From Pseudorhodoferax sp. Leaf274 (lineage in GTDB: Bacteria; Pseudomonadota; Gammaproteobacteria; Burkholderiales; Burkholderiaceae_C), in assembly GCF_001422445.1 (NCBI RefSeq), contig NZ_LMNA01000003.1, positions 1 through 64,000 of the forward strand: a stretch of DNA of 64,000 nt, given 5' to 3'. The notes beneath the pieces are model-generated. The model was given only the letters and a program-made list of their open reading frames with translations. It searched no databases and had not been told where the DNA came from. Of this stretch, positions 1 through 64,000 are shown piece by piece (position 1 is the stretch's first letter; every line of letters starts with the position of its first letter). The position numbers were made by a program, and so were the translations under genes.

Positions 1-99
1 GGGCGCGGCAAGCACTTCGACCCGGACGTGGTCGATGCCTTCCTGGCCGTGGCCGAGGACTTCCGTACCATCGCGGAAACCCACCGCGACGAGGAGTGA
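1..99 (+). CDS. C-terminal end of an HD-GYP response regulator (partial)
   Basis: The window opens inside a rightward reading frame of 32 codons ending at TGA 97-99. It reads GKHFDPDVVDAFL followed by an acidic tail. This string is typical of the last helix of HD-GYP domains in RpfG-like two-component response regulators, where the Gly-x-His-Phe-Asp-Pro motif closes the cyclic-di-GMP phosphodiesterase domain. Only the tail is visible, so the receiver domain and the catalytic HD and GYP motifs cannot be checked. It converges with suhB, the two stop codons lying 1 base apart. Confidence 0.6.
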   Translation, partial: GRGKHFDPDVVDAFLAVAEDFRTIAETHRDEE

Positions 100-100
100 C

Positions 101-1024
101 TCACTCGCCGCTGTCGCCCGGTGCGGCGCCGCCGTCGGCCGTGGCATCCGGGGCTTCGGACGCAGCGCCGTCCGGCAGCGACAGCTTTTGGCGCACGCCG
201 GCCTTTTCGCCGGCGCTGGCGAACTTGCTGTACTTGCCGACCAGGCCCACGAGCAGGCCGTAGATCTTCGGGTTGGCGGCCAGGCATTCCTTCTGGTCCA
301 GGAAGTCGGCCTCGCCCGACAGGTTGCCGATCAGGCCGCCCGCTTCGGTCACGAGCAGCGAGCCCGCTGCGGCATCCCAGGGCGACAGGCCCTTCTCGAA
401 GAACCCATCGGTGTAGCCGGCCGCCACATAGGCGAGGTCCAGCGCCGCGGCCCCGGGACGCCGGATACCGGCCGTGCGCTGCATCACGTCGCCCATCATC
501 GACATGTATTCCTTGAAGTTGTCGCCCGGGCGGAACGGGAAGCCCGTGGAGACCAGGCACTCGCCCAGGCGCACGCGGCGCGAGACGCGGATGCGGCGGT
601 CGTTCAGGTAGGCGCCGCGGCCACGCGTGGCCGTGAACAGGTCGTTGCGCGTGGGGTCGTAGACCACCGCCTGCTCGATGCGGCCCTTGACGGCCAACGC
701 GATGCTCACGCAGTAGAACGGGAAGCCGTGGATGAAGTTGGTGGTGCCGTCCAGCGGATCGATGATCCAGACGAACTCGGAATCCTTGGCGCCGTGCTCG
801 GAGCCCGATTCCTCGGCCAGGATGCCGTGGCCGGGGTAGGCCTCCAGCAGCGTCTGGATGATGACGGCCTCGCTGGCCTGGTCGACCTCGGTCACGAAGT
901 CGTTCACCTGCTTTTGCGAGACGCGCACGGCCTCGACGTCCAGCGCGGCGCGGTTGATGATGGCGCCGGCGGCGCGAGCGGCCTTGACGGCCACATTGAG
1001 CATGGGGTGCTGGTTGAACGACAT
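101..1024 (-). CDS. suhB: Inositol-1-monophosphatase family protein SuhB
   Basis: The 307-residue protein belongs to the Mg-dependent, Li-sensitive inositol monophosphatase family. It has the metal-binding AEES motif at 70-73, the DPLDGTTN motif at 89-96 and the C-terminal WDAAAG motif at 216-221, so all metal ligands appear present. In enterobacteria SuhB also binds the rRNA transcription antitermination complex, so a role in rRNA maturation is possible beyond phosphatase activity. The last 40 or so residues form an Ala/Gly/Asp-rich extension beyond the usual family length and look disordered. It is divergent from trmJ. The enzyme class is firm; the exact substrate is inferred. Confidence 0.92.
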
Positions 1025-1048
1025 GGTTTGTGAAGAGGAGCCAAGCGG

Positions 1049-1070
1049 GCCGGCCTGCGATCAGGCCGGC
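1049..1070. repeat. Perfect 9-bp hairpin between suhB and trmJ
   Basis: GCCGGCCTG at 1049-1057 is followed by a 4-base loop and its exact reverse complement at 1062-1070. It lies in the 87-base divergent gap and would sit in the 5' leader of whichever transcript starts outside it. No T-run follows on either strand, so it is not a simple terminator. It could be a leader structure or an operator. Confidence 0.45.
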
Positions 1071-1111
1071 GAGAATCGCGGGATTTTACCGATGCCCGAG
1101 CCATTCCCGCC

Positions 1112-1849
1112 ATGCGCACCCGTTTTGTCCTGATCCGCACCAGCCATGCCGGCAACGTGGGCGCCGCCGCGCGCGCCATGAAGGTCATGGGTTTCGACGA
1201 CCTGGTGCTGGTCGCGCCCCGCTGGCCCAACGTGCTGCGCCGCCAGGAAACCATCCAGCGCGCGAGCGGCGCGCTGGACGTGCTGGAGAAGGCGCGCATC
1301 GTCGAGACGCTGGACGAGGCGTTGGACGGCATGGACCACCTGTGTGCCACCGCCATGACGCCGCGCGACTTCGGCCCGCCCACGCGCGCGCCGCGGCCCC
1401 ACTTCGAGGCGCTGCTGGCCCCCGGCGCCGCGCGGCCCGGCGGCGTGGCCTTCCTGTTCGGCTCCGAACGCTTCGGCATGGCCAACGAGGATGTCTACCG
1501 CTGCCATGTGGCCATGAGCATCCCGACCAATCCGTCCTTCGGCTCGCTGAACCTGGGCGCGGCGATCCAGGTCGTGGCCTACGAATGGCGCCAGGCGCTG
1601 GGCGGATATGCGGTGGAGTCGGCCACGGCCCCGCACCAGAGCGCCGATGCGCGCCACCTGAACGGCATGCTGGAGCATTGGCGCGAGGCGCTGGTCGCAC
1701 TCGACTACCTCGATCCCGAGGCACCGAAGAAGCTCATGCCGCGGCTGAACCAACTGTTCAACCGCGCGCAGCCCAGCCAGGAGGAGATCCACATCCTGCG
1801 CGGCATCGCCAAGGCCATGCTCAAAACAGCGGAACGGGCAAATCGCTAG
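1112..1849 (+). CDS. trmJ: tRNA (cytidine/uridine-2'-O-)-methyltransferase TrmJ
   Basis: This 245-residue SPOUT-class enzyme 2'-O-methylates nucleotide 32 of the tRNA anticodon loop using S-adenosylmethionine. The N-terminus (RFVLIRTSHAGNVGAAARAM) is diagnostic. SPOUT motif 2 (FGSERFGMANEDV) lies at 116-128 and motif 3 (IPTNPSFGSLNLGAA) at 137-151, which together form the knotted cofactor site. The length agrees with the family. It is followed 9 bases later by cysE in the same direction, so the two are probably co-transcribed, as is common in gamma- and betaproteobacteria. Confidence 0.93.
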   Translation: MRTRFVLIRTSHAGNVGAAARAMKVMGFDDLVLVAPRWPNVLRRQETIQRASGALDVLEKARIVETLDEALDGMDHLCATAMTPRDFGPPTRAPRPHFEALLAPGAARPGGVAFLFGSERFGMANEDVYRCHVAMSIPTNPSFGSLNLGAAIQVVAYEWRQALGGYAVESATAPHQSADARHLNGMLEHWREALVALDYLDPEAPKKLMPRLNQLFNRAQPSQEEIHILRGIAKAMLKTAERANR

Positions 1850-1858
1850 ACTCGCCCG

Positions 1859-2647
1859 ATGCTGTTCGCCCGCCTGCGCACCGACATCCGTTGCATCCTC
1901 GAGCGCGATCCCGCCGCGCGCAGTGGCTGGGAAGTGCTCACGTGTTACCCGGGCATCCATGCGCTGATCCTGCACCGGCGCGCCCATTGGTTCTGGAACC
2001 ATGGCTTCAAGTGGTTGGGGCGGGCCACATCGCAGCTGTCGCGCTGGCTCACGGGCATCGAGATCCATCCGGGCGCCAAGGTCGGCGAGCGCGTGTTCTT
2101 CGACCATGCCATGGGCGTGGTGGTCGGCGAGACGGCCGAGATCGGTGACGGCTGCACGATCTACCAGGGCGTGACGCTGGGTGGCACGTCGCTCTACAAA
2201 GGCACCAAGCGCCATCCGACGCTGGGGCGCGATGTGGTGGTCAGTGCCGGTGCCAAGGTGCTGGGCGGTTTCACGGTGGGCGACGGTGCCAAGATCGGCT
2301 CGAACGCGGTGGTCATCAAGCCGGTGCCGGCCGGTGCCACGGCCGTGGGCATCCCCGCGCGCATCATCATGCCCAAGGGCGAGAACGCGGGCGATGCCGC
2401 GATGTCCACGCCGCGCTTCTCGGCCTATGGCGTCACGCCCGAGGACGATCCGCTGAGCCAGGCCATGCGCGGCCTGATCGACAGCACGGCCGCGCAGGAC
2501 CGCCAGATCGCGCTGCTGTGGCAGGCCATCGAGCAACTGTCGCGCCAGCGCAGCCCGGCCGATGGGCAGGGCGATTGCGTGCCGCAGGACGCGGCGCGCG
2601 ACGAGTGCTTCGAGGCCGAGAAGCTCGCGCAGCTGGTCGGCAAATAG
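1859..2647 (+). CDS. cysE: Serine O-acetyltransferase CysE
   Basis: The 262-residue enzyme makes O-acetylserine from serine and acetyl-CoA, the first step of cysteine synthesis. The left-handed beta-helix hexapeptide repeats start near residue 68. The catalytic Asp-His pair is at 82-83 ([16 protein letters not shown]) and GVTLGGT is at 104-110. A tail of roughly 80 residues after the acetyltransferase fold is longer than in compact CysE proteins and carries no motif I recognise. It follows trmJ by 9 bases and converges with mog. Confidence 0.92.
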
Positions 2648-2675
2648 GCCGCTCGCAGGCCGCTTGCGGGCCCGC

Positions 2676-3266
2676 TCAGGCGGCCGTGGGGCGCCGGGCC
2701 GACTTGGGCCGGAATGCCGCGCAGACGGCGTCGTCGGTTTCCAGGTAAGGCCCGCCGATCAGGTCGATGCAGTAAGGCACGGCTGCGAAGATGCCGGGCA
2801 CCAGCTGGGCGCCCTGTGCGTCCTTGAGGCCTTCCAGCGTTTCCTGGATCGCCTTGGGTTGGCCCGGCAGGTTGACGATGAGGCAGCTGCCGCGCACGAC
2901 CGCCACCTGGCGCGACAGGATCGCCGTGGGCACGAAGCGCAGGCTGATCTGGCGCATCTGCTCGCCGAAGCCCGGCAGTTCCTTGTCGGCCACGGCGAGC
3001 GTGGCCTCGGGCGTCACATCGCGCGGGGCAGGGCCGGTGCCGCCCGTGGTCAGCACGAGGTTGCAGCCGGCATCGACCAGCGCGATGAGCGTGGCGCTGA
3101 TGCCGGCCTGCTCGTCGGGAATCAGGCGTTCGTCGAACGTGAGCGGGTTGCGCAGCGCCCGGCCCAGCCAATCGCGCAGTGCGGGCAGGCCCTTGTCTTC
3201 GTAGATGCCGGCCGAGGCGCGGTCGCTGATGGAAACCAGGCCGATGCGCGCGGCTTCATGCGCCAT
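2676..3266 (-). CDS. mog: Molybdopterin adenylyltransferase
   Basis: The 196-residue MogA-type enzyme adenylates molybdopterin before molybdenum insertion. The MPT-binding motif TTGGTGPAPRDVTPE is at 73-87, and NLPGQPKAI at 132-140 matches the second conserved loop. A molybdenum cofactor is needed by the nitrate reductase encoded further right (nasA), although mog is not linked to that operon. Its start overlaps the end of darP by 11 bases, which suggests translational coupling in a darP-mog unit. Confidence 0.92.
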   Translation of the reverse strand: MAHEAARIGLVSISDRASAGIYEDKGLPALRDWLGRALRNPLTFDERLIPDEQAGISATLIALVDAGCNLVLTTGGTGPAPRDVTPEATLAVADKELPGFGEQMRQISLRFVPTAILSRQVAVVRGSCLIVNLPGQPKAIQETLEGLKDAQGAQLVPGIFAAVPYCIDLIGGPYLETDDAVCAAFRPKSARRPTAA

Positions 3267-3894
3267 CGTCTTCGCCCTCTGGTGCCGTGTCGTCGGGCTG
3301 GTTCAGCTGTTCGCGCAGCAGCTGGAAGATCTCGCGGTAGGCGCGCCCATGGCGCGGGGCGAGGCCGGGCTTTTCCGGCACCGCGTCCTTGCGCGCCTGG
3401 CGCACCAGGGCACGCAGCTGTTGCGCATCGGTCGCGGGGTACTGCGTCATCCAGCGCGCCAGGGCCTCGTCGCCTTCCAGCAGCAGCGTGCGCCACTGCT
3501 CGGTGTGGTGCAGCAGGGCGGCCTCGCGCGCCGGGCCGCGGCGCTGTTCCGCCAGCGCCGCGCGGGCCTGGTCCACGGTGTCTTCGTCCAGCTTGCGCAT
3601 GAGCTTGCCGACGAACTGCGCCTGACGGCGACGGCCTTCGAAGTTGGTGATGCGGCGCAGCTCCGCCAGCGCATCCACCAGTTTCTCGGGCAGGGCCAGG
3701 CGCTCGAGACGGTCGGCCCGCAGATCCAGCAGTTCCTCGCCCAGGTCTTGCAGCGCGTCGCTCTCGCGCTTCATGTCGGTGCGGCTGGCGCCGTCCGTGC
3801 CCTTGAGCTCGGCCTTGAGCTCCAGGTCCAGTTCGCTGCCTTCGGCGACGAACTGGCCCCGCACGAAATAGCCTTTTTTGGGTTTGCGCGACAT
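3256..3894 (-). CDS. darP: Ribosome biogenesis factor DarP (YjgA, DUF615)
   Basis: This 212-residue, highly charged helical protein matches the DarP/YjgA family, which helps late 50S subunit assembly in Escherichia coli. The start is placed at MSRKPKKGYF because homologues begin there; an in-frame ATG 36 bases upstream (3930) would add a proline-rich stretch without family support. The helical core from about residue 20 to 160 is rich in Arg, Glu and Leu, with an acidic C-terminal end. It precedes mog with an 11-base overlap and is divergent from pmbA. Confidence 0.88.
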   Translation of the reverse strand: MSRKPKKGYFVRGQFVAEGSELDLELKAELKGTDGASRTDMKRESDALQDLGEELLDLRADRLERLALPEKLVDALAELRRITNFEGRRRQAQFVGKLMRKLDEDTVDQARAALAEQRRGPAREAALLHHTEQWRTLLLEGDEALARWMTQYPATDAQQLRALVRQARKDAVPEKPGLAPRHGRAYREIFQLLREQLNQPDDTAPEGEDDGA

Positions 3895-3980
3895 CGGGAA
3901 AACGGTGGGGAAGGGTGAGGGCTTGGACAATGCCCGGGCGGCCGGGCCAAGCCGGTGCGGCCGGTATCATAGCCGGCAAC

Positions 3981-5351
3981 ATGAATGCATCTTCCCAAGC
4001 AGCCGAGGCCGGCTTCAGCTACAGCCGACCGTTCTTCCAGGAACTCGTGGAGCAGGCCCTGGCCCATGCCAGGAAGATCGGCGCCACCGACGCCGGGGCC
4101 GAGGCGTCCGAGGGCTGCGGCCTGTCGGTCTCGGTGCGCAAGGGCGAACTCGAGAACGTGGAGCGCAACCGCGACAAATCGCTGGGCGTGACGGTCTACG
4201 CCGGCAAGCGCCGCGGCAATGCCAGCACTTCGGACTTCTCGCCCGCGGCGATCCGCCAGACCGTGCAGGCTGCGTTCGACATCGCCCGCTTCACCGCCGA
4301 GGACCCTGCATCCGGCCTGCCCGATGCGCAGGACGTGGCGACCGAGCAGCCCGACCTGGACCTCTTCCATCCCTGGGACATCGATTCCGAAGGCGCGGCC
4401 ACGCTGGCACTGCGCTGCGAGGCGGCGGCCTTCGCCACCGACAAGCGCATCACCAACAGCGAGGGCGCGGGCGTCTCGGCCCAGCAGTCGCATTTCTTCA
4501 CGGGCCACAGCTCGGGTTTCCGTGGCGGCTACGCCAGCTCGCGCCATTCGATCTCGGTGGCGCCGATCGCCGGGCGCGGCGCGCAGATGCAGCGCGACGC
4601 CTGGTACAGCTCGATGCGCAAGGCCGAGGAACTGGCCTCGCCCGAGGCCGTGGGCCGCTATGCCGCCGAGCGCGCGCTGTCGCGCCTGAAGGCGCGCAAG
4701 ATCAAGACGGTGGAGTGCCCGGTGCTGTTCGAATCACCGCTGGCGGCCGGGCTGGTCGGTGGCTTCGTGCAGGCGATCAGCGGTGGCGCGCTGTACCGGC
4801 GCAGCAGTTTCCTGGTCGATGCCCTGGGCAAGGCCGTGTTCCCAGAGCACATCGACCTGCTGGAAGACCCGTTTGTCGCGCGCGGCAAGGGCAGCTCGCC
4901 GTTCGACGAGGAGGGCGTGCGTGTTGCGGCGCGCAAGGTCGTGGACGCGGGTCGCGTGCAAGGGTACTTCCTGTCGACCTATTCGGCGCGCAAGCTGGGC
5001 ATGCGCACGACCGGCAATGCAGGCGGCTCGCACAACCTGGTGCTGCAGTCGCGCCTGACCGAGGCCGGCGATGACCTCGATGCGATGCTGCGCAAGCTGG
5101 GCCGTGGGCTGTTCGTGACCGAGCTCATGGGCCACGGCGTGAACTACGTGACCGGCGACTACTCGCGCGGCGCCAGCGGCTTCTGGGTGGAGAACGGCCA
5201 GATCGTCCACCCGGTCGAGGAAATCACCATCGCCGGCAATCTCAAGGACATGTTCCAAGGCATCGCCGCCGTGGGCGCAGATGCCTACAACTACGGCGCC
5301 AAGACGGTCGGCTCGGTGCTGGTCGAGCGCATGAAGGTCGCCGGCAGCTAA
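3981..5351 (+). CDS. pmbA: Metalloprotease-related protein PmbA/TldE
   Basis: The 456-residue protein is TldE, the partner of TldD in the heterodimeric TldD/E protease that matures microcin B17 and degrades CcdA. As expected for TldE it lacks the HExxxH zinc site, which lies on TldD. The start at MNASSQAAEAG (3981) is preferred over an ATG at 3915, because the extra residues would cover the divergent promoter region. The C-terminus (MKVAGS) is typical. Its stop overlaps the convergent DUF6600 gene by 4 bases. No tldD is in the window. Confidence 0.92.
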   Translation: MNASSQAAEAGFSYSRPFFQELVEQALAHARKIGATDAGAEASEGCGLSVSVRKGELENVERNRDKSLGVTVYAGKRRGNASTSDFSPAAIRQTVQAAFDIARFTAEDPASGLPDAQDVATEQPDLDLFHPWDIDSEGAATLALRCEAAAFATDKRITNSEGAGVSAQQSHFFTGHSSGFRGGYASSRHSISVAPIAGRGAQMQRDAWYSSMRKAEELASPEAVGRYAAERALSRLKARKIKTVECPVLFESPLAAGLVGGFVQAISGGALYRRSSFLVDALGKAVFPEHIDLLEDPFVARGKGSSPFDEEGVRVAARKVVDAGRVQGYFLSTYSARKLGMRTTGNAGGSHNLVLQSRLTEAGDDLDAMLRKLGRGLFVTELMGHGVNYVTGDYSRGASGFWVENGQIVHPVEEITIAGNLKDMFQGIAAVGADAYNYGAKTVGSVLVERMKVAGS

Positions 5352-6958
5352 TCGCGATTGCCGGGGCGGCCGCCGCGCTCGCCGCGGTCGCCGGGTGGTT
5401 GCCGCAACTCCTGCGGTGGAGCGGCGCGCGGCGGTGGAGGCCGGTCCTGGCGCTGCTCGCGCTGTTCCCGCCGCTCCATCTGGCCGCGTTGTTCGCGCTG
5501 GTCGCGCATGAAGCGTTCCTGCTGGCGCTGCGGCTCCTGCAATTGCCGCTGCTGCTGATCCTGCTGTTGGCGCAACTGCTGCATCTGGCGCATCTGCTGC
5601 TCCTGCAACGCGCGCTGCTGCTGTTGCATCTGGTCCTGGCGCTGCAACTGCTCCTGCCTGATCTGCTCGTGGCGCTGGTGCAGCTCGTTGCGGCCCTGGT
5701 CCTCCTGCCGCTGGCGCCGCTGCTGCTGTTGCCATTCCTGGTCGCGCTGCCAGCGATCGCGGCGTTCCTGTTCGGCCCGGCCCGGCTGAAAGCCGGGTGC
5801 CGGCATGGCCATGGACGGTCCCGGTGGGCGCTCGCGCTGGGTGCTGCGCAAGGGAGCCGGCGGTGGGAGGCCAAAGTTGCCGCGGCCGGGGTCGCGCGGG
5901 CCCGCGCCGAAGCCGGGGCGCCAGGGCTGGCCTGGCGCCAGCGGAAACCAGTCGGTGCCGGGCGTGCGGTGCCGTTCGAAGCCCGGTGGCCGCGGCGCCG
6001 GCGTGCCAGCAAACCCGACCAGCGCGGGCGCATAGAACTGGCGCGGGCCGCGTGGCCCGGGTACCCAGGCCCAGCGCGGGCCGATCTGTACCCAGCGGCC
6101 ATAGTGGAAAGGCGCGAAGCCCCAGCGCGCGTCGTCGAACCAGGTCCAGCCCCAGGGATCGACCCAGCGCCACTGGCCATGGCGGTAGGGCTCCCAATTG
6201 GCGATCGTGGTGCGCGGATACCACACGGTGCCGTACTCCACGGTGCTGGCCCATTCGCCATGGGTGTCCAGTTCCTGGTAGCCCAGGACTTCGCGCGACA
6301 GGTACTGTGCGCTGGGCGAGCGGTCTTCGGCCAGGTTGCGGTCCGCCGCCCATTGGTCCAGCGCGTCGCGCGGGCCGGCGCCTTGTACCGCAGCAGCGCT
6401 GAGGTCGCGGCCGACATAACGGGCCTGCTGCGCAGGGGCCAGCGTGGCGGATTCCCCGTTCTCTCCGTACAGCGTGGCGGTGCCGGAGCGGGCCAGCACG
6501 CGGGTGCTGCCTGGCTCTGAATCGACACGGAATTCGCCGGAGCGGTCCACCAGCATGGCCAGGTTCTGCGTGTTGACTTCGATGCGCTCGTCGGGCGCCA
6601 TGTCGCGCGCACGCAGGTTGAGGCTGCCCTGCCGCAGCGTCAGGCGCAGATCGTTGTCGTCGAGCGCGTCGATGGACAGTTCGGCCGGGCCCTGCAGGCG
6701 CAGGGCATGGGCGCCCGCGTGCAGTTCGGCCCGGCTGCCGGCGGCCACGCGGATGCTGTCGCCGGCCGTGAATGGCCAGTTGGGATCGCCGGCCTGCCAA
6801 TTGCCGTCCGGGCCGGACCATTGAACGCCGCCGTCGGGCTGCGAAAGCCGCGCGGCGCGGCCCGGTGGTTCCTGTTGGGCGATGGCAGGCGCGCTGACGG
6901 CGGCGGCCAGCACCAGCGCGGCGACGGTGGCCCAAGTTCTCCAGATCCGTGCGGCCAT
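5348..6958 (-). CDS. Exported DUF6600/FecR-like protein with a Gln/Arg-rich tail
   Basis: The 536-residue protein begins with a Sec signal peptide (cleavage near APAIA, residue 27). Residues about 30-200 resemble a FecR-type beta domain. Residues about 225-330 hold the aromatic Trp/Tyr/Pro repeats of DUF6600 (WYPRTTIANWEPYRHGQWRW). From about residue 395 the chain becomes an uninterrupted Gln/Arg/Glu-rich segment of about 110 residues, likely coiled coil or disordered, ending in a Pro/Arg/Gly tail. A strong AAGGAGG ribosome site lies just upstream of the start. The function is not known; an envelope location is inferred. Confidence 0.8.
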   Translation of the reverse strand: MAARIWRTWATVAALVLAAAVSAPAIAQQEPPGRAARLSQPDGGVQWSGPDGNWQAGDPNWPFTAGDSIRVAAGSRAELHAGAHALRLQGPAELSIDALDDNDLRLTLRQGSLNLRARDMAPDERIEVNTQNLAMLVDRSGEFRVDSEPGSTRVLARSGTATLYGENGESATLAPAQQARYVGRDLSAAAVQGAGPRDALDQWAADRNLAEDRSPSAQYLSREVLGYQELDTHGEWASTVEYGTVWYPRTTIANWEPYRHGQWRWVDPWGWTWFDDARWGFAPFHYGRWVQIGPRWAWVPGPRGPRQFYAPALVGFAGTPAPRPPGFERHRTPGTDWFPLAPGQPWRPGFGAGPRDPGRGNFGLPPPAPLRSTQRERPPGPSMAMPAPGFQPGRAEQERRDRWQRDQEWQQQQRRQRQEDQGRNELHQRHEQIRQEQLQRQDQMQQQQRALQEQQMRQMQQLRQQQDQQQRQLQEPQRQQERFMRDQREQRGQMERREQREQRQDRPPPPRAAPPQELRQPPGDRGERGGRPGNRD

Positions 6959-7052
6959 GGGGGCCTCCTTTCCAGCTTAGAACGCGCGAGGGCGCGTTTT
7001 GGTTCGCCTGCTGTTCTGCAAAGACCTGTAAACCTTTGAACCCTTGGATCCC

Positions 7053-7511
7053 TCAACCGGCCAGGGCCTGTTTGACTGCGGCCGACACCTGGGCCATCTC
7101 GGCCTTGCCAGCCAGTTCAGCCTTCGCTGCGGCCATCACGCGGCCCATGTCGGCCGGACCCTTGGCGTCCAGCCGGGCCACCAGCGCGCGCACGGCGGCC
7201 AGCACGGCCTCGGCGTCCATGCGCTCGGGCAGGTAGGCCTGCAGCACACGCTGCTCGGCAGCTTCCTTGTCGGCCAGATCCTGGCGGCCCGCCTGCTCGA
7301 AGGCGGTGATGGAGTCCTTGCGCTGTTTGATCAGCTTGTCGACGATGGCGACGACGGCAGCGTCGTGCAGCGTCACGCGCTCGTCCACTTCCTTCTGCTT
7401 GATGGCGGCCAGCAGCAGGCGGATGGTGGCCAGGCGCTCGGCGTCCTTGGCCCGCATGGCGTCCTTCATGTCCTGGGTGATGCGGTCCTTGAGGGGGGCG
7501 GTGGTGTCCAT
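7053..7511 (-). CDS. yqeY: GatB/YqeY domain protein
   Basis: The 152-residue all-helical protein matches the stand-alone YqeY family, related to the tRNA-binding tail of the GatB amidotransferase subunit. The start MDTTAPLKDRITQDMK (7511) fits the family; an upstream in-frame ATG at 7568 falls inside the rpsU terminator and is rejected. It follows rpsU in the same direction across that terminator, so expression probably depends on read-through or a local promoter. The rpsU-yqeY order is conserved in many Proteobacteria. The molecular role is unsettled. Confidence 0.88.
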   Translation of the reverse strand: MDTTAPLKDRITQDMKDAMRAKDAERLATIRLLLAAIKQKEVDERVTLHDAAVVAIVDKLIKQRKDSITAFEQAGRQDLADKEAAEQRVLQAYLPERMDAEAVLAAVRALVARLDAKGPADMGRVMAAAKAELAGKAEMAQVSAAVKQALAG

Positions 7512-7529
7512 GGTGCAGTCCTGTGAATG

Positions 7530-7562
7530 AAAAAAGCCCGCGCTGGACGGACCAGGGCGGGC
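7530..7562 (-). terminator. Rho-independent terminator after rpsU
   Basis: On the minus strand an 11-bp stem with one mismatch (7562-7552 with 7546-7536) and a 5-base loop is followed by six T residues (7535-7530). It lies 32 bases past the rpsU stop and before yqeY, so it should reduce transcription of yqeY relative to rpsU. Confidence 0.8.
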
Positions 7563-7593
7563 CTTCAACCGGTGTGGCCGGTCGGGTGCTGGA

Positions 7594-7806
7594 TCAGTAC
7601 AGCTTCTTGGGCAGCTGCATGCTGCGCACGCGCTTGTAATGGCGCTTCACGGCAGCCGCCTTCTTGCGCTTGCGTTCGGCCGTCGGCTTCTCATAGAACT
7701 CGCGGGCGCGCAGGTCGGTCAGCAGGCCCAGTTTTTCGATGGTGCGCTTGAAGCGGCGCAGTGCCACGTCGAACGGCTCGTTTTCTTTAACGCGAATGGT
7801 GGTCAT
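7594..7806 (-). CDS. rpsU: 30S ribosomal protein S21
   Basis: The 70-residue basic protein begins [20 protein letters not shown] and ends in the lysine/arginine-rich [14 protein letters not shown], which is S21 throughout. S21 is the last protein added to the 30S head/platform region and helps base-pairing of mRNA with the anti-Shine-Dalgarno sequence. The start at 7806 gives the normal length; an upstream ATG at 7866 is not supported. It has its own promoter candidate (7913-7940) and a terminator just downstream. Confidence 0.97.
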
Positions 7807-7912
7807 GTATCTCGTTGGCTGAATTTGGCCTGGCAAGATCGAAAGCCGTGGCCGGGGGGTCCTCAACTGAATAACATAGGGCCCGCTGAGGGTAGGCCAA
7901 AGTTAGCCGGGC

Positions 7913-7940
7913 ATTATAGCGTGATTCAGCGCGCCGCCAA
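7913..7940 (-). promoter_or_regulatory. Candidate sigma-70 promoter for rpsU
   Basis: On the minus strand TTGGCG (7940-7935) is separated by 16 bases from a perfect TATAAT (7918-7913). It lies about 105 bases upstream of the rpsU start, and its -35 element falls inside the 3' end of the flavoprotein gene. Confidence 0.55.
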
Positions 7941-9131
7941 TGCCTGCGCGCAACTGTAGGCGCTGGACCATGCCCATTGGAAGTTGTAGCCACCGAGCCA
8001 GCCCGTCACATCGACCACTTCACCGATGAAGTACAGGCCGGGCTGGCGCGACTCCATGGTCTGGGACGACAACTCGCGCGTGTCCACGCCCCCTGCCGTG
8101 ACTTCGGCCTTGCGGTAGCCCTCGGTGCCGGTGGGGGTCAGTTGCCAGGCATGCAGGCTGCTGGCCAGCGCCGCGAGTGCCTTGTCGGCGGTCTCGTTGA
8201 CTGGCCGCTGCCAGGCCGCATCCGCGCCGGTCCAGGCGGCGGCCAGGCGCGCCGGCAGGTGCTCGCCCAGCACGTTGGCGAGAAGGCGGCGCGTCGTCAG
8301 CTTGGCCTCCTGCAACGCGGGCTGCAGCGTGGTCTGCGGCGAGAGGTCGACACCGACCGGCGTGCCTGGTTTCCAGTAGCTGGAGATCTGCAGCACCGCC
8401 GGGCCGCTCAGGCCCCTGTGGGTGAACAGCAGGTCTTCGGAAAAGCTGGCGCGTGCCTTCTTCTCGCCGGTCGAAATGTCGACGGGCAGGGACAGCCCCG
8501 CCAGTTGTGCGAACGGCTTCCAGGCGTTCTCGTCGAAGGTCAGCGGCACCAGCGCCGGCCGCTGTTCGACCAGGCGCAGGCCGAACTGCCGCGCGATGCG
8601 GTAGCCGTAGTCGCTGGCGCCGATCTTGGGGATGGACAAACCGCCGGTCGCGATCACCACGGAATGGGCCAGCACCTCGCCACGATCGGTCGCCAAGGCG
8701 TAACGGGCGGATCCTTCGGTCAGCGCGCGCACTTCGTGCACGGCGCAGGGCTGCCAGCGCGTCACGCCGCCGGCGGCGCATTCGCGCAGCAGCAGTTCGA
8801 TCAGGTCCTCGGCTGAGCGGTCGCAGAACAGTTGGCCCCGGTGCTTTTCGTGAAAGCCGATGCCATCGCGCTGCAGCAGCGCGATGAACTGCTTGGGCGT
8901 GAAGCGCGCCAGCGCACCTCGGCAGAAATTGGGGTTCTCGGACAGGAAGTTGCGCGGACCGACATCCAGGTTCGTGAAGTTGGCGCGGCCGCCACCGGAG
9001 ATGCGGATCTTCTCCGCGACTTTGGCGCTGTGGTCCAGCAGGAGGACGCGCAGGCCGCGTTGGCCGGCGATGCCCGCGCAGAACAGGCCGGCGGCGCCAG
9101 CGCCGATGATGACGACGTCGAATGGGTTCAT
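7926..9131 (-). CDS. BaiN/HI0933-family NAD(P)/FAD-dependent oxidoreductase
   Basis: The 401-residue flavoprotein has an N-terminal FAD-binding Rossmann motif (VVIIGAGAAGLFCAGIAG) and the family signature ISGGGRANFTN near residue 45. Its C-terminus has the second FAD contact (GLYFIGEVVDVTGWLGGYN). These mark the HI0933/YhiN/BaiN group, annotated as aminoacetone oxidase-like or as bile-acid reductases in some hosts. The physiological substrate here is unknown. Its start lies only 13 bases from the first possible start of the divergent PqqD-like gene. Confidence 0.88.
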   Translation of the reverse strand: MNPFDVVIIGAGAAGLFCAGIAGQRGLRVLLLDHSAKVAEKIRISGGGRANFTNLDVGPRNFLSENPNFCRGALARFTPKQFIALLQRDGIGFHEKHRGQLFCDRSAEDLIELLLRECAAGGVTRWQPCAVHEVRALTEGSARYALATDRGEVLAHSVVIATGGLSIPKIGASDYGYRIARQFGLRLVEQRPALVPLTFDENAWKPFAQLAGLSLPVDISTGEKKARASFSEDLLFTHRGLSGPAVLQISSYWKPGTPVGVDLSPQTTLQPALQEAKLTTRRLLANVLGEHLPARLAAAWTGADAAWQRPVNETADKALAALASSLHAWQLTPTGTEGYRKAEVTAGGVDTRELSSQTMESRQPGLYFIGEVVDVTGWLGGYNFQWAWSSAYSCAQALAAR

Positions 9132-9144
9132 GGGTCAGGCGGTT

Positions 9145-9435
9145 ATGCTATCCGGCGTGGCACAGAACGACGGATCAGCGGACATGCAAGGCTTGTGGCG
9201 GGTGCATCCCGATGCACGGCTGCGCATGCGTCATTGGGGCGATGAATCCGTGGTTTACCACGGCGCGTCGGGCAGCACGCACCGCCTGGCCCTGCCCGTG
9301 GGCGAGATGCTCGAACTGCTGCAGTCGGTGCAGGCGACGCCAGAGCAGATTTCCGAACGCATCGACCTGGACCGTGGCGATGTCGACCAGGTCTTGCAGG
9401 AGATGCTGCGTCTGGGCATCGCAGAGCGCCTGTGA
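9145..9435 (+). CDS. HPr-rel-A system PqqD-family peptide chaperone
   Basis: The 96-residue protein has a PqqD-like winged-helix fold: WRVHPDARLRMRHWGDESVV, then a beta strand with GSTHRLAL, then helices around EMLELLQ and the C-terminal QEMLRLGI. PqqD-like domains bind leader peptides of ribosomally made, modified peptides. In known genomes this subtype travels with an HprK-related kinase and a nucleotidyltransferase, exactly as seen here, and without a radical SAM enzyme. A start at 9184 (MQGLWRVHPD, 83 residues) is equally plausible and leaves more room for the divergent promoter. The stop overlaps the kinase start as GTGA. Confidence 0.82.
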   Translation: MLSGVAQNDGSADMQGLWRVHPDARLRMRHWGDESVVYHGASGSTHRLALPVGEMLELLQSVQATPEQISERIDLDRGDVDQVLQEMLRLGIAERL

Positions 9436-10331
9436 AGCTGGGCGCACTGTCGGACGAGGCGCTGCGGGCCTCGCTGCACCAGGGGCTGGTCCTGGAGACC
9501 GGCCCTTTCCGCTTCCGCATCCACTCGCGGACCGATGAGGTCTTCCATGGGTTACGGCGCCTCTACGCCGATTTTTCCCTGCCCGATCCGGCTTTTGCCG
9601 ACTACGTGGTCGAAGTCAATCGCGTGCATGGTCCCAGGGCCGTCTGGCGCCCGCAGATCAGTTTCAGCTTCGATGGCTACCAGCCCTTCAAGCCCTTGCC
9701 GGCCGACCACGCCTTCGCACTGCTTGAATGGGGCATGAACTGGTGCATCGGCGGGCAGGCGCACCATTACCTGCTCATCCACGCGGCGGTGCTGGAGCGC
9801 AACGGGCGCGCGGTCATCCTGCCGGGAGACCCGGGCGCCGGAAAAAGCACGTTGACCGCGGCATTGGCGCTGAGCGGCTGGCGCCTGCTTTCCGACGAGA
9901 TTGCGCTGATCGACCGCGACGACGGCCTGCTCGTGGGCTTGGCGCGGCCCGTCAACCTCAAGAATGATTCGATCGATATCGTGCGCGCCTTCTCGACGGA
10001 CGCCGTCTTCGGCGAACCCGCACGCGATACCCACAAGGGCACGGTCGCCCACTTGAAGCCGCCCACGGACAGCGTGCTCCATGTTGCACGGCGCGCGCGG
10101 CCGGCCTTCATCATCTATCCACGCTGGTCGGCCGATGCCCCGTGTGCGCTGACGCCGCGGCCGAAGGCCGATGCCTTCATGCACACCGCGACGCACGCGT
10201 TCAACTACGAGGTGTTGGGCAGCACCGGTTTCGACATGGTGGCGGCCTTGGTCGACCAGTGCGAATGCCTCGATTTCCGGTATGCGCAACTGCCTGATGC
10301 GATCGCGCTGTTCGAAAGCCTGGTGCGATGA
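9432..10331 (+). CDS. HprK-related kinase A
   Basis: The 299-residue protein starts with GTG inside the preceding stop region. Residues about 110-220 resemble the kinase core of HPr serine kinase/phosphorylase. The P-loop GDPGAGKST is at 132-140, a LLSDEIALID strand is at 152-161, and a conserved VNLKNDSI loop follows near 178. There is no phosphotransferase HPr gene nearby, and the N-terminal half does not match the normal HprK regulatory domain. It is therefore the dedicated kinase of the HPr-rel-A cassette, with an unknown phosphoacceptor. Both ends overlap neighbouring genes by 4 bases, so the three cassette genes are translationally coupled. Confidence 0.86.
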   Translation: MKLGALSDEALRASLHQGLVLETGPFRFRIHSRTDEVFHGLRRLYADFSLPDPAFADYVVEVNRVHGPRAVWRPQISFSFDGYQPFKPLPADHAFALLEWGMNWCIGGQAHHYLLIHAAVLERNGRAVILPGDPGAGKSTLTAALALSGWRLLSDEIALIDRDDGLLVGLARPVNLKNDSIDIVRAFSTDAVFGEPARDTHKGTVAHLKPPTDSVLHVARRARPAFIIYPRWSADAPCALTPRPKADAFMHTATHAFNYEVLGSTGFDMVAALVDQCECLDFRYAQLPDAIALFESLVR

Positions 10332-11386
10332 ATTGGCTGGACGCGCCTTTGCTGCGGGCGCTGCGCACGCCGGAGGCGATGGACGACTTCTCCGCGGTGG
10401 ACTGGCACCTGGCCATCAGCCAGGCGCGCAGCGCAGGACTGCTAGGCCGTCTCGGGTTGCTGGCCCGGGCGAGGGCTGACCGGCTGCGGCTGCCCGAAGG
10501 AGCAGACCGCCACTTCACCGCCCAGGATTGCATCGTGGCGCGCCAGCGCAATGCCGTGCAATGGGAGGTGCAGCAGATATCCGAGGCGCTGGAACGAACG
10601 GGCGCCCCCGTCATGTTGCTCAAGGGCGCCGCCTATGCCGCCAGCAACGGGCCGGCCGCCGCAGGACGAACCTTCAACGACGTGGACATCCTCGTGCCGA
10701 AGGCCCAGTTGGCCGATGTGGAGCACGCGTTGCACGTGCACGGCTGGCTCGTGGAAGCCAGCAGTGCCTACGACGAGCGCTACTACCGCCGGTGGATGCA
10801 TGAGCTTCCGCCCATGGTCCACGTGCAGCGCAGGACGACCCTGGATGTGCACCATAACCTGCTGCCCGAGACGGCACGCATCCGTACCAGGCCGGAGTTG
10901 TTGCTGGCGCAGGCCGTTGCGCTGACGCGCTGGCCGCTGATCCACGTGCCCAGCGAGGTCGACCAGATCCTGCATTCCGCATGCCACCTGTTCCATGAGG
11001 GGGAGTGGGAAAACGGTTTGCGCGACCTCAGCGACCTGCACCTGCTGTTGAGTGCTTTCCACATGCAAGGCGGTTCGGCGCAGCAACTCATCGAGCGAGC
11101 GCGTGTCCTGAATCTGCTGATGCCCCTGACCTACGCGGTGCACTGCGCGGCCACTGTGTTCCATACGCGCTTGCCCGATGGATTGCAGGAAGGGTTGCCG
11201 GTCACGAGGGCCTGGATGCAGACCACGTTCCTGGCAGCGATGTCGGGGGCACATTCCACCTTGCGCACTGCTGGCGCCTCTGCGGCGCAGTTCGCCTTGT
11301 ACGTGCGCAGCCATTGGCTTCGCATGCCCATGCATCTGCTGATACCGCATTTGCTGCACCAGGCGACCACGCAACGTGAGGCGTGA
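10328..11386 (+). CDS. HPr-rel-A cassette nucleotidyltransferase (PF14907-like)
   Basis: The 352-residue protein carries the signature of uncharacterised nucleotidyltransferases: LLKG at 97-100, Arg 114 and NDVDILV at 117-123. The two Asp residues of the DVD triplet are the probable metal ligands of a Pol-beta-type active site. The rest is helical with several conserved His residues (HELPPM, DVHHNL, HSACHLFHEGEWENGLRDL). It overlaps the kinase by ATGA and ends the three-gene overlapping unit. It probably transfers a nucleotide or nucleotide-linked group to a cassette partner; this is inferred from fold alone. Confidence 0.82.
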   Translation: MNWLDAPLLRALRTPEAMDDFSAVDWHLAISQARSAGLLGRLGLLARARADRLRLPEGADRHFTAQDCIVARQRNAVQWEVQQISEALERTGAPVMLLKGAAYAASNGPAAAGRTFNDVDILVPKAQLADVEHALHVHGWLVEASSAYDERYYRRWMHELPPMVHVQRRTTLDVHHNLLPETARIRTRPELLLAQAVALTRWPLIHVPSEVDQILHSACHLFHEGEWENGLRDLSDLHLLLSAFHMQGGSAQQLIERARVLNLLMPLTYAVHCAATVFHTRLPDGLQEGLPVTRAWMQTTFLAAMSGAHSTLRTAGASAAQFALYVRSHWLRMPMHLLIPHLLHQATTQREA

Positions 11387-11400
11387 GGCATGAGTTGTGT

Positions 11401-11421
11401 GTCGATGTATCTTACATCGAC
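11401..11421. promoter_or_regulatory. Perfect 9-bp inverted repeat upstream of the cysteine-rich gene
   Basis: GTCGATGTA, a 3-base spacer, then TACATCGAC form an exact palindrome 15 bases after the nucleotidyltransferase stop. A TATAAA hexamer follows at 11426-11431 and no T-run is present. It could be an operator or a processing hairpin controlling the gene at 11527. Confidence 0.5.
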
Positions 11422-11526
11422 CTGTTATAAATTCGGGGGGATGTGAATAGCTTGCTGATTTGAAAGGAATTTTTTTTCGGCATGCGGCTTGCTTGGGATA
11501 CAAATACATACATGCAAGATCCATCC

Positions 11527-12135
11527 ATGACGAACACCACCCGGCCTCAAAATTCTGCCCGTCGTCGCCTGGCGAAGGGCGCTGTGGCGGCACCTGCCGT
11601 GATCGCATCGTTGACGGCCAAGAACGCGCTGGCCGGCAAATACCATTGCACGGTGTCCGGCAAGGCGTCCGGAAACATGTCCGGCCATGGCACCGACAAG
11701 GATTGCCGCAATGGCGGTAATTCCTGTGCCACTTGGCAGCAGAAGTGCAAGGGCGACACGACGACCTTCAAGAGCTGTTTCGGCACGGACCTCGATTACA
11801 AGGGCAAGACGGAGACCACCGGGTACGGATGGCGGGCTGTTTCCAAGCACAAACGTGCCAGTACCAACTGCCGTGAAAGCACCTTCGGTTCGGCGACCTT
11901 CGATCAGATCCTGAACGGCGAAGACTATTCGGCAAGCCCGATTTCAGACCCTCCGTTGCTGCTGGCTGCCACGTGTGCCTACCTCAACGCCAAGAATTTC
12001 AGCGACTACCACATCACGATGGCTTCAGCGGTCGGCCTGTACAAGGGCGCGCTTGGCATCACGCCTTTCAAGACCGGCACGAGAACGTGGACGGCGGACG
12101 AATGCCGGGTGCATCTGCAGGCGATGTTCTACTGA
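11527..12135 (+). CDS. Unrecognised exported eight-cysteine protein, possible HPr-rel-A cargo
   Basis: The 202-residue product from MTNTTRPQNS has three arginines (12-14), then LAKGAVAAPAVIASL, and a signal-peptidase-like ALA at 34-36. This looks like a twin-arginine or Sec export signal. The remainder has eight cysteines (41, 60, 67, 74, 84, 115, 150, 193), five of them within 44 residues, in a Gly/Ser/Thr/Lys-rich context. I recognise no domain. In-frame ATGs at 11482 (preceded by AAGGAA) and 11512 are alternative starts. It lies 140 bases after the HPr-rel-A cassette on the same strand and has its own terminator, so a functional link is likely but unproven. Confidence 0.7.
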   Translation: MTNTTRPQNSARRRLAKGAVAAPAVIASLTAKNALAGKYHCTVSGKASGNMSGHGTDKDCRNGGNSCATWQQKCKGDTTTFKSCFGTDLDYKGKTETTGYGWRAVSKHKRASTNCRESTFGSATFDQILNGEDYSASPISDPPLLLAATCAYLNAKNFSDYHITMASAVGLYKGALGITPFKTGTRTWTADECRVHLQAMFY

Positions 12136-12167
12136 CCGCCGTCCGTCGCTGCGGCCGAACATGATCA

Positions 12168-12200
12168 CGCCGCCGGGGCTTCAGCCCTGGCGGCGTTTTT
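12168..12200 (+). terminator. Rho-independent terminator after the cysteine-rich gene
   Basis: A 12-bp G+C-rich stem (12168-12179 with 12184-12195, one G-T pair) with a TTCA loop is followed by five T residues. It lies 32 bases past the stop at 12135 and overlaps the last codons of the convergent cobA gene. Confidence 0.85.
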
Positions 12201-12984
12201 CTTGGGCGATCAAATCTGGCAGTTCAGCGGGCAGCGTCATGGCCTGCAGCAGCACGTCGCCGACGACGATCACGGACGGGCTGCCCATTCCCGTGTTCAG
12301 CATCGTTCGTGCAAGCGCATCCAGCGTGGTGACCACATGGCGCTGCGACGGCCGGGTCGCGTTCTGGATGATGGCGACGGGCGTCGCGCCCGGCATGGCC
12401 TGCTGCAGTTGCTGCGCGATGCGCTCGACATTGCTGACGCCCATGTAGATCACGAGCGTCAGGCGCAAGGTGTGCGCCATGGCGCCCACCTGCTGCCAAT
12501 CGGTTGCGTCCTGGCCGGGTTTGGCATGTCCGGTCAGCAGGACGGTGCCCTGCGCGTGGTCGCGGTGCGTCAGCGGTACACCCATGGCGGTCGTGGCCGC
12601 CAGGCCCGCCGTGATGCCGTTGACGACCTGGCAAGCGATGCCTTCGGCGCGCAGGTGCTCCACTTCTTCGCCGCCGCGGCCGAAGATGAAAGGGTCACCG
12701 CCCTTGAGGCGCACCACATGCTCGCCTTCGCGCACTGCCGTGACCATGAGCTTCTCGATGAACGCCTGGGGCGTGCTCTTGCAGCCGCCGCGCTTGCCCA
12801 CATGGACGATGCGGGCCTCGGGCCTGGCCCACGCCAGCACCTCTTCGTTGACCAGGTCGTCGACCAGCAGCACCGTCGCGGCCTGGATCGCCTTGACGGC
12901 CTTGAGCGTCAGGAGTTCTGGATCACCGGGTCCTGCGCCGACGAGCGTGCAGGAGCCAAGCGTCGGGATGGTGGTCGTTTTCAT
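12181..12984 (-). CDS. cobA: Uroporphyrinogen-III C-methyltransferase
   Basis: The 267-residue single-domain SUMT methylates uroporphyrinogen III at C2 and C7 to give precorrin-2, the precursor of siroheme and cobalamin. Diagnostic motifs are LVGAGPGDPELLTLKA at about 14-29, VVRLKGGDPFIFGRGGEE near 90-107 and GITAGLAA near 123. There is no CysG-type dehydrogenase/ferrochelatase domain, so siroheme completion must occur elsewhere. It is last in the nitrate operon and overlaps ybiB by 4 bases. This fits a demand for siroheme in nitrite reduction. Confidence 0.94.
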   Translation of the reverse strand: MKTTTIPTLGSCTLVGAGPGDPELLTLKAVKAIQAATVLLVDDLVNEEVLAWARPEARIVHVGKRGGCKSTPQAFIEKLMVTAVREGEHVVRLKGGDPFIFGRGGEEVEHLRAEGIACQVVNGITAGLAATTAMGVPLTHRDHAQGTVLLTGHAKPGQDATDWQQVGAMAHTLRLTLVIYMGVSNVERIAQQLQQAMPGATPVAIIQNATRPSQRHVVTTLDALARTMLNTGMGSPSVIVVGDVLLQAMTLPAELPDLIAQEKRRQG

Positions 12985-13889
12985 GCGTGGGACGTCAATT
13001 GGAGGATGTGGTCGACTTGCGCCGCAATGGCTGGCGGGACGGGGAGCCGGCCGGCCAGCACGCTGCGCGTGTAGTCGGCGGTATCCGGCGCGTCGACGGA
13101 GGTCGGCAGCCCGGGCACCTGGGCCTGCGTGCCGGGTTGCTGGGCCTGCAGCACCACCGGCTGGCCGCGCACGAAGCCGTCGAGCTGCGGCGTGCGGCGC
13201 GGATCGCTGACGACCTCGCCTTCCAGCCCGCGCGAAAGCAGGGCCGTCATGCCCAGCAGTTCGAACAGCTCGGTCATGACCGTGGCAAACGCCGGATGGG
13301 TGTAGCTGCCGACCACCACCGCCGGACCGTCGACCGGTTGCATGAGCTTGACCACGCTGTGCCCGGCATTGCGCAGGCCGACGACGCGGCGCACGTCGAG
13401 CAGGCGCTTGAGTCCGGGGTGCAGCAATTCGGTACCGACCACCGCCACTTCGCCACAGGCGATCCTGCGCACGCTGGTCCAGGCCGGCACATCGAGCAAC
13501 GCGAGCACCTCGCTGGCCAGCACGCGGCTCGATTCCGTGGCGCTGCCATGCACCAGCACCGGCAGGCCTTCGCGCGCCAGCAGCAAGGCCAGCAGCGGCG
13601 TCAGCACCGGCAGCTTGCGGGCGCCGTTGTAGCTGGGCAGTACGACGACCGCGCGGTCACTGGCCGCCAGCCTGGCGACCCGTGCGTGCGTGGCGTCCAG
13701 GAAGCCGGCCATCTCCGACGTGGTCTCGCCCTTCACGCGCATGGCCAGGCAGAAGGCGCCGATCTCCAGGTCGGTCACCGTACCGTCCAGGATCTGGCCG
13801 AACAGGTCGGCGGCCTGCTCGCGCGCGAGCGGCTTGGCACCGCGCGCGCCGCGGCCGATTTCCTTGATGTAGTGTGCAATGCTTCCCAT
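12981..13889 (-). CDS. ybiB: DNA-binding protein YbiB (TrpD2-like)
   Basis: The 302-residue protein has the fold of anthranilate phosphoribosyltransferase family members: a helical N-terminal part (LAREQAADLFGQILDGTVTD) and a beta/alpha part. It has lost the canonical TrpD phosphate-binding glycine loops, as in YbiB/TrpD2, a LexA-regulated nucleic-acid-binding protein in Escherichia coli. Start MGSIAHYIKEIGRG at 13889. It sits between nasA and cobA, 74 bases after nasA and overlapping cobA by 4 bases. Why a YbiB homologue is carried in a nitrate operon is not known. Confidence 0.82.
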   Translation of the reverse strand: MGSIAHYIKEIGRGARGAKPLAREQAADLFGQILDGTVTDLEIGAFCLAMRVKGETTSEMAGFLDATHARVARLAASDRAVVVLPSYNGARKLPVLTPLLALLLAREGLPVLVHGSATESSRVLASEVLALLDVPAWTSVRRIACGEVAVVGTELLHPGLKRLLDVRRVVGLRNAGHSVVKLMQPVDGPAVVVGSYTHPAFATVMTELFELLGMTALLSRGLEGEVVSDPRRTPQLDGFVRGQPVVLQAQQPGTQAQVPGLPTSVDAPDTADYTRSVLAGRLPVPPAIAAQVDHILQLTSHA

Positions 13890-13963
13890 GGGTGGCGCGA
13901 TTGTCCCGCAGGGCTTATGCCGGATCGTGAGTCGGCTTATGCCATCGGTGGCGGGCAGGAGCG

Positions 13964-16741
13964 TCATGCGACCGGTTCCGTCGCGCGCACCATGCGCTTG
14001 AGCTCGGGCACGCAGGAGCCGCAGTTGGTGCCGCATTGCAGCGCACCCTGCAGCGCGGCCAGGCGTTCTTCGCCGGTGCCGCTGCATTGCGCCAGCTTGT
14101 CGCAGATGGCCGATTCGCTGACCCCGAAGCAGCTGCAGACGACCTTGCCGCGCGGCTTGACGCCCACTGGAGCCTTGGCCTGGAACGACAGCAACTGGCG
14201 GCCGAAGTCCTGCGCCGGCAACTGGTCCTGCAGCAGCGCGCGGATCCAGGCTTCGGCGCGCGTGTCGCCGGCCAGCAGCACGCCGACCACATGGGCTGCC
14301 TCGCCGGTGCGCTGGAGCCGCACGGCACGGCGCTGGCCGCGGCGCGGATCGGCATAGCGCAGCGTGTCCAGGCCCGACAGGCCCAGCAGCTGTTCGATCT
14401 GCGCCAGCAAGCCATCGGCCGGTGGCTCGTGGCCGGCGGCGCGCAGCAGCACGCCGGTGCGTCCGGCCCCGGCGCCCTGGTCGCCGAACGGAACGCAACT
14501 CACGAAGGGCAGGGCGTCGGCCAGCGCGCGCAGCCGTGCGCGCACGTGCAGGGCTTCGTCTTGTGGCAACCAGGCCATGGCCAGCAGCGACCAGGGCAAT
14601 TCGGCCTTGAGGATCTTGACCGGCGTGTGCTTGAGCTCGGGCTGCTTGGAGACGGGGCAGTGCACGGGCGTCGTCAGCGCGTTCACGCCGGCGAGGGCCG
14701 TGCCGGTGCTGCTGCGCCCGCCCAGGTACTCCGGCCCCCAGTGCATGGCGATGAAGGCCTGCGAGAGCCCCAGGTCGGCGCTCGCCGCCACCGGCACCAC
14801 GATGCTGCCGCGCTGCGAGGTGAGGTAGACCAGGTCGCCATCGGCCAATTGCTGGAGCGCCATGTCCTGCGGGTGCATCTGCACCACGGGTTCGGGCACG
14901 TGGCCGAACAGCCGGCCCAGCGTGCCCGTGCGGCTCATGCCGTGCCATTGGTCGCGCAGGCGGCCGGTGTTCAGCGAGAACGGATAGCGCGCACTGCGCG
15001 CCTCCGCGACGGGGCGGTAGGGCGTGGCGGCAAAGCGCGCGCGGCCATCCTCGGTGGCGAAGCGGCCGTCCTCGTACAGGCGCGGGCGCCCCTGCGTGGC
15101 ACCCGCGGGCAGCGGCCATTGCTGCGGCGTGGCCTCCAGCATGGCGTAGTCCATGCCGGTGATGTCCAGGTCGCGCCCGCGCGTGGTCTCGCGGTGTTCG
15201 TTCCAGACCGATTCGGGCGTCTCGTAGGGGAACAGCGCCGTGCCGCGCCCGAGCCGGCCTGCCAGACGGCGGGCGAACTCGGCCGCGATGTGCCAGTCGT
15301 GGCGGGCCGCGCCCGCCGCGGGCACGGCCGCCCGAACGCGCGAGATGCGCCGCTCGCTGTTGGTGACCGTGCCTTCCTTCTCGCCCCAGGTCGTGGCCGG
15401 CAGCAGCAGGTCGGCGAAGGCGCAGGTGGCGGTGCCGGCGAAGGCCTCCTGCAGCACGACGAACTCCGCGCGCTGCAGCGCGCGGCGCACCGTGGCCTGG
15501 TCCGGCATGGACTGGGCGGGGTTGGTGCAGGCGATCCACAGCGCGCGGATCTCGCCGTCGGCGGCGGCCTGGAACATCTCGATGGCGCTCTTGCCAGGCA
15601 GGGCCGGGATGCGGTCCACGCCCCAGAACGCCGCCACCTCGGCACGGTGCGCGGCATTGGCCATGTCGCGGTGCGCGGGCAGCAGGTTGGACAGCCCGCC
15701 CACTTCGCGGCCGCCCATGGCGTTGGGCTGGCCGGTCAGCGAGAACGGGCCTGCGCCGGCGCGGCCGATCTGGGCCGTGGCCAGGTGCAGGTTGATCAGC
15801 GCCGCATTCTTGGCCGTGCCGCTGGACGACTGGTTCATGCCCATGCAGTACAGGCTCAGCGTGGCCGGCGAGGTGGCGAACAGGCGCGTGGCCTGCACCA
15901 GCGCCTCCTGCGTGATGCCGCACACCTGCGCCACCGCGTCGGGCGTGCAGTCGCGCACCAGGGTCTGCAGTGCGTCGAAGCCGCTGGTGTGGGCGGCGAT
16001 GTAGCCCGGCTGCGTCCAGCCCTCGCGCAGCATCAGGTGCAGCATGCCGTGGAACAGCATCACGTCGGTGCCGGGCTGCAATGCCAGGTGCAGATTGGCG
16101 ATCTCGCAGGTGTCGGTGCGGCGCGGGTCGACCACCACGATCTGCATGGCCGGGTTGGCGCGTTTCGCGTCCTCGATGCGGCGGAACAGGATGGGATGGG
16201 CCCAGGCCGTGTTGCTGCCCACGATGAACAGGCAGTCGGCGTGCTGCAGGTCGTCGTAGCAGGCCGGCGGCGCATCGGCGCCCAGCGTCTGCTTGTAGCC
16301 GGCCACGGCGCTGCTCATGCACAGGCGCGAATTGGTGTCCAGGTTGTTGGTGCCGATCAGGCCCTTGGCCAGCTTGTTGAAGACGTAGTAGTCCTCGGTC
16401 AGCAGCTGGCCCGAGAGGTAGAAGCCCACGGCATCCGGACCGTGCTCGGCGATGACGCGGGCGAAGCGCTCGGCCGCGCCGTCCAGGGCTGCGTCCCAGC
16501 CCAGCGGCTGTGGTGCAGCGCCGCGCGCTGCGCGCTGCATGGGCTGCAGCAAACGCGTCTGGCGCGTCACTTCGGCGCTGGCCGTCAGGTGCAGCGTCGA
16601 GCCCTTGGTGCACAGGCGCCCGAAGTTGGCCGGATGCTGCGGATCGCCGCGCACACCGACGATCTGCCCGGCGTGCGATGCGATCACCACGCCGCAGCCG
16701 ACGCCGCAGTAGGGGCAGGTGGAGCGTGTCTCGGTGGTCAT
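13964..16741 (-). CDS. nasA: Assimilatory nitrate reductase catalytic subunit NasA
   Basis: The 925-residue molybdopterin oxidoreductase reduces nitrate to nitrite in the cytoplasm. The N-terminal [4Fe-4S] ligands are Cys 9, 12, 16 and 44, followed by the Mo-bisMGD domains. A BFD-like [2Fe-2S] domain closes the protein with Cys 869, 871, 907 and 910, as in Klebsiella NasA. No export signal is present, which fits assimilation rather than respiration. It follows the NasC-like flavoprotein gene by 4 bases, which probably feeds it electrons. Confidence 0.95.
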   Translation of the reverse strand: MTTETRSTCPYCGVGCGVVIASHAGQIVGVRGDPQHPANFGRLCTKGSTLHLTASAEVTRQTRLLQPMQRAARGAAPQPLGWDAALDGAAERFARVIAEHGPDAVGFYLSGQLLTEDYYVFNKLAKGLIGTNNLDTNSRLCMSSAVAGYKQTLGADAPPACYDDLQHADCLFIVGSNTAWAHPILFRRIEDAKRANPAMQIVVVDPRRTDTCEIANLHLALQPGTDVMLFHGMLHLMLREGWTQPGYIAAHTSGFDALQTLVRDCTPDAVAQVCGITQEALVQATRLFATSPATLSLYCMGMNQSSSGTAKNAALINLHLATAQIGRAGAGPFSLTGQPNAMGGREVGGLSNLLPAHRDMANAAHRAEVAAFWGVDRIPALPGKSAIEMFQAAADGEIRALWIACTNPAQSMPDQATVRRALQRAEFVVLQEAFAGTATCAFADLLLPATTWGEKEGTVTNSERRISRVRAAVPAAGAARHDWHIAAEFARRLAGRLGRGTALFPYETPESVWNEHRETTRGRDLDITGMDYAMLEATPQQWPLPAGATQGRPRLYEDGRFATEDGRARFAATPYRPVAEARSARYPFSLNTGRLRDQWHGMSRTGTLGRLFGHVPEPVVQMHPQDMALQQLADGDLVYLTSQRGSIVVPVAASADLGLSQAFIAMHWGPEYLGGRSSTGTALAGVNALTTPVHCPVSKQPELKHTPVKILKAELPWSLLAMAWLPQDEALHVRARLRALADALPFVSCVPFGDQGAGAGRTGVLLRAAGHEPPADGLLAQIEQLLGLSGLDTLRYADPRRGQRRAVRLQRTGEAAHVVGVLLAGDTRAEAWIRALLQDQLPAQDFGRQLLSFQAKAPVGVKPRGKVVCSCFGVSESAICDKLAQCSGTGEERLAALQGALQCGTNCGSCVPELKRMVRATEPVA

Positions 16742-16745
16742 GGCG

Positions 16746-17960
16746 TCACGGGGTGGGTTGGCCGAACATCAGCTGGTCGCGGATCTGCTCGACGCTGCGC
16801 CCTTCGCGCAGCAGCTGGAAGTACCAGTTGCCGTCCACCGTGTCGCCGTAAAGGCACGCGCCGACCAACTTGTCGCCCTGGATCACGAGCTTCTTGTAGA
16901 CGCCACCCAGCGCATCGCTCATGACGATCTCCTCCGTGCCCTCGCCGCCCTGGAAGTTGCCGGCCGAGAACAGGTCGATGCCCGTGACCTTGAGCTTGGT
17001 GGAGGTCAGCGAGCCCTGGTAGCGGCCGATGCCGTGGTGCGCCAGGTGGTTGGCCGCCACCTTGCCCTGTTCGAACAGCGGGGCCACCAGGCCGTAGGCG
17101 ATGCCGCGGTGCTGCGCGCACTCGCCCACCGCATACACGCGCGCGTCGGTCACGGTCTGCATGGTGTCGTTGACGACGATGGCGCGCTCGCAGTGCAGCC
17201 GCATGCGCTGCGCCAGCGCGATGTTGGGACGGATGCCCACGGCCATGACGACCAGGTCGGCCGGCGCCTCGCGGCCGTCCTGGAAGCGCACCGCGCGCAC
17301 GCGGCCCGCACCGTTGCCCAGCAACTCCGCCGTGTGCGCGTTGAGCAGGAAGTTCAGGCCGCGCTGCTCCAGCGCACTGCGCAGCAGCCCGCCGGCCACC
17401 TTGTCGAGCTGGCGCTCCATGAGCCAGTCGCCGTGGTGCACCACGCTGACCTGCATGCCGCGCAGCATCAGGCCGTTGGCCGCCTCCAGCCCCAGCAGGC
17501 CGCCGCCGATCACCACCGCGTGCCGGTGTGTCTTGGCGGTCTCGATCATGGTCTGGGTGTCGGCGATGTCGCGGTAGGCGATCACGCCTTCCAGGTCATT
17601 GCCCGGCAGCGGCAGGATGAAAGGGTTGGAGCCCGTGGCCAGCAGCAGCCTGTCGTATCCAGCCTCGGTACCGTCCTCGGCGCGCACCACGCGCCGTGTC
17701 CGGTCCACCTCCACCACCTTCTTGCCCGCGTGCAGCGTGATGCCGTTCGCGCTGTACCACTCCCAGGAGTTCAGCACGATCTGCTCGAGGGTCTGCTCGC
17801 CCGCCAGCACCGGCGACAGCAGGATGCGGTTGTAGTTGGGGTGCGGCTCGGCGCCGAAGACCGTGATGTCGTACAGGTCGGGCGCGATCTTCAGCAGCTC
17901 TTCCAGCGTGCGCACGCCGGCCATGCCGTTGCCGACCATCACGAGTTTCATCTTCTTCAT
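16746..17960 (-). CDS. nasC: NasC-like NAD(P)H/FAD reductase (NirB N-terminal type)
   Basis: The 404-residue flavoprotein aligns with the N-terminal half of the assimilatory nitrite reductase NirB. The FAD motif GNGMAG is at 10-15, the NAD motif GGGLLGLEA at 152-160, and YAVGECAQHRGIAYGLVAP lies near 277. It ends before the BFD and siroheme/[4Fe-4S] domains of NirB. Klebsiella NasC has this architecture and passes electrons from NADH to NasA, so that role is inferred here. The intact ends and tight spacing argue against a truncated pseudogene. Confidence 0.82.
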   Translation of the reverse strand: MKKMKLVMVGNGMAGVRTLEELLKIAPDLYDITVFGAEPHPNYNRILLSPVLAGEQTLEQIVLNSWEWYSANGITLHAGKKVVEVDRTRRVVRAEDGTEAGYDRLLLATGSNPFILPLPGNDLEGVIAYRDIADTQTMIETAKTHRHAVVIGGGLLGLEAANGLMLRGMQVSVVHHGDWLMERQLDKVAGGLLRSALEQRGLNFLLNAHTAELLGNGAGRVRAVRFQDGREAPADLVVMAVGIRPNIALAQRMRLHCERAIVVNDTMQTVTDARVYAVGECAQHRGIAYGLVAPLFEQGKVAANHLAHHGIGRYQGSLTSTKLKVTGIDLFSAGNFQGGEGTEEIVMSDALGGVYKKLVIQGDKLVGACLYGDTVDGNWYFQLLREGRSVEQIRDQLMFGQPTP

Positions 17961-17996
17961 GAGGCTTGTCTTCCTGCGGATACGGGCCGGCCGTCT

Positions 17997-18878
17997 TCAG
18001 TCCAGCTGCAGCATCAGGACGGTGGTGGGCATGCCAATGGGCATGAACGGCATGGCGACCAGGTTGGCGCCAGCCACCGGCCGCGCGCCATGCAGCGCCT
18101 GCGCTGCCAGCGCCGCCTCGTGCTGCGGCCCCGGGCCTTCCAGCCGGCCTTCAGGCTCTGCGAAGGCGAAGCGGCGGCGCACGCCGGCGGCCGTGCCATC
18201 GCTTTCCCAGGCCGAGACCGAGCGCGCGATGGGCGTGGCCAGCGCGGACAGGAAGGCGATCACATACTCGGCGCCGTCGGTCGACGGGCAGGGCAGGGCA
18301 AAGCCGCGGTTGATGCCGACCTTCACGGCGCTGTCCGCGCGCAAGAAGCCTGAGCCCTTGCCCAGGTCGCCCAGGAAAACGGGCCCGCCCTCGGCCCACA
18401 CCCGGCCCGGCAGGCCGGTGCCGCGGCGGAATGCGGTCGCGCGCGAGATGAAGGCGAAGGTGTCGCCGGTGCTGCCGTAGTAGCCGTCCACCAGGGTCAG
18501 GTCGGGCGAGGGCTCCGGGCCGTTGCGCCACAGCTCGATGGCGCCGGCATGGTCCTCGTCGTCCCCGCAGAACAGCAGCACCACCGCGCGCAGCGCTCCA
18601 TGCTGGAACAGCGGCAGCGCGATGCCGCAGCTCAGGCCTTCCGCCTGCGCGACGGCGCTGCGGCGGAACAGCGGATCGGCCAGGTCGCTCAGCACGATGG
18701 GGTGGCCCTTGTCCCAGGCCATGCCGGGCAGCCCATCGCCACGACCGAACCGCAGGCTGCGCGTCGCGGCTTCGAAGCGCTTGCAGTCGCCGAAGACGCC
18801 GCCGCCGAATTCCAGCAGGCTGCCGTCCGGGCTGGGCAGCCAGAACTCCGCGGCACGGATGAAGGTCTTGCGGGCCAT
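17997..18878 (-). CDS. GAF-like protein of the nitrate operon
   Basis: The 293-residue protein has two segments that look like GAF folds. Residues about 10-110 (GRGDGLPGMAWDKGHPIVL and GIALPLFQHGALRAVVLLF) are echoed at about 135-225 (FRRGTGLPGRVWAEGGPVFL and GFALPCPSTDGAEYVIAFL). The internal duplication of the G-x-GLPG-x-x-W motif is clear by eye. No output domain is present, so it is a stand-alone sensor or binding module. It sits 11 bases after nrtD and 36 before nasC, which makes a role in sensing nitrogen or redox state plausible. Confidence 0.72.
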   Translation of the reverse strand: MARKTFIRAAEFWLPSPDGSLLEFGGGVFGDCKRFEAATRSLRFGRGDGLPGMAWDKGHPIVLSDLADPLFRRSAVAQAEGLSCGIALPLFQHGALRAVVLLFCGDDEDHAGAIELWRNGPEPSPDLTLVDGYYGSTGDTFAFISRATAFRRGTGLPGRVWAEGGPVFLGDLGKGSGFLRADSAVKVGINRGFALPCPSTDGAEYVIAFLSALATPIARSVSAWESDGTAAGVRRRFAFAEPEGRLEGPGPQHEAALAAQALHGARPVAGANLVAMPFMPIGMPTTVLMLQLD

Positions 18879-18889
18879 CGCGCGCGCTT

Positions 18890-19699
18890 TCAGGCAGCGG
18901 TCTTCTCTACGTGCGCCTGGCGCGTGTAGAGGAAGTCGATCACGGCCTTGCGATACATCACGTAGTGGCGGTCCTCGGCCAGTTCCACGCGGTTGCGCGG
19001 GCGCTGCAGGTTCACCGACAGCACCTCGCCGATGGTGGCCGCAGGGCCATTGGTCATCATCACGATCTTGTCGGACAGCAGCACGGCCTCGTCCACATCG
19101 TGGGTGACCATCACCACCGTGCTCTGGGTCTTCTGCACGATGGCCAGCAGCTCGTCCTGCAGCTTGGCGCGCGTCAGCGCGTCCAGTGCGCCGAAGGGCT
19201 CGTCCATGAGCAGCACCTTGGGCTCCATGGCCAGGGCCCGGGCGATGCCCACGCGCTGCTTCATGCCGCCGGAGATCTCGCCCGGGCGCTTGTGGGTGGC
19301 GGGCGTCAGGCCGACCAGCGCCAGCGCGGCCTCGGTGCGTTCCTTGAGTTGCGCCTTGGTCTCCTTGGCGCCGAACACACGCTCCACGCCCAGGTGGATG
19401 TTCTCGAAGCAGGTCAGCCAGGGCAGCAGCGAGTGGTTCTGGAACACCACGGCGCGCTCGGGGCCGGGGCCGGCGATCTCCTTGTTGGCGCACAGCAGCG
19501 TGCCCTGGGTCGGCTGCGTCAGGCCGGCGATCAGGTTCAGCAGCGTGGACTTGCCGCAGCCCGAGTGGCCGATCAGCGCGACGAATTCGCCCTTGGCCAC
19601 GGTGAGGTGGATGTCGCGCAGCGCGAGGAAGCGGCCGCGCGGCGTGTTGAAGGCCTGCTCGACGCCCTGGATCTCGATGAACTTCTTGTCGCCGCTCAT
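18890..19699 (-). CDS. nrtD: Nitrate ABC transporter ATP-binding protein
   Basis: The 269-residue ATPase has Walker A GHSGCGKST at 44-52, the signature ISGGMKQR at 142-149, and Walker B LLMDEPFG at 163-170. The sequence is of the NrtC/NrtD/SsuB-type importer group. It lacks the C-terminal NrtA-like regulatory domain of cyanobacterial NrtC, so a homodimer of this subunit probably powers the transporter. Its start overlaps the nrtB stop by 4 bases. Confidence 0.9.
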   Translation of the reverse strand: MSGDKKFIEIQGVEQAFNTPRGRFLALRDIHLTVAKGEFVALIGHSGCGKSTLLNLIAGLTQPTQGTLLCANKEIAGPGPERAVVFQNHSLLPWLTCFENIHLGVERVFGAKETKAQLKERTEAALALVGLTPATHKRPGEISGGMKQRVGIARALAMEPKVLLMDEPFGALDALTRAKLQDELLAIVQKTQSTVVMVTHDVDEAVLLSDKIVMMTNGPAATIGEVLSVNLQRPRNRVELAEDRHYVMYRKAVIDFLYTRQAHVEKTAA

Positions 19700-20613
19700 G
19701 ACCGGACCTCTTCGAAAGTGAATGCCGATGCCAGCTTGATGAGTGCGTACTCCAGCAGCAGGCCGACGATGCCGATCACGAAGATGGCGATGATGATGTT
19801 TTTGACGTTGAGGTTGTTCCACTCGTCCCAGACCCAGAAGCCGATGCCCACGCCGCCGGTCAGCATCTCGGCCGCCACGATCACGAGCCAGGCAGTGCCC
19901 ACCGCCAGGCGCACGCCGGTCAGCATGTACGGCAGCACGGCGGGGAACAGGATCTTGGTGACGATCTTCCATTCCGACAGGTTCAGCACGCGGGCCACGT
20001 TCATGTAGTCCTGCGGCACGCGCTGCACACCCACGGCGGTGTTGATGATCATGGGCCAGATCGAACAGATGAAGATGGTCCAGATGGCGGCCGGGTTGGC
20101 GCCCTTGAACACCAGCAGGCCGATCGGCAGCCAGGCCAGCGGCGAGACCGGCCGCAGCAGGCTGATCAGCGGGTTGAACATGCGCGACAGGAAGGTGAAG
20201 CGCCCGATCGCGAAGCCGGCCGGAATGCCAACCAGCGCCGCCAGGCCGAAGCCCATGGCCACGCGCTGCAGCGAGGACAGCACGTTCCAGCCCACGCCCT
20301 GGTCGTTCGGGCCGTTGCGGTAGAACGGGTTGCTGAAGACGTCGACCGCCTGCGCCCAGGTGTCGCGCGGCGTCGGGATGCTGCCGGCCGTGGCGACCGA
20401 CACGATCTCCCACAGCACGACCAACAGGCCCAGGCCGGCCAGCGGCGGCAGCACGCGCAGCCACAGGCCGCGCCAGTCGAACGGCTGCTTGCGCACCGGG
20501 GCCGGGGTCGGCGCCGCGTCGTTGGCGGCGGCCTTGGGCACGACCTTCAGGTCGCGCGGTGCGGCATCGGGCGGCACGGCCTCGATGGGGGAATGGAAGA
20601 CAGCGGACACCAT
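19696..20613 (-). CDS. nrtB: Nitrate ABC transporter permease NrtB
   Basis: The 305-residue inner membrane protein has a long hydrophilic N-terminal tail of about 50 residues, then about six hydrophobic segments. The EAA-type loop for ATPase contact includes QDYMNVARVLNLSEWKIVTK near 205-225. It forms the channel for nitrate (possibly nitrite or cyanate) import with NrtA and NrtD. It lies 13 bases after nrtA and overlaps nrtD by 4 bases. Confidence 0.9.
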   Translation of the reverse strand: MVSAVFHSPIEAVPPDAAPRDLKVVPKAAANDAAPTPAPVRKQPFDWRGLWLRVLPPLAGLGLLVVLWEIVSVATAGSIPTPRDTWAQAVDVFSNPFYRNGPNDQGVGWNVLSSLQRVAMGFGLAALVGIPAGFAIGRFTFLSRMFNPLISLLRPVSPLAWLPIGLLVFKGANPAAIWTIFICSIWPMIINTAVGVQRVPQDYMNVARVLNLSEWKIVTKILFPAVLPYMLTGVRLAVGTAWLVIVAAEMLTGGVGIGFWVWDEWNNLNVKNIIIAIFVIGIVGLLLEYALIKLASAFTFEEVRS

Positions 20614-20626
20614 GGGGAGTTCTCCT

Positions 20627-21883
20627 TCAGACCTTGACCTTGAAACCGTCGGCGTACTTCTGCGGGTCCTTGCCGTCCCACACCACGCCGTCCAGCAGCT
20701 TGCTGCTGCGCATCACGTCCTTGGGCACGTTGGCCTTGGCAGCCGTGGCGGCTTCCCTGTACAGATCGATCTTGTTGATCTGCTTGGCCACGGCCAGGTA
20801 GTCCGGGTGCTCCTTCAGCAGGCCCCAGCGCTTGTGCTGCGTCAGGAACCACATGCCGTCGGACAGGTAGGGCATGCCGACCAGGCCGTCGTTGTAGAAC
20901 TTCATGTAGTTCGGGTCGTCCCAGGTCTTGCCCAGGCCGTTCTGGTAGCGGCCCAGGATGCGCTGGTTGATCACGTCCACGCTGGTGTTGACATAGGCCT
21001 TGTCGGCCACGGTCTCGGCCATCTTCATCTTGTTGGACAGGCTGGCGTCGATCCACTTGCTGGCCTCCAGGATGGCGGCCACCACGGCACGGCAGGTGTT
21101 GGGGTTCTTCTGCGCGAACTCGCCGGTGGTGCCCAGCGCCTTCTCGGGGTGGTCCTTCCAGATGTCCTGCGAGGTCACGGCGGTGATGCCGATGCCGTCG
21201 GCCACGGCGCGGTGGCCCCAGGGCTCGCCCACGCAATAGCCGTCCATGTTGCCGATGCGCATGTTGGCCACCATCTGCGGCGGCGGCACGGTGGTGATCT
21301 TGCTGTCCTTCATCGGGTTGATGCCCGCCGAAGCCAGCCAGTAGTACAGCCACATCGCGTGTGTGCCGGTGGGGAAGGTCTGCGCGAAGGTGTATTCGCG
21401 CTTTTCCTTGGCCATCAGCTGGGCCAGCGTGCCGGCGTCCACCGCGCCCTTGTCGGCCAGCTTCTTGGACAGCGTGATGGCCTGGCCGTTGTGGTTCAGG
21501 TTCATGAGCACGGCCATGTCCTTCTTGGGGCCGGAGACGCCCAGGTGCACGCCGTAGACCAGGCCCCACAGCACGTGGGCCATGTCGAGCTCGCCGTTGA
21601 CCAGCTTGTCGCGCACGCCGGGCCAGCTGGCTTCCTTGCTCGGGATGATCTTGACGCCGTACTTCTGGTCGATGCCCAGAACCGAGGCCATCACCACGCT
21701 GGCGCAGTCGGTCAGGGGGATGAAGCCGATCTTCACTTCCTTCTTCTCGGGCGCATCGGAGCCGGCGGCCCACGCACCGCGCGTGACCAGGTCGCCCAGC
21801 AGGGCGGTGGTTGCCACGGCGCCGGCTTTGCGGATGAAGTCGCGCCGTGCCGGTGCCGGGCGGGCGGAAGCGTGTGGGGTCAT
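20627..21883 (-). CDS. nrtA: Nitrate-binding protein NrtA, Tat-exported
   Basis: The 418-residue periplasmic binding protein of the NrtA/CmpA family starts with a twin-arginine signal (RRDFIRKAGAVATTALLG). Family motifs include IGFIPLTDCASVVMA and YCVGEPWGHRAV, and the length matches NrtA. The start at 21883 (MTPHASARPAPARRDF) is chosen because an in-frame ATG at 21952 lies within the leader terminator. It is the first gene of the nrt-nas operon, preceded by an ANTAR-type leader and a sigma-54 promoter. Confidence 0.92.
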   Translation of the reverse strand: MTPHASARPAPARRDFIRKAGAVATTALLGDLVTRGAWAAGSDAPEKKEVKIGFIPLTDCASVVMASVLGIDQKYGVKIIPSKEASWPGVRDKLVNGELDMAHVLWGLVYGVHLGVSGPKKDMAVLMNLNHNGQAITLSKKLADKGAVDAGTLAQLMAKEKREYTFAQTFPTGTHAMWLYYWLASAGINPMKDSKITTVPPPQMVANMRIGNMDGYCVGEPWGHRAVADGIGITAVTSQDIWKDHPEKALGTTGEFAQKNPNTCRAVVAAILEASKWIDASLSNKMKMAETVADKAYVNTSVDVINQRILGRYQNGLGKTWDDPNYMKFYNDGLVGMPYLSDGMWFLTQHKRWGLLKEHPDYLAVAKQINKIDLYREAATAAKANVPKDVMRSSKLLDGVVWDGKDPQKYADGFKVKV

Positions 21884-21912
21884 GCGAACTCCTGGATCGA
21901 AGAAGGGAAGCG

Positions 21913-21977
21913 GAAAAACAAAAACGGCGCCCATTTCCTGGCCGCGAAACATCGCGGTTCGAGAAATGGACGCCGTT
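21913..21977 (-). terminator. Leader terminator upstream of nrtA
   Basis: On the minus strand a 15-bp arm (21977-21963) pairs with 21937-21923 with a single mismatch, enclosing a small GC-rich hairpin. It is followed by TTTTTGTTTTT. It lies 30 bases upstream of the nrtA start. Its 5' arm is shared with hairpin P2, so the two structures cannot form together. Confidence 0.88.
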
Positions 21978-22023
21978 GTCCAGTTGGCCCTGAAGCCTTG
22001 AATCCTGGCCGCCTTTGGCCGGG
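21967..22023 (-). promoter_or_regulatory. Two-hairpin ANTAR target in the nrtA leader
   Basis: Read on the minus strand, P1 (22023-22004) has a 7-bp stem with one mismatch and the hexaloop AAAGGC. P2 (21982-21967) has a 5-bp stem TGGAC/GTCCA and the hexaloop AACGGC. Both loops have A at position 1 and G at position 4, the known requirement for ANTAR protein recognition. P2 overlaps the 5' arm of the downstream terminator, so bound NasR would favour read-through into nrtA. The pattern is seen directly; the mechanism is taken from Klebsiella NasR. Confidence 0.82.
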
Positions 22024-22037
22024 ATGTGCTGGTGCTA

Positions 22038-22053
22038 TGCAGTTCGCGTGCCA
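22038..22053 (-). promoter_or_regulatory. Sigma-54 (RpoN) promoter of the nrt-nas operon
   Basis: The minus strand reads TGGCACGCGAACTGCA. It matches the sigma-54 consensus TGGCACG-N4-TTGCA with exact GG-to-GC spacing and one mismatch. The predicted start of transcription is about 12 bases past the GC, near 22027, just before hairpin P1. This implies NtrC-type nitrogen control of initiation, in addition to nitrate control of elongation by NasR. Confidence 0.82.
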
Positions 22054-22205
22054 GCTCGGGCGATGGCGGCGGTCAACGGGATTTGTTCATAGATATCAAA
22101 TGCTTGCGACTGATTTCTGACGATGTGCCTGGCCCAGGGCGTGTGATCGAAGATGGTGCGCGGCGCAGCCCAGGCACAAAACTTGTGCGGCGCAGCACGC
22201 ACCGT

Positions 22206-23435
22206 TCAGAGGTAGTCGGACAGCGCCAATACCGACTGCGCCACATCCAGCAGCTTGCGGTTCTGGTTCATCGCGGTCTGGCGCAGCATCTTGTGCGCGT
22301 CGGCCTCGCTGAGCTTGCGCGTGGCCATGAGCAGGCCCTTGGCGCGCTCGATGATCTTGCGTTCGTTGAGCGAGGCGCGCACGGTGTCCAGCTCGTCGGC
22401 CATCTGCTGCAGGCGGCGCGCCTGTTCCTGCACCAGGTCGATGATGGAACGCTCCAGGTGCGGGCCGTAATTGGGCACGGGCTCCCCGGTGTCGGCTGCG
22501 CTGGCCGTGCGCACCAGCGCGTCGCGGATCGCCTCGTGGTTGCGCAACTCGTCGCGCGCCTTGGCGATGCGCGATGCGCACAGCTGCAGCAGCTGGGCGG
22601 CCAGCAATTCCTCCACCGCGCGCATCGCGTCGATGCGCTGCGTGCAGCAGTCATACCAGACCTGGGCCAGTTCCGGATCGAGCAGGCCGTCGGCGCGCAG
22701 CGTGCAGCCGATGCGCCGCAGCCGTTCGAGTTCGGCCTGGGTGCGCGTGTCGACGGCGCCGCGCCATGCGGCCTGGATGGCCGCATCGGAGAAGTCGAGC
22801 GCGATGCGGAAGCACCGCTCCTGCGATTCGATCAACTCCAGCCATTGCTGGGCGCGGCCGCTCTCCAGATGGCCTTCGGCGAAGCAGGCGCCGCCGAACG
22901 CGCGTTCCTGGCCGGCGAACTCCTTGCCCTGCATGAAATTGAACAAGGCCACCAGTGCGCGCGAGATCTGCGGGTCGGTGGCGCTGTCGGCGGCCTCGAA
23001 CACCACCTGCAGCAACCCCGCGACGAGCCGGACGAATGCGGCCGTGGCGGCCGGCGGGGTGACGGTCTGGACAGCGATCTCCTGGCGCAGGGCCGGCAGC
23101 GCATCCAGTGCCTGCAGCACCGTGGCGATGCGGCCGAACAACCTCGCGCCGTTGCGCACCGCCGTGCCTTGCGTGTCCATCGCGTCGAAGTGCCGGCGCA
23201 GTTCGAGCGCGGCGGCATCGCATTGCAGCAACTGCTGGTCGCGCGCCTGCGCGAAGCGCGTGCCACGCGAGCCGAGGAACAGATTGGACAGGCCGCGCTC
23301 GCGCTGCAACGCGTGCACGAGCTGGCCGATCAATCCCACCAGCTCGCCGGTGAGAGCGAGTTGCTCGAGGTCGCCGATCTCGCATTCGCGCGCGGCGATC
23401 AAAAAGTGAAGTCCTGATTTCATCGTAGGGGCCAT
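22206..23435 (-). CDS. nasR: Nitrate-sensing antiterminator NasR (NIT plus ANTAR)
   Basis: The roughly 409-residue protein has an N-terminal helical NIT nitrate/nitrite-sensing domain (about residues 30-290, with [15 protein letters not shown]). The C-terminal ANTAR RNA-binding domain covers about the last 60 residues ([20 protein letters not shown]). Klebsiella NasR has the same layout and prevents leader termination of the nas operon when nitrate binds. Starts at 23435 (MAPTMKSG) and 23423 (MKSGLHFL) are both possible. It lies directly upstream of the nrtA leader on the same strand, which carries the matching RNA target. Confidence 0.92.
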
Positions 23436-23490
23436 GGAATTCCGAGCAACAACCGTGCCGCGCCCTGCGGGCTCACTACACTCGCGCCCC

Positions 23491-24522
23491 ATGTTGGTAC
23501 TGGGATTCGAATCTTCCTGCGACGAGACCGGCGTGGCACTGGTGCAGTCGCAGGGCGCGCAGCTGCCGCAATTGCTGGCGCACGCACTGCACAGCCAGGT
23601 GCGCATGCACGCGGACTATGGCGGCGTGGTGCCCGAGCTGGCGAGCCGCGACCACATCCGCCGTGCGCTGCCGCTGGCCGAGACCGTGCTGCGCGAGGCG
23701 GGCCGCAGTGTCGCAGAGGTCGATGTCGTGGCCTACACACGCGGGCCGGGCCTGGCGGGCGCGCTGCTGGTCGGTGCCGGGGTGGCATGTGCGTTGGGCG
23801 CGGCGCTGGACAAGCCGGTGCTGGGCGTGCACCACCTGGAGGGGCACCTGCTGTCGCCGTTCATGAGCGCCGATCCGCCGGAGTTTCCGTTCGTGGTGCT
23901 GTTGGTCTCGGGCGGCCACACGCAGCTGATGCAGGTGGACGGCGTGGGCCGCTACGCGATGTTGGGCGAGACCATCGACGACGCCGCTGGCGAGGCCTTC
24001 GACAAGTCGGCCAAGCTGATGGGGCTGGGTTACCCGGGCGGGCCGGCCTTGGCGCGGCTGGCCGAGCAGGGCGATGCCAAGGCGTTCGCACTGCCGCGCC
24101 CGCTGCTGCACAGCGGCGACCTGGACTTTTCCTTCGCCGGCCTGAAGACCGCGGTGCTGACGCAGGCCAAGAAACTGGGCGACCAGCTGCAGGCGCGCAA
24201 TGCAGACCTGGCCGCGTCGACACAGGCGGCCATCGTCGACGTGCTGGTGCGCAAGTCGCTGGCGGCGTTGAAGGAAAGCGGCCTGCAGCGGCTGGTGGTG
24301 GCCGGCGGCGTGGGGGCGAACCGTGAGTTGCGTGCGCAGCTCGATGCCGCGTGCGCGAAGAAAAGGGTGCGGGTGCATTACCCGGAGTTGGCGCTGTGCA
24401 CCGACAACGGCGCCATGATCGCCATGGCTGCAGCCATGCGCATGCAGGCGGGCGTGCAACAGCCCGAGAAGCGCTATGCCTTCGACGTGAAGCCGCGCTG
24501 GCCGCTCGACGCCCTCCAGTGA
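23491..24522 (+). CDS. tsaD: tRNA N6-adenosine threonylcarbamoyltransferase TsaD
   Basis: The 343-residue ASKHA-fold enzyme transfers threonylcarbamoyl to A37 of ANN-decoding tRNAs with TsaB and TsaE. It begins [17 protein letters not shown], with HLEGH metal ligands at 115-119 and the [12 protein letters not shown] nucleotide loop near 269. The start at 23491 matches the family; an ATG 57 bases upstream adds an unsupported extension. It is divergent from nasR and converges with the hsp20 gene. Confidence 0.96.
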
Positions 24523-24555
24523 GGTCGCGCCGAGCGGTGCGGAGCGCGAAGGTGC

Positions 24556-24942
24556 TTATTGGATGGCCAACGCGGTGACGTTGCTCTGCGGCAGCTTCTT
24601 GGCCAGCTTGAGCGTCAGCACACCGTTTTCCAGCGTGGCGTTGCTGGCGGCGGCGTCGATTTCCAGCGGCAGTTCGTAGGCGGCCTTGACCTTGCGGGCG
24701 GCTGCTTCGGTGCTCTCGATGCGCACCACGGCGCCTTCGATGCCGATGTTCAGCTGGTCCTTGGCCACGCCGGGCAGGTCGACCGACAGGGTCCAGCTGC
24801 TCTCGTCCTGGCTCAGGCTGTGGCCCTTGGTGCCGCTCTGGCGCACGTAGGCCACGTCGTTGAAGAAACGCTCGAAGCTGCGGTCCAGCGAACGCACGGC
24901 GGGGCTGTAGTTGGCCTGACGGATGACGGGGGCGAAAAACAT
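24556..24942 (-). CDS. Hsp20/alpha-crystallin family small heat-shock protein
   Basis: The 128-residue protein has an alpha-crystallin domain from about 45 to the end (SWTLSVDLPGVAKDQLNIGI and LENGVLTLKLAKK). The N-terminal arm is short (MFFAPVIRQANYSPAVRSLD) and there is no clear C-terminal I-x-I extension. The start at 24942 is preferred to an ATG at 25029, because the added segment is not family-like. Such proteins hold unfolding proteins for later refolding. It is divergent from the binding-protein gene at 25042. Confidence 0.88.
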   Translation of the reverse strand: MFFAPVIRQANYSPAVRSLDRSFERFFNDVAYVRQSGTKGHSLSQDESSWTLSVDLPGVAKDQLNIGIEGAVVRIESTEAAARKVKAAYELPLEIDAAASNATLENGVLTLKLAKKLPQSNVTALAIQ

Positions 24943-25041
24943 GATGCGGGTCCTTTGCTCTTTACACTCCGCGGCTCTCACCATGAGCGCCGCATGCATC
25001 CAATCTGCGTGCATCGCTTTGATTTTCAAGAGGATTTTTGA

Positions 25042-26316
25042 ATGTATCTTCCGCGTCGGCGGGTCTTGAAAAGCGCTGCGGCAGCGCTATCTGTGACAGC
25101 TTTTCCCTACGTGGTGGCGCAGCCCGCACCGGTGCGCGTGGCCATGGTCGAGACCTTGAGCGGGCCGTTCGCCAACACCGGCGAGGCCGTCTTCCGCAAC
25201 CTTGTGTGGGCCACTGAGCGCATCAACGCGCGCGGTGGCGTCAAGCTGCCTGGCGGTGCCCGCCAGCTGGCCATTGCACGCTATGACAGCAAGGGCCAGA
25301 ACGAGGAGGCCCTGAGCGCGCTGCGTTCCGCCGTCGACGATGGCGTGGCCTTCGTGGCCCAGGGCAACTCGTCGGCAACGGCAGCGGCCCTGCTGGATGC
25401 GCTGAACAAGCACAACGAGCGCGAACCTGCGCGCCGTGCGCTGTACCTGAACTATTCGGCCGTCGATCCCGCCCTGACCAACGAGCGCTGCAGCTTCTGG
25501 CATTTCCGTTTCGACGCCCATGCCGACATGCGCATGGCTGCGCTCATGGAGGTGCTGCGCGACGACGATGCGGTCAAGAGCGTCTACCTGCTGGGGCAGG
25601 ACTACAGCTTCGGCCAGGCCGTGCTGCGCGAGGCGCGCCGGCAGCTGCAGGCGCAGCGGCCCGACGTGGCCATCGTCGGCGACGAACTGCACCCCATGGG
25701 CCGCGTGAAGGATTTTTTGCCCTATGCCGCCAAGATCAAGGCCAGCGGCGCCGGCGCCGTGGTCACGGGCAATTGGGGCAACGACCTCACGCTGCTGGTG
25801 AAGGCCGCGCGCGAATCGGGCTTCGAAGGAAAGTTCTACACCTTCTACGGCAACGCGCTGGGCGCGCCAGCCGCGCTGGGCGATGCGGGCATCGGCAAGG
25901 TCATCGCCGTGGCCGACTGGCTGCCCAACCTGTCGGGCGCGCAGAGCGAGGCGTTCTACCAGGCCTTTCGCCAGCGCTATCCCAAGCCCGCGGACGACTA
26001 CGTCCACATGCGCATGCAGCTTATGGTGGAGGCGTTGGCCCAGGCGATTGAGAAGGCCGGCAGCCTGGATGCGGTGCAGGTGGGTTTGGCGCTGGAGCAG
26101 GCCCATGTGACGCTCCATGGGCAGACCGGCCGCATGCGGGCGTCCGATCACCAGTTCCAGCAGACCCTGGTCGTGGGCGTGATGGACCGCCAGGGCGCGC
26201 CTGGCGTCAAGTTCGACGTGGAAGGTTCTGGCTACGGGTTCCGCGTGATCAAGCAGGTCGCAGCCAGCCGCGCCGAGATGCCGACCAGCTGCCAGATGGT
26301 GCGGCCGACCGCCTGA
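25042..26316 (+). CDS. Branched-chain amino acid-type ABC substrate-binding protein
   Basis: The 424-residue protein has an arginine-rich export signal (MYLPRRRVLKSAAAALSV, cleavage near VVAQ at 27). A LivK/type I periplasmic binding fold follows: PVRVAMVETLSGPFANTGEA, then VYLLGQDYSFGQAVLREARR near 180 and GAGAVVTGNWGNDLTLLV near 236. No permease or ATPase gene is adjacent, so it must serve a distant transporter or act alone, as orphan LivK-like proteins often do in Burkholderiales. The ligand is unknown. Confidence 0.83.
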   Translation: MYLPRRRVLKSAAAALSVTAFPYVVAQPAPVRVAMVETLSGPFANTGEAVFRNLVWATERINARGGVKLPGGARQLAIARYDSKGQNEEALSALRSAVDDGVAFVAQGNSSATAAALLDALNKHNEREPARRALYLNYSAVDPALTNERCSFWHFRFDAHADMRMAALMEVLRDDDAVKSVYLLGQDYSFGQAVLREARRQLQAQRPDVAIVGDELHPMGRVKDFLPYAAKIKASGAGAVVTGNWGNDLTLLVKAARESGFEGKFYTFYGNALGAPAALGDAGIGKVIAVADWLPNLSGAQSEAFYQAFRQRYPKPADDYVHMRMQLMVEALAQAIEKAGSLDAVQVGLALEQAHVTLHGQTGRMRASDHQFQQTLVVGVMDRQGAPGVKFDVEGSGYGFRVIKQVAASRAEMPTSCQMVRPTA

Positions 26317-26319
26317 CGG

Positions 26320-26550
26320 TCAGCTGGCGTAGCCTGAGCAGGCGCCGGCGTTCGGCCGGCCCTTGCATTCGCGCAGCAGGCGGCGTTCGCGTTCGCGGGC
26401 GCTCTCCTGCGCACTGTTGGGGATGAACTTGGGCGCAGCCGCTTTCTTCTTCGTCGCGGCGCCCTCCTGTGCCTTCGCGGCGACCGCTGGCAGGGTGGTC
26501 AGCAGGCTCAGCGCCAGGCAGGCTGCAGACAGGGGCATGGACATGTGCAT
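26320..26550 (-). CDS. Small exported lysine/arginine-rich protein, unknown function
   Basis: The 76-residue product begins MHMSMPLSAACLALSLLTTL, a Sec signal with cleavage near AVA-A at 24. A lysine/alanine linker follows, then an arginine-rich helix ending RLLRECKGRPNAGACSGYAS with two cysteines. Similar short secreted proteins ending in a Cys-x7-Cys pair occur in related genomes as hypothetical proteins. It converges with the binding-protein gene (3-base gap) and is divergent from the aminotransferase gene. Confidence 0.55.
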   Translation of the reverse strand: MHMSMPLSAACLALSLLTTLPAVAAKAQEGAATKKKAAAPKFIPNSAQESARERERRLLRECKGRPNAGACSGYAS

Positions 26551-26634
26551 GATGGTTTCTCCCAGGGACTGCGCAGTGTCCGCGGGCCGGCCGGCCGCTA
26601 CCATGGGCCGCCCCGTGAACCTTTGCCCGAATCC

Positions 26635-27798
26635 ATGAGAAAAGCCATCCAAGACCTTGCCGAATCCCAGATCCGGGAGGTGGCCAACGCCGGGATCGGC
26701 CGCGACGACGTGCTGCCGTTCTGGTTCGGCGAGAGCGACGAGGTCACGCCCGAATTCATCCGGCAGGCGGCGATCGAATCGCTGCAGCGGGGCGAGACCT
26801 TCTACGCGCACAACCTGGGTCTGCCGGAACTGCGCGAAGCCATCGCGCGCTACATGTCGGCCCTGCACGGGCCGATCCCGGCGGAGCGCATCGCTGTGAC
26901 GTCGGGCGGCGTCAACGCACTGATGCTGGCGGTCCAGTGCCTGGTCGATCCGGGCGACGAGGTGGTCGCGGTCACGCCGGTCTGGCCCAATCTCACGGCG
27001 CAGCCGGCCATCATGGGCGCGCGCCTGCGCTGCGTGCCCCTGCGGCCGGTGGATGGTCAATGGACGCTGGACCTGGAAGCGCTGCTGGCAGCCATCACGC
27101 CGGCCACCCGCATGCTGATCGTCAATGCGCCGAACAACCCCACAGGGTGGACGCTGCGGGCTGAGGAGCAGGCCGCGTTGCTTGCGCATTGCCGCCGCAC
27201 GGGCACCTGGATCCTGGCGGACGAGGTGTATGAACGCCTCTACTACGCTGATGCGCCAGGTGCCTGCGCGCCCAGTTTCCTGGACCAGGCGCAGCCCGAC
27301 GACCGGCTGGTGGTCGTGCACAGCTTTTCCAAGAGTTTTCTGATGACGGGCTGGCGGCTGGGCTGGCTGGTCATGCCCGCCACGCTGGTGCAGGCGATGG
27401 GCAAGCTGATCGAGTTCAACACGTCCTGCGCCAGCGTGTTCACGCAGCGCGCTGCCCTGGCGGCGCTGGCCCGGCAGGATGAGGTCACGCCGCGCGTGGT
27501 GGCTCATTTGCGCCTGTGCCGCGACACGCTGGTTCCCTTGCTGGCCGCCATGCCGCAGGTGGCCGTCTCGGCTGCGCACGGTGGCATGTACGCATTCTTC
27601 CGCCTGGAGTGCGCAGACGATTCCCTGGCCGTGGCCAAGCGACTGGTCCGCGAGGCAGGATTGGGCCTGGCCCCGGGAACGGCCTTTGCTCCAGAGGCCC
27701 AGGGCTGGTTGCGGTGGTGCTTCGCCTCCCGCGATCCGCAGCGATTGGTGCTGGGCGCTGAGCGATTGGACCGTTGGTTGCGTCAGCGCAACGCTTGA
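26635..27798 (+). CDS. PLP-dependent class I/II aminotransferase
   Basis: The 387-residue enzyme shows the fold-type I order: YAHNLGLPELREAIARYMS near 60, NAPNNPTGW near 165, DEVYERLYY near 196, and the PLP-binding lysine in HSFSKSF at 233, with GWRLGW just after. It belongs to the AspC/Aat group. The substrate pair is not predictable from sequence. The start at 26635 is chosen over an ATG at 26545, which overlaps the divergent gene. Confidence 0.88.
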   Translation: MRKAIQDLAESQIREVANAGIGRDDVLPFWFGESDEVTPEFIRQAAIESLQRGETFYAHNLGLPELREAIARYMSALHGPIPAERIAVTSGGVNALMLAVQCLVDPGDEVVAVTPVWPNLTAQPAIMGARLRCVPLRPVDGQWTLDLEALLAAITPATRMLIVNAPNNPTGWTLRAEEQAALLAHCRRTGTWILADEVYERLYYADAPGACAPSFLDQAQPDDRLVVVHSFSKSFLMTGWRLGWLVMPATLVQAMGKLIEFNTSCASVFTQRAALAALARQDEVTPRVVAHLRLCRDTLVPLLAAMPQVAVSAAHGGMYAFFRLECADDSLAVAKRLVREAGLGLAPGTAFAPEAQGWLRWCFASRDPQRLVLGAERLDRWLRQRNA

Positions 27799-28006
27799 GC
27801 GGGGTCTGCATACTTGCGCATTTGCATATAATTGCATACATAAGTGCGGCCATATTTTTTTGTTTAGTCACAAAAATGGGTGTATTCATCCTGAAATGTG
27901 ATTTTGTTGTGTACTGAATTGCGGGCTGCACCGCTAAGATTTGCTCACTCTGGTGGCGAATCGGGTCTTCCAGTGGGCCGAGCAAGTTGTTTCCTACAGG
28001 TGTGCG
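27799..28006. promoter_or_regulatory. AT-rich gap with a palindrome and TATAAT upstream of the LysR gene
   Basis: This 208-base gap is strikingly AT-rich for the window. An imperfect 34-base palindrome (about 27812-27845) has ACTT and AAGT ends and two TGCA boxes around TATAAT at 27827-27832. Several A/T runs follow at 27855-27910. It probably holds the regulator's promoter and an operator. No small gene is evident. Confidence 0.45.
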
Positions 28007-28906
28007 ATGGATCGAATTTCCGCAATGCGTGTGTTCAGTGAGGTGGTGACACGCGGCAGCTTCACGGCAGCCGCCAATACTTTGGGCATGTCCCGTGCCA
28101 TGGTGACGCGTCACATCGGTGAACTTGAACGCTGGCTGGGTGCGCGCCTGCTGCAGCGCTCCACGCGCCGTTTGTCGCTGACCGAGGCTGGCGAAGCCTG
28201 CGTGGTGCGCAGCCGCCAATTGCTGGAATTGGTCAACGATGTGGAGCAGGTGGTGGGCCAGCGCGACACCGAGCCGCATGGCCAGATCCGGGTGCAGTGC
28301 AATCCGGCGTTCGGGCAGGCGTACCTGTCGGCGATCCTGGTCGATTACCTGGCCAAGTACCCGCGGACCAAGATCGATCTGGTGCTGAGCGACCAGTCGC
28401 TGAGCCTGGTCGATGAGCGCATCGACCTGGCCATCCGCATGACCAACGAACTGGATCCTGCGCTGATCGCCAAGAAGCTCAGCACCTGTCGTGCCGTGCT
28501 GTGCTGCACGCCGGCCTATCTGGAAAAGAACGGTGCGCCAAAGACGCCGGACGATCTGACGCAGCACAACTGCCTGTCCCACTCGCGCGTGGAGAAGAGC
28601 CAGTGGAGCTTCTCGCGCCAGGGCGAGGAATGCCTGGTGCAGGTGTCGGGCAGTTTCAGCGCCAACGACACCATGAGCCTGGTGGAGGCTGTGCGTGCCG
28701 GTGGCGGCCTGGCCGTGCTGCCGAACTACGTGGTGGCGTCGATGCTGCGCGACGGCGAACTGGTCAGCGTGCTGCCCGACTGGCATGCCGACGAACTGGG
28801 CATCTATGCCTTCTACATCTCGCGCCGGCACCAACCCGCCAGCCTGCGCACGCTGCTGGATTTCCTCACGCAGCGTCTGGGCGCGACGCCCCTGTGGGCC
28901 AAGTGA
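28007..28906 (+). CDS. LysR-family transcriptional regulator (CrgA-like)
   Basis: The 299-residue regulator starts MDRISAMRVFSEVVTRGSFT, with the winged helix-turn-helix over residues 1-60 (AAANTLGMSRAMVTRHIGEL) and a type 2 periplasmic-binding-like effector domain after residue 90. The AMRVFSEV-type N-terminus places it in the group of LysR regulators often next to oxidoreductases or efflux genes, but no such partner is adjacent. Its stop directly abuts the convergent mtfA stop with no gap. The target is unknown. Confidence 0.88.
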   Translation: MDRISAMRVFSEVVTRGSFTAAANTLGMSRAMVTRHIGELERWLGARLLQRSTRRLSLTEAGEACVVRSRQLLELVNDVEQVVGQRDTEPHGQIRVQCNPAFGQAYLSAILVDYLAKYPRTKIDLVLSDQSLSLVDERIDLAIRMTNELDPALIAKKLSTCRAVLCCTPAYLEKNGAPKTPDDLTQHNCLSHSRVEKSQWSFSRQGEECLVQVSGSFSANDTMSLVEAVRAGGGLAVLPNYVVASMLRDGELVSVLPDWHADELGIYAFYISRRHQPASLRTLLDFLTQRLGATPLWAK

Positions 28907-29740
28907 TCAAGCTGGCCGAAAGAATGCGTCCAGCAGCGGCAGCAAGGGCGCGAAGTCCGCGCTGAAGCGTGGACGGTTCACGAAGTAGGCCTCGCAGGCC
29001 ACCGCGAAGAATTCGTCCAGGCTCTGGCTGCCATAGCTGTCCAACCAGGGCATCGCACCGCCGAAGCGCTCGGCGACCACCACCTGGTCGCAGAACTGCG
29101 CGTAGGCTTCTTCCCAGACCTCAAGCCATTGCCGGCGCGCCTGCATGGCGCTGCGCGCGCCCATGAAGCCGGGCGGCAAGGGCGGGCAGCCATCGGGCGC
29201 GCCATCGGCCATGTCCAGCTTGTGCGCAAACTCGTGGATGACCACGTTGTAGCCCGCTTCCGCGCTGTCGCCGGCCTCCAGAACGGCCTGCCAGCTCAGC
29301 ATCACCGGACCCTGGTCCATGGCCTCACCGGCCAGCACTTCGTCGTAGGCATGGACGACGCCGGTTTCGTCGATGGATTCGCGGCGCGCCACGACCTCGC
29401 CGGGTTGCACCACGATGCCGACGAAGTCTGCGTACCAGCGCAGCACGGAGCCGCGGCCCGGCGTGCCGCCGTCCGGGCGTGCCGCAAGGTGCAGCAGGGG
29501 CAGGCAGGCCTGCGCCGCGATGGCGACGGCCATCGGATCGGTGACCTGCAGGCCGCCCGCGCCGTGGAACTCCTTCTCGGCGAGGAATTCCGCGCTCAAT
29601 GCGCGCAGGCCTTGCCGATCCTCGGGGGAAAGTGCCTGCAGGAAGCCGTAGTCGGCCAGCACGGCCTGCCAGAGCGGATCGGGAATGTTCCGCGGCGCGC
29701 GCTGCCACCAGCGCAGCAGCCGGCGCCAGCCGCCGTTCAT
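28907..29740 (-). CDS. mtfA: Zinc-dependent peptidase MtfA (M90 family)
   Basis: The 277-residue protein matches MtfA, which in Escherichia coli binds the Mlc repressor and has aminopeptidase activity. The zinc motif HEFAH is at 169-173 with a downstream Glu (DEFFAVACEAYF near 243). The start at 29740 (MNGGWRRLLRWWQR) overlaps the lpxH stop by 4 bases, so the genes are coupled. A role in glucose-system control is uncertain in an organism without a clear glucose PTS. Confidence 0.9.
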   Translation of the reverse strand: MNGGWRRLLRWWQRAPRNIPDPLWQAVLADYGFLQALSPEDRQGLRALSAEFLAEKEFHGAGGLQVTDPMAVAIAAQACLPLLHLAARPDGGTPGRGSVLRWYADFVGIVVQPGEVVARRESIDETGVVHAYDEVLAGEAMDQGPVMLSWQAVLEAGDSAEAGYNVVIHEFAHKLDMADGAPDGCPPLPPGFMGARSAMQARRQWLEVWEEAYAQFCDQVVVAERFGGAMPWLDSYGSQSLDEFFAVACEAYFVNRPRFSADFAPLLPLLDAFFRPA

Positions 29741-30549
29741 GCGGCGAGCGGGAGGCCGATGCGCCGGGGTGGGGCGTCGACGGCCAGGCGCAGCAGTTCC
29801 AGCCGCGGCGGCTGGGTGGTGGCCTCCCAGTCGCTCATGACGATGCGCGACAGGCCTTCGCCAAGGTCGTGTTCGGCCGGCATGTGGGTGTGGCCATGGA
29901 TCAGCGTGTCGCTGCCTGCTGCGCGCAGCCAAGCGCGCGCGGCGTCCGCATCGACGTCGGCATAACCCAGCCCCTGGTCCTTGCGCTGCTCGCTGGCCTG
30001 GCGGATCTGCCGTGCCATCTGCCGGCGCATGGCCAGAGGATGCTGCAGCGAGGCCTTCTGCCAGGCCGGGTTCTGCACCTGCAGGCGGAACTGCTGGTAG
30101 GCCACGTCATCCAGGCACAGCGCATCGCCATGGCTCAACAGCCAGAGGCGGCCGCCGAAGACCAGCACCGTGGGGTCGTGCAGCAACTGCATGCCGGTGG
30201 CGGCCAGACCTGCGCCACCGAACAGGAAGTCGCGGTTGCCGTGCATGAAGTACACGGGCCGCTGCGCCGCGACGGACCGGATCGCCTCGGCGCACTGGCG
30301 TTCGAACTGGCCCAGCGGGCTGTCGTCACCGGCAGCCGGGTCCAAGGCATCGTCGCCGACCCAGACCTCGAACAGGTCGCCCAGCATGAACAGCGCATCC
30401 GCACGGCTCTGCGTGACGGCCTGCCGCCATGCGGCGAACGTGGCCGGCTCTTCCGGCCGCAGATGCACGTCGGACAGCAGTTCGATGCTGCGCCAGCCGC
30501 CGGGCGCGACGAGCTCGGCGAACGTCGGCAGGGCCGGCTGTGGCCGCAT
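29737..30549 (-). CDS. lpxH: UDP-2,3-diacylglucosamine diphosphatase LpxH
   Basis: The 270-residue calcineurin-like phosphoesterase makes lipid X from UDP-2,3-diacylglucosamine in lipid A synthesis at the inner membrane. All metal motifs are visible: LLSDVHLRPEE near 24, LGDLFEVWVGDD near 56, MHGNRDFLFG near 102, LLSHGDALCLDD near 137 and HGHTHMPAEHD near 220. Its start overlaps the ppiB stop by 1 base, forming part of the ppiA-ppiB-lpxH-mtfA unit. Confidence 0.94.
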   Translation of the reverse strand: MRPQPALPTFAELVAPGGWRSIELLSDVHLRPEEPATFAAWRQAVTQSRADALFMLGDLFEVWVGDDALDPAAGDDSPLGQFERQCAEAIRSVAAQRPVYFMHGNRDFLFGGAGLAATGMQLLHDPTVLVFGGRLWLLSHGDALCLDDVAYQQFRLQVQNPAWQKASLQHPLAMRRQMARQIRQASEQRKDQGLGYADVDADAARAWLRAAGSDTLIHGHTHMPAEHDLGEGLSRIVMSDWEATTQPPRLELLRLAVDAPPRRIGLPLAA

Positions 30550-31055
30550 CAGAGCGCGACGGCCTTCTCGATGACCAGGTCTTCGACCGGCACGTCGTCG
30601 TGGAAGCCCTTGCGGCCCGTCTTCACGGCCTTGAGCTTGTCGACGATCTCGGTGCCTTTGACGACCTTGCCGAAGACGGCATAACCCCAGCCCTGGGCCG
30701 AGGGCGCGGTGTGGTTCAGGAAGGCGTTGTCGACCACGTTGATGAAGAACTGGGCCGTGGCCGAGTGCGGATCGTTGGTGCGCGCCATGGCCACCGTGTA
30801 CTTGTCGTTCTTTAGGCCGTTGTTGGCCTCGTTGTTGATCGGCGCGTCGGTGCCTTTTTGCTTCATGCCGGGCTCGAAGCCGCCGCCCTGGACCATGAAG
30901 CCCGGGATCACGCGGTGGAACACGGTGTTGTCGTAGTGGCCCTTCTTCACGTAGGCCAGGAAGTTCTCGGCGGACTTGGGCGCTTTCTCGGCGTCCAGTT
31001 CGAGCGTGATGACGCCGTAGTTGGCAATGTGCAGTTCGACTTGGGGTTGGCTCAT
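30549..31055 (-). CDS. ppiB: Cytoplasmic cyclophilin-type peptidyl-prolyl isomerase
   Basis: The 168-residue protein is a cyclophilin with no export signal. The active-site string [20 protein letters not shown] is near 46-65, with [20 protein letters not shown] near 88. It catalyses cis-trans isomerisation of prolyl bonds in the cytoplasm. It follows the related ppiA by 1 base, suggesting a tandem duplication with one copy exported. The ppiB-lpxH order is shared by many proteobacteria. Confidence 0.94.
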
Positions 31056-31056
31056 G

Positions 31057-31647
31057 TCATTTCACCAGGGTTGCGGATTGGATGAGGATGGGCTTCTGAG
31101 GCACATCCGTAGGGAAGGGGCCGCCCGGGCCGGTCGGGACGGCCTTGATCTTTTGTACCACGTCCATGCCGGCGACGACCTTGCCGAACACGGTGTAACC
31201 CCAGCCCCGGGGCGTGGGGGCGGTGTGGTTCAGGAAGGCGTTGTCGTTGACGTTGATGAAGAACTGCGACGTGGCCGAATGCGGCTCGCCCGTGCGCGCC
31301 ATCGCGATGGTATAGGTCTCGTTCTTCAGGCCGTTGTTGGCTTCGTTGGGGATCGGCGCGCGCGTCGGCTTTTCCCGGTAGTTCTGGTCGTAGCCGCCGC
31401 CCTGTGCCATGAAGTTCGGGATCACGCGGTGGAAGATGGTGCCGTCGTAGTGCTTGTCGCGCACGTACTGCAGGAAGTTCTCCACCGTCTTGGGCGCCTT
31501 GTCGGGATAGAGCTCGACGGTGAAGTCGCCGGCGCTGGTCTTGAACAGCACGCGTGGCGCATCGGCGGCCTGGGTCAGCGGGGCGAAGGCAAGGCTGGCG
31601 GCCAGCACGAGGGCACGGCGCGACAACGGGAACGGGCGAGCGGTCAT
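31057..31647 (-). CDS. ppiA: Periplasmic cyclophilin-type peptidyl-prolyl isomerase
   Basis: The 196-residue protein has a Sec signal ([20 protein letters not shown], cleavage near TQA-A at 28) followed by a full cyclophilin domain with [19 protein letters not shown]. It should assist folding in the periplasm. It starts the ppiA-ppiB-lpxH-mtfA operon, just downstream of a terminator that isolates it from the TPR gene. Its own promoter must lie within that short gap. Confidence 0.92.
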
Positions 31648-31665
31648 GGGGCGACTGGGTGGTTG

Positions 31666-31705
31666 GGAAAAGAAAGCGCGCCGCGGCCTTGCGGCCCGGC
31701 GCGCT
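31666..31705 (-). terminator. Rho-independent terminator after the TPR gene
   Basis: On the minus strand AGCGCGCC (31705-31698) pairs with GGCGCGCT (31682-31675), with an inner GGCC-GCAA-GGCC hairpin. The stem is followed by TTTCTTTTCCC. It sits 11 bases past the TPR stop and 18 bases before the ppiA start. Confidence 0.75.
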
Positions 31706-31716
31706 GGCGGGCGCGC

Positions 31717-32277
31717 TTACTTGCCGGCCGTGCGCGGCTTGGCCGCCTGGGGCGCCAGCATCGTTGTCAGCGTCGCGGCCTTCTGCGTGGCCTGCGGGTT
31801 GTTGGCCTGCAGCTGCAGCGAGCGGCCATAGGACTGGCTGGCCAGCTTGGCGTAGACGTCGCCCAGGTTCTCGTACGCCGTGGCGTAGTTCGGGTTTAGG
31901 CGGATCGCCATCTCGAGCGCCGCGCGCGCCTTGTCGTACTGGTTCTGGCCCGCGTACAGCACGGCCAGGTTGTTGTACGGCTCGGGCAGCTCGGGGAATT
32001 CCTGCGTGATCTGCGTGAGCGTCTCGACGGCTTCGTCGGGCTTGCCGAGTTCGGTCTGCACCACGCTCTTCAGGAAGCGCATCTGCGGGTCGCGCGGCTT
32101 GCTGGCCAGGTACTGGTCGACCTTGGTGCCGGCCTCGGCCAGCTTGCCGCTGCGCACGAGCTGGCCCACCTCGGCATAGGGGTCGGCTTGCGCCATGGCG
32201 GCCTGGCCGGCCCACGCCGCGCCGGCGACCACCAGCACGCGCGTGAAAGGCAGGATGCGGGACAGCGCTTGCTTCAT
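31717..32277 (-). CDS. Exported tetratricopeptide-repeat protein
   Basis: The 186-residue protein has a signal peptide (cleavage near AMA-Q at 29) and about three TPR units between 35 and 155, the clearest being LPEPYNNLAVLYAGQNQYDK and NYATAYENLGDVYAKL. The tail is Ala/Lys-rich. TPR proteins of this type act as periplasmic scaffolds; no partner is visible. It is divergent from cysS and transcribed singly between its promoter and the terminator at 31666-31705. Confidence 0.85.
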   Translation of the reverse strand: MKQALSRILPFTRVLVVAGAAWAGQAAMAQADPYAEVGQLVRSGKLAEAGTKVDQYLASKPRDPQMRFLKSVVQTELGKPDEAVETLTQITQEFPELPEPYNNLAVLYAGQNQYDKARAALEMAIRLNPNYATAYENLGDVYAKLASQSYGRSLQLQANNPQATQKAATLTTMLAPQAAKPRTAGK

Positions 32278-32460
32278 AGAACCTCTTGCGGAATACGTAA
32301 AGACAGCCTGCGCACGCGGCTATAGAATGCCGGCGATTCTAGCCGAGGGGGGTGTGCGGCCCGGCGCAGCGCCAGTGCAGCCACCCTCGTGAAAGCGGGC
32401 CTTGACGGCCCGGTCGACCCCCAGGATGTCCCCGTACGATCCTGTGTATTCCCGGATTCC

Positions 32461-33864
32461 ATGAGTTTGCGCATCTTCAACACGCTGACGCGTGCGTTGG
32501 ACGTTTTTTCGCCGATCGAGCCTGGCCATGTCCGCATGTACGTTTGCGGCATGACCATCTATGACCTGTGCCATGTGGGCCATGCCCGCATGATGATGGC
32601 CTTCGATGTGGTGCAGCGCTGGTTGAAGTGCAGCGGCCTGCGCGTGACCTACGTGCGCAACATCACCGACATCGACGACAAGATCATCCGCCGTGCCGTC
32701 GAGCGCGGCATCTCCATTCGTGCGCTGACCGACGAGATGACCGCGGCCATGCACGCCGACATCGGCGCGCTGGGCATCGAGCCGCCCACGCACGAGCCGC
32801 GCGCCACCGACTACGTGCCGCAGATGCTGGGCCTGATCGAGGCGCTGGAGGGCAAGGCCCTGGCCTACCGCGCGGGCAGCGGCGACGTGAACTTCTCGGT
32901 GCGCAAGTTCCCGGGCTACGGCAAGCTGTCGGGCAAGTCGCTGGACGAGCTGCGCGCCGGTGAGCGCGTGGCCGTGCTCGATGGCAAGGACGACCCGCTC
33001 GACTTCGTGCTCTGGAAGGCCGCCAAGCCCGAGGAGCCGGCCGATGCGCAATGGGACAGCCCCTTCGGCTGCGGCCGTCCCGGCTGGCACATCGAGTGCT
33101 CGGCCATGAGCTGCGCCTTGCTCGGCGAGAGCTTCGACTTGCATGGTGGCGGCGCCGACCTGCAGTTCCCGCACCATGAGAACGAGATCGCCCAGAGCGA
33201 AGGCGCGAGCGGCAGGCCGCTGGCGCGCTTCTGGGTGCACAACGGCTTCGTGCGCGTGGACAACGAGAAGATGTCCAAGAGCCTGGGCAACTTCTTCACC
33301 ATCCGCGACGTGCTCAAGAAGTACGACGCTGAAACGTTGCGCTTCTTCATGGTGCGCACGCACTACCGCAGCCCGCTGAACTACAGCGATGCGCATCTGG
33401 ACGACGCGCGCAGCGCCTTGCGCCGCCTGTACACGGCACTCGAATCGGTCGTGCCAGCAGACGTGGCCATCGACTGGGCCCAGCCCCAAGCCGCCCGCTT
33501 CAAGGCCGCGATGGACGAGGACTTCGGCACGCCGGAGGCCGTGGCCGTGCTGTTCGACCTCGCAGCCGAGGTCAACCGCACGCGCTCGGCCGAGACCGCC
33601 GGCCTGCTCAAGGCCCTGGCCGGCACGCTCGGCCTGCTGCAGGGCGACCCGGTGGCGTTCAAGCAGTGGCGCGCCGCGGATGCCGCCGCCGACGCGGCCG
33701 CAGGACTGTCGCCCGATGCCATCGCCGCGGCCATCGCCGCACGCGCTGCCGCCAAGGCAGCCAGGGACTTCGCCGAGGCCGACCGCATCCGCAAGAGCCT
33801 GCTGGAGCAGGGCGTGGTGCTCAAGGACAGCCCCAGCGGCACCACCTGGGAGGCAGCGCAGTGA
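32461..33864 (+). CDS. cysS: Cysteinyl-tRNA synthetase
   Basis: The 467-residue class I synthetase charges tRNA-Cys. The zinc ligand Cys 29 lies in [10 protein letters not shown], the HIGH-type HVGH motif is at 38-41 and KMSKS is at 270-274. The start [12 protein letters not shown] (32461) is chosen over an ATG at 32389, because homologues start here. The 183-base upstream gap is shared with the divergent TPR gene. The DNA glycosylase gene follows closely. Confidence 0.96.
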
Positions 33865-33909
33865 CGCACGCTCCCTTGGCGCCGCGCGGTGGCGCGGCGA
33901 GGATGGCCC

Positions 33910-34575
33910 ATGGCGGCTAGGGCACGCAAGATGGCCGACATGCCCGTGGTGCAGGTCTACACGCCGGAATACTGGCAGGACGCCTGCCGCCACCTGGTGC
34001 GCAAGGACCGCGTCATGAAGCGGCTGATTCCCCAGTTCGGCGACGCCTGCCTGGAGACGCGCGGCGACGCCTTCATCACGCTGGCGCGCAGCATCATCGG
34101 CCAGCAGATCTCCGTCAAGGCCGCGCAGACCGTGTGGGACCGCTTCGCGCTGCTGCCGCGCCAGCTGACGCCGGCCAGCGTGCTCAAGCTCAAGGTGGAC
34201 GACATGCGCGCGGCCGGCCTGTCGGTGCGCAAGGTGGAGTACCTGGTCGACCTCGCGCTGCATTTCGAATCCGGTGCGCTGCACGTGCGCGACTGGCATG
34301 CGATGGAGGACGAAGCCATCATCGCCGAGCTGGTCGCGATCCGCGGCATCGGCCGCTGGACGGCCGAGATGTTCCTGATCTTCCACCTCATGCGGCCCAA
34401 CGTGCTGCCGCTGGACGACATCGGGCTCATCAACGGCGTGAGCCAGAACTACTTTTCCGGAGACCCCGTGAGCCGCAGCGACCTGCGTGAAGTGGCGGCC
34501 GCCTGGGCCCCCTTTGCCAGCGTGGCCACTTGGTATATTTGGCGATCGCTCGACCCGCTGCCGGTCGGGTACTGA
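33910..34575 (+). CDS. DNA-3-methyladenine glycosylase (AlkA/HhH-GPD type)
   Basis: The 221-residue protein has a helix-hairpin-helix ([20 protein letters not shown], about 150-170) and the conserved LPLDD with the catalytic aspartate shortly after. This marks the 3-methyladenine glycosylase II group that excises alkylated purines. The start at 33910 is supported by GAGGA 6 bases upstream; 33889 and 33931 are alternatives. Ogt, another alkylation repair enzyme, lies 1.7 kb downstream on the same strand. Confidence 0.86.
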
Positions 34576-34597
34576 ACAGGAAAGAAGGAGAGCGGCT

Positions 34598-35572
34598 TTG
34601 CCCAAAAGAACCTTCCTCGATTTCGAACAACCCATTGCGGACCTCGAATCCAAGATCGAAGAACTGCGCTATGTGCAGACCGAGTCCGCGGTCGACATCT
34701 CGGCCGAGATCGACCAGCTCGGCAAGAAGAGCCTGCAGCTGACCAAGGACATCTACGGCGTGCTGACGCCGTGGCAGATCACCAAGATCGCCCGCCATGC
34801 CGAGCGGCCCTACACGCTGGACTACGTCAACGAGATCTTCACGGACTTCGTGGAGATGCACGGCGACCGGCATTTCTCCGACGACCTGTCCATCGTCGGC
34901 GGCCTGGCACGCTTCAATGGCCATGCCTGCATGGTGCTGGGCCACCAGAAGGGCCGCGACACCAAGGAGCGTGCGCTGCGCAACTTCGGCATGACCAAGC
35001 CCGAGGGTTACCGCAAGGCGCTGCGGCTCATGAAGACGGCCGAGAAGTTCAAGCTGCCCGTGTTCACCTTCGTCGACACACCGGGGGCCTACCCCGGCAT
35101 CGACGCCGAGGAGCGCGGCCAGTCCGAAGCCATCGGCCGCAACATCTTCGAGATGGCGCAGCTCGAGGTGCCCATCATCACCACCATCATCGGCGAGGGC
35201 GGCTCCGGCGGCGCGCTGGCCATCGCGGTCGCCGACCAGGTGCTGATGCTGCAGTACTCGATCTATTCGGTCATCAGCCCCGAGGGCTGCGCCTCCATCC
35301 TCTGGAAGACCTCCGACCGCGCGCAGGATGCCGCCGACGCGCTGGGCATCACGGCGCACCGGCTCAAGGCCCTGGGCCTGATCGACAAGATCGTCAACGA
35401 GCCCGTGGGCGGCGCGCACCGCGACCACAAGCAGATGGCCGCCTTCCTCAAGCGCGGCCTCAACGATGCCTTCCGCCAGGTCAGCGACCTCAAGGTCAAG
35501 GAACTGACGGACCGGCGCTACGAGCGGCTGCAGAGCTACGGCCGCTTCAACGACACCAAGGCCGACAAGTAG
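34598..35572 (+). CDS. accA: Acetyl-CoA carboxylase carboxyltransferase subunit alpha
   Basis: The 324-residue subunit moves carboxyl from biotin carboxyl carrier protein to acetyl-CoA with AccD. It starts with a TTG codon at 34598 preceded by AAGGAG with ideal spacing; the protein reads [20 protein letters not shown], as in homologues. Conserved segments are [20 protein letters not shown] and [15 protein letters not shown]. No ATG gives a better start. The TTG may tune levels. It is 22 bases after the glycosylase gene. Confidence 0.94.
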
Positions 35573-35579
35573 GTCGCCC

Positions 35580-36239
35580 ATGGCCACAGCCGCACCGCTG
35601 CATGTGAGCCGTGGCCTGGAGCGCCTGCCGGTGCTGTGCGCCGCGGGCTGCAAGCTGCCCGAGGATTTGCAGCGCTTTTATTTCCTGCGCCATGGGCAGA
35701 CGGCGCGCAATGCCCTGCGGATCTTCCAGAGCATCGAGGAGCCGCTCAACGACACGGGCCTGGCCCAGGCCGAGCAGGCCGCTGCCTTGCTGGCCGAGGA
35801 ACTGGCCGGTCGCGAAGGCGTGCACATCGTCTGCAGCGATGCACCGCGCGCGCTGGCCACGGCGCGCACGGTCGCACGCCACCTCGCGCGCGAGGAGCGG
35901 TTGCACGCGGGCCTGCGCGAACGCCATTTCGGCGCGCTGATCGGCTCGTCGTCGGCCAACATCGACTGGGACTGCGCACCCGAGGGCGGGGAGACGCTGG
36001 ACCAGTTCGTCGAGCGCAGCCTGGCCGCGCTGGCCGAGGCCGTCGCCCATCCCGCGCCCGTCGTCGTCGTGGCGCACGGCGGCACCTTGCATGTGCTGGC
36101 CTGCGCGTTGGGCGTCGTGCTCGATGCGGCGTTGCTCGCCAACGCCACGCCGCTGCGTTTCGACCGCGTCGGCGCGGGCTGGACCGTCACGCGGCTCGGC
36201 ACCGCGCCCGCGGTGGACGCCGCGCCGAATCTGGCCTGA
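35580..36239 (+). CDS. Histidine phosphatase superfamily protein
   Basis: The 219-residue protein has the phosphoglycerate-mutase-like fold. The phosphohistidine motif RHG is at 37-39 (FYFLRHGQTARN), a catalytic Glu follows in LRERHFGALIG, and the second His lies in VVVVAHGGTLHVLAC near 163. The first 30 residues are unusual for the family and lack a signal peptide. It lies 7 bases after accA. The substrate (sugar phosphate or other) is unknown. Confidence 0.84.
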   Translation: MATAAPLHVSRGLERLPVLCAAGCKLPEDLQRFYFLRHGQTARNALRIFQSIEEPLNDTGLAQAEQAAALLAEELAGREGVHIVCSDAPRALATARTVARHLAREERLHAGLRERHFGALIGSSSANIDWDCAPEGGETLDQFVERSLAALAEAVAHPAPVVVVAHGGTLHVLACALGVVLDAALLANATPLRFDRVGAGWTVTRLGTAPAVDAAPNLA

Positions 36240-36249
36240 GCTTTCCACC

Positions 36250-36789
36250 ATGGCCACGGGCGGCCTGTACCTGTTCGACACGGCCATCGGCCGCTGCGGC
36301 ATCGGTTGGGGTCCACGTGGCATCGCGTCGGTGCAACTGCCCGACCGCAGCGCGTCGCGCCTGCTGGCCCGGTTGCGCCAGCGCCTGCCGGACGCCCCGG
36401 TTGCGCCACCGCCAGAGGATGTGCAACGCGCAGCCGAACGCACGACCGCGCTGCTCGCCGGCGCGCGCGACGACCTGCTGGACATCGCGCTCGACATGGA
36501 AGGCATCGCACCCTTCCACCGGCGCGTGTACGCCCGCGCCCGCGCCATTGCGCCGGGCCGCACCATGACCTACGGCGAACTGGCAGCCGACATCGGCGAG
36601 CCCGGCGCCGCGCGCGCGGTGGGCCAGGCGCTGGGCCTCAACCCCTTCGCGCCCATCGTGCCCTGCCACCGCATCCTCGCCGCAGGCGCGCGCTCGGGCG
36701 GCTTTTCGGCGCCCGGCGGCGTGGACACCAAGCTGCGCATGCTGCTGGCCGAGCACGCCGCGTTCGGCGCACCCGGCCTGTTCGATTGA
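36250..36789 (+). CDS. ogt: Methylated-DNA-protein cysteine methyltransferase
   Basis: The 179-residue protein removes O6-alkyl groups from guanine by suicide transfer to Cys 139 in the PCHR motif. MTYGELAADIGEPGAARAVG near 101-120 forms the helix-turn-helix. It lacks the Ada N-terminal zinc domain, so it is Ogt-like rather than an Ada regulator. It lies 10 bases after the phosphatase gene and converges with the enoyl-CoA hydratase gene with no gap. Confidence 0.92.
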   Translation: MATGGLYLFDTAIGRCGIGWGPRGIASVQLPDRSASRLLARLRQRLPDAPVAPPPEDVQRAAERTTALLAGARDDLLDIALDMEGIAPFHRRVYARARAIAPGRTMTYGELAADIGEPGAARAVGQALGLNPFAPIVPCHRILAAGARSGGFSAPGGVDTKLRMLLAEHAAFGAPGLFD

Positions 36790-37578
36790 TCAGCTGAACT
36801 TGGGCGCACGCTTCTCGATGAAGGCGCGCACGGCCTCTTCGTGGTCGGCCGTCTTGTGCGCGATGGCCTGGTAGCCGGCCGACATCTCCAGCAGCGACTC
36901 CAGCGTGCTGTTCTGGCCTTCGCGCAGCAGCCGCTTGGTCATGCGCAGCACGCCGCCCGGGTTGGCCGCGATCTTGGCGGCCAGCGCGCGCGCCTCGGCC
37001 ATCAGCGCCTCGGCCGGCACCACGCGCGAGACCAGCCCGCAGGCCAGCGCCTGCCGCGCATCGAGCGCCTCGCCCGTGAACGCCATCTCGGCCGCCTTGG
37101 ACATGCCCACGGCGCGCGGCAGCAGCCAGGCGCCACCGTCGCCGGCCACGATGCCGACCTTCACGAAGCTCTCGGCGAAGGTGGCGTTCTCCGACGCGAT
37201 GCGGATGTCGCACATGCAGGTGAGGTCCAGGCCGGCGCCGATGGCCGGGCCGTTGACGGCGCAGATGGTCGGCACGTCCAGGTTGTACAGCGCCTTGGGG
37301 ATGCGCTGGATGCCGTTGCGGTATTCCTCGCGGATGACCTCGGGCGACAGCGTGTCGCCGAAGAAGCGCTGCATGTCCTTGACGTTGCCGCCCGAGCTGA
37401 ACACGGGGCCGGTGCCCGTGATGATCACTGCGCGCACCGAGGTGTCGCGGCGGATCGCGTCGCAGGCCTGCACGAACTCGTCGACGGCCGTGTTGCCGGT
37501 CAGCGCGTTGCGCGTGGCCGGCTGGTTCATGGTCAGGGTCAGGATGGCGCCGTCGCGCTCGGTGGTCAGGAAGCTCAT
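36790..37578 (-). CDS. Enoyl-CoA hydratase/isomerase family protein
   Basis: The 262-residue crotonase-fold protein has the two oxyanion-hole regions GTGPVFSSGGNVKDM near 55 and AVNGPAIGAGLDLTCMCDI near 107, and the active-site helix GDGGAWLLPRAVG near 144. It hydrates or isomerises an enoyl-CoA in the pathway encoded by the upstream dehydrogenases. It is last in the Bug/CaiB/ACAD operon, 14 bases after the small dehydrogenase gene. Confidence 0.9.
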   Translation of the reverse strand: MSFLTTERDGAILTLTMNQPATRNALTGNTAVDEFVQACDAIRRDTSVRAVIITGTGPVFSSGGNVKDMQRFFGDTLSPEVIREEYRNGIQRIPKALYNLDVPTICAVNGPAIGAGLDLTCMCDIRIASENATFAESFVKVGIVAGDGGAWLLPRAVGMSKAAEMAFTGEALDARQALACGLVSRVVPAEALMAEARALAAKIAANPGGVLRMTKRLLREGQNSTLESLLEMSAGYQAIAHKTADHEEAVRAFIEKRAPKFS

Positions 37579-37592
37579 GGTGGTCTCGCGGT

Positions 37593-38591
37593 TCAGTGGA
37601 CGGTGGTGGCGGCGCGGATCGTATCGAGCACGAGGGCCTCGCCGCTGTCCAGGTGGTGACGGCCGGCCACGCCGTGCCAGTAGGACTCGCTGCCCGCGGC
37701 CTGGCGCCAGGCGTGCAGGCGGCGCGTGTACAGCTGCAGATCGAACTCGGCTGTGAAGCCGATGGCGCCGTGGATGGCGTGGGCCATGCTGGCCACTTCC
37801 AGTGCGGCTTCGCTCGTGCGCGCCTTGGCGATGGCCGCGTTCAGCCGTTCGGGCACGATCCCGGTGGCACGGCAGCCCAGCTGCGCAGCCGTGCGTGCGG
37901 CGAACACATGCTCGGCCATCTGGGCCAGCTGGTGCTGGATCGCCTGGAACTTGCCGATGGGCCGGCCGAACTGCTGGCGCTCGTTGGCATAGGCCAGCGT
38001 GCGGTCGAAGGCCGCGCGCAAGGCGCCGGCCAGCTGGGCCGCGTACAGGGCCGCCTGCAGCAGGCGCAGTTCCTGCGCGTCGCCGCTGACAGGCGTTGCG
38101 GCCTCCCAGGCCTGTGCGGGCCAGCGCAGCGCCATGTCGAGCACGAAGCCCGCCGGCGTGGCCTGGGCCGTGGCCACGGGCAGCAGGCGCACCGCGCCAC
38201 CGCGCGCAACCAGCACCTGGTCGGCCACGCGGCCTGTGCGCACGAGCGGGCAGACGACCCCGTCCGCGGTGGCCTCGGCTTCGGCGAACACGGTGCCGCC
38301 TCGGGGCACGGCCACGCCGGCGCGCGCGAGCCAGCCGCGCGCCAGCACGGTCTCGCCGAGCGGCACGGGCACGGCATGCGTGCCGCACAGGCGCAGCAGG
38401 CCGAAGACCTCGTGCAGCGCGAGGCCCGCGCCGCCCTGGGCTTCGGGCACGAGCGCGTCGGCGAAGCCGGCGTCCTCGATGGCCTGCCACAGCGCACGGT
38501 GGTCGCCGCCGGCTTCGATGGCGCGCAATGCGTCGGGGGTGGAAAGGTCGCGCAGCAGCTGCGCGGCCGCGTCTTCAAGCAGATCGTCCAT
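37593..38591 (-). CDS. Acyl-CoA dehydrogenase family protein, small subunit type
   Basis: The 332-residue protein has the C-terminal helical domain of acyl-CoA dehydrogenases (YANERQQFGRPIGKFQAIQH near 206, then AIHGAIGFTAEFDLQLYTRR). The middle beta domain that binds FAD is degenerate and lacks the MSEPGAGSD motif. Such short, degenerate subunits pair with a complete partner in alpha2beta2 dehydrogenases, and the complete partner is encoded 16 bases upstream. Confidence 0.85.
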   Translation of the reverse strand: MDDLLEDAAAQLLRDLSTPDALRAIEAGGDHRALWQAIEDAGFADALVPEAQGGAGLALHEVFGLLRLCGTHAVPVPLGETVLARGWLARAGVAVPRGGTVFAEAEATADGVVCPLVRTGRVADQVLVARGGAVRLLPVATAQATPAGFVLDMALRWPAQAWEAATPVSGDAQELRLLQAALYAAQLAGALRAAFDRTLAYANERQQFGRPIGKFQAIQHQLAQMAEHVFAARTAAQLGCRATGIVPERLNAAIAKARTSEAALEVASMAHAIHGAIGFTAEFDLQLYTRRLHAWRQAAGSESYWHGVAGRHHLDSGEALVLDTIRAATTVH

Positions 38592-38607
38592 GGTCTTGTC
38601 GTCCTTC

Positions 38608-39765
38608 TCAGCGCAGGCCCAGGCCGCGCGCGATCATGCCGCGCAGGATCTCGCGCGTGCCGCCACGCAGCGAGAACGAGGGCGCGACCTGGGTCACGTA
38701 GTCCAGCGTGTGCAGCAACTCCAGCGGCACGCTGCCGTCGGGCCGGGAGAACAGGTCGTCGGCGATGGCGGCAGGGATCAGCTGCTCCACGCCCGTGCCC
38801 AGGTCCTTGACCAGCGCGGCCTCCACCAGCGGGCTCTCGCCGCGCGTGAGCTTCTCGGTCACGGCCACCGACATCGCGCGCAGCGGTGCCAGCGCGCAGA
38901 CGATGCGGCCGGCCAGGCGCTCGGCCTCGGGCGTGCGGCCCGCGGGCGTGCGCGCCCAGGCGGCCCACTGGTCGAACAGCACGATGCTGGAGAACAGCCG
39001 CTCGGGCCCGCTGCGCTCGAAGGCCAGCTCGGCGTTGACCTGCTCCCACCCCTTGCCTTCGGCGCCGACCAGCGCGTCGTGGTCCAGCTGCACGTTGTCG
39101 AAGAACACCTCGCAGAAGTGCGCGTCGCCCGACTGGTCGGTGATGGGCCGCACGCGCACGCCGGGCAGCTTCAGGTCCACGATCAGCTGCGACAGGCCCT
39201 TTTGCCGGTCGTCGGTGGTGCCCGAGGTGCGCACCAGCGCGATCATGTGGCTGCAGTGGTGGGCGTTGGTGGTCCAGATCTTCTGGCCGTTGAGCAGCCA
39301 GCCCGCCTCGTTGGGCGTGGCGCGCGTGCGCACGCTGGCCAGGTCGGAGCCGGCGCCGGGCTCGCTCATGCCGATGCAGAAGTACGACTCGCCGCGGCAG
39401 ATCGCCGGCACGTAGCGCTGCTTCTGCGCCTCGGTGCCGTAGCGCAGGACCAGCGGCGCGCTCTGGCGGTCGGCGATCCAGTGCGAGCCGACGGGCGCGC
39501 CCCAGTTCAGGAATTCCTCGACCAGCACGTAGCGCGCGAACGCGCTGCGGCCACCGCCACCGTAGGCCGGCGGCAGCGTGATGCCCAGCCAGCCCTGCTT
39601 GCCGAGCTTGCGGCTGAATTCCGGGTCGTAGCCGCTCCAGGATTTGGCGCGCACATGCGCTGGCACGTCCTTCAAGGCTTCGGCCAGGAAGGCACGCACG
39701 GGTGCGCGCAGGGCCTCGTCCTCGGGCGGGATCGCGGTCAGGGTCAGGGAGTCAAGCGCGCTCAT
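38608..39765 (-). CDS. Acyl-CoA dehydrogenase, complete subunit
   Basis: The 385-residue flavoenzyme has the FAD/ETF motif CIGMSEPGAGSDLASVRTRA near 129-148, KIWTTNAHHC near 162, and the C-terminal FSLRGGTREILRGMIARGLG. It should introduce a 2,3-double bond into an acyl-CoA and pass electrons to ETF. It overlaps the CoA-transferase stop by 4 bases. The substrate is unknown; pairing with the short subunit points to a bulky or dicarboxylic acyl chain, by analogy with pimeloyl- and steroid-chain dehydrogenases. Confidence 0.9.
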   Translation of the reverse strand: MSALDSLTLTAIPPEDEALRAPVRAFLAEALKDVPAHVRAKSWSGYDPEFSRKLGKQGWLGITLPPAYGGGGRSAFARYVLVEEFLNWGAPVGSHWIADRQSAPLVLRYGTEAQKQRYVPAICRGESYFCIGMSEPGAGSDLASVRTRATPNEAGWLLNGQKIWTTNAHHCSHMIALVRTSGTTDDRQKGLSQLIVDLKLPGVRVRPITDQSGDAHFCEVFFDNVQLDHDALVGAEGKGWEQVNAELAFERSGPERLFSSIVLFDQWAAWARTPAGRTPEAERLAGRIVCALAPLRAMSVAVTEKLTRGESPLVEAALVKDLGTGVEQLIPAAIADDLFSRPDGSVPLELLHTLDYVTQVAPSFSLRGGTREILRGMIARGLGLR

Positions 39766-40997
39766 CCCAGTGCTCCTTTGCTTTGCAGTGCATCGATGTC
39801 CTCCTCACTCATCTTCAGGATGTCGTGCAGCACCGCGCGCGTGTGCTGGCCCAGCTGCGGCGGGGCTTCGCGGTATTGCACGGGCGTGTCCGACATGCGG
39901 ATCGGGTTGGCCACCAGCGCCACGTCGGCGCCGGCGGCATGCGGCATGGCCATCTGCAGGCCGCGTGCGCGCACCTGCGGGTCGGCGAACACGTCGGCGA
40001 TGCTGTTGATCGGGCCGCAGGGCACGCCGGCCTTCTCCAACAGTGCGATCCAGTCGGCCGTGGTGCGCTGCACGGTGGCCGCGCGCAGCAGCGGAATCAG
40101 CACATCGCGGTGCTGCAGCCGGCCCGTGTTGCGCGCAAAGCGCGGGTCGCTCGCCCATTCCGGATGGCCGGCAGCCTCGCAGAAGCGCGCGTACTGCCCG
40201 TCGTTGCCGGTGGCCAGGATCATGTGGCCGTCGGCCGTCGGGAAGTCCTGGTAGGGCACGGTGTTGGGGTGTGCGTTGCCCATGCGCTGCGGCGCCTTGC
40301 CACCGTGCAGGTAGTTCATGGCCTGGTTGCCCAGGCAGGCCACGCCCACGTCGAGCAGCGCCAGGTCGATGTACTGGCCGCGGCCGGTGCGCGTGCGCGC
40401 GTGCAGCGCGGCCTGGATGGCGTTGGCCGCATACAGGCCGGTCAGGATGTCGGTCAGCGCCACGCCCACCTTCATCGGGCCGGCGCCGGGCGCGCCATCG
40501 GGCTGGCCGGTGATGCTCATGAGCCCGCCCATGCCCTGGATCAGGAAGTCGTAGCCCGCGCGCTGCGCGTACGGCCCGGTCTGGCCGAAGCCGGTGATCG
40601 AGCAGTAGACCAGCCGCGGGTTCAGCGCCGACAGTGTGGCGTAGTCGAGCCCGTACTGGGCCAGGCTGCCGGTCTTGAAGTTCTCGACCACCACGTCGCT
40701 GTGCTGGGCCAGTTCCTGCAAGAGCCGCTGGCCTTCGGGCGTCTGCATGTCCACCGTGATGGAGCGCTTGTTGCGGTTGGTGCAAAGGTAGTAGGCCGCG
40801 TCCGTGGTGGGCTCGCCCTGGCCATCGCGCACGAAGGGCGGGCCCCAGGTGCGGGTGTCGTCGCCGGCGCCCGGGCGCTCGACCTTGACGACCTCTGCTC
40901 CCAGGTCGCCCAGCAGTTGCGCGGCCCAGGGGCCGGCCAGTACGCGCGAGAGGTCCAGCACGCGGATGCCGGACAGGGCGCCTTGCGCTTGCGTCAT
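39762..40997 (-). CDS. CaiB/BaiF family CoA-transferase
   Basis: The 411-residue class III CoA-transferase has the family start GIRVLDLSRVLAGPWAAQLL, the NRNKRSITVDM strand near 74-84 and GFGQTGPYAQRAGYDFLIQG near 137. It would activate a carboxylate by exchange with another CoA ester, supplying the downstream dehydrogenases. Its start overlaps the Bug-protein stop by 4 bases and its end overlaps the dehydrogenase start, so the operon is tightly coupled. Confidence 0.92.
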   Translation of the reverse strand: MTQAQGALSGIRVLDLSRVLAGPWAAQLLGDLGAEVVKVERPGAGDDTRTWGPPFVRDGQGEPTTDAAYYLCTNRNKRSITVDMQTPEGQRLLQELAQHSDVVVENFKTGSLAQYGLDYATLSALNPRLVYCSITGFGQTGPYAQRAGYDFLIQGMGGLMSITGQPDGAPGAGPMKVGVALTDILTGLYAANAIQAALHARTRTGRGQYIDLALLDVGVACLGNQAMNYLHGGKAPQRMGNAHPNTVPYQDFPTADGHMILATGNDGQYARFCEAAGHPEWASDPRFARNTGRLQHRDVLIPLLRAATVQRTTADWIALLEKAGVPCGPINSIADVFADPQVRARGLQMAMPHAAGADVALVANPIRMSDTPVQYREAPPQLGQHTRAVLHDILKMSEEDIDALQSKGALG

Positions 40998-41974
40998 TGC
41001 AGCTCCACCTTGGCCTGCGCCGCGATGCGCTTCCACAGCCGGATCTCCTCGGCCTGGAACGCGCGCATCTCCTGCGGCCCGCCCTGCATGACCTCGGCGC
41101 CGATGCGCTCGTAGAAGGCACGCGTCTCCGGCAGGCGTTCGATCTGCGTGAGCAGCGCGGCCAGCTTGTCGGCCTCGGCCTTGGGCGTCCTGGCCGCGAC
41201 CATGGCACCCACCCAGGTGTAGGCCGTGAAGCCGGGCAGGCCGGACTCGGCCGCGGTGGGCACGTCGGGCAGCGCCACCGTGCGCTTGTCGGACGCGACA
41301 GCCAGCGCGCGGATGCGCCCGCCCTTGACCATCTCCTGCGCACTGGTCATCTCGGCGAAGGCCAGGTCCACCGTGCCGGCCGCGACGGCGGCCACGGCCT
41401 CGTTGGCGCCCTTGAAGGGCACGTGCGTGGTCTGCACCTTGGCCGCGTCGTTGAACAGTTCGGCCATGAGCTGGTAGCCGGCCGAGCCGGCGCCGTAGTT
41501 CAGTGCCGTAGGCTTCGCCTTGGCCGCGGCGATCAGCTCGGCCAGGGTCTTGTGCGGCGACGAGCCCGGCACGATCAGCAGCGCGGGCGAACGCATCATC
41601 ATGCTCAGCGGCGCGAAGTCCGTGACCGGGTCGTAGGGCAGCGACTTGAACAGCGCCACGTTCACCGCCAGCGTGGAGTTGCTGCCGACGAACACCGTGT
41701 AGCCATCGGCCGGCGCGGCCAGCACGGCCTGCACCGCCAGGAAACCGTTGGCGCCGGCCTTGTTCTCGACCACCACGGGCTGGCCGGTCAGCTCCGAGAG
41801 CTTCTTGCCGAAGTAGCGGGCCGAGGTGTCGGTGCCGCTGCCGGGCGGGAAGGGCACGACGAACTTGATCGGCTTGTGCGGGAAGTCCTGCGCCTGCACA
41901 GGCAGGCTGGCAATGCAGGCGATGAAAGGCAGGGCGGCCAGGGCCAGCAGGGCGCGGCGGCAGGGGCTTGGCAT
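40994..41974 (-). CDS. Bug-family (tripartite tricarboxylate) substrate-binding protein
   Basis: The 326-residue protein has a signal peptide (cleavage near PVQAQ at 29) and the Bug/TctC start FPHKPIKFVVPFPPGSGTDT, then NKAGANGFLAVQAV and LNYGAGSAGYQLMAELF. Bug proteins bind carboxylates in the periplasm. Permease genes (TctA/TctB) are absent here, as is usual for orphan Bug proteins. First in the acyl-CoA operon, it probably captures the acid that the pathway degrades. Confidence 0.92.
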   Translation of the reverse strand: MPSPCRRALLALAALPFIACIASLPVQAQDFPHKPIKFVVPFPPGSGTDTSARYFGKKLSELTGQPVVVENKAGANGFLAVQAVLAAPADGYTVFVGSNSTLAVNVALFKSLPYDPVTDFAPLSMMMRSPALLIVPGSSPHKTLAELIAAAKAKPTALNYGAGSAGYQLMAELFNDAAKVQTTHVPFKGANEAVAAVAAGTVDLAFAEMTSAQEMVKGGRIRALAVASDKRTVALPDVPTAAESGLPGFTAYTWVGAMVAARTPKAEADKLAALLTQIERLPETRAFYERIGAEVMQGGPQEMRAFQAEEIRLWKRIAAQAKVELQ

Positions 41975-42088
41975 GCGGTTGTCTCCGTGGCGGAATCGGT
42001 GCGCGACCATACCGCCGTGGCGATAGGGCGTCCAATACCGATTTGCGGCTTGCCGATTGCCAGATCGAATCGTGCTAGCGTCGGCGGC
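41975..42088. promoter_or_regulatory. Divergent control region of the acyl-CoA operon and its LysR gene
   Basis: This 114-base gap separates the Bug gene (leftward) from a LysR gene (rightward), the classic arrangement for a LysR regulator and its target. A CCGAT-N10-CGATT-like repeat (about 42038-42060) may be the T-N11-A type operator. No promoter hexamers stand out. Confidence 0.4.
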
Positions 42089-43006
42089 ATGACGATCTCG
42101 CCCCTGCGCAGCGTGGACCTGCGCCGCATCCGCCACTTCGTGGTGCTGGCCGACACGTTGAACTTCCACCGCGCCGCGCAGCTGCTGCACATGACGCAGC
42201 CGCCGCTCACGGTGTCGATCCAGAAGCTGGAGACCGAGCTCGGCGTGCGGCTGTTCGAGCGCAGTGCCAAGGGCGTGCGCCTGACGCCCAGCGGCGAGGC
42301 TGCGCTGGACGACGCGCGCCAGATGCTGCACCACGCCGAATCGTTCTCCGAAATGGCGGCGCTGGCGCAAAGCGGCATGGCCGGGCTGCTGCGCGTGGGC
42401 TTCGTCGGCTCGGCCACGCATGGTCTGCTGCAGCGGCTGATCCCGCGCTTTCGGGCCGGGCATCCCCAGGTCGAGCTGCTGCTGCGGGACAGCTCGTCGA
42501 TGCAGATCCTGCGCGGCCTGGCCGACGAGAGCATCGACGTCGGCCTGCTCTGGACACCGGTGCTCGACGCCATGGGCGCGGAGTTCCTCACGCTGCAGCG
42601 CCAGACCCTGGTGGCGGCGCTGCCCCAGGGCCACGCGCTGGCCCGGCGGCGCAGCCTGCTGCTGGCCGACCTGCAGGGCGAGAACTTCATCCTCTACGAC
42701 CGCACCCAGGCCGAAGGCATGCGCAGCGTCTGCATGATGCTGTGCCAGCGCGCCGGCTTCGTGCCGCGCGCCACGCAGGAGGCGATCCAGATCCAGACCG
42801 TGCTGGCCCTGGTGCAGACCGGCCTGGGCATTGCGCTGGTGCCGTCGATGATGGCCGACCTGCCGAACGACCAGCTGGTTTTCCGCCCGCTGCGCGACCT
42901 GGCGGACCAGCCCCTGGTCGCCCTGGCGCTGGCCTACCGGCCGGGCACCAGCAAGCCGGCGGTGCAGCGCATGCGCCAGTTGGCGGCGCAGGAATTCGGG
43001 GGGTGA
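42089..43006 (+). CDS. LysR-family regulator of the acyl-CoA operon
   Basis: The 305-residue regulator has the winged helix-turn-helix at about 8-70 (RRIRHFVVLADTLNFHRAAQ, then QPPLTVSIQKLETELGVRLF) and a LysR effector domain after about 95. It is divergent from the Bug-CaiB-ACAD operon, which is the likely target, with the pathway acid or its CoA ester as inducer by analogy. The start MTISPLRSVDLRR at 42089 is preferred because upstream sequence is noncoding. Confidence 0.9.
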   Translation: MTISPLRSVDLRRIRHFVVLADTLNFHRAAQLLHMTQPPLTVSIQKLETELGVRLFERSAKGVRLTPSGEAALDDARQMLHHAESFSEMAALAQSGMAGLLRVGFVGSATHGLLQRLIPRFRAGHPQVELLLRDSSSMQILRGLADESIDVGLLWTPVLDAMGAEFLTLQRQTLVAALPQGHALARRRSLLLADLQGENFILYDRTQAEGMRSVCMMLCQRAGFVPRATQEAIQIQTVLALVQTGLGIALVPSMMADLPNDQLVFRPLRDLADQPLVALALAYRPGTSKPAVQRMRQLAAQEFGG

Positions 43007-43019
43007 GGGGTGGGGCGGC

Positions 43020-43637
43020 TCAGTTGCCGCCGGCGCCCAGCTTGGTCAGCGCGCTGGTGTCCAGCGGCGTGTCGGTCTCGACACGGCGTGCACCGTCGAA
43101 GCGCCGCTTCCAGTAGCTGCTGTCCATGTCCTCGACGCGGACCTTGGCGCCGCTGCGCGGGGCGTGCACGAACTTGCCGTCGCCCACGTAGATGCCCACG
43201 TGGCTGAAGGCCTTGCGCATGGTGTTGAAGAACACCAAGTCGCCCGGTTGCAGGTCGCGCTTTTCGATCGTGTCGGTGGCGGCGGCCTGCTCGTTGGCGC
43301 GGCGCGGCAGCACCAGGCCGACGGTCTGCGAATAGACCGCGCGCACGAAGCCGCTGCAGTCGAAGCCCGATTCGGCCGAATTGCCACCTCGGCGGTAGGG
43401 CACGCCCAGAAAGCCCATGGCGGTGCCGACCAGGTCGGAGGTGGTGTCGCGCATGGTCTGGCCGACCTGCTCCAGGTGGCCCAGCGTCTGCTGGATCAGG
43501 CCACGCTCGGCCAGCACGCGCTGCATGTCGGCCGGCATCTCGGGCGACGCGGTCGGCAGGGACGGGTCCAGTGGGGCGGCTTGGGTGGCGCTGGCGACGC
43601 AGCAGGCGAGGAGGAAGACGGCGGTCCAGCGGGGCAT
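43020..43637 (-). CDS. C40-family (NlpC/P60) cell-wall peptidase
   Basis: The 205-residue exported protein has a signal peptide (cleavage near TQA-A at 20) and an NlpC/P60 domain from about 65. The catalytic Cys is 94 (SGFDCSGFVRAVY) and His is 146 (FSHVGIYVGDGKF), with a third polar residue at His 158. Such enzymes cut gamma-D-glutamyl bonds in peptidoglycan stem peptides. It converges with the LysR gene at 42089. Confidence 0.9.
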   Translation of the reverse strand: MPRWTAVFLLACCVASATQAAPLDPSLPTASPEMPADMQRVLAERGLIQQTLGHLEQVGQTMRDTTSDLVGTAMGFLGVPYRRGGNSAESGFDCSGFVRAVYSQTVGLVLPRRANEQAAATDTIEKRDLQPGDLVFFNTMRKAFSHVGIYVGDGKFVHAPRSGAKVRVEDMDSSYWKRRFDGARRVETDTPLDTSALTKLGAGGN

Positions 43638-43884
43638 GGGGCGGGAGAGTAAGGCCTGCGCTATTCAGGCGTCAAGCGAAAAAGCCATTGTAAGTGATTG
43701 ATTCGTAATGATTTGCAAATTAAATTTGTAACAGCGAGGCGCTTTGTCGGACAAAAGCAAGGCCTGTGGTCCTACAAACGGATGAAATCGCGGCCGAACG
43801 AATCATGTGCTGCATTGCTCCAAGCGGCGTGCGAATGCCGGCGCGGTGGCCGGCGTGCACCACTTGTTGCCCAGGATTCGACGC
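43638..43884. promoter_or_regulatory. AT-rich gap with two palindromes upstream of the PQQ dehydrogenase gene
   Basis: The 247-base gap is divergent. TTGCAAATT-A-AATTTGTAA (43713-43731) is a 19-base palindrome with one mismatch, and TTTGTC-G-GACAAA (43743-43755) is a perfect 13-base one. Both lie between the peptidase and dehydrogenase starts and may be operators. Short in-frame ATGs inside it have no coding support. Confidence 0.45.
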
Positions 43885-45069
43885 ATGCCCTTGTCCCCAC
43901 TCTTGCTCCCTTCGTTCCCGCGCCTGCCCCTTCTGTCCCGCCGGATCGGCCTGTTGTTGGCCGGCTTGACGCTGGTGGCCGCGCTGCCGGCCGCCGCCCA
44001 GGCGCCGGCGCGCGTGCAGCCCGTGGCCGCCGGCCTGCAGAACCCCTGGGGCCTGGCTTTCCTGCCCGAAGGCCGCTTCCTCGTCACCGAGCGGCCCGGC
44101 CGCATGCGCGTGGTCGAGGCCGACGGCAAGCTGGGCGCGCCGCTGGCCGGCCTGCCCGCCATCGCCGTTGGCGGCCAGGGTGGCCTGCTCGACGTGGCGC
44201 TGGACAGCGGCTTCGCCGCCAACCGCACGCTGTACTTCTGCTACAGCGAGCCGGCCGGAAGCGGCGGTGGCAACAGCACGGCGCTGGCGCGCGCCACGCT
44301 GTCGGAGGACCGCACGCAGTTGCAGGACGTGCGCGTCCTCTTCAGCCAGAAGCCCAAGGTATCGAGCAGCGCGCATTTCGGCTGCCGCATCGTCGAGCGC
44401 CAGGTGAACGGCAAGCCCGACGGTACGTTGTTCCTCACGCTGGGCGACCGCTACAGCCGCATGGCCGACGCGCAGACGCTGGACAACCACCACGGCAAGA
44501 TCGTGCGCGTGGGCAAGGACGGCAGCGTGCCCAAGGACAACCCCTTCACCGGCCGCGCCGGCGTGCTGCCCGAGATCTGGAGCCTCGGCCACCGCAACGT
44601 GCAGGGCGCCACGCTGGCACCGGACGGCCAGCTCTGGACGCACGAGCACGGCGCGCAGGGCGGAGACGAGATCAACGTGCCGCAGCCCGGCCGCAACCAT
44701 GGCTGGCCCGTCATCACGCACGGCGTGAACTATGGCGGCGCGCCCATCGGCCAGGGCCTGCGCGAGAAGGCCGGCATGGAGCAGCCGCTCAAGTATTGGG
44801 TGCCTTCGATCGCACCCTCGGGCATGGCCTTCCTGACCAGCGATCGCTACGGCAAGGCCTGGCAGGGCAACCTGTTCGTGGGCTCGCTCAAGTTCAGCCG
44901 CCTGTATCGGCTGGAGATCGGCGCCGATGGCAAGGTCGTGCGCGAGCAGCCGCTGCTGGAGGATGTGGACCAGCGCATCCGCGACGTGCGCCAGGGGCCG
45001 GACGGGCTGCTCTACGTGCTGACCGACGCCAGCAACGGCCAGCTGCTGCGGCTGGTGCCTGGGGTTTAA
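43885..45069 (+). CDS. PQQ-dependent aldose sugar dehydrogenase-like protein
   Basis: The 394-residue exported protein has a signal sequence with a long charged start (cleavage near PAAAQ at 39) and the six-bladed soluble glucose dehydrogenase fold: LQNPWGLAFLPEGRFLVTER, GGQGGLLDVALD, LGHRNVQGATLAPDG and HEHGAQGGDEINV with a conserved His. These are YliI/Asd-type quinoproteins that oxidise aldoses in the periplasm. The start at 43885 is favoured over 43807, whose extra residues are not hydrophobic. Confidence 0.9.
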   Translation: MPLSPLLLPSFPRLPLLSRRIGLLLAGLTLVAALPAAAQAPARVQPVAAGLQNPWGLAFLPEGRFLVTERPGRMRVVEADGKLGAPLAGLPAIAVGGQGGLLDVALDSGFAANRTLYFCYSEPAGSGGGNSTALARATLSEDRTQLQDVRVLFSQKPKVSSSAHFGCRIVERQVNGKPDGTLFLTLGDRYSRMADAQTLDNHHGKIVRVGKDGSVPKDNPFTGRAGVLPEIWSLGHRNVQGATLAPDGQLWTHEHGAQGGDEINVPQPGRNHGWPVITHGVNYGGAPIGQGLREKAGMEQPLKYWVPSIAPSGMAFLTSDRYGKAWQGNLFVGSLKFSRLYRLEIGADGKVVREQPLLEDVDQRIRDVRQGPDGLLYVLTDASNGQLLRLVPGV

Positions 45070-45096
45070 TAGCGCCCCTCGCACCGAAAGACGCCC

Positions 45097-45693
45097 ATGC
45101 TGCTGCAAGCCTCCACCTCCCAACTCGTGCTGGTCGACTACCAGCAAAAGCTGATGCCGGCCATCGCCGGCCATGCCGAGGTGGTGGCCAACGCACTCAG
45201 GCTGGCGCAGGCCGCGCAACTGCTGCAGGTGCCGGTCTGGGGCACGGAGCAGAACCCGTCCAAGCTGGGCCCCAACCTGCCCGAGCTGCGCGCGCTGTGC
45301 AAACGCACGCTGGCCAAGATGCATTTCAGCGGCGTGGCCGAGGGCCTGGGCGAATGGCTGCAGCCGCCCGCCAAGCCGGCCGCCGGCAACGCGCGCAGCC
45401 TGCCCAAGCACCTGCAGAAGCCCGCCGAATCGGAGCACGGCAGCATCGTCATCGCCGGCTGCGAGGCCCATGTCTGCCTGCTGCAGACCGCGCTGGAGCT
45501 GCTGGAGGAAGAGATGGAGGTCTGGGTCGTGACGGACGCGTGCGGCTCGCGCACCGACCGCAACCGCGACGCCGCCTTCGACCGCCTGGCCGGCGCGGGC
45601 GCTGAACTCGTCACCACCGAGATGGTGCTGTTCGAGTGGCTGGAGACGGCCGAGCATCCTGCATTCAAGGCCGTGCACGCGCTGATCAAGTAA
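45097..45693 (+). CDS. Isochorismatase-like cysteine hydrolase
   Basis: The 198-residue protein has the cysteine hydrolase triad Asp 14 (VLVDYQQKLM), Lys 74 (TLAKMHFS) and Cys 127 (GCEAHVC). This architecture covers isochorismatases, nicotinamidases and related amidohydrolases. An insertion of about 25 residues near 85-110, rich in Pro and Lys, is unusual. It follows the dehydrogenase gene by 27 bases and precedes a nucleotidyltransferase gene by 10. The substrate is unknown. Confidence 0.88.
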   Translation: MLLQASTSQLVLVDYQQKLMPAIAGHAEVVANALRLAQAAQLLQVPVWGTEQNPSKLGPNLPELRALCKRTLAKMHFSGVAEGLGEWLQPPAKPAAGNARSLPKHLQKPAESEHGSIVIAGCEAHVCLLQTALELLEEEMEVWVVTDACGSRTDRNRDAAFDRLAGAGAELVTTEMVLFEWLETAEHPAFKAVHALIK

Positions 45694-45703
45694 GCGGGCC
45701 GGC

Positions 45704-46303
45704 ATGCGGCTCACTGCCGAGGGCCTGGTCGCGGGCGCCATGGCCAATCCGGTCAACACCGCGCTCTTTGAACGCCTGGCGCGGCTGGCGCTGCCGCAAG
45801 GGTTCCTGGTGGCCGGCTGCCTGTTCCAGGCCGTCTGGAACCGGCGCGACGGCCGCGCGTCGGGCTGGGGCGTGAAGGACTACGACGTCTTCTACTTCGA
45901 CGGCCGCGATCTGTCCTGGGAGGCCGAGGACGCCGTGATCCGCGCGGTGCGTGCGCTGACGGCCGATCTGGGCGTGGAGGTCGAGGTCAGGAACCAGGCG
46001 CGCGTGCACCTGTGGTACCGCCAGCGCTTCGGCATGGACTATCCGCAGCTGGCAAGCACGCGCGACGGCATCGACCGCTACCTGGTCGCCTGCACCTGCG
46101 TGGGCCTGGAGCTGGCCGGCGGCGCGCTGTACGCGCCGCACGGTTTGGAGGAACTGGGCGCCGGGGTGCTGCGCATGAACCCCTGGCATCCGGCGCCTGC
46201 GCTGTTCCTGCGCAAGGCCGAGAGCTACCGGGCGCGCTGGCCCTGGTTGACAGTGGTGCCGCCGGGGCTGGCCGACGGCACCGGGCCTGTCGTTACTGCT
46301 TGA
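45704..46303 (+). CDS. Nucleotidyltransferase family protein (PF06042-like)
   Basis: The 199-residue protein matches the family of bacterial nucleotidyltransferase-like proteins with GCLFQAVWNRRDGR near 38 and the acidic pair in VKDYDVFYFDG near 57. The last part (GVLRMNPWHPAPALFLRKAE) is the family C-terminus. The function has not been established for these proteins. It lies 10 bases after the hydrolase gene and its stop overlaps the convergent YceI gene by 11 bases. Confidence 0.84.
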   Translation: MRLTAEGLVAGAMANPVNTALFERLARLALPQGFLVAGCLFQAVWNRRDGRASGWGVKDYDVFYFDGRDLSWEAEDAVIRAVRALTADLGVEVEVRNQARVHLWYRQRFGMDYPQLASTRDGIDRYLVACTCVGLELAGGALYAPHGLEELGAGVLRMNPWHPAPALFLRKAESYRARWPWLTVVPPGLADGTGPVVTA

Positions 46304-46880
46304 TGGCCTCGATCTGCGCCACGATGCGCACTTCCTTCGGGATGCCGAACTTGATGCCGTAGTCCACGCCGAAGGCGGTGCGGTCGATGGTGGTCTCGAA
46401 GTCGCCGCCGCAGACTTCGCGCTTGAGCATGGGGCTTTCGTAGCAGTTGAACTGCTTGGCCTTGAAGGTCACGGGCTGGCTCTTGCCCTTGAGGGTCAGG
46501 GTGCCGGCCACTTCGCTGACCTTGTCGCCGTTGAACGTGAACTTGTCGCCCACGAAGGTGGCGGTCGGGAACTGGGCGGCGTCGAAGATGTCGGCGCTTT
46601 GCAGGTGCTTGTCGAACGGCGGCGTGCCGGTGCTGATGGAGCCGATCTGGAACGTGATCTCGACCTTGCCGGTCTTGGCCGCCTTGTCCAGCGTGATCTG
46701 GCCTTCCTTCTTCTCGAAGCGGCCACGGTTCACGGCGGCGCCGAAGTGGCTGATCTCGAAGGTGGCGAAGGTGTGCGTCGGCTCGACCACGTAGGTGGCG
46801 CTCTGCGCGTGGGCGCTGCCGGCGGCCAGCAGGATCGAAGCGGCGGCGGTGGCCAGGGCGGTCAGGGCAATACGTTGCAT
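46293..46880 (-). CDS. YceI-family periplasmic protein
   Basis: The 195-residue protein has a signal peptide (cleavage near SAHAQ at 25) and the YceI lipocalin-like barrel starting ATYVVEPTHTFATFEISHFG. It has the VAGTLTLKGKSQPVTFKAK strand near 133 and a C-terminal GIKFGIPKEVRIVAQIEAIK. YceI proteins bind isoprenoid quinones or related amphiphiles in the periplasm. It follows a second YceI gene by 46 bases and lies in a YceI-YceI-cytochrome b561 cluster read leftwards from 48065. Confidence 0.9.
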   Translation of the reverse strand: MQRIALTALATAAASILLAAGSAHAQSATYVVEPTHTFATFEISHFGAAVNRGRFEKKEGQITLDKAAKTGKVEITFQIGSISTGTPPFDKHLQSADIFDAAQFPTATFVGDKFTFNGDKVSEVAGTLTLKGKSQPVTFKAKQFNCYESPMLKREVCGGDFETTIDRTAFGVDYGIKFGIPKEVRIVAQIEAIKQ

Positions 46881-46926
46881 CCAGGAATCTCCAGTTGGGG
46901 TGAAAAAGGTGAGCGGTTGAGGGAAA

Positions 46927-47481
46927 TCAGAGCTTGGGCACGCCGGTCAGGGCCAGCTTGAGCTTGACCTGCACGTCGTCGGCGACCATGGACGTGTCGG
47001 TCCATTCGTTCTCGCCGATCTTGAAGGCCAGGCGCTTGATCGTGAAGCTGCCTGCGGCCATGGTCGTGGCGCCGCTTTGCGTCAGCGTGACGGGCACGAC
47101 GACGTCCTGCGCATTGCCCTTGATGTCGAGCTTGCCGGCCACTTCGTACTTGCCGCCGCCCAGCGCCTTGATGGCGGTGGACTGGAACTTGGCCTGCGGA
47201 AACTTGGGCGTGTTGAACCAGACCGGCTTGACGAGTTCGCCATCGGCCTCCTTGCTCAGCGAGGCGCTGCCCATGTCGACCGTGAAGGCGACCTTGCTGG
47301 TGGCCAGCTTGGCCGGGTCGAAGGCGACCTGGGCGTCGAACTTCTTGAAGCGGCCCTCGACGGGCACGCCCATCTGCTTGCTGACGAAGGCGATCTCGCT
47401 CTGTGCGGGAACCAGGGCCTGCTGCGCCAGCGCGGCGGTGGCGGCCAGCATCAGGCCGGCGAAGGTGGTGATGAGCTTCAT
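46927..47481 (-). CDS. YceI-family periplasmic protein
   Basis: The 184-residue protein has a signal peptide (MKLITTFAGLMLAATAALAQ) and a YceI barrel: ALVPAQSEIAFVSKQMGVPV and KFDAQVAFDPAKLATSKVAF, ending WTDTSMVADDVQVKLKLALT. It is a diverged paralogue of the next gene. The two-copy set beside a cytochrome b561 gene is common in Burkholderiales and suggests quinone-linked electron transfer in the periplasm. Confidence 0.9.
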   Translation of the reverse strand: MKLITTFAGLMLAATAALAQQALVPAQSEIAFVSKQMGVPVEGRFKKFDAQVAFDPAKLATSKVAFTVDMGSASLSKEADGELVKPVWFNTPKFPQAKFQSTAIKALGGGKYEVAGKLDIKGNAQDVVVPVTLTQSGATTMAAGSFTIKRLAFKIGENEWTDTSMVADDVQVKLKLALTGVPKL

Positions 47482-47507
47482 GGCAACTCCGGGAGGAAAG
47501 GAATGGG

Positions 47508-48065
47508 TCAGCCGCGGCCGGGCAGCATGCGCGAGAGCAGGCCGTCGCGGTCGATGAAATGGTGCTTGAGTGCGGCCGCCACGTGCAACACCACCAGCGC
47601 GGCCAGCGCGTAGGCGCTGATCTCATGCCAGGGCTTGATCAGCTCGGCAAGCTCGGGATTGGCCGGCACAAAGCTGGGCAGCGGCACCAGGCCGAGGAAC
47701 ACGATGGGGAAGCCCGCCGCCGAGCTGTAGGCCCAGCCGATCAGCGGCACGGCGAAGAACAGCAGGTACAGCAGGTGGTGTGTGCCGTGGTGGGCGATCT
47801 GCTGCCAGCGCGGCATGCCGGCCTGCACGGCGGCCGGCAGCGCGGGCGGGCGGTGCGTCAGCCGCCACAGCAGCCGCAGCGCGGACAGTGCCAGGATCGT
47901 CACGCCGGCCCACTTGTGCCAGTTGTAGAGCTTGAGCCGTGCCGGCGAGAACGGCAGGCTGGTCATGTACAGGCCCACGGCAAAGATGCCGACCAGCGCA
48001 GCGGCCAGCAGCCAGTGGAGGACGATCGCCGTGGCGCTGTAGCGCGCGGCAGGGGTTGGGGGCAT
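47508..48065 (-). CDS. Cytochrome b561-type membrane protein
   Basis: The 185-residue protein has four hydrophobic helices typical of bacterial cytochrome b561. Haem-ligand histidines are seen in the first (ATAIVLHWLLAAALVGIFAV), second (KLYNWHKWAGVTILALSALR), third (IAHHGTHHLLYLLFFAVPL) and fourth (ISAYALAALVVLHVAAALKH) segments. It should move electrons between quinol and periplasmic acceptors, presumably with the YceI proteins encoded 26 bases downstream. Confidence 0.9.
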   Translation of the reverse strand: MPPTPAARYSATAIVLHWLLAAALVGIFAVGLYMTSLPFSPARLKLYNWHKWAGVTILALSALRLLWRLTHRPPALPAAVQAGMPRWQQIAHHGTHHLLYLLFFAVPLIGWAYSSAAGFPIVFLGLVPLPSFVPANPELAELIKPWHEISAYALAALVVLHVAAALKHHFIDRDGLLSRMLPGRG

Positions 48066-48145
48066 GGGATCGGGGCGGCAGGATGCCGCACTTTGTTGTT
48101 GGCCTGATCCTAGAGTCGGCTACGTGCGCGAAGTTTCAATGAAAT

Positions 48146-48167
48146 TGCTTTTTAGATTCAAAAAGCA
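48146..48167. repeat. Perfect 8-bp AT-rich hairpin between gltL and the cytochrome gene
   Basis: TGCTTTTT, a 6-base loop and AAAAAGCA form an exact inverted repeat 33 bases beyond the gltL stop. It is a weak stem with no clean T-run after it on the minus strand, so it is a poor terminator; it may be a bidirectional stop or an operator. Confidence 0.4.
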
Positions 48168-48199
48168 TGAACGGCGCGGGACGCCTGGGGGCCGCCAGG

Positions 48200-48963
<764 letters not shown>

Positions 48964-48967
<4 letters not shown>

Positions 48968-49695
48968 GGGGCGCTCGCTTGGGGCTGGGCGGGGCGGGGC
49001 CGCGTGGCACCGGCCTGCGGACTGCGCGCGAGCCGGCGTTCCAGCCAGTAGGCCAGGCGCGACAGGCCGAAGCACAGGATGAAGTAGGTCAGGCCCAGGA
49101 TCGCGTAGAGCTCGGCCGGCCGCGTGAACACCTGGGTGTTGATCTGCGTGGTGATGAAGGCCACTTCGTTCAGGCCGATGATGTAGCCCAGCGACGTCTC
49201 CTTGATGGTGGAGACGAACTGGTTGACCAGCGAGGGCAGCATGGCGCGTGTGGCCTGCGGCAGCACCACCGTGCGCATGGTGCGCCACCAGCCCAGGCCC
49301 AGCGAACGCGCCGCCTCCACCTGGCCGCGCGGCACGCCCTGGATGCCGGCGCGCACGATCTCGGCCAGGTACACCGCGTCGAACACCACCAGCGCGATCA
49401 GCATCGTGGCGAACTGGTCGGTCTTGACGCCGGTGACGCTGGGCAGGAAGAAGTAGGCCCAGAACACCACCATCAGCAGCGGAATGCCGCGCACCACGAA
49501 CACCAGCGCCGTGACCGGCAGGCGCAGCCAGGCGTAGGGGCTGACCCGCGCCATCCCCAGCACGATGCCCAGCGGCAGGCCCAGCAGCAGGCCGAGCGAG
49601 GCCAGCAGCAGCGTGAGCGCCAGCCCGCCCAGCGGCCCGTTCGGGTACTGCCCGATCAGGAAGTACAGCCAGTAGGTGTCGATGAGTTCGAGCAT
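48964..49695 (-). CDS. gltK: Glutamate/aspartate ABC transporter permease GltK
   Basis: The 243-residue HisMQ-type permease has about five hydrophobic segments and the EAA loop ([20 protein letters not shown] near 127-146). Conserved features include [14 protein letters not shown] near 67. It pairs with GltJ as a heterodimeric channel. It follows gltJ by 10 bases. The C-terminus is Pro/Ala-rich and unusually long. Confidence 0.9.
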
Positions 49696-49705
49696 CGCGC
49701 GCTTT

Positions 49706-50410
49706 CTAGGCCGTGCGCGCCGGATAGCGCGACTGGTACCACGACGCCAGGCCGGTGATGGCCAGCGACACAGTGAGGTAGGCCGCCGTGGCGAAAGCGA
49801 ACGACTCGAAGCTGCGGAACGTGGCGCTTTCCACCTGGCCGGCCTGGTACATCAGCTCGGCCGCACCGATCACGGTGGCGATGCTGGTGTTCTTCCACAG
49901 GTTCAGCGTCTGCGAGATCAGCGGCGGCACCGTGATGCGCAAGGCCTGCGGCAGGATGATGCGCCGCATGGTGGCCAGGAAGCCGAAGCCCAGCGCGCGC
50001 CCGGCCTCGAACTGCACCGCAGGGATCGCGCGGATGCCGCTGCGGATGTCCTCTGACATATAGGCGGCCGTGTACAGCGTGAGCGCGACGACGGCGCTGG
50101 CGGCCTCGATGTTGCCGCTGTACAGCCAGGCCTTGACGGCCTCGGGCAACAGCTCGGGCGCGGCGAAGTACCAGAACAGCATGTGGGCCAGCAGCGGGAT
50201 GTTGCGGATGGATTCCACGAAGGCAAAGCCGGTCCAGCGCAGCGCGGCGGCCGGTGCCAGCCGCAGCAGGGCCACCAGCAGCGCCAGCGGCAGCGCGAGC
50301 ACCAGCGTGGCCGCCGCCAGTTGCAGCGACAGCACCAGGCCGGCCACGAGCATGTCGTGGTACTGGCCCTTGAGCAGCAGGGAGTAGTCGAAGACGGGCA
50401 TGCGGGTCAC
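49706..50410 (-). CDS. gltJ: Glutamate/aspartate ABC transporter permease GltJ
   Basis: The 234-residue permease has the N-terminal MTRMPVFDYSLLLKGQYHDM typical of GltJ, the FVESIRNIPLLAHMLFWYF segment near 85 and an EAA loop (FEAGRALGFGFLATMRRIIL near 150). It forms the membrane channel with GltK. It lies 54 bases downstream of gltI. Confidence 0.9.
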   Translation of the reverse strand: MTRMPVFDYSLLLKGQYHDMLVAGLVLSLQLAAATLVLALPLALLVALLRLAPAAALRWTGFAFVESIRNIPLLAHMLFWYFAAPELLPEAVKAWLYSGNIEAASAVVALTLYTAAYMSEDIRSGIRAIPAVQFEAGRALGFGFLATMRRIILPQALRITVPPLISQTLNLWKNTSIATVIGAAELMYQAGQVESATFRSFESFAFATAAYLTVSLAITGLASWYQSRYPARTA

Positions 50411-50464
50411 GCCTGGGAACCAGGCGCCGCGAAAGGGCGCCGCGGATCGAGAGGCGCCGCGCGA

Positions 50465-51292
50465 TCAGCCGTCGATCTTGTCCGTTTCGAACTTGAACGA
50501 GCGCGTGCCGGAGTTGGTCTTGGTGCCCGGCCCGAACCACTTCATGTAGAGCTTGCCCGCATCGCCGGACTTCTCCAGCGCGCGCAGGGTGTCGTCGACC
50601 ACCGCCTTGAAGCCGGCCTCGCCCTTCTTGATGCCCAGCGCCAGCGGTTCCACGCTGAGGTTGGTCGGCAGGATCACGTACTCCTGGCCCTTGGGGCCGA
50701 GCTTGGCGATGTCCACCAGCAGGCTCAGCTCGTCGTTGACGTAGGCCACGCCCTTGCCCTGCTGCAGCGCCAGGAAGGCCTGCTGCGAGTTCTCGTAGGT
50801 CACGACCTCCGCGGTCGGCACGGCCTTGCGGATGTTGGGCTCCTGCGTGCCGCCCTTGGCCGTCAGCACGCGCTTGCCGGCGAGTTCGGGCACGTCCTTG
50901 ACGCCGCTGGCCTTCTTGACCAGCGCCTTCTGGCCGGTCACGAACGTGGTCAGCGAGAAGTCGATCTGCGCCTCGCGCTCCTTGTTGTGCGTGAGCGAGG
51001 CGGCCAGCAGGTCCACATGGCCCTGCTGCAGCTCGGGAATGCGGGCCGCAACGGCGATCTGCTTGAACACGGCCTTCACGCCCAGCGCCTTGGCCACGGC
51101 GTTGCCGAGGTCGACCTCGTAGCCCACCAGTTCGCGCGTCTTGGGATCGAGGAAGCTGTTGGGCTCGTCGGTGCCCAGCACGCCGACGACGAGCTGGCCC
51201 TTCTGCTTGATGTCGGCCAGCTGGTCGGCGTGGGCGGCGCCGGCGAAGGCCAGGCCGGTGGCGAGAAGGGCGGTGAAGAGGCGGCGATGCAT
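50465..51292 (-). CDS. gltI: Glutamate/aspartate-binding protein
   Basis: The 275-residue periplasmic binding protein has a signal peptide (cleavage near AHADQ at 23) and the type 2 binding fold: GQLVVGVLGTDEPNSFLDPK, VGYEVDLGNAVAKALGV and NKEREAQIDFSLTTFVTG. It heads the gltIJKL operon. The upstream 274-base gap up to the next gene shows no near-consensus sigma-54 or sigma-70 promoter by eye. Confidence 0.9.
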   Translation of the reverse strand: MHRRLFTALLATGLAFAGAAHADQLADIKQKGQLVVGVLGTDEPNSFLDPKTRELVGYEVDLGNAVAKALGVKAVFKQIAVAARIPELQQGHVDLLAASLTHNKEREAQIDFSLTTFVTGQKALVKKASGVKDVPELAGKRVLTAKGGTQEPNIRKAVPTAEVVTYENSQQAFLALQQGKGVAYVNDELSLLVDIAKLGPKGQEYVILPTNLSVEPLALGIKKGEAGFKAVVDDTLRALEKSGDAGKLYMKWFGPGTKTNSGTRSFKFETDKIDG

Positions 51293-51566
51293 GGTTGTTG
51301 TACTCCGGGGAGGGTGTGCGCGGATCGGGCGGGAACCGGTCTCCACGGTGCCGCGTCCGGCCGGGAGCTTACCTGCGAAATCCGCCGCCGGGCCCGGGCG
51401 CTGCGCTGCGGCGTTGACCGTTTGCAACACATGCGGGGGCCGGCGCCGGATTCGCCTGGACTCGCTCATGTTTCGTCGCACATCGCCGCAGCAACAGGCG
51501 CGGCAAGCGCGCGGACGGCGCCACAGCGCATGGGCCTGAGCGTGCGGCCCGCTCGCCGGACTGGGC
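51293..51566. other. 274-base gap upstream of gltI
   Basis: The stretch lies between gltI and the stop of the thiamine-diphosphate enzyme gene, both leftward. It is GC-rich, has no supported reading frame and no clear hairpin with a T-run. It must hold the gltI promoter, but no hexamers stand out. Confidence 0.4.
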
Positions 51567-53111
51567 CTAGACCACCAGCTCGATCAGGAAGGGCCCCTTG
51601 CGCGCGAAGCTCGCGCGCATCAGGTCGGCGCACTGCTCCAGTGTCTCGGCGCGGGCGGCCTCCACCCCCATGCCGCCGGCCAGGCGCACCCAGTCGATGT
51701 CGGGGTTGCCCAGGTCCAGCATGCGCATGGCGGTGGCGCCCGGCGTGGCGCCCACGCCGGCGTACTCGCCGATCAGGATGTTGTACTTGCGGTTGGACAG
51801 GATGATCGTGGTGCAGGGCAGCTGCTCGCGCGCCTGCGTCCACAGCGCCTGCAGCGAGTACATGGCCGAGCCGTCGGCCTGAAGGCTGATCACCCGTCGC
51901 TCGCGCCGGGCGCCAATGGCCGCGCCCGTGGCCACGGGCAGGCCGTCGCCGATCGCGCCGCCGGCCAGGTGCAGCCAGTCGTGCGCGGGCGCGGCATGCG
52001 TGTGGGCGTAGAAGCCGCGGCCGAACGAGACGCTCTCGTCGGAGACGATGGCGTGCTCGGGCATCAGCGCGGCCACGGTCTGGGCCAGGCCTTCGGGCGT
52101 GGGCTGGCCCTGCGCCGGCGCGGGCCGCGGTCCGGGATCGGGCAGGGCCACCTCGGGCGCGGCCAGCGCTTCCACCAGGGCGCGCAGCGCGGCCGTGGGG
52201 TCCTGGTCCAGGCGTGAGAGCCGGTGCAGCTGGGCCTCGGGCGCGTACTGCGTCGACGGCTTGCCCGGGTAGGCGAAGAAGCCCACGGGCGGTTTGGCGC
52301 CGACCAGCACGATGTGCTTGAAGCGCGCCAGCGTCTTGATCGCCAGGTCGGTGACATAGGGCACGCGTTCGAGCGGCAGGCGGCCACGGCCGCGCTCCAC
52401 ATGCGCGTTCATGAAGTCGGCCAGCAGCGTGGCGCCGGTGGCCTGGGCCACGCGCCAGGCCAGGGCCTGGGCCGGGCCGCGCACGGCGCTGTCGGCCAGC
52501 AGGATCAGCGTGTCGCGGCCGGCCGCGCGCAGCACGCGCGCGGCGTTGTCGACGGCGAACGGGTCCAGCGGCGCCAGCGCGGGAATGGCCAGCGGTGCGG
52601 CCGCGGCGGCGCCCTCGTTCCAGGACGCGTCGGACGGCAGGATCAGCGTGGCCACCTGGCCCGGGCCGCTGCGTGCGGCCTGGACGGCGGCGGCCGCGTC
52701 GCGGCCCACGTCCTCGGCGCGGGTGCTGGTGCGCACCCACTGCGAGACGGTGCGCGCCATGGCCTCGGTGTCGGCCGTCAGCGGTGCGTCGTGCGGGCGG
52801 TGGTAGGTCGCCTGGTCGCCCACGATGTTCACGATGCCGGCATGGGCGCGGCGCGCGTTGTGCAGGTTGGCCAGGCCGTTGGCCAGGCCGGGGCCGCAGT
52901 GCAGCAGCGTGCAGGCCGGCTTGCGCGCGATGCGCCAGTAGCCGTCGGCCATGCCGGTGACCACGTTCTCCTGCAGGCCCAGCACGCAGTCCATGCCGGG
53001 GATCTGGTCCAGCGCGGCGACAAAGTGCATCTCGCTCGTGCCGGGGTTGGCGAAGCAGGTGTCGACGCCGGCGGCGAGCAGGGTGTGGACCAGGCTGTGG
53101 GCACCGTTCAT
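51567..53111 (-). CDS. Thiamine diphosphate-dependent enzyme (acetolactate synthase/benzoylformate decarboxylase type)
   Basis: The 514-residue enzyme has the ThDP family order. A pyrimidine-binding domain holds the activating Glu 48 (GLQENVVTGMADGY), a central domain follows, and a C-terminal domain has the Mg/ThDP motif (LQADGSAMYSLQALWTQARE). It is annotated in relatives as an acetolactate synthase large subunit, but is shorter than IlvB and has no regulatory subunit gene beside it. A decarboxylase of a 2-oxoacid is as likely. A LysR gene is divergent 83 bases away. Confidence 0.82.
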   Translation of the reverse strand: MNGAHSLVHTLLAAGVDTCFANPGTSEMHFVAALDQIPGMDCVLGLQENVVTGMADGYWRIARKPACTLLHCGPGLANGLANLHNARRAHAGIVNIVGDQATYHRPHDAPLTADTEAMARTVSQWVRTSTRAEDVGRDAAAAVQAARSGPGQVATLILPSDASWNEGAAAAAPLAIPALAPLDPFAVDNAARVLRAAGRDTLILLADSAVRGPAQALAWRVAQATGATLLADFMNAHVERGRGRLPLERVPYVTDLAIKTLARFKHIVLVGAKPPVGFFAYPGKPSTQYAPEAQLHRLSRLDQDPTAALRALVEALAAPEVALPDPGPRPAPAQGQPTPEGLAQTVAALMPEHAIVSDESVSFGRGFYAHTHAAPAHDWLHLAGGAIGDGLPVATGAAIGARRERRVISLQADGSAMYSLQALWTQAREQLPCTTIILSNRKYNILIGEYAGVGATPGATAMRMLDLGNPDIDWVRLAGGMGVEAARAETLEQCADLMRASFARKGPFLIELVV

Positions 53112-53194
53112 CAGGTAACTCCTTGTGGGTTGGGGGTGGTGGGGAAGGCCGGGGCCCTGTGTCAAACTGCCGCGGCAAGCCAAGGCCTTCGGAC

Positions 53195-54085
53195 ATGGAA
53201 ATCTACCAACTGCGCGCGTTCGTCGCCGTCGCCCGCACGGGGCATGTGACCCGTGCGGCCGAGCAACTGCACCTGACGCAATCGGCGGTGTCCAAACAGC
53301 TCAAGGCGCTCGAGGAGGAGCTGGGCGGCCCGCTGTTCGACCGTACCACGTCGGGCATGGCCCCCAGCGCCATCGGCCGGCGGCTGCTGCCGCTGGCCCA
53401 GCGCACGCTGGACGCCGCGGGCGAACTCGCGGCGGCGGCCCGGCAGTTGCAAGGCCAGTTGTCGGGCACCTTGCGGCTGGGCACGATCGTCGATCCCGCC
53501 TCGATCCGCCTGGGCGAGTTGCTCAGCGAGATGCAGCAGCACTGCCCGCAGGTGGACGTGCGGCTCGCGCACGGCATCTCGGGCACGGTGCTGCAGCAAC
53601 TCAAGGCGGGCGAGCTCGATGCCTGCTTCTTCCTCGGCGAGGTGGACGATGCGCAGGTCTCGGCCATCGCCCTGCATGTGGAGTCCTATGCCGTGGTGCT
53701 GCCGCCGGCCTGGGCGCCGCGCGTGATGGGCCAGGGCTGGCCGGCGCTGGCGGCGCTGCCCTGGATCGGCACGCCGCGCGGCAGCTCGCAGACGGCCATC
53801 GTGGAGCGGCTGCTGCGCCAGCACGGCCTCACCCGGCAGACCGTGGCCGAGGCCGACCAGGAATCCTCGATGCTCGACCTCGTGCAGGCCGGCGTGGGCC
53901 TGTGCCTGGCGCGCGAGCGGCGTGCGCACGATCTGCTCGCGGCCGGCCGGCTCGTGGCCTGGGACGGCGAGCGCATCGCCTGCCCGCTATCGCTGCTGGT
54001 GCGGGCCGAGGATGCAGCGCGGCCCTTGCTGGCCGCGCTGCGCGAGCGCGTCTTCAGCGTGTGGCCGGCGGCGGTGCAGGCGTAG
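53195..54085 (+). CDS. LysR-family transcriptional regulator
   Basis: The 296-residue regulator starts MEIYQLRAFVAVARTGHVTR, with the helix-turn-helix TRAAEQLHLTQSAVSKQLKA and an effector domain after 90. It is divergent from the ThDP enzyme gene, which it probably controls. Its 3' end overlaps the convergent glycerate kinase gene by 32 bases, so the two transcripts are antisense there. Confidence 0.88.
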   Translation: MEIYQLRAFVAVARTGHVTRAAEQLHLTQSAVSKQLKALEEELGGPLFDRTTSGMAPSAIGRRLLPLAQRTLDAAGELAAAARQLQGQLSGTLRLGTIVDPASIRLGELLSEMQQHCPQVDVRLAHGISGTVLQQLKAGELDACFFLGEVDDAQVSAIALHVESYAVVLPPAWAPRVMGQGWPALAALPWIGTPRGSSQTAIVERLLRQHGLTRQTVAEADQESSMLDLVQAGVGLCLARERRAHDLLAAGRLVAWDGERIACPLSLLVRAEDAARPLLAALRERVFSVWPAAVQA

Positions 54086-55250
54086 GTGCTTCGGCGCGTT
54101 GGGCGAGCTGCTGGCCCAGCCGCAGCGCCATGGCGATGTTGCGTGCGGCCGCCTGCACGTTGGCGGCGGCATCGCGCAGCGCTTCTTCCACGGTGCACAC
54201 ACTGCGCACGGCGCTGAACAGGGCGGCGATGCCGTGCTCGTGCACGGCACGGGCATCGGGCGCCAGCGCCCCGGACAAGCCGATCACGGGCACGCCATGG
54301 CGTGCCGCCACGCGCGCCACGCCGATGGGCGCCTTGCCGTGGATGGTCTGGCCGTCGGTGCGCCCTTCGCCGGTGACCACGAGGTCGGCCTCGCGCACCG
54401 CGGCGTCCAGGCCCAGCGCGTCGGCCACCACCTCGCTGCCGGGCCGCAGGCGCGCGCCCAGCACCGCGAGCAGGGCCGCGCCCATGCCGCCGGCCGCGCC
54501 GGTACCGGGCACGTCGGCCACGTCCTGACCCAGGTCGCGCCGCAGCACGTCGGCCAGGCGCTGCAGGCAGCGGTCGAGTTCCTCCACCATCGCGGGCGTG
54601 GCGCCCTTCTGCGGGCCGAACACGGCCGATGCGCCGCGCGGGCCCAGCAGCGGGTTGGTCACGTCGCAGGCCACGTCGATGCGGCATTGCGCGATGCGCG
54701 CATCCAGGCCGCCCACGTCGATGCGGTGCAGGCGCGCGAGCGCCGCGCCGCCGTGGCCGATGTCCCGCCCATCCGCGTCGAGCAGGCGCGCGCCCAGGGC
54801 CTGCAGCATGCCGGCGCCGCCGTCGTTGGTGGCGCTGCCGCCCAGGCCGATGACGAAGCGCCGGGCGCCGGCATCGAGCGCGTCGGCGATCAGCTCACCG
54901 GTGCCGAAGCTGGTGGCGCTGCGCGGGTCGCGTTCGGCCGGCGGCACGCCCTCCAGGCCGCTCGCGGCCGCCATCTCGATGACCGCCAGGGTGTCGTCCG
55001 CGGCCAAGCCGTAGCGGGCCGCGGTGCGCCGGCCCGTGGGGCCCGTCACCACGATCTCGCGCAGCCGGCCGCCGGTGGCGTCGACCAGCGCCTGCACCGT
55101 GCCCTCGCCGCCATCGGCCATGGGCAGCTTGCGGTAGTGGGCGTGGGGAAACACCTCGCGCAAGCCGGCCTCGATGGCGAGCGAGACCTGCAGCGCGCCG
55201 AGGCTTTCCTTGAACGAATCCGGTGCGATGACGATCCGCATGGTGTTCAC
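54054..55250 (-). CDS. Glycerate kinase (type I, GarK/GlxK family)
   Basis: The 398-residue enzyme begins MNTMRIVIAPDSFKESLGAL and carries the family strings PMADGGEGTVQALVDATGG near 43 and FVIGLGGSATNDGGAGMLQA near 131. It phosphorylates glycerate, a product of aldarate catabolism after tartronate semialdehyde reduction. It is last in the uronate operon, 6 bases after pyk. ATG at 55241 is an alternative start. The Pro/Ala-rich C-terminal tail lies in the overlap with the LysR gene. Confidence 0.92.
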   Translation of the reverse strand: MNTMRIVIAPDSFKESLGALQVSLAIEAGLREVFPHAHYRKLPMADGGEGTVQALVDATGGRLREIVVTGPTGRRTAARYGLAADDTLAVIEMAAASGLEGVPPAERDPRSATSFGTGELIADALDAGARRFVIGLGGSATNDGGAGMLQALGARLLDADGRDIGHGGAALARLHRIDVGGLDARIAQCRIDVACDVTNPLLGPRGASAVFGPQKGATPAMVEELDRCLQRLADVLRRDLGQDVADVPGTGAAGGMGAALLAVLGARLRPGSEVVADALGLDAAVREADLVVTGEGRTDGQTIHGKAPIGVARVAARHGVPVIGLSGALAPDARAVHEHGIAALFSAVRSVCTVEEALRDAAANVQAAARNIAMALRLGQQLAQRAEAPTPAPPPATR

Positions 55251-55256
55251 CGCGTG

Positions 55257-56684
55257 TCAAGCCTGCGCGATGTGCAGGAGGTTGGTGGTGCCGGCCTTGC
55301 CGAAAGGCATGCCGGCCGCGACCACGATGGTGTCGCCAGGCCGTGCGAAGCCTTCGGCACGCGCCAGGGCCGACGCGGCCTGCACCATGCCGGGCACGTC
55401 GTCCACGTCGTGCGGCACGTGCACCGAATGCACGCCCCAGGCCAGCGCCAGGCGGCGCGCGGTCGCCAGGTCGGGCGTCACGCTCACGATGGGCGCATGT
55501 GGCCGCTCGCGCGCCGCGCGCAGGCTGGTGAAGCCCGAGCGCGTGAACGTCACGATGGCCGCCGCGCCGAGCAGTTCGGCGGACTGCTGCAAGGCGGCGC
55601 AGATCGCATCGCCCACGGTGGGTTGCGGCGCGAAGCCCGAGGCCTCGACCACGGTGCGGCAGTGCGGGTCGGCCTCGGCCGCGCGGACGATGGCGTCCAT
55701 GACGGCGACGGCCTCGCGCGGGTAGCGGCCCGAGGCCGATTCGGCCGACAGCATCACGGCGTCGGCGCCGTCGTAGACGGCGGTCGCCACGTCGGAGGCC
55801 TCGGCCCGCGTGGGCACGGGCGCGCCGACCATGGACTCCAGCATCTGCGTGGCCACGACGACGGGCTTGCCGGCCTGGCGGCAGCTGCGCACGATGCGCT
55901 TCTGGATGGGCGGCACCTGCTCGGCCGGCATCTCCACGCCGAGGTCGCCGCGCGCCACCATCACCGCATCGGACAGCGCGACGATGGCCTCCAGGCCGTC
56001 GATGGCGGCGGGCTTCTCCAGCTTGGACAGGATGGCGGCGCGGCCCTGTACCAGCGCGCGCAGCTCCTGCACGTCCTCCGGCCGCTGCACGAACGACAGG
56101 GCCACCCAGTCCACGCCGAGTTCCAGCCCGAAGGCCAGGTCGGCCCGGTCCTTGGCCGTGAGCGCGGAGATCGGCAGCAGCACCGAGGGCACGTTGACGC
56201 CCTTGCGTTCGGACAGCAGGCCGCCCGCGATGACCTCGGTCTCGGCGAAGTCGGCGCCGCAGGCCAGCACGCGCAGGCGCAGCTTGCCGTCGTCCAGCAG
56301 CAGGTCGTGGCCGGGCCGGAGCGCGGCGAAGATCTCGGGGTGGGGCAGCGGGGCGCGGGTGGCGTCGCCGGGAGCGGCGTCCAGGTCGAGCCGCAGGCGC
56401 GCGCCCTCGGCCAGCATGACCGGCCCGTCGGCGAAGCGGCCGATGCGCAGCTTGGGGCCCTGCAGGTCCAGCAGCACGGCGATGGGCCGGCTGCGTTCGC
56501 GCTCGATGGCGCGGATCAGGTCGTAGCGGGCCTGGTGGTCGGTGTGGCTGCCGTGGCTGAAGTTGAGCCGGAACACGTCGGCCCCGGCGTCGAACAGGGC
56601 GGCGATGGTGGCGCGGTCCGAGCTGGCGGGACCGAGCGTGGCGATGATCTTTCCGTGGCGTTGGCGTCGCATGGTGCGTGGCAT
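55257..56684 (-). CDS. pyk: Pyruvate kinase
   Basis: The 475-residue enzyme converts phosphoenolpyruvate and ADP to pyruvate and ATP. It has GKIIATLGPASSD near 11, FRLNFSHGSHTDH near 38 and the catalytic VMVARGDLGVEMP near 240. Its place between the glycerate kinase and an oxidoreductase gene suggests it drains phosphoglycerate made by the kinase into pyruvate, as seen in other glycerate and tartronate operons. It lies 99 bases after the Gfo/Idh gene. ATG 56672 is an alternative start. Confidence 0.94.
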   Translation of the reverse strand: MPRTMRRQRHGKIIATLGPASSDRATIAALFDAGADVFRLNFSHGSHTDHQARYDLIRAIERERSRPIAVLLDLQGPKLRIGRFADGPVMLAEGARLRLDLDAAPGDATRAPLPHPEIFAALRPGHDLLLDDGKLRLRVLACGADFAETEVIAGGLLSERKGVNVPSVLLPISALTAKDRADLAFGLELGVDWVALSFVQRPEDVQELRALVQGRAAILSKLEKPAAIDGLEAIVALSDAVMVARGDLGVEMPAEQVPPIQKRIVRSCRQAGKPVVVATQMLESMVGAPVPTRAEASDVATAVYDGADAVMLSAESASGRYPREAVAVMDAIVRAAEADPHCRTVVEASGFAPQPTVGDAICAALQQSAELLGAAAIVTFTRSGFTSLRAARERPHAPIVSVTPDLATARRLALAWGVHSVHVPHDVDDVPGMVQAASALARAEGFARPGDTIVVAAGMPFGKAGTTNLLHIAQA

Positions 56685-56783
56685 TCCGGTCGGTGGGTGG
56701 CAGATGCGGCGACTCTAGGCACCGCCGGCCTCCTTGACCAATGGCATTGCGGCAACACCGCCATGCCCCGCAGGAATGACGCC

Positions 56784-57800
56784 CTACAGCGTGACGGCAA
56801 CGCCCTCTCTGGAGGAGCGCAGCACCGCCTCGATGAGCCGCTGCACGGCCAGGGCCGAGGCGCCGTCCGTGAGCGGCGCCCGCTGCTCGGCGATGGCGGC
56901 CAGGAAGTCGGCGATCACGACGCGGTGGCCCGCATGGTCGAAACCCATGAGGTTGGCGCCCGACCCCGAGGCCTGGGGCTGGCCCACGCGCAGCGTGTCC
57001 TGGCCGGGGCGTTCCACGACGAGGGCGCCGGCTTCCAGCGTGGCCGTGCCCTGGGTGAAGTCGAGCGCGATGCGCTCGGGGTAGCCCGGGTAGGCGGCCG
57101 TGGTCGCGTCCAGCACGCCAATGGCGCCGTTGCCCCAGTGCAGCAGGGCGGCGGCCCGGTCCTCGGTCTCCATGCTGTGCACGGGCGAGGTGGTGGCCAG
57201 GCCCAGCACGCGCTGCGGCGCGCCGACCAGGTGCAGCAGCAGGTCCAGCGTGTGGATGGCCTGGGTCATGAGCACGCCGCCGCCGTCGCGCGCGAGCGTG
57301 CCGCGGCCGGGCACGTCGTAGTAGCTCTGCGGGCGCCACCAGCGCACGGTGGCGCTGGCCCCGAGCAGCTGGCCCAAGCTGCCGCCGCGGACCAGCGCCG
57401 CGAGCTGCAGCGCGGCGGGGCTGGCGCGGTGCTGCAGCATCACGGCCAGGCGCACGCCGTGGCGCGCGCAGGCGGCAACCAGGGCTTCGGCCCTTGCCAG
57501 CGTGGTGTCCACGGGCTTCTCGACCAGCACATGCTTGCCGGCCGCGGCCAGCCGTTCGACGATCTCCAGGTGGGTGTGGGGCGGCGTGAGCACGAGGGCG
57601 GCGGTGACGCTCGCGTCCTCCAGCACGTCGTCCAGCCGCGTCGTCGTGCGCGTGCCGGCCGGCAGCCCGGCCGCTGCCAGGCGTTGCAGGTCGCGGCCCC
57701 AGGCCCAGGCCACCTCGGCCTGGCCGCGCAGGTCGTGCAGGCTGCGCAGGTGCGGCGGCGCGGCCACGCCGGCGCCGATCACGGCGATGCGCATCGCCAT
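56784..57800 (-). CDS. Gfo/Idh/MocA-family oxidoreductase
   Basis: The 338-residue protein has an N-terminal Rossmann motif (MRIAVIGAGVAAPPHLRSL) and the family signature GKHVLVEKPVDTTLARAEAL, with the catalytic lysine in EKP near 94. Members oxidise or reduce sugars, sugar acids and lactones with NAD(P). In this operon a uronic or aldonic acid is the likely substrate. It follows dctM by 2 bases, which suggests coupling. Confidence 0.88.
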   Translation of the reverse strand: MAMRIAVIGAGVAAPPHLRSLHDLRGQAEVAWAWGRDLQRLAAAGLPAGTRTTTRLDDVLEDASVTAALVLTPPHTHLEIVERLAAAGKHVLVEKPVDTTLARAEALVAACARHGVRLAVMLQHRASPAALQLAALVRGGSLGQLLGASATVRWWRPQSYYDVPGRGTLARDGGGVLMTQAIHTLDLLLHLVGAPQRVLGLATTSPVHSMETEDRAAALLHWGNGAIGVLDATTAAYPGYPERIALDFTQGTATLEAGALVVERPGQDTLRVGQPQASGSGANLMGFDHAGHRVVIADFLAAIAEQRAPLTDGASALAVQRLIEAVLRSSREGVAVTL

Positions 57801-57802
57801 GC

Positions 57803-59092
57803 CTACTTGAACATCCCCGGCAGCCACAGCGAGAACGCGGGCACGTAGGTCACCAGCATCAGGCAGGCCGTCAACGCGCCGTAGAAGGGCAGGATGGATT
57901 TCATCACCTGCCCCACCGATACCCCGCCGATGGCGCACCCCACGAACTGCGTGACGCCCACGGGCGGCGTATTCAGGCCCAGCGCGCAGTTGATCAGCAT
58001 GACGATGCCGAACTGCACCGGGTCCATGCCGAACTGGGCGGCGATGGGCAGGAAGATCGGCGTGCAGATCAGGATGGTGGCGGCCATGTCCAGGAAGGTG
58101 CCCAGCACGAACAGCAGCACGTTGATCATCAGGAAGATCATCCACGGGCTGGTGGTGACGGACTGCATCAGCTCGCCGGTCTTCTGCGGCACCTCGTACA
58201 GCGCCATGAAGTAGCCGAAGGCCGAGCTGATGCCGATCAGCAGCAGCACCACGCCGGTGGTCTTGCAGGCCTTGGCGCAGGCCTTCAGGAAGTCCTTCCA
58301 CGACAGCGAGCGGTAGACCAGCACCGTGACCAGCAGCGCCCACAGCACGGCCGTGGCCGCCGATTCGGTGGCCGTGAAGATGCCCGACAGGATGCCCGCC
58401 AGGATGATCACGACGATGAGCAGGCCCGGCATCGCGCCCAGGAAGGACTTGATGACTTCGCCCCAGCCCGGGAACTTGCCGCGCGTGGGGTAGCCGCGCT
58501 TGACGGCCACGTAGTAGGCGGCGATCAGGTTGCAGATGGTCAGCAGCAGGGCCGGGATCACGCCCGCCAGGATCAGGCTGAACACGCTGACCGAGGCGAT
58601 GCCCGTGGTGGCCAGCGTGAAGATGATCAGGTTGTGCGAGGTCGGCATCAGCGCGCCGACCAGGGCGGCGTGGGTGGTCACGTTCACCGCGTAGTCGGCG
58701 TCGTAGCCTTCCTTCTTCATGAGCGGGATCATCACCGAGCCCATGGCCGAGACGTCGGCCAGCGGCGAGCCGGCGACCCCGCCGAACAGCGTGCAGCCCA
58801 GCACGTTGCTCATGCCCAGGCCGCCGCGCACATGGCCCACCAGGCTGTTGGCGAAGCGCACGATGCGGTCGGCGATGCCGCCGTACAGCATGAGCTCACC
58901 GGCGAACACGAAGAACGGGATCGCCAGGAACGAGAAGATCTGCATGCCGCCCACCATCTTCTGGAAGACGATGGCAATGGGCATGCCCGAGTACAGCACC
59001 GTGGCCACCGAGGCCAGGCCGATGGAGAAGGCCACCGGCACGCCGAGCACCAGCAGCACCGCGAAGACGATGGAGAGAACGGTCAGTTCCAT
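57803..59092 (-). CDS. TRAP transporter large permease (DctM)
   Basis: The 429-residue polytopic protein has the DctM features: GVPVAFSIGLASVATVLYSG near 17, GGVAGSPLADVSAMGSVMIP near 102 and NCALGLNTPPVGVTQFVGCA near 369. It is the ion-coupled channel of a three-part importer for sugar acids. It follows dctQ by 20 bases. The operon context points to hexuronate or aldarate as substrate. Confidence 0.93.
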   Translation of the reverse strand: MELTVLSIVFAVLLVLGVPVAFSIGLASVATVLYSGMPIAIVFQKMVGGMQIFSFLAIPFFVFAGELMLYGGIADRIVRFANSLVGHVRGGLGMSNVLGCTLFGGVAGSPLADVSAMGSVMIPLMKKEGYDADYAVNVTTHAALVGALMPTSHNLIIFTLATTGIASVSVFSLILAGVIPALLLTICNLIAAYYVAVKRGYPTRGKFPGWGEVIKSFLGAMPGLLIVVIILAGILSGIFTATESAATAVLWALLVTVLVYRSLSWKDFLKACAKACKTTGVVLLLIGISSAFGYFMALYEVPQKTGELMQSVTTSPWMIFLMINVLLFVLGTFLDMAATILICTPIFLPIAAQFGMDPVQFGIVMLINCALGLNTPPVGVTQFVGCAIGGVSVGQVMKSILPFYGALTACLMLVTYVPAFSLWLPGMFK

Positions 59093-59112
59093 GTTGTTCT
59101 TTCAACCTACGT

Positions 59113-59706
59113 TCAGTACCAGGATGGAACGACTTCTTCGTGGCGCACCAGCGCGACGATGTGCTCGATGCTGAACATCACGATCAGCACGCCGGCGATG
59201 ACCAGCGAGAGGTAGTCGATGCCCACGGGCATCTGCAGCATGGGATCGAGCTCGTCCCACTTCAGGCGGGTCCAGAGCCAGCCGCTCTGCACCATGATGC
59301 AGCCGAACAGCGCGACCAGCGCGTGGATCAGGATCTCGATCTTCAGCCGCAGCCCGTCGGGCAGCAGCGAGACCAGCGACTCCAGGCCGATGTGGCCTGC
59401 ATCGCGCACGCCCACGGCCACGCCCAGCGCGGTCACGTAGAGCACGAGTTGCAGTGCCAGCGCCTCGGCCCAGGTCGGCGTGTCGTTGAAGACGTAGCGG
59501 CCGACCACCTGGACCTGCACGCTGACGATGATGCCGACCAGGCCGAAGATGGCCAGGATCAGGCTGGCCTTGCTGAGCCAGCCGCACAGGCGCGAATACC
59601 AGTGCGTGGCGGGCGGGCGGTCGTGGGTGGGGTCGAGGCCTAGGGCGACCGGCGCGGCGGCCGCGCTGGTGGCGGCGGCCGAGGCCGACGGCATGGGGGT
59701 GTTCAT
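59113..59706 (-). CDS. TRAP transporter small permease (DctQ)
   Basis: The 197-residue protein has four hydrophobic segments after a variable Ala-rich N-terminal tail, including LILAIFGLVGIIVSVQVQVV near 52 and ALALQLVLYVTALGVAVGVR near 82. It is the helper subunit that joins DctM. The N-terminal tail (about 35 residues) is longer than usual and may include extra start codons. It lies 63 bases after the binding-protein gene. Confidence 0.9.
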   Translation of the reverse strand: MNTPMPSASAAATSAAAAPVALGLDPTHDRPPATHWYSRLCGWLSKASLILAIFGLVGIIVSVQVQVVGRYVFNDTPTWAEALALQLVLYVTALGVAVGVRDAGHIGLESLVSLLPDGLRLKIEILIHALVALFGCIMVQSGWLWTRLKWDELDPMLQMPVGIDYLSLVIAGVLIVMFSIEHIVALVRHEEVVPSWY

Positions 59707-59769
59707 GGCTGCTTCCGGTGAGAGGCGTGCCGCCGTTGCACGCGGTGCGATGGCGGCACGCGGCGCGTG

Positions 59770-60738
59770 TTACTTGTTGTCCTGCACGGCCTTCACCAGG
59801 CGCTGCAGATCGGGCGTGGTGATGAACTTGGCGTAGACGGGCTGCATCGCGGCCTTGAAGGAGGCCTTGTCCACGTCCTTGACGATGGTCGAGCCCGCCT
59901 TGACGACGATGTCCAGTGCCTTGGCTTCCTGCTCATCCCACTTCTGGCGCTGGAAGGTCACCGATTCCTTGGCGGCGGCGCGGAACATGGCCTGGTCGGC
60001 CGGGCTCATCTTGTCGAAGATGGCCTTGGAGATGACCAGCATTTCCGGTGCCATCGAGTGCTCGGTGTGCGAGTAGAACTTCACGGCCTCGTAGTGCTTG
60101 AAGCCTTCGTACGAGGGGATGTTGTTCTCTGCCGCGTCGATCAGGCCGGTCTTGAGCGCCGTGTAGACCTCGCCGGTGGGCATGGGCGTGGCGTTGGCAC
60201 CCATGGCGCCGACCAGGGCCACCCACAGGTCGGACTGCTGCACGCGGATCTTCAGGCCCTTGGCGTCGGCCAGGCTCTTGACGGGTTTCTTGGCGTAGAT
60301 CGAGCGGGCGCCGGAATCGTAGAACGCCAGGCCGACCAGGCCCTGGCCTTCGCAGCCCTTGAGGATCTCCTCGCCGATGGGGCCGTCCAGCGTCTTGCGC
60401 ATGTGGGCGATGGAGTCGAACAGGAAGGGCATGGTGGGCACCAGCGTCTTCGGGCAGATCGAGTTCAGCGAGCTGATGTTGACGCGGTTCATCTCCAGCG
60501 CGCCGATCTTGACCTGGTCCAGCGTCTCCTTCTCCGACCCCAGGGCGCTCTTGTTGAACACCTTGATGGTGTACTTGCCGCCGCTTTCCTTGGCCAGCAC
60601 CTGGCTCATGTGCTTGACCGCCGCGACGGTGGGGTAGTCGTCGCTGTTGTGCACGTCGGCCGAGCGGAACTCGACGGCCTGCGCCGACAGGGCGAAGGCG
60701 CTGGCGGCGAGCGCGATAAGGGTCTTGTTGCGGATCAT
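59770..60738 (-). CDS. TRAP transporter substrate-binding protein (DctP)
   Basis: The 322-residue protein has a signal peptide (cleavage near LSAQA at 21) and the DctP fold: [20 protein letters not shown] near 57, [20 protein letters not shown] near 176 and [20 protein letters not shown] near 196. An Arg near 165 (LKIRVQQSD) is the usual carboxylate clamp. It is the ligand-binding part of the importer, probably for a uronate or aldarate. Confidence 0.93.
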
Positions 60739-60776
60739 TTGTCGTCCTCTGTGGTGGTGGTGAAAGGGGTGGGGGC

Positions 60777-61658
60777 TCAGGCGGCGAAAGCCGGTTCGGC
60801 GATGCCCTGGGTGCCGGGCATCAACGCGAAGACGCCGCCGGCCAGCGGCTGGTCCGACAGGTCGCCAGCCGGTCGGATCGACGTCACGTACAGGGTGTCC
60901 AGCCGCGGTCCGCCGAAGGCGCACATGGCCGGCTTCTTGACCGGCACGGCGAGCGATCGGTCGAGCCGGCCGTCGGGCGTGAAGCGGTGCACCAGCCCTG
61001 CGTCGTTGCCGCAGATCCAGTAGCCGCCGTCCACGTCGATGGCGGCGCCGTCGGGGCGGCCGGGCAGCGCATGCATGTCGACGAAGAGGCGGCGGTTGGA
61101 GGGCGTGCCGCTGGCGGTGTCGTAGTCGAATGCCCAGATGCTCTGCACCTGCGGATGGGAATCGGACACGTACATGGTCCGGCCGTCGGGGCTGAAGGCC
61201 AGGCCGTTGGGCACGATGAAGTCGGTCAGCTGTGCCGGCAGCGCGGAGTCGTCCGCGCCGTAGCGGTACCAGGCGCCGGCGCGGATGGCGGCGCCCATGT
61301 CCAGGCACATGGTGCCGGCCCACAGGCGCCCCTGGCGGTCGCAGCGGCCGTCGTTGAAGCGCATGGCGGGCGCGGCATGCGCCACCGCCGCCAGGCGCTC
61401 CGCGCCCACCGTGCCGTCGTCGTGCAGTTGCAGCGCGAACATGCCGCTCTCCATGCCCGCGATCCAGCGGCCGGGCGTGGCGGTGGCGGCGATGCAGGCC
61501 GGCATCTCCGCGGTGGCCCAGTGGCGGTGGCCCTGCACGGGCGACCACCGGTGGATGGCCTTGCCGGGGATGTCGACCCAGTACAGCGCCTGCTCGCCCG
61601 TGTGCCAGACCGGGCTTTCGCCGGTGCCGTTGCGGGCGTCGAGGATCAACTCCGCCAT
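60777..61658 (-). CDS. SMP-30/gluconolactonase family lactonase
   Basis: The 293-residue six-bladed propeller has the metal ligands Glu 14 (GTGESPVW), Asn 102-Asp 103 (FNDGRCD), Asn 151 (PNGLAF) and Asp 166 (YVSDSH). Coming 1 base after the uronate dehydrogenase gene, it most likely opens the galactaro- or glucaro-lactone made by that enzyme, as UxuL/UxuF lactonases do. Sequence alone does not fix the lactone. Confidence 0.9.
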
Positions 61659-61659
61659 C

Positions 61660-62493
61660 TCAATCACCGAAAGGGCCTTGGGCCGTGAACGCGCCGCCCT
61701 GGTAGATGGCGTTCGGATCCGTGGCGGCCACGGGCGGCTGCGCCTCGACCTTGGCGCGGAAGGGTTCCGAACTGTCGCGCGGGGTCCAGCCGAGCTTGGC
61801 GGCGGCATGGTTGTCCCACCAGACGTCCTTGTTGGCCGAGGCGCCGTAGACCACCGTGTGGCCCACGTGCGGCGTGAACAGCGCCTTCTCGATCAGCTGC
61901 GTCAGGTCGTCGTAGCTGAGCCAGGTGCTCATCATGCGGCGGTTCAGCGGCTCGGGGAACGAGGAGCCGATGCGGATGCTGACGGTCTCGATGCCGTAGC
62001 GGTCGAAGTAGAACTGCGCCATGTCCTCGCCGAAGGACTTGGACAGGCCGTAGTAGCCATCTGGCCGGCGCAGCGCGCTGGTGTCCAGCGTGTCGGTCTG
62101 CTTGTAGAAGCCGATCACGTGGTTGGAGCTGGCGAACACCACGCGCTGGACGCCATGGCGGCGCGCGGCCTCGTAGACGTTGAAGATGCCCTTGATGTTG
62201 GCTTCGAGGATCTCCTCGAACGGCCGCTCCACCGAGACACCGCCCAGGTGCACGATGGCGTCGCATCCGGCCAGCAGCGCATGGACGGCCTGCTTGTCGG
62301 CCAGGTCGCAGGGCACGACTTCCTCGTGCGCGCCACGCGTCTCGCCGAGCGCGGCGATGTCGGACACGCGCAGCACCTGCGCGCAGGGCACCAGGCGTTC
62401 GCGCAGCACCTTGCCAAGGCCGCCGGCGGCACCGGTCAGGAGCAGGCGCTGCAGGCGGGGTGCCGATGCGGCGGAGGAGGTCGTAGAGGACAT
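61660..62493 (-). CDS. udh: Uronate dehydrogenase (NAD-dependent)
   Basis: The 277-residue short-chain dehydrogenase oxidises galacturonate or glucuronate to the aldarolactone. It has the NAD motif TGAAGGLGK at 20-28, HLGGVSVERPFEEIL at 82, and the YxxxK pair Tyr 148/Lys 152 in GYYGLSKSFGE. The strings ASSNHVIGFY and SIRIGSSFPEP match characterised Udh proteins. The start at 62493 is preferred to an ATG at 62571 that lies across the operator region. It is the first gene of the eight-gene operon. Confidence 0.9.
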   Translation of the reverse strand: MSSTTSSAASAPRLQRLLLTGAAGGLGKVLRERLVPCAQVLRVSDIAALGETRGAHEEVVPCDLADKQAVHALLAGCDAIVHLGGVSVERPFEEILEANIKGIFNVYEAARRHGVQRVVFASSNHVIGFYKQTDTLDTSALRRPDGYYGLSKSFGEDMAQFYFDRYGIETVSIRIGSSFPEPLNRRMMSTWLSYDDLTQLIEKALFTPHVGHTVVYGASANKDVWWDNHAAAKLGWTPRDSSEPFRAKVEAQPPVAATDPNAIYQGGAFTAQGPFGD

Positions 62494-62571
62494 GGCAGCA
62501 GAGGATTTGACGTTGATCAGGGCGGCAGGCCGGTCCGGGTTTTCCCAAAAGTTTCCTGACAGCGAAAACAA

Positions 62572-62585
62572 GGTAAACGTTTAAC
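62572..62585. promoter_or_regulatory. LacI-type operator upstream of udh
   Basis: A perfect 10-base palindrome TAAACGTTTA with a central CG lies at 62574-62583, with G/C matching flanks. It is 80 bases before the udh start. The AAACGTTT core is the usual LacI/GalR-family operator style. A related site, TAATCGTTTA (one mismatch), lies 90 bases away at 62664-62673 in the last codons of the LacI gene, so looping between the two is possible. Confidence 0.7.
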
Positions 62586-62662
62586 TGGCCTTGAAAAAAA
62601 TACGCCACGTGGCGAACGGGTTGATGCTCGTTCAGCACGGTGGCGTCGTCAATCCCTGCAGG

Positions 62663-63685
62663 CTAATCGTTTACCCTAGGTCGGCGCATGCTGGTGGATT
62701 CGCGCGCCACGATGCGGCTCTGCAGTACGTCGTCGTCGTGCGTGGAGGGCGTTCCGTGGATCACGCCGACCAGCTTGCGCATGGCCAGCTCGCCCGTGGC
62801 CTCGCCCATCATGTCGACGCTGGTCAGCGCAGGGCTCACGAGGCGGCCATAGGCCAGGTTGTCGAAGCCGGCCACCGAGACCTGCTCGGGCACGCGGATG
62901 CCGAGCGACTTGGCCTCCACCAGCAGGCCCATGGCCAGCAGGTCGTTGTAGGCCACGATGGCGTCGTCCATCTCCTGCGACAGCAGGATGGTCGAGGCCA
63001 GGCGCTCGCCTTCCTCGGCCGACGGGGCGGTGGCGTCGAAGGTGCGAAAGCGCGCGTCCACGCCCTTGAAGGCGTCCTTCAGGCCGCGCTCGCGCTCGAA
63101 GCTCCAGCGCGCGCCCGAGAAGCCCAGGTAGCTGATGCGGCGGTGCCCCAGCTCGCGCAGGTGGCGGCCCAGCATGAGCGCGGCGGCGTAGTTGTCGCAG
63201 CCCACGTTGTGGTTCTTCGCATAGGGGGAAGGGCGGCCGTAGAACACCACCGGCGTGCCGCTCTCGAACAGCGGTTCGATGGCCGGCGCGGGCAGCCGCG
63301 CACTCACGATCAGCCCGTCGACGCGCCGGTGCAGCGACTGCAGCACGCCCAGTTCGGGCGAGGTGCTTTCCTCCGCGTCCGCGATGATCAGGTTCAGCCC
63401 GGCGCTGGCGGCCTGGCGTGCGGCACCTTTCACGAGGCTCGTGAAGTAGGGGTTGCGCACGTCCAGGATGACGATGCCGACATTGCCGGTCTTGCCGGTG
63501 ATCATGCCGCGCGCCATGGGGTTCAGCGAGTAGCCCAGCTCGCGCACGGCCTGGGCCACGCGCGCCTCCACTTCGGCGGTGAAGCGCTGGTTGCCATTGA
63601 CGAACTTGGACACCGTGGCGGTCGAGACCTGGGCGGCCTCGGCCACGTCGCGGAGGGTGGCGGCGCGCTTGCGCTGGACTGTCAT
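62663..63685 (-). CDS. LacI-family regulator of the uronate operon
   Basis: The 340-residue repressor has an N-terminal helix-turn-helix (TLRDVAEAAQVSTATVSKFV at about 10-29), a hinge (LGYSLNPMARGMITGKTGNV) and a sugar-binding type 1 periplasmic fold. It lies directly upstream of udh on the same strand. Palindromes at 62572-62585 and 62664-62673 are the likely binding sites. The inducer is probably a uronate or its product. The start at 63685 (MTVQRKRAATLRDVAE) fits the family better than 63820. Confidence 0.92.
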   Translation of the reverse strand: MTVQRKRAATLRDVAEAAQVSTATVSKFVNGNQRFTAEVEARVAQAVRELGYSLNPMARGMITGKTGNVGIVILDVRNPYFTSLVKGAARQAASAGLNLIIADAEESTSPELGVLQSLHRRVDGLIVSARLPAPAIEPLFESGTPVVFYGRPSPYAKNHNVGCDNYAAALMLGRHLRELGHRRISYLGFSGARWSFERERGLKDAFKGVDARFRTFDATAPSAEEGERLASTILLSQEMDDAIVAYNDLLAMGLLVEAKSLGIRVPEQVSVAGFDNLAYGRLVSPALTSVDMMGEATGELAMRKLVGVIHGTPSTHDDDVLQSRIVARESTSMRRPRVND

Positions 63686-63768
63686 GGCTTTCTTGCACGG
63701 AAGTGACGCAGGGCGCGAACCATGCCACAGATCGGCCAGGCCGCAAACGCATCGGGCGGTTGTGGTAG

Positions 63769-63798
63769 GTTGTCGTACAACTGCCGAAGAACTATGAT
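63769..63798 (+). promoter_or_regulatory. Promoter and operator of the GntR gene
   Basis: TTGTCG (63770-63775), a 17-base spacer and TATGAT (63793-63798) make a good sigma-70 promoter. The palindrome GTTGT-CGT-ACAAC (63769-63781), of the GntR/FadR operator type TTGTnnnACAA, covers its -35 box, which fits autorepression. Confidence 0.65.
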
Positions 63799-63804
63799 GG
63801 CCCC

Positions 63805-64000
63805 ATGTCCACGCTGTCAACCGGGCCGGCCCCGGTGCCCGAAGCCGCCACCGCGCCGCCGTTCGCGGCGGCCGTCCCGCGCCAACGGGGGCGCGGCCTG
63901 GCGCACGGCCTGGTGGACGACCTGTCGGAGAAGATCCGCAGCCAGCAGCTGCGCACCGGCGACAAGCTGCCGACCGAGTCGGCCATCATGCAGGCCTACG
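63805..64000 (+). CDS. GntR-family (FadR group) transcriptional regulator, partial
   Basis: The first 65 codons are visible before the window ends. After an Ala/Pro-rich start (MSTLSTGPAPVPEAATAPPF) the winged-helix begins at about residue 30 ([17 protein letters not shown], then TGDKLPTESAIMQAY). This is the GntR DNA-binding domain. The effector domain lies outside. It is divergent from the LacI gene and may regulate aldarate genes located to the right. The predicted start of transcription falls on the ATG. Confidence 0.88.
   Translation, partial: MSTLSTGPAPVPEAATAPPFAAAVPRQRGRGLAHGLVDDLSEKIRSQQLRTGDKLPTESAIMQAY

Follow-up and report, generated by a model that had tools for sequence, protein, structure and literature searches.

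HprK-like kinases in peptide modification

The closest known system to the locus considered here is that of the linear polyphosphorylated peptides (LPP) of Bacillota (PMC13381572, 2026). There, the HprK-like kinase LppK phosphorylates Ser3, close to the beginning of the core and adjoining the leader, and rejects the S3T variant. Deletion of lppN, the gene of the LPP transferase, gave no detectable change, and LPP clusters are often situated within capsule loci. Other HprK-like kinases, PadeK, ThcoK and PsmK, belong to the paeninodin/pseudomycoidin pathways; according to PMC9266682, they carry a His-Lys-Asp-Asp set and act on serine, and the nucleotidyltransferase-like protein PsmN adds a hexose onto the phospho-serine.

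The open-licence literature yielded nothing on HPr-rel-A, on an HprK-like kinase with PqqD, twin-arginine or exosortase, or on HprK together with a RiPP recognition element (RRE) in proteobacteria. For PEP-CTERM with PqqD, it gave just PMC3023750, which is unrelated.

The cassette and a linked, predicted exported protein

The window, i.e., the whole analysed stretch of 64,000 nucleotides from Pseudorhodoferax sp. Leaf274, contains a cassette of three genes (9145-11386, + strand), which overlap by four bases each (GTGA and ATGA), as had been noticed from the letters alone. The first gene (9145-9435, +) encodes a PqqD-like RRE of the HPr-rel-A PqqD family (NCBIfam TIGR04353, 38.0 bits, cut-off 35), missed by the Pfam PqqD model PF05402. 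The second (9432-10331, +) encodes an HprK-related kinase A with an intact P-loop (NCBIfam TIGR04352, 382.8 bits, cut-off 200), and the third (10328-11386, +) a nucleotidyltransferase-fold protein of the NTP_transf_5 family (PF14907, 169.6 bits, cut-off 31.2). The three earlier assignments are thereby confirmed by profile searches.

A profile made from 66 relatives of the PqqD-like protein matches the RREs TfuB1 (E 3e-4) and TbiB1 (E 1.8e-3); in the alignment A4, 69 of the 80 loci passed the motif filter and 65 were used. The AlphaFold model of the protein (pLDDT 91.7) has only two PDB fold matches at E <= 0.001, both of them chains of TbiB1 (best match 5v1v, E 3.2e-4, TM 0.64/0.68). As modelled, it resembles lasso-peptide leader-binding proteins and has the winged-helix fold of an RRE, and the binding of a leader is predicted from the profile and the model.

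Catalytic residues are retained in both enzymes. H117, K138, S139, D155 and E156 of the kinase are invariant in 50/50 aligned sequences (alignment A1, 50 of 52 kept, L065 and L081 dropped) and line up with those of HPr kinase 1jb1 (E 6e-4); HprK-related kinase A has kept the HPr kinase residues His, Lys and Asp. It scores far below the HprK cut-off (TIGR00679, 21.2 bits vs 240); the genome's own HprK is encoded elsewhere (C3:112371, TIGR00679, 323.5 bits). In the nucleotidyltransferase, K99, G100, D118, D120, D173, H175 and H176 are invariant in all 78 aligned proteins.

On the same strand, the cassette is followed by a gene (11527-12135, +) for a predicted exported protein of 202 residues with the start MTNTTRPQNSARRRLAKG and eight cysteines, called here the leader protein. 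It had been read as matching no known family, and this stands: Pfam gave no match, and the sole NCBIfam match is noise (E 0.027). For the protein family as a whole, nothing convincing was found in PDB, Pfam or NCBIfam. The position directly behind the cassette is real in the window and recurs in the family sample (two loci of the same genus) and in 6 of the 80 named loci, but most loci have the gene upstream of the pqqD-like one. The terminator ascribed to it corresponds to a terminator-like hairpin with a 13-pair stem followed by a T-run (12167-12196, +), but such hairpins are equally frequent in shuffled DNA (2 found, 2.6 expected). Chance is excluded for the arrangement because it is conserved as a whole in other genomes.

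The genetic linkage is very tight. Among 200 genomes of the same family, the leader protein adjoins all 52 cassettes, and eight of these 52 adjacent proteins were found by a profile built without them. At the thresholds used (E <= 8.3e-10 for the protein family, a score above the cut-off for the kinase), both occupy the identical 49 of the 200 genomes, and no strong match to the leader protein was found away from a cassette. An adjacent leader protein was also found at 79 of the 80 named loci; the sole exception lacks a recognisable pqqD-like gene as well. In the phylum sample, it adjoins 44 of 51 cassettes, and of the seven others one is cut by a contig end and three belong to genomes encoding a leader protein elsewhere. 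The homologues are thus not found mostly without the cassette, nor do the cassettes as a rule pair with another small gene, and the proposal of the sequence-only reading that this neighbour is a candidate substrate gains support from the linkage (52/52, 79/80 and 44/51).

Leader, serine motif and probable modification

The twin-arginine leader comprises residues 1-36 (11527-11634, +), up to a predicted A-x-A cleavage site placed by eye. Conservation was counted over 129 entries representing 126 distinct leader proteins, with eight proteins found by profile only (L042, L044, L051, L053, L056, L057, L087 and L088) omitted. Nearly all of them share the RR leader and, past the predicted cleavage site, one cysteine and three serines. 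R12 is present in 125/126 and R13 in 126/126 proteins, and the majority-residue columns of the leader read RRR, L, G, V, L, A, S, P, V, A. The Tat signal model PF10518 matches only one of 45 family members, weakly (E 0.06). The proteins are about 110-260 residues long, and in the phylum sample their mature parts form at least three sequence classes.

The leader type is common to these diverging classes, which suggests that recognition occurs through the leader, as had been proposed earlier; leader binding, modification and export are predicted. The same conservation could alternatively serve export alone. Dedicated leader-binding chaperones are known for Tat substrates, and the PqqD-like protein might be such a chaperone, holding the protein until it is folded, while the kinase does no more than regulate this chaperone or protein release. 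A leader shared by all classes would suit this role as well. However, the fold and profile are those of RREs, which present substrates to modifying enzymes, and the nucleotidyltransferase would have no role, so we regard this explanation as very improbable.

The conserved cysteine and serines form a motif, C41-S52 (CTVSGKASGNMS; 11647-11682, +), which is a candidate modification site by column conservation. The earlier emphasis on eight cysteines was misplaced: they are present in the window protein, but across 46 proteins the cysteine count ranges between 1 and 11, which excludes them as a defining feature, and only C41 is near-invariant (124/126). The conserved candidate target is rather the serine motif. 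Position 44 is Ser in 120/126 proteins and Thr in 4, position 48 is Ser in 119/126 with Thr absent from its four commonest residues, and position 52 is Ser in 113/123 and Thr in 2. The near absence of threonine would agree with serine specificity, by analogy with the rejection of S3T by LppK (PMC13381572). The motif is not universal; it is missing from some family members (e.g., L055 and L059) and, in the phylum sample, from class II and class III. The model of the leader protein (76 rows) is weak, with a pLDDT of 68.6; it matches no PDB entry at E <= 0.001, and because of this no function is read from its fold. The alignments of the family retained 45 of 46 proteins (A2, L043 dropped) and 75 of 83 plus the window protein (A3, with L133, L145, L154, L160, L171, L192 and both proteins of L196 dropped).

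Taken together, these data make it fairly probable, in our opinion, that the cassette modifies a single dedicated exported protein in the manner of a RiPP system. In the cytoplasm, the PqqD-like RRE would bind the precursor by its twin-arginine leader, and the HprK-related kinase would phosphorylate at least one serine of the C..S..S..S motif at the mature N-terminus. The NTP_transf_5 protein may then cap the phosphate with a sugar or nucleotide, the weakest step, suggested by analogy with PsmN. The modified protein would be exported by Tat, and a signal peptidase would remove the leader. What the data show directly is the linkage, the conservation of catalytic residues, leader and serines, the RRE-like character of profile and model, the promoter element described below and the co-occurrence with XrtA in the family.

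The cassette might also modify the leader protein at another place, namely Cys41, a C-terminal serine of class II or by nucleotidylation, with the serine motif being structural. Cys41 is conserved like the serines, and most of the class II and III proteins shown, which lack the serine motif, have a cysteine near the mature N-terminus. Moreover, class II proteins terminate in SCW-x-S-F or a close variant, recalling the C-terminal serine phosphorylated in paeninodin (PMC9266682). Against this, the HprK-type kinases described in RiPPs target serine (PMC9266682, PMC13381572), and the serine positions are almost free of exchange for threonine. We consider such a site unlikely and prefer serine phosphorylation within the motif.

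Promoter element, exosortase XrtA and related systems

A putative PEP-CTERM-box/sigma-54 promoter precedes the leader-protein gene. The criterion was a 17-base motif 1 ending in TTTACA, a spacer of 32-92 bases and a motif 2 with -24 GG and -12 GC. In the window, motif 1 (11400-11416, +; TGTCGATGTATCTTACA), a predicted PrsR site with four mismatches to the consensus used, ends in CTTACA and is separated by 61 bases from the sigma-54 -24/-12 site (11478-11493, +; CGGCATGCGGCTTGCT, two mismatches); the total of six mismatches is exactly at the threshold used. The open reading frame has additional in-frame ATGs at 11482 and 11512, the first of which is overlapped by the sigma-54-type site.

The element was found before 53 of 121 leader-protein genes vs 13 of 882 other open reading frames and in 0/121 cases on the reverse strand; L133, L160, the long L196 frame and identical or too short upstream regions were left out of the 121. 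The 12 best control matches all have PEP-CTERM-type tails (11 PEP, one SEP). Many leader-protein genes thus appear to carry this promoter, which is new here, with the window as a borderline case, and their transcription would depend on RpoN and PrsR; the pepA transcript is known to be lost in an rpoN1 mutant. Motif 1 alone was rejected as a genome-wide marker (18+10 places in the window's own genome vs 18+12 in the control, one mismatch allowed); 4 of the 27 places outside the window precede PEP-CTERM frames. The PEP-CTERM model TIGR02595 has 19 matches in the genome and none in the window.

Exosortase XrtA is present in 46 of the 49 cassette genomes among 200 of the same family (Fisher p 8e-36), and the 40 genomes of this sample whose sole exosortase match falls below the XrtA cut-off include no cassette genome. 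Across the phylum sample, the cassette occurs in 15 of 20 XrtA genomes, and XrtA is present in 15 of 51 cassette genomes and absent from 36, so a universal tie was rejected. The co-occurrence of cassette and XrtA, new here, holds in the window's family and not phylum-wide.

This tracking of XrtA and the recurrence of exopolysaccharide and PEP-CTERM genes near the cassettes would also suit a kinase and transferase acting on another molecule (a sugar or lipid in exopolysaccharide biosynthesis, for instance), with the leader protein as co-regulated cargo or pathway effector. With such a target, the leader-binding protein of RRE type that is coupled to the cassette would have no peptide to bind, and the phylum sample retains the leader protein in 44/51 cases although 36/51 cassettes have no XrtA. 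We judge this explanation decidedly unlikely and retain the leader protein as the probable substrate. In XrtA-positive proteobacteria, including the window's genome, sigma-54 and PrsR probably switch on the precursor gene together with PEP-CTERM proteins, and because of this probable co-activation the product would most likely act in the exopolysaccharide matrix. A further reading, which we offer as doubtful, is that HPr-rel-A provides the XrtA/PEP-CTERM matrix system with its covalent modification arm. In the same doubtful reading, the twin-arginine leader doubles as RRE recognition sequence and export signal, a phospho-serine, bare or sugar-capped, is put on the N-terminus of the dedicated Tat-exported protein before export, and through this group the protein is attached to the exopolysaccharide.

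With the precursor, leader, candidate residues and candidate regulator all named, the substrate of HPr-rel-A is now directly testable. If the proposal is true, RRE-guided HprK-like phosphorylation extends from Bacillota peptides to full-size secreted proteins and reaches alpha-, beta- and gammaproteobacteria. A protein-modification branch would also be added to the PEP-CTERM/exosortase exopolysaccharide system, which matters for activated-sludge flocs and biofilms. One floc-forming bacterium, Aquincola tertiaricarbonis RN12, is amenable to genetics (PMC9850573).

In comparison with known systems, LPP, as described in PMC13381572, shares with the window cassette a discrete RRE, an HprK-like kinase and an NTP transferase, and its precursor has a constant N-terminus and a variable C-terminus, like the leader proteins. 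LPP clusters additionally encode an SpI-like peptidase and an MsbA-like transporter, and their leaders have a motif of YxxP type (same source); here, unlike LPP, a twin-arginine leader is carried by a protein of about 110-260 residues. Of the neighbour clusters within about 6 kb, the 22 that recur most often showed no recognisable peptidase or transporter of this kind; six cluster examples were scanned against NCBIfam and the rest judged by eye, so that a rare gene could escape. The motif YxxPxVLxHQ is absent from the majority-residue columns of 126 leaders, and no macrolactam synthetase or B2 peptidase was recognised by eye among recurring neighbours. With these cluster genes not recognised and the leader motif missing, filing the locus as LPP or lasso peptide was dropped.

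Paeninodin/pseudomycoidin tailoring similarly combines an HprK-like kinase with a nucleotidyltransferase-like protein, and the fourth kinase residue is Asp in the lasso-peptide kinases (PMC9266682) vs Glu here (E156). With the XrtA/PEP-CTERM system comprising PrsK, PrsR and PrsT (PMC1569441), the locus has the promoter element type in common and co-occurs in the window's family; unlike the proteins of that system, the leader proteins are not PEP-CTERM proteins. The kinase and the PqqD-like protein are the same as those of HPr-rel-A (NCBIfam TIGR04352 and TIGR04353), both above the curated cut-offs. The NCBIfam matches name no substrate; to these, the present analysis adds the leader-protein family with its promoter.

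Cassette and leader protein of the window

The HPr-rel-A cassette of the window comprises three forward-strand genes encoding a PqqD-like protein (9145-9435), HprK-related kinase A (9432-10331) and an NTP_transf_5 protein (10328-11386). All three products scored over the curated cut-offs, and these matches agree with the coordinates in confirming the arrangement with 4-base overlaps that the sequence-only reading had described. A gap of 140 bases separates the transferase gene from an ORF of 202 residues with a twin-arginine leader (11527-12135), followed by a terminator-like hairpin (12167-12196). The sequence-only reading had matched this ORF to no family that it knew, and nothing convincing was found for it in Pfam or NCBIfam; 45 leader proteins were scanned against Pfam and none had a convincing family match.

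The residues H117, G135, G137, K138, S139, D155 and E156 are invariant in 50 aligned kinases. In the alignment to HPr kinase 1jb1 they coincide with its His, P-loop and Asp, which are catalytic in HprK. Identity of the kinase with HprK itself was rejected; the HprK of this genome lies elsewhere. In 78 aligned transferases, K99, G100, D118, D120, D173, H175 and H176 are invariant. TIGR04353 recognised all 66 PqqD-like proteins (E <= 0.01); Pfam PqqD matched 22 of them and gave no match to the window protein (9145-9435). Profile search matched these proteins to the lasso-peptide RREs TfuB1 and TbiB1, and the modelled fold (pLDDT 91.7) had its best hits to TbiB1.

Linkage of the leader protein to the cassette

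The kinase was found over its cut-off in 49 of 200 genomes sampled from the window's family, at 52 places. With the window protein as a single query, relatives were detected in nine of the 200 genomes, its own included, and by coordinate comparison all nine adjoin the kinase. The neighbourhoods of the remaining 51 kinase places were examined by a pattern scan for the twin-arginine leader and then by profile search, and a same-strand family member was found to adjoin all 52 kinase places; eight of these 52 proteins lie outside the profile, yet scored 1e-18 to 1e-31. As a rule, the leader gene is located upstream of the kinase (49 of 52 loci), and it lies 3' of the transferase in the other three, namely the window and two loci of the same genus. 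Two copies, both before the pqqD-like gene, occur at L075 and L090.

To look for members away from the cassette, the same 200 genomes were searched with an alignment of 45 members (A2), up to 15 candidates being scored per genome; 58 genomes gave matches at E <= 0.001. All 54 places at E <= 8.3e-10 adjoin the kinase, in the same 49 genomes as the kinase, and the proposed co-occurrence of the neighbour with the cassette was thus borne out. The remaining nine genomes have weak matches only. Of the 22 weaker places (E 2.5e-8 to 8.7e-4), five are giant ORFs matched through their C-terminal module; the other 17 matches begin in the leader region, two of them (G029, G128) extending beyond it. In the three giant ORFs examined (L202, L203 and L204; G052:C63, G011:C8 and G168:C56), this PGxWKNH...AALLNA module is repeated, away from over-cut-off cassettes. 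A leader-type match at G168:C3:126347-127209 stands just before a kinase-like match of 59.6 bits, below the TIGR04352 cut-off; this is perhaps a divergent second cassette, as G168 also has a normal one.

Beyond the family, the kinase alignment was searched against a species collection, and the best 80 of 345 relatives include Thiobacillus, Roseateles, Massilia, Noviherbaspirillum and Thioalkalivibrio, as well as Methylococcaceae, Gallionella, Rhodobacterales and Magnetospira. A family member adjoins the kinase in 79 of these 80 named loci, three of which (L185, L173, L196) duplicate loci of the family sample. At the sole exception, L191 from a Nitrosospira MAG, the pqqD-like gene was likewise not recognised by eye. 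Two leader proteins were seen 3' of the transferase at L122, L123 and L126.

In a phylum sample of 299 genomes, the kinase exceeded its cut-off in 51, and all 51 neighbourhoods were inspected (49 fetched, the window and G114). A twin-arginine-leader protein adjoins the cassette in 44 of them, many matches being weak and confined to the leader; at L217 the kinase gene is oriented divergently from the leader gene and its pqqD-like gene, and at L226 the ORF is truncated. No adjacent leader protein was found at seven cassettes (L218, L219, L225, L228, L231, L232, L238), of which L231 lies on a cut contig. Three of these seven genomes (G279, G322, G461) encode one elsewhere, adjoining a pqqD-like gene in G322 and G461. 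These two pairs (L245 on G322:C91, L247 on G461:C3) lie on a contig other than the kinase's, so the RRE-precursor pair is separable from the kinase. When an alignment of 75 proteins and the window (A3) was used to search the 299 genomes directly, 28 gave a match; in two of these (G477, G368) the match is to the C-terminal module and the kinase match is below the cut-off.

Leader-protein classes and a probable PrsR/XrtA connection

Common to the leader-protein classes are the leader and, usually, a Cys soon after it. The mature part carries a Ser motif and a PGYW...AxLNA module in class I, and is short with a C-terminal SCW-x-S-F or close variant in class II; class III, represented by five loci from a single family (f38), contains a stretch resembling CEIPVPDPGRAG and terminates in TCFASLQMPRG. 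L240 and L241 are among the few proteins outside these classes. A constant leader and a constant RRE with varied bodies would be expected if the RRE reads the leader, and the predicted role of the PqqD-like protein as leader binder gains support from the leader being the part common to differing mature bodies.

Among 126 distinct class I proteins, an alignment that takes in a few class II-like members, conservation is highest at R12 (125), R13 (126) and C41 (124), and L153 and N154 are each kept in 115. The serines are S44 (120, Thr in 4), S48 (119) and S52 (113 of 123, Thr in 2), with variable spacing ahead of the third; the motif comes after the A-x-A site at which cleavage is predicted. Thr is nearly absent at these positions, as would fit a serine-only kinase, and we infer that S44, S48 or S52 is the modification target.

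Neighbouring genes were compared over about 6 kb around 132 loci, namely the window and 131 fetched loci of which some are repeats. Recurrent clusters, each identified from one example, were those of an HtrA-like protease (28 loci), PrsK (24), PrsT (22), PrsR (18) and an export protein of XrtA type (14). The PrsT, PrsR and export examples exceeded their cut-offs, the PrsK example is a shortened ORF below its own (281.6 vs 300), and the protease example had no match over a cut-off. The HtrA/trypsin-like protease gene (e.g., at L070, L072, L166 and L186) often lies directly 3' of the transferase or slightly 5' of the leader gene; its product is a possible processing partner.

Among the 200 family genomes, 51 have an XrtA match over the cut-off and 46 of these also have the cassette (Fisher p 8e-36); the phylum sample contained 15 genomes with both, 36 with the cassette only and five with XrtA only (p 4e-9); since related genomes are not independent, these p values are descriptive. 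Five family genomes have XrtA without the cassette, and the three with the cassette and without XrtA are 74, 94 and 90% complete. In six genomes XrtA and the kinase are 13-23 kb apart; in the window's own genome XrtA is on a contig other than the cassette's.

According to Haft and colleagues (PMC1569441), PEP-CTERM genes are preceded by an element in two parts: a 17-base motif that ends in TTTACA and, after 32-92 bases (mean 62.8), a sigma-54 site. Searched as TGTCGGAWWWWTTTACA for motif 1 plus the sigma-54 consensus, with up to 6 mismatches, this element was found in 53 of 121 leader-gene upstream regions vs 13 of 882 other ORFs at the same loci (p 9e-42), a count that is partly circular because motif 1 was written from those same regions. 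The reverse strand of the 121 regions gave none. As an independent check, all 12 best control hits have PEP-CTERM-type tails by eye (11 PEP, one SEP). The sigma-54 site alone precedes 63 of 121 leader genes; the corresponding figures are 67 of 747 for other ORFs, 3 of 50 for kinases and 1 of 89 for transferases. The mean spacer, 73.3, is longer than the published mean. Among the 43 rows with up to 5 mismatches, 41 have a spacer length in one of four groups (51-52, 60-64, 73-78 and 82-87) that are separated by roughly a turn of the helix; clusters about 11 bases apart (51, 62, 75, 85) suggest that an activator would have to occupy one helix face.

In the window, motif 1 is predicted at 11400-11416 and the sigma-54 site at 11478-11493; together they have 6 mismatches, just the number allowed (5 at two same-genus loci). 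A perfect inverted repeat, GTCGATGTA-TCT-TACATCGAC (11401-11421), encloses motif 1. The looser pattern TGTCGNNNNNNYTTACA has two exact matches in this genome, the window element and a site ahead of a PEP-CTERM ORF; when one mismatch is allowed its frequency is that of the control, and 4 of the 27 other places precede PEP-CTERM ORFs. The genome encodes PrsR (734.8 bits), XrtA and 19 PEP-CTERM matches.

Comparison with known systems

The HPr-rel-A cassette is already known as an NCBIfam system, as is the phosphorylation of RiPP serines by HprK-like kinases. New, as far as literature searches reach, are a proposed dedicated HPr-rel-A precursor family, its classes and its probable PrsR/XrtA regulon link. 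Work on lasso peptides (PMC9266682) describes a required His-Lys-Asp-Asp set in their kinases, to which the HPr-rel-A set is close, and hexose addition to phospho-serine by PsmN, with a host enzyme as a possible alternative. The LPP family of Bacillota (2026; PMC13381572) combines an RRE, an HprK-like kinase that phosphorylates core Ser3 and an NTP transferase that had no effect in the test host. The two systems probably work alike, but the cluster and leader features of LPP were not recognised here, and HPr-rel-A is therefore regarded as a variant and not a member of that family.
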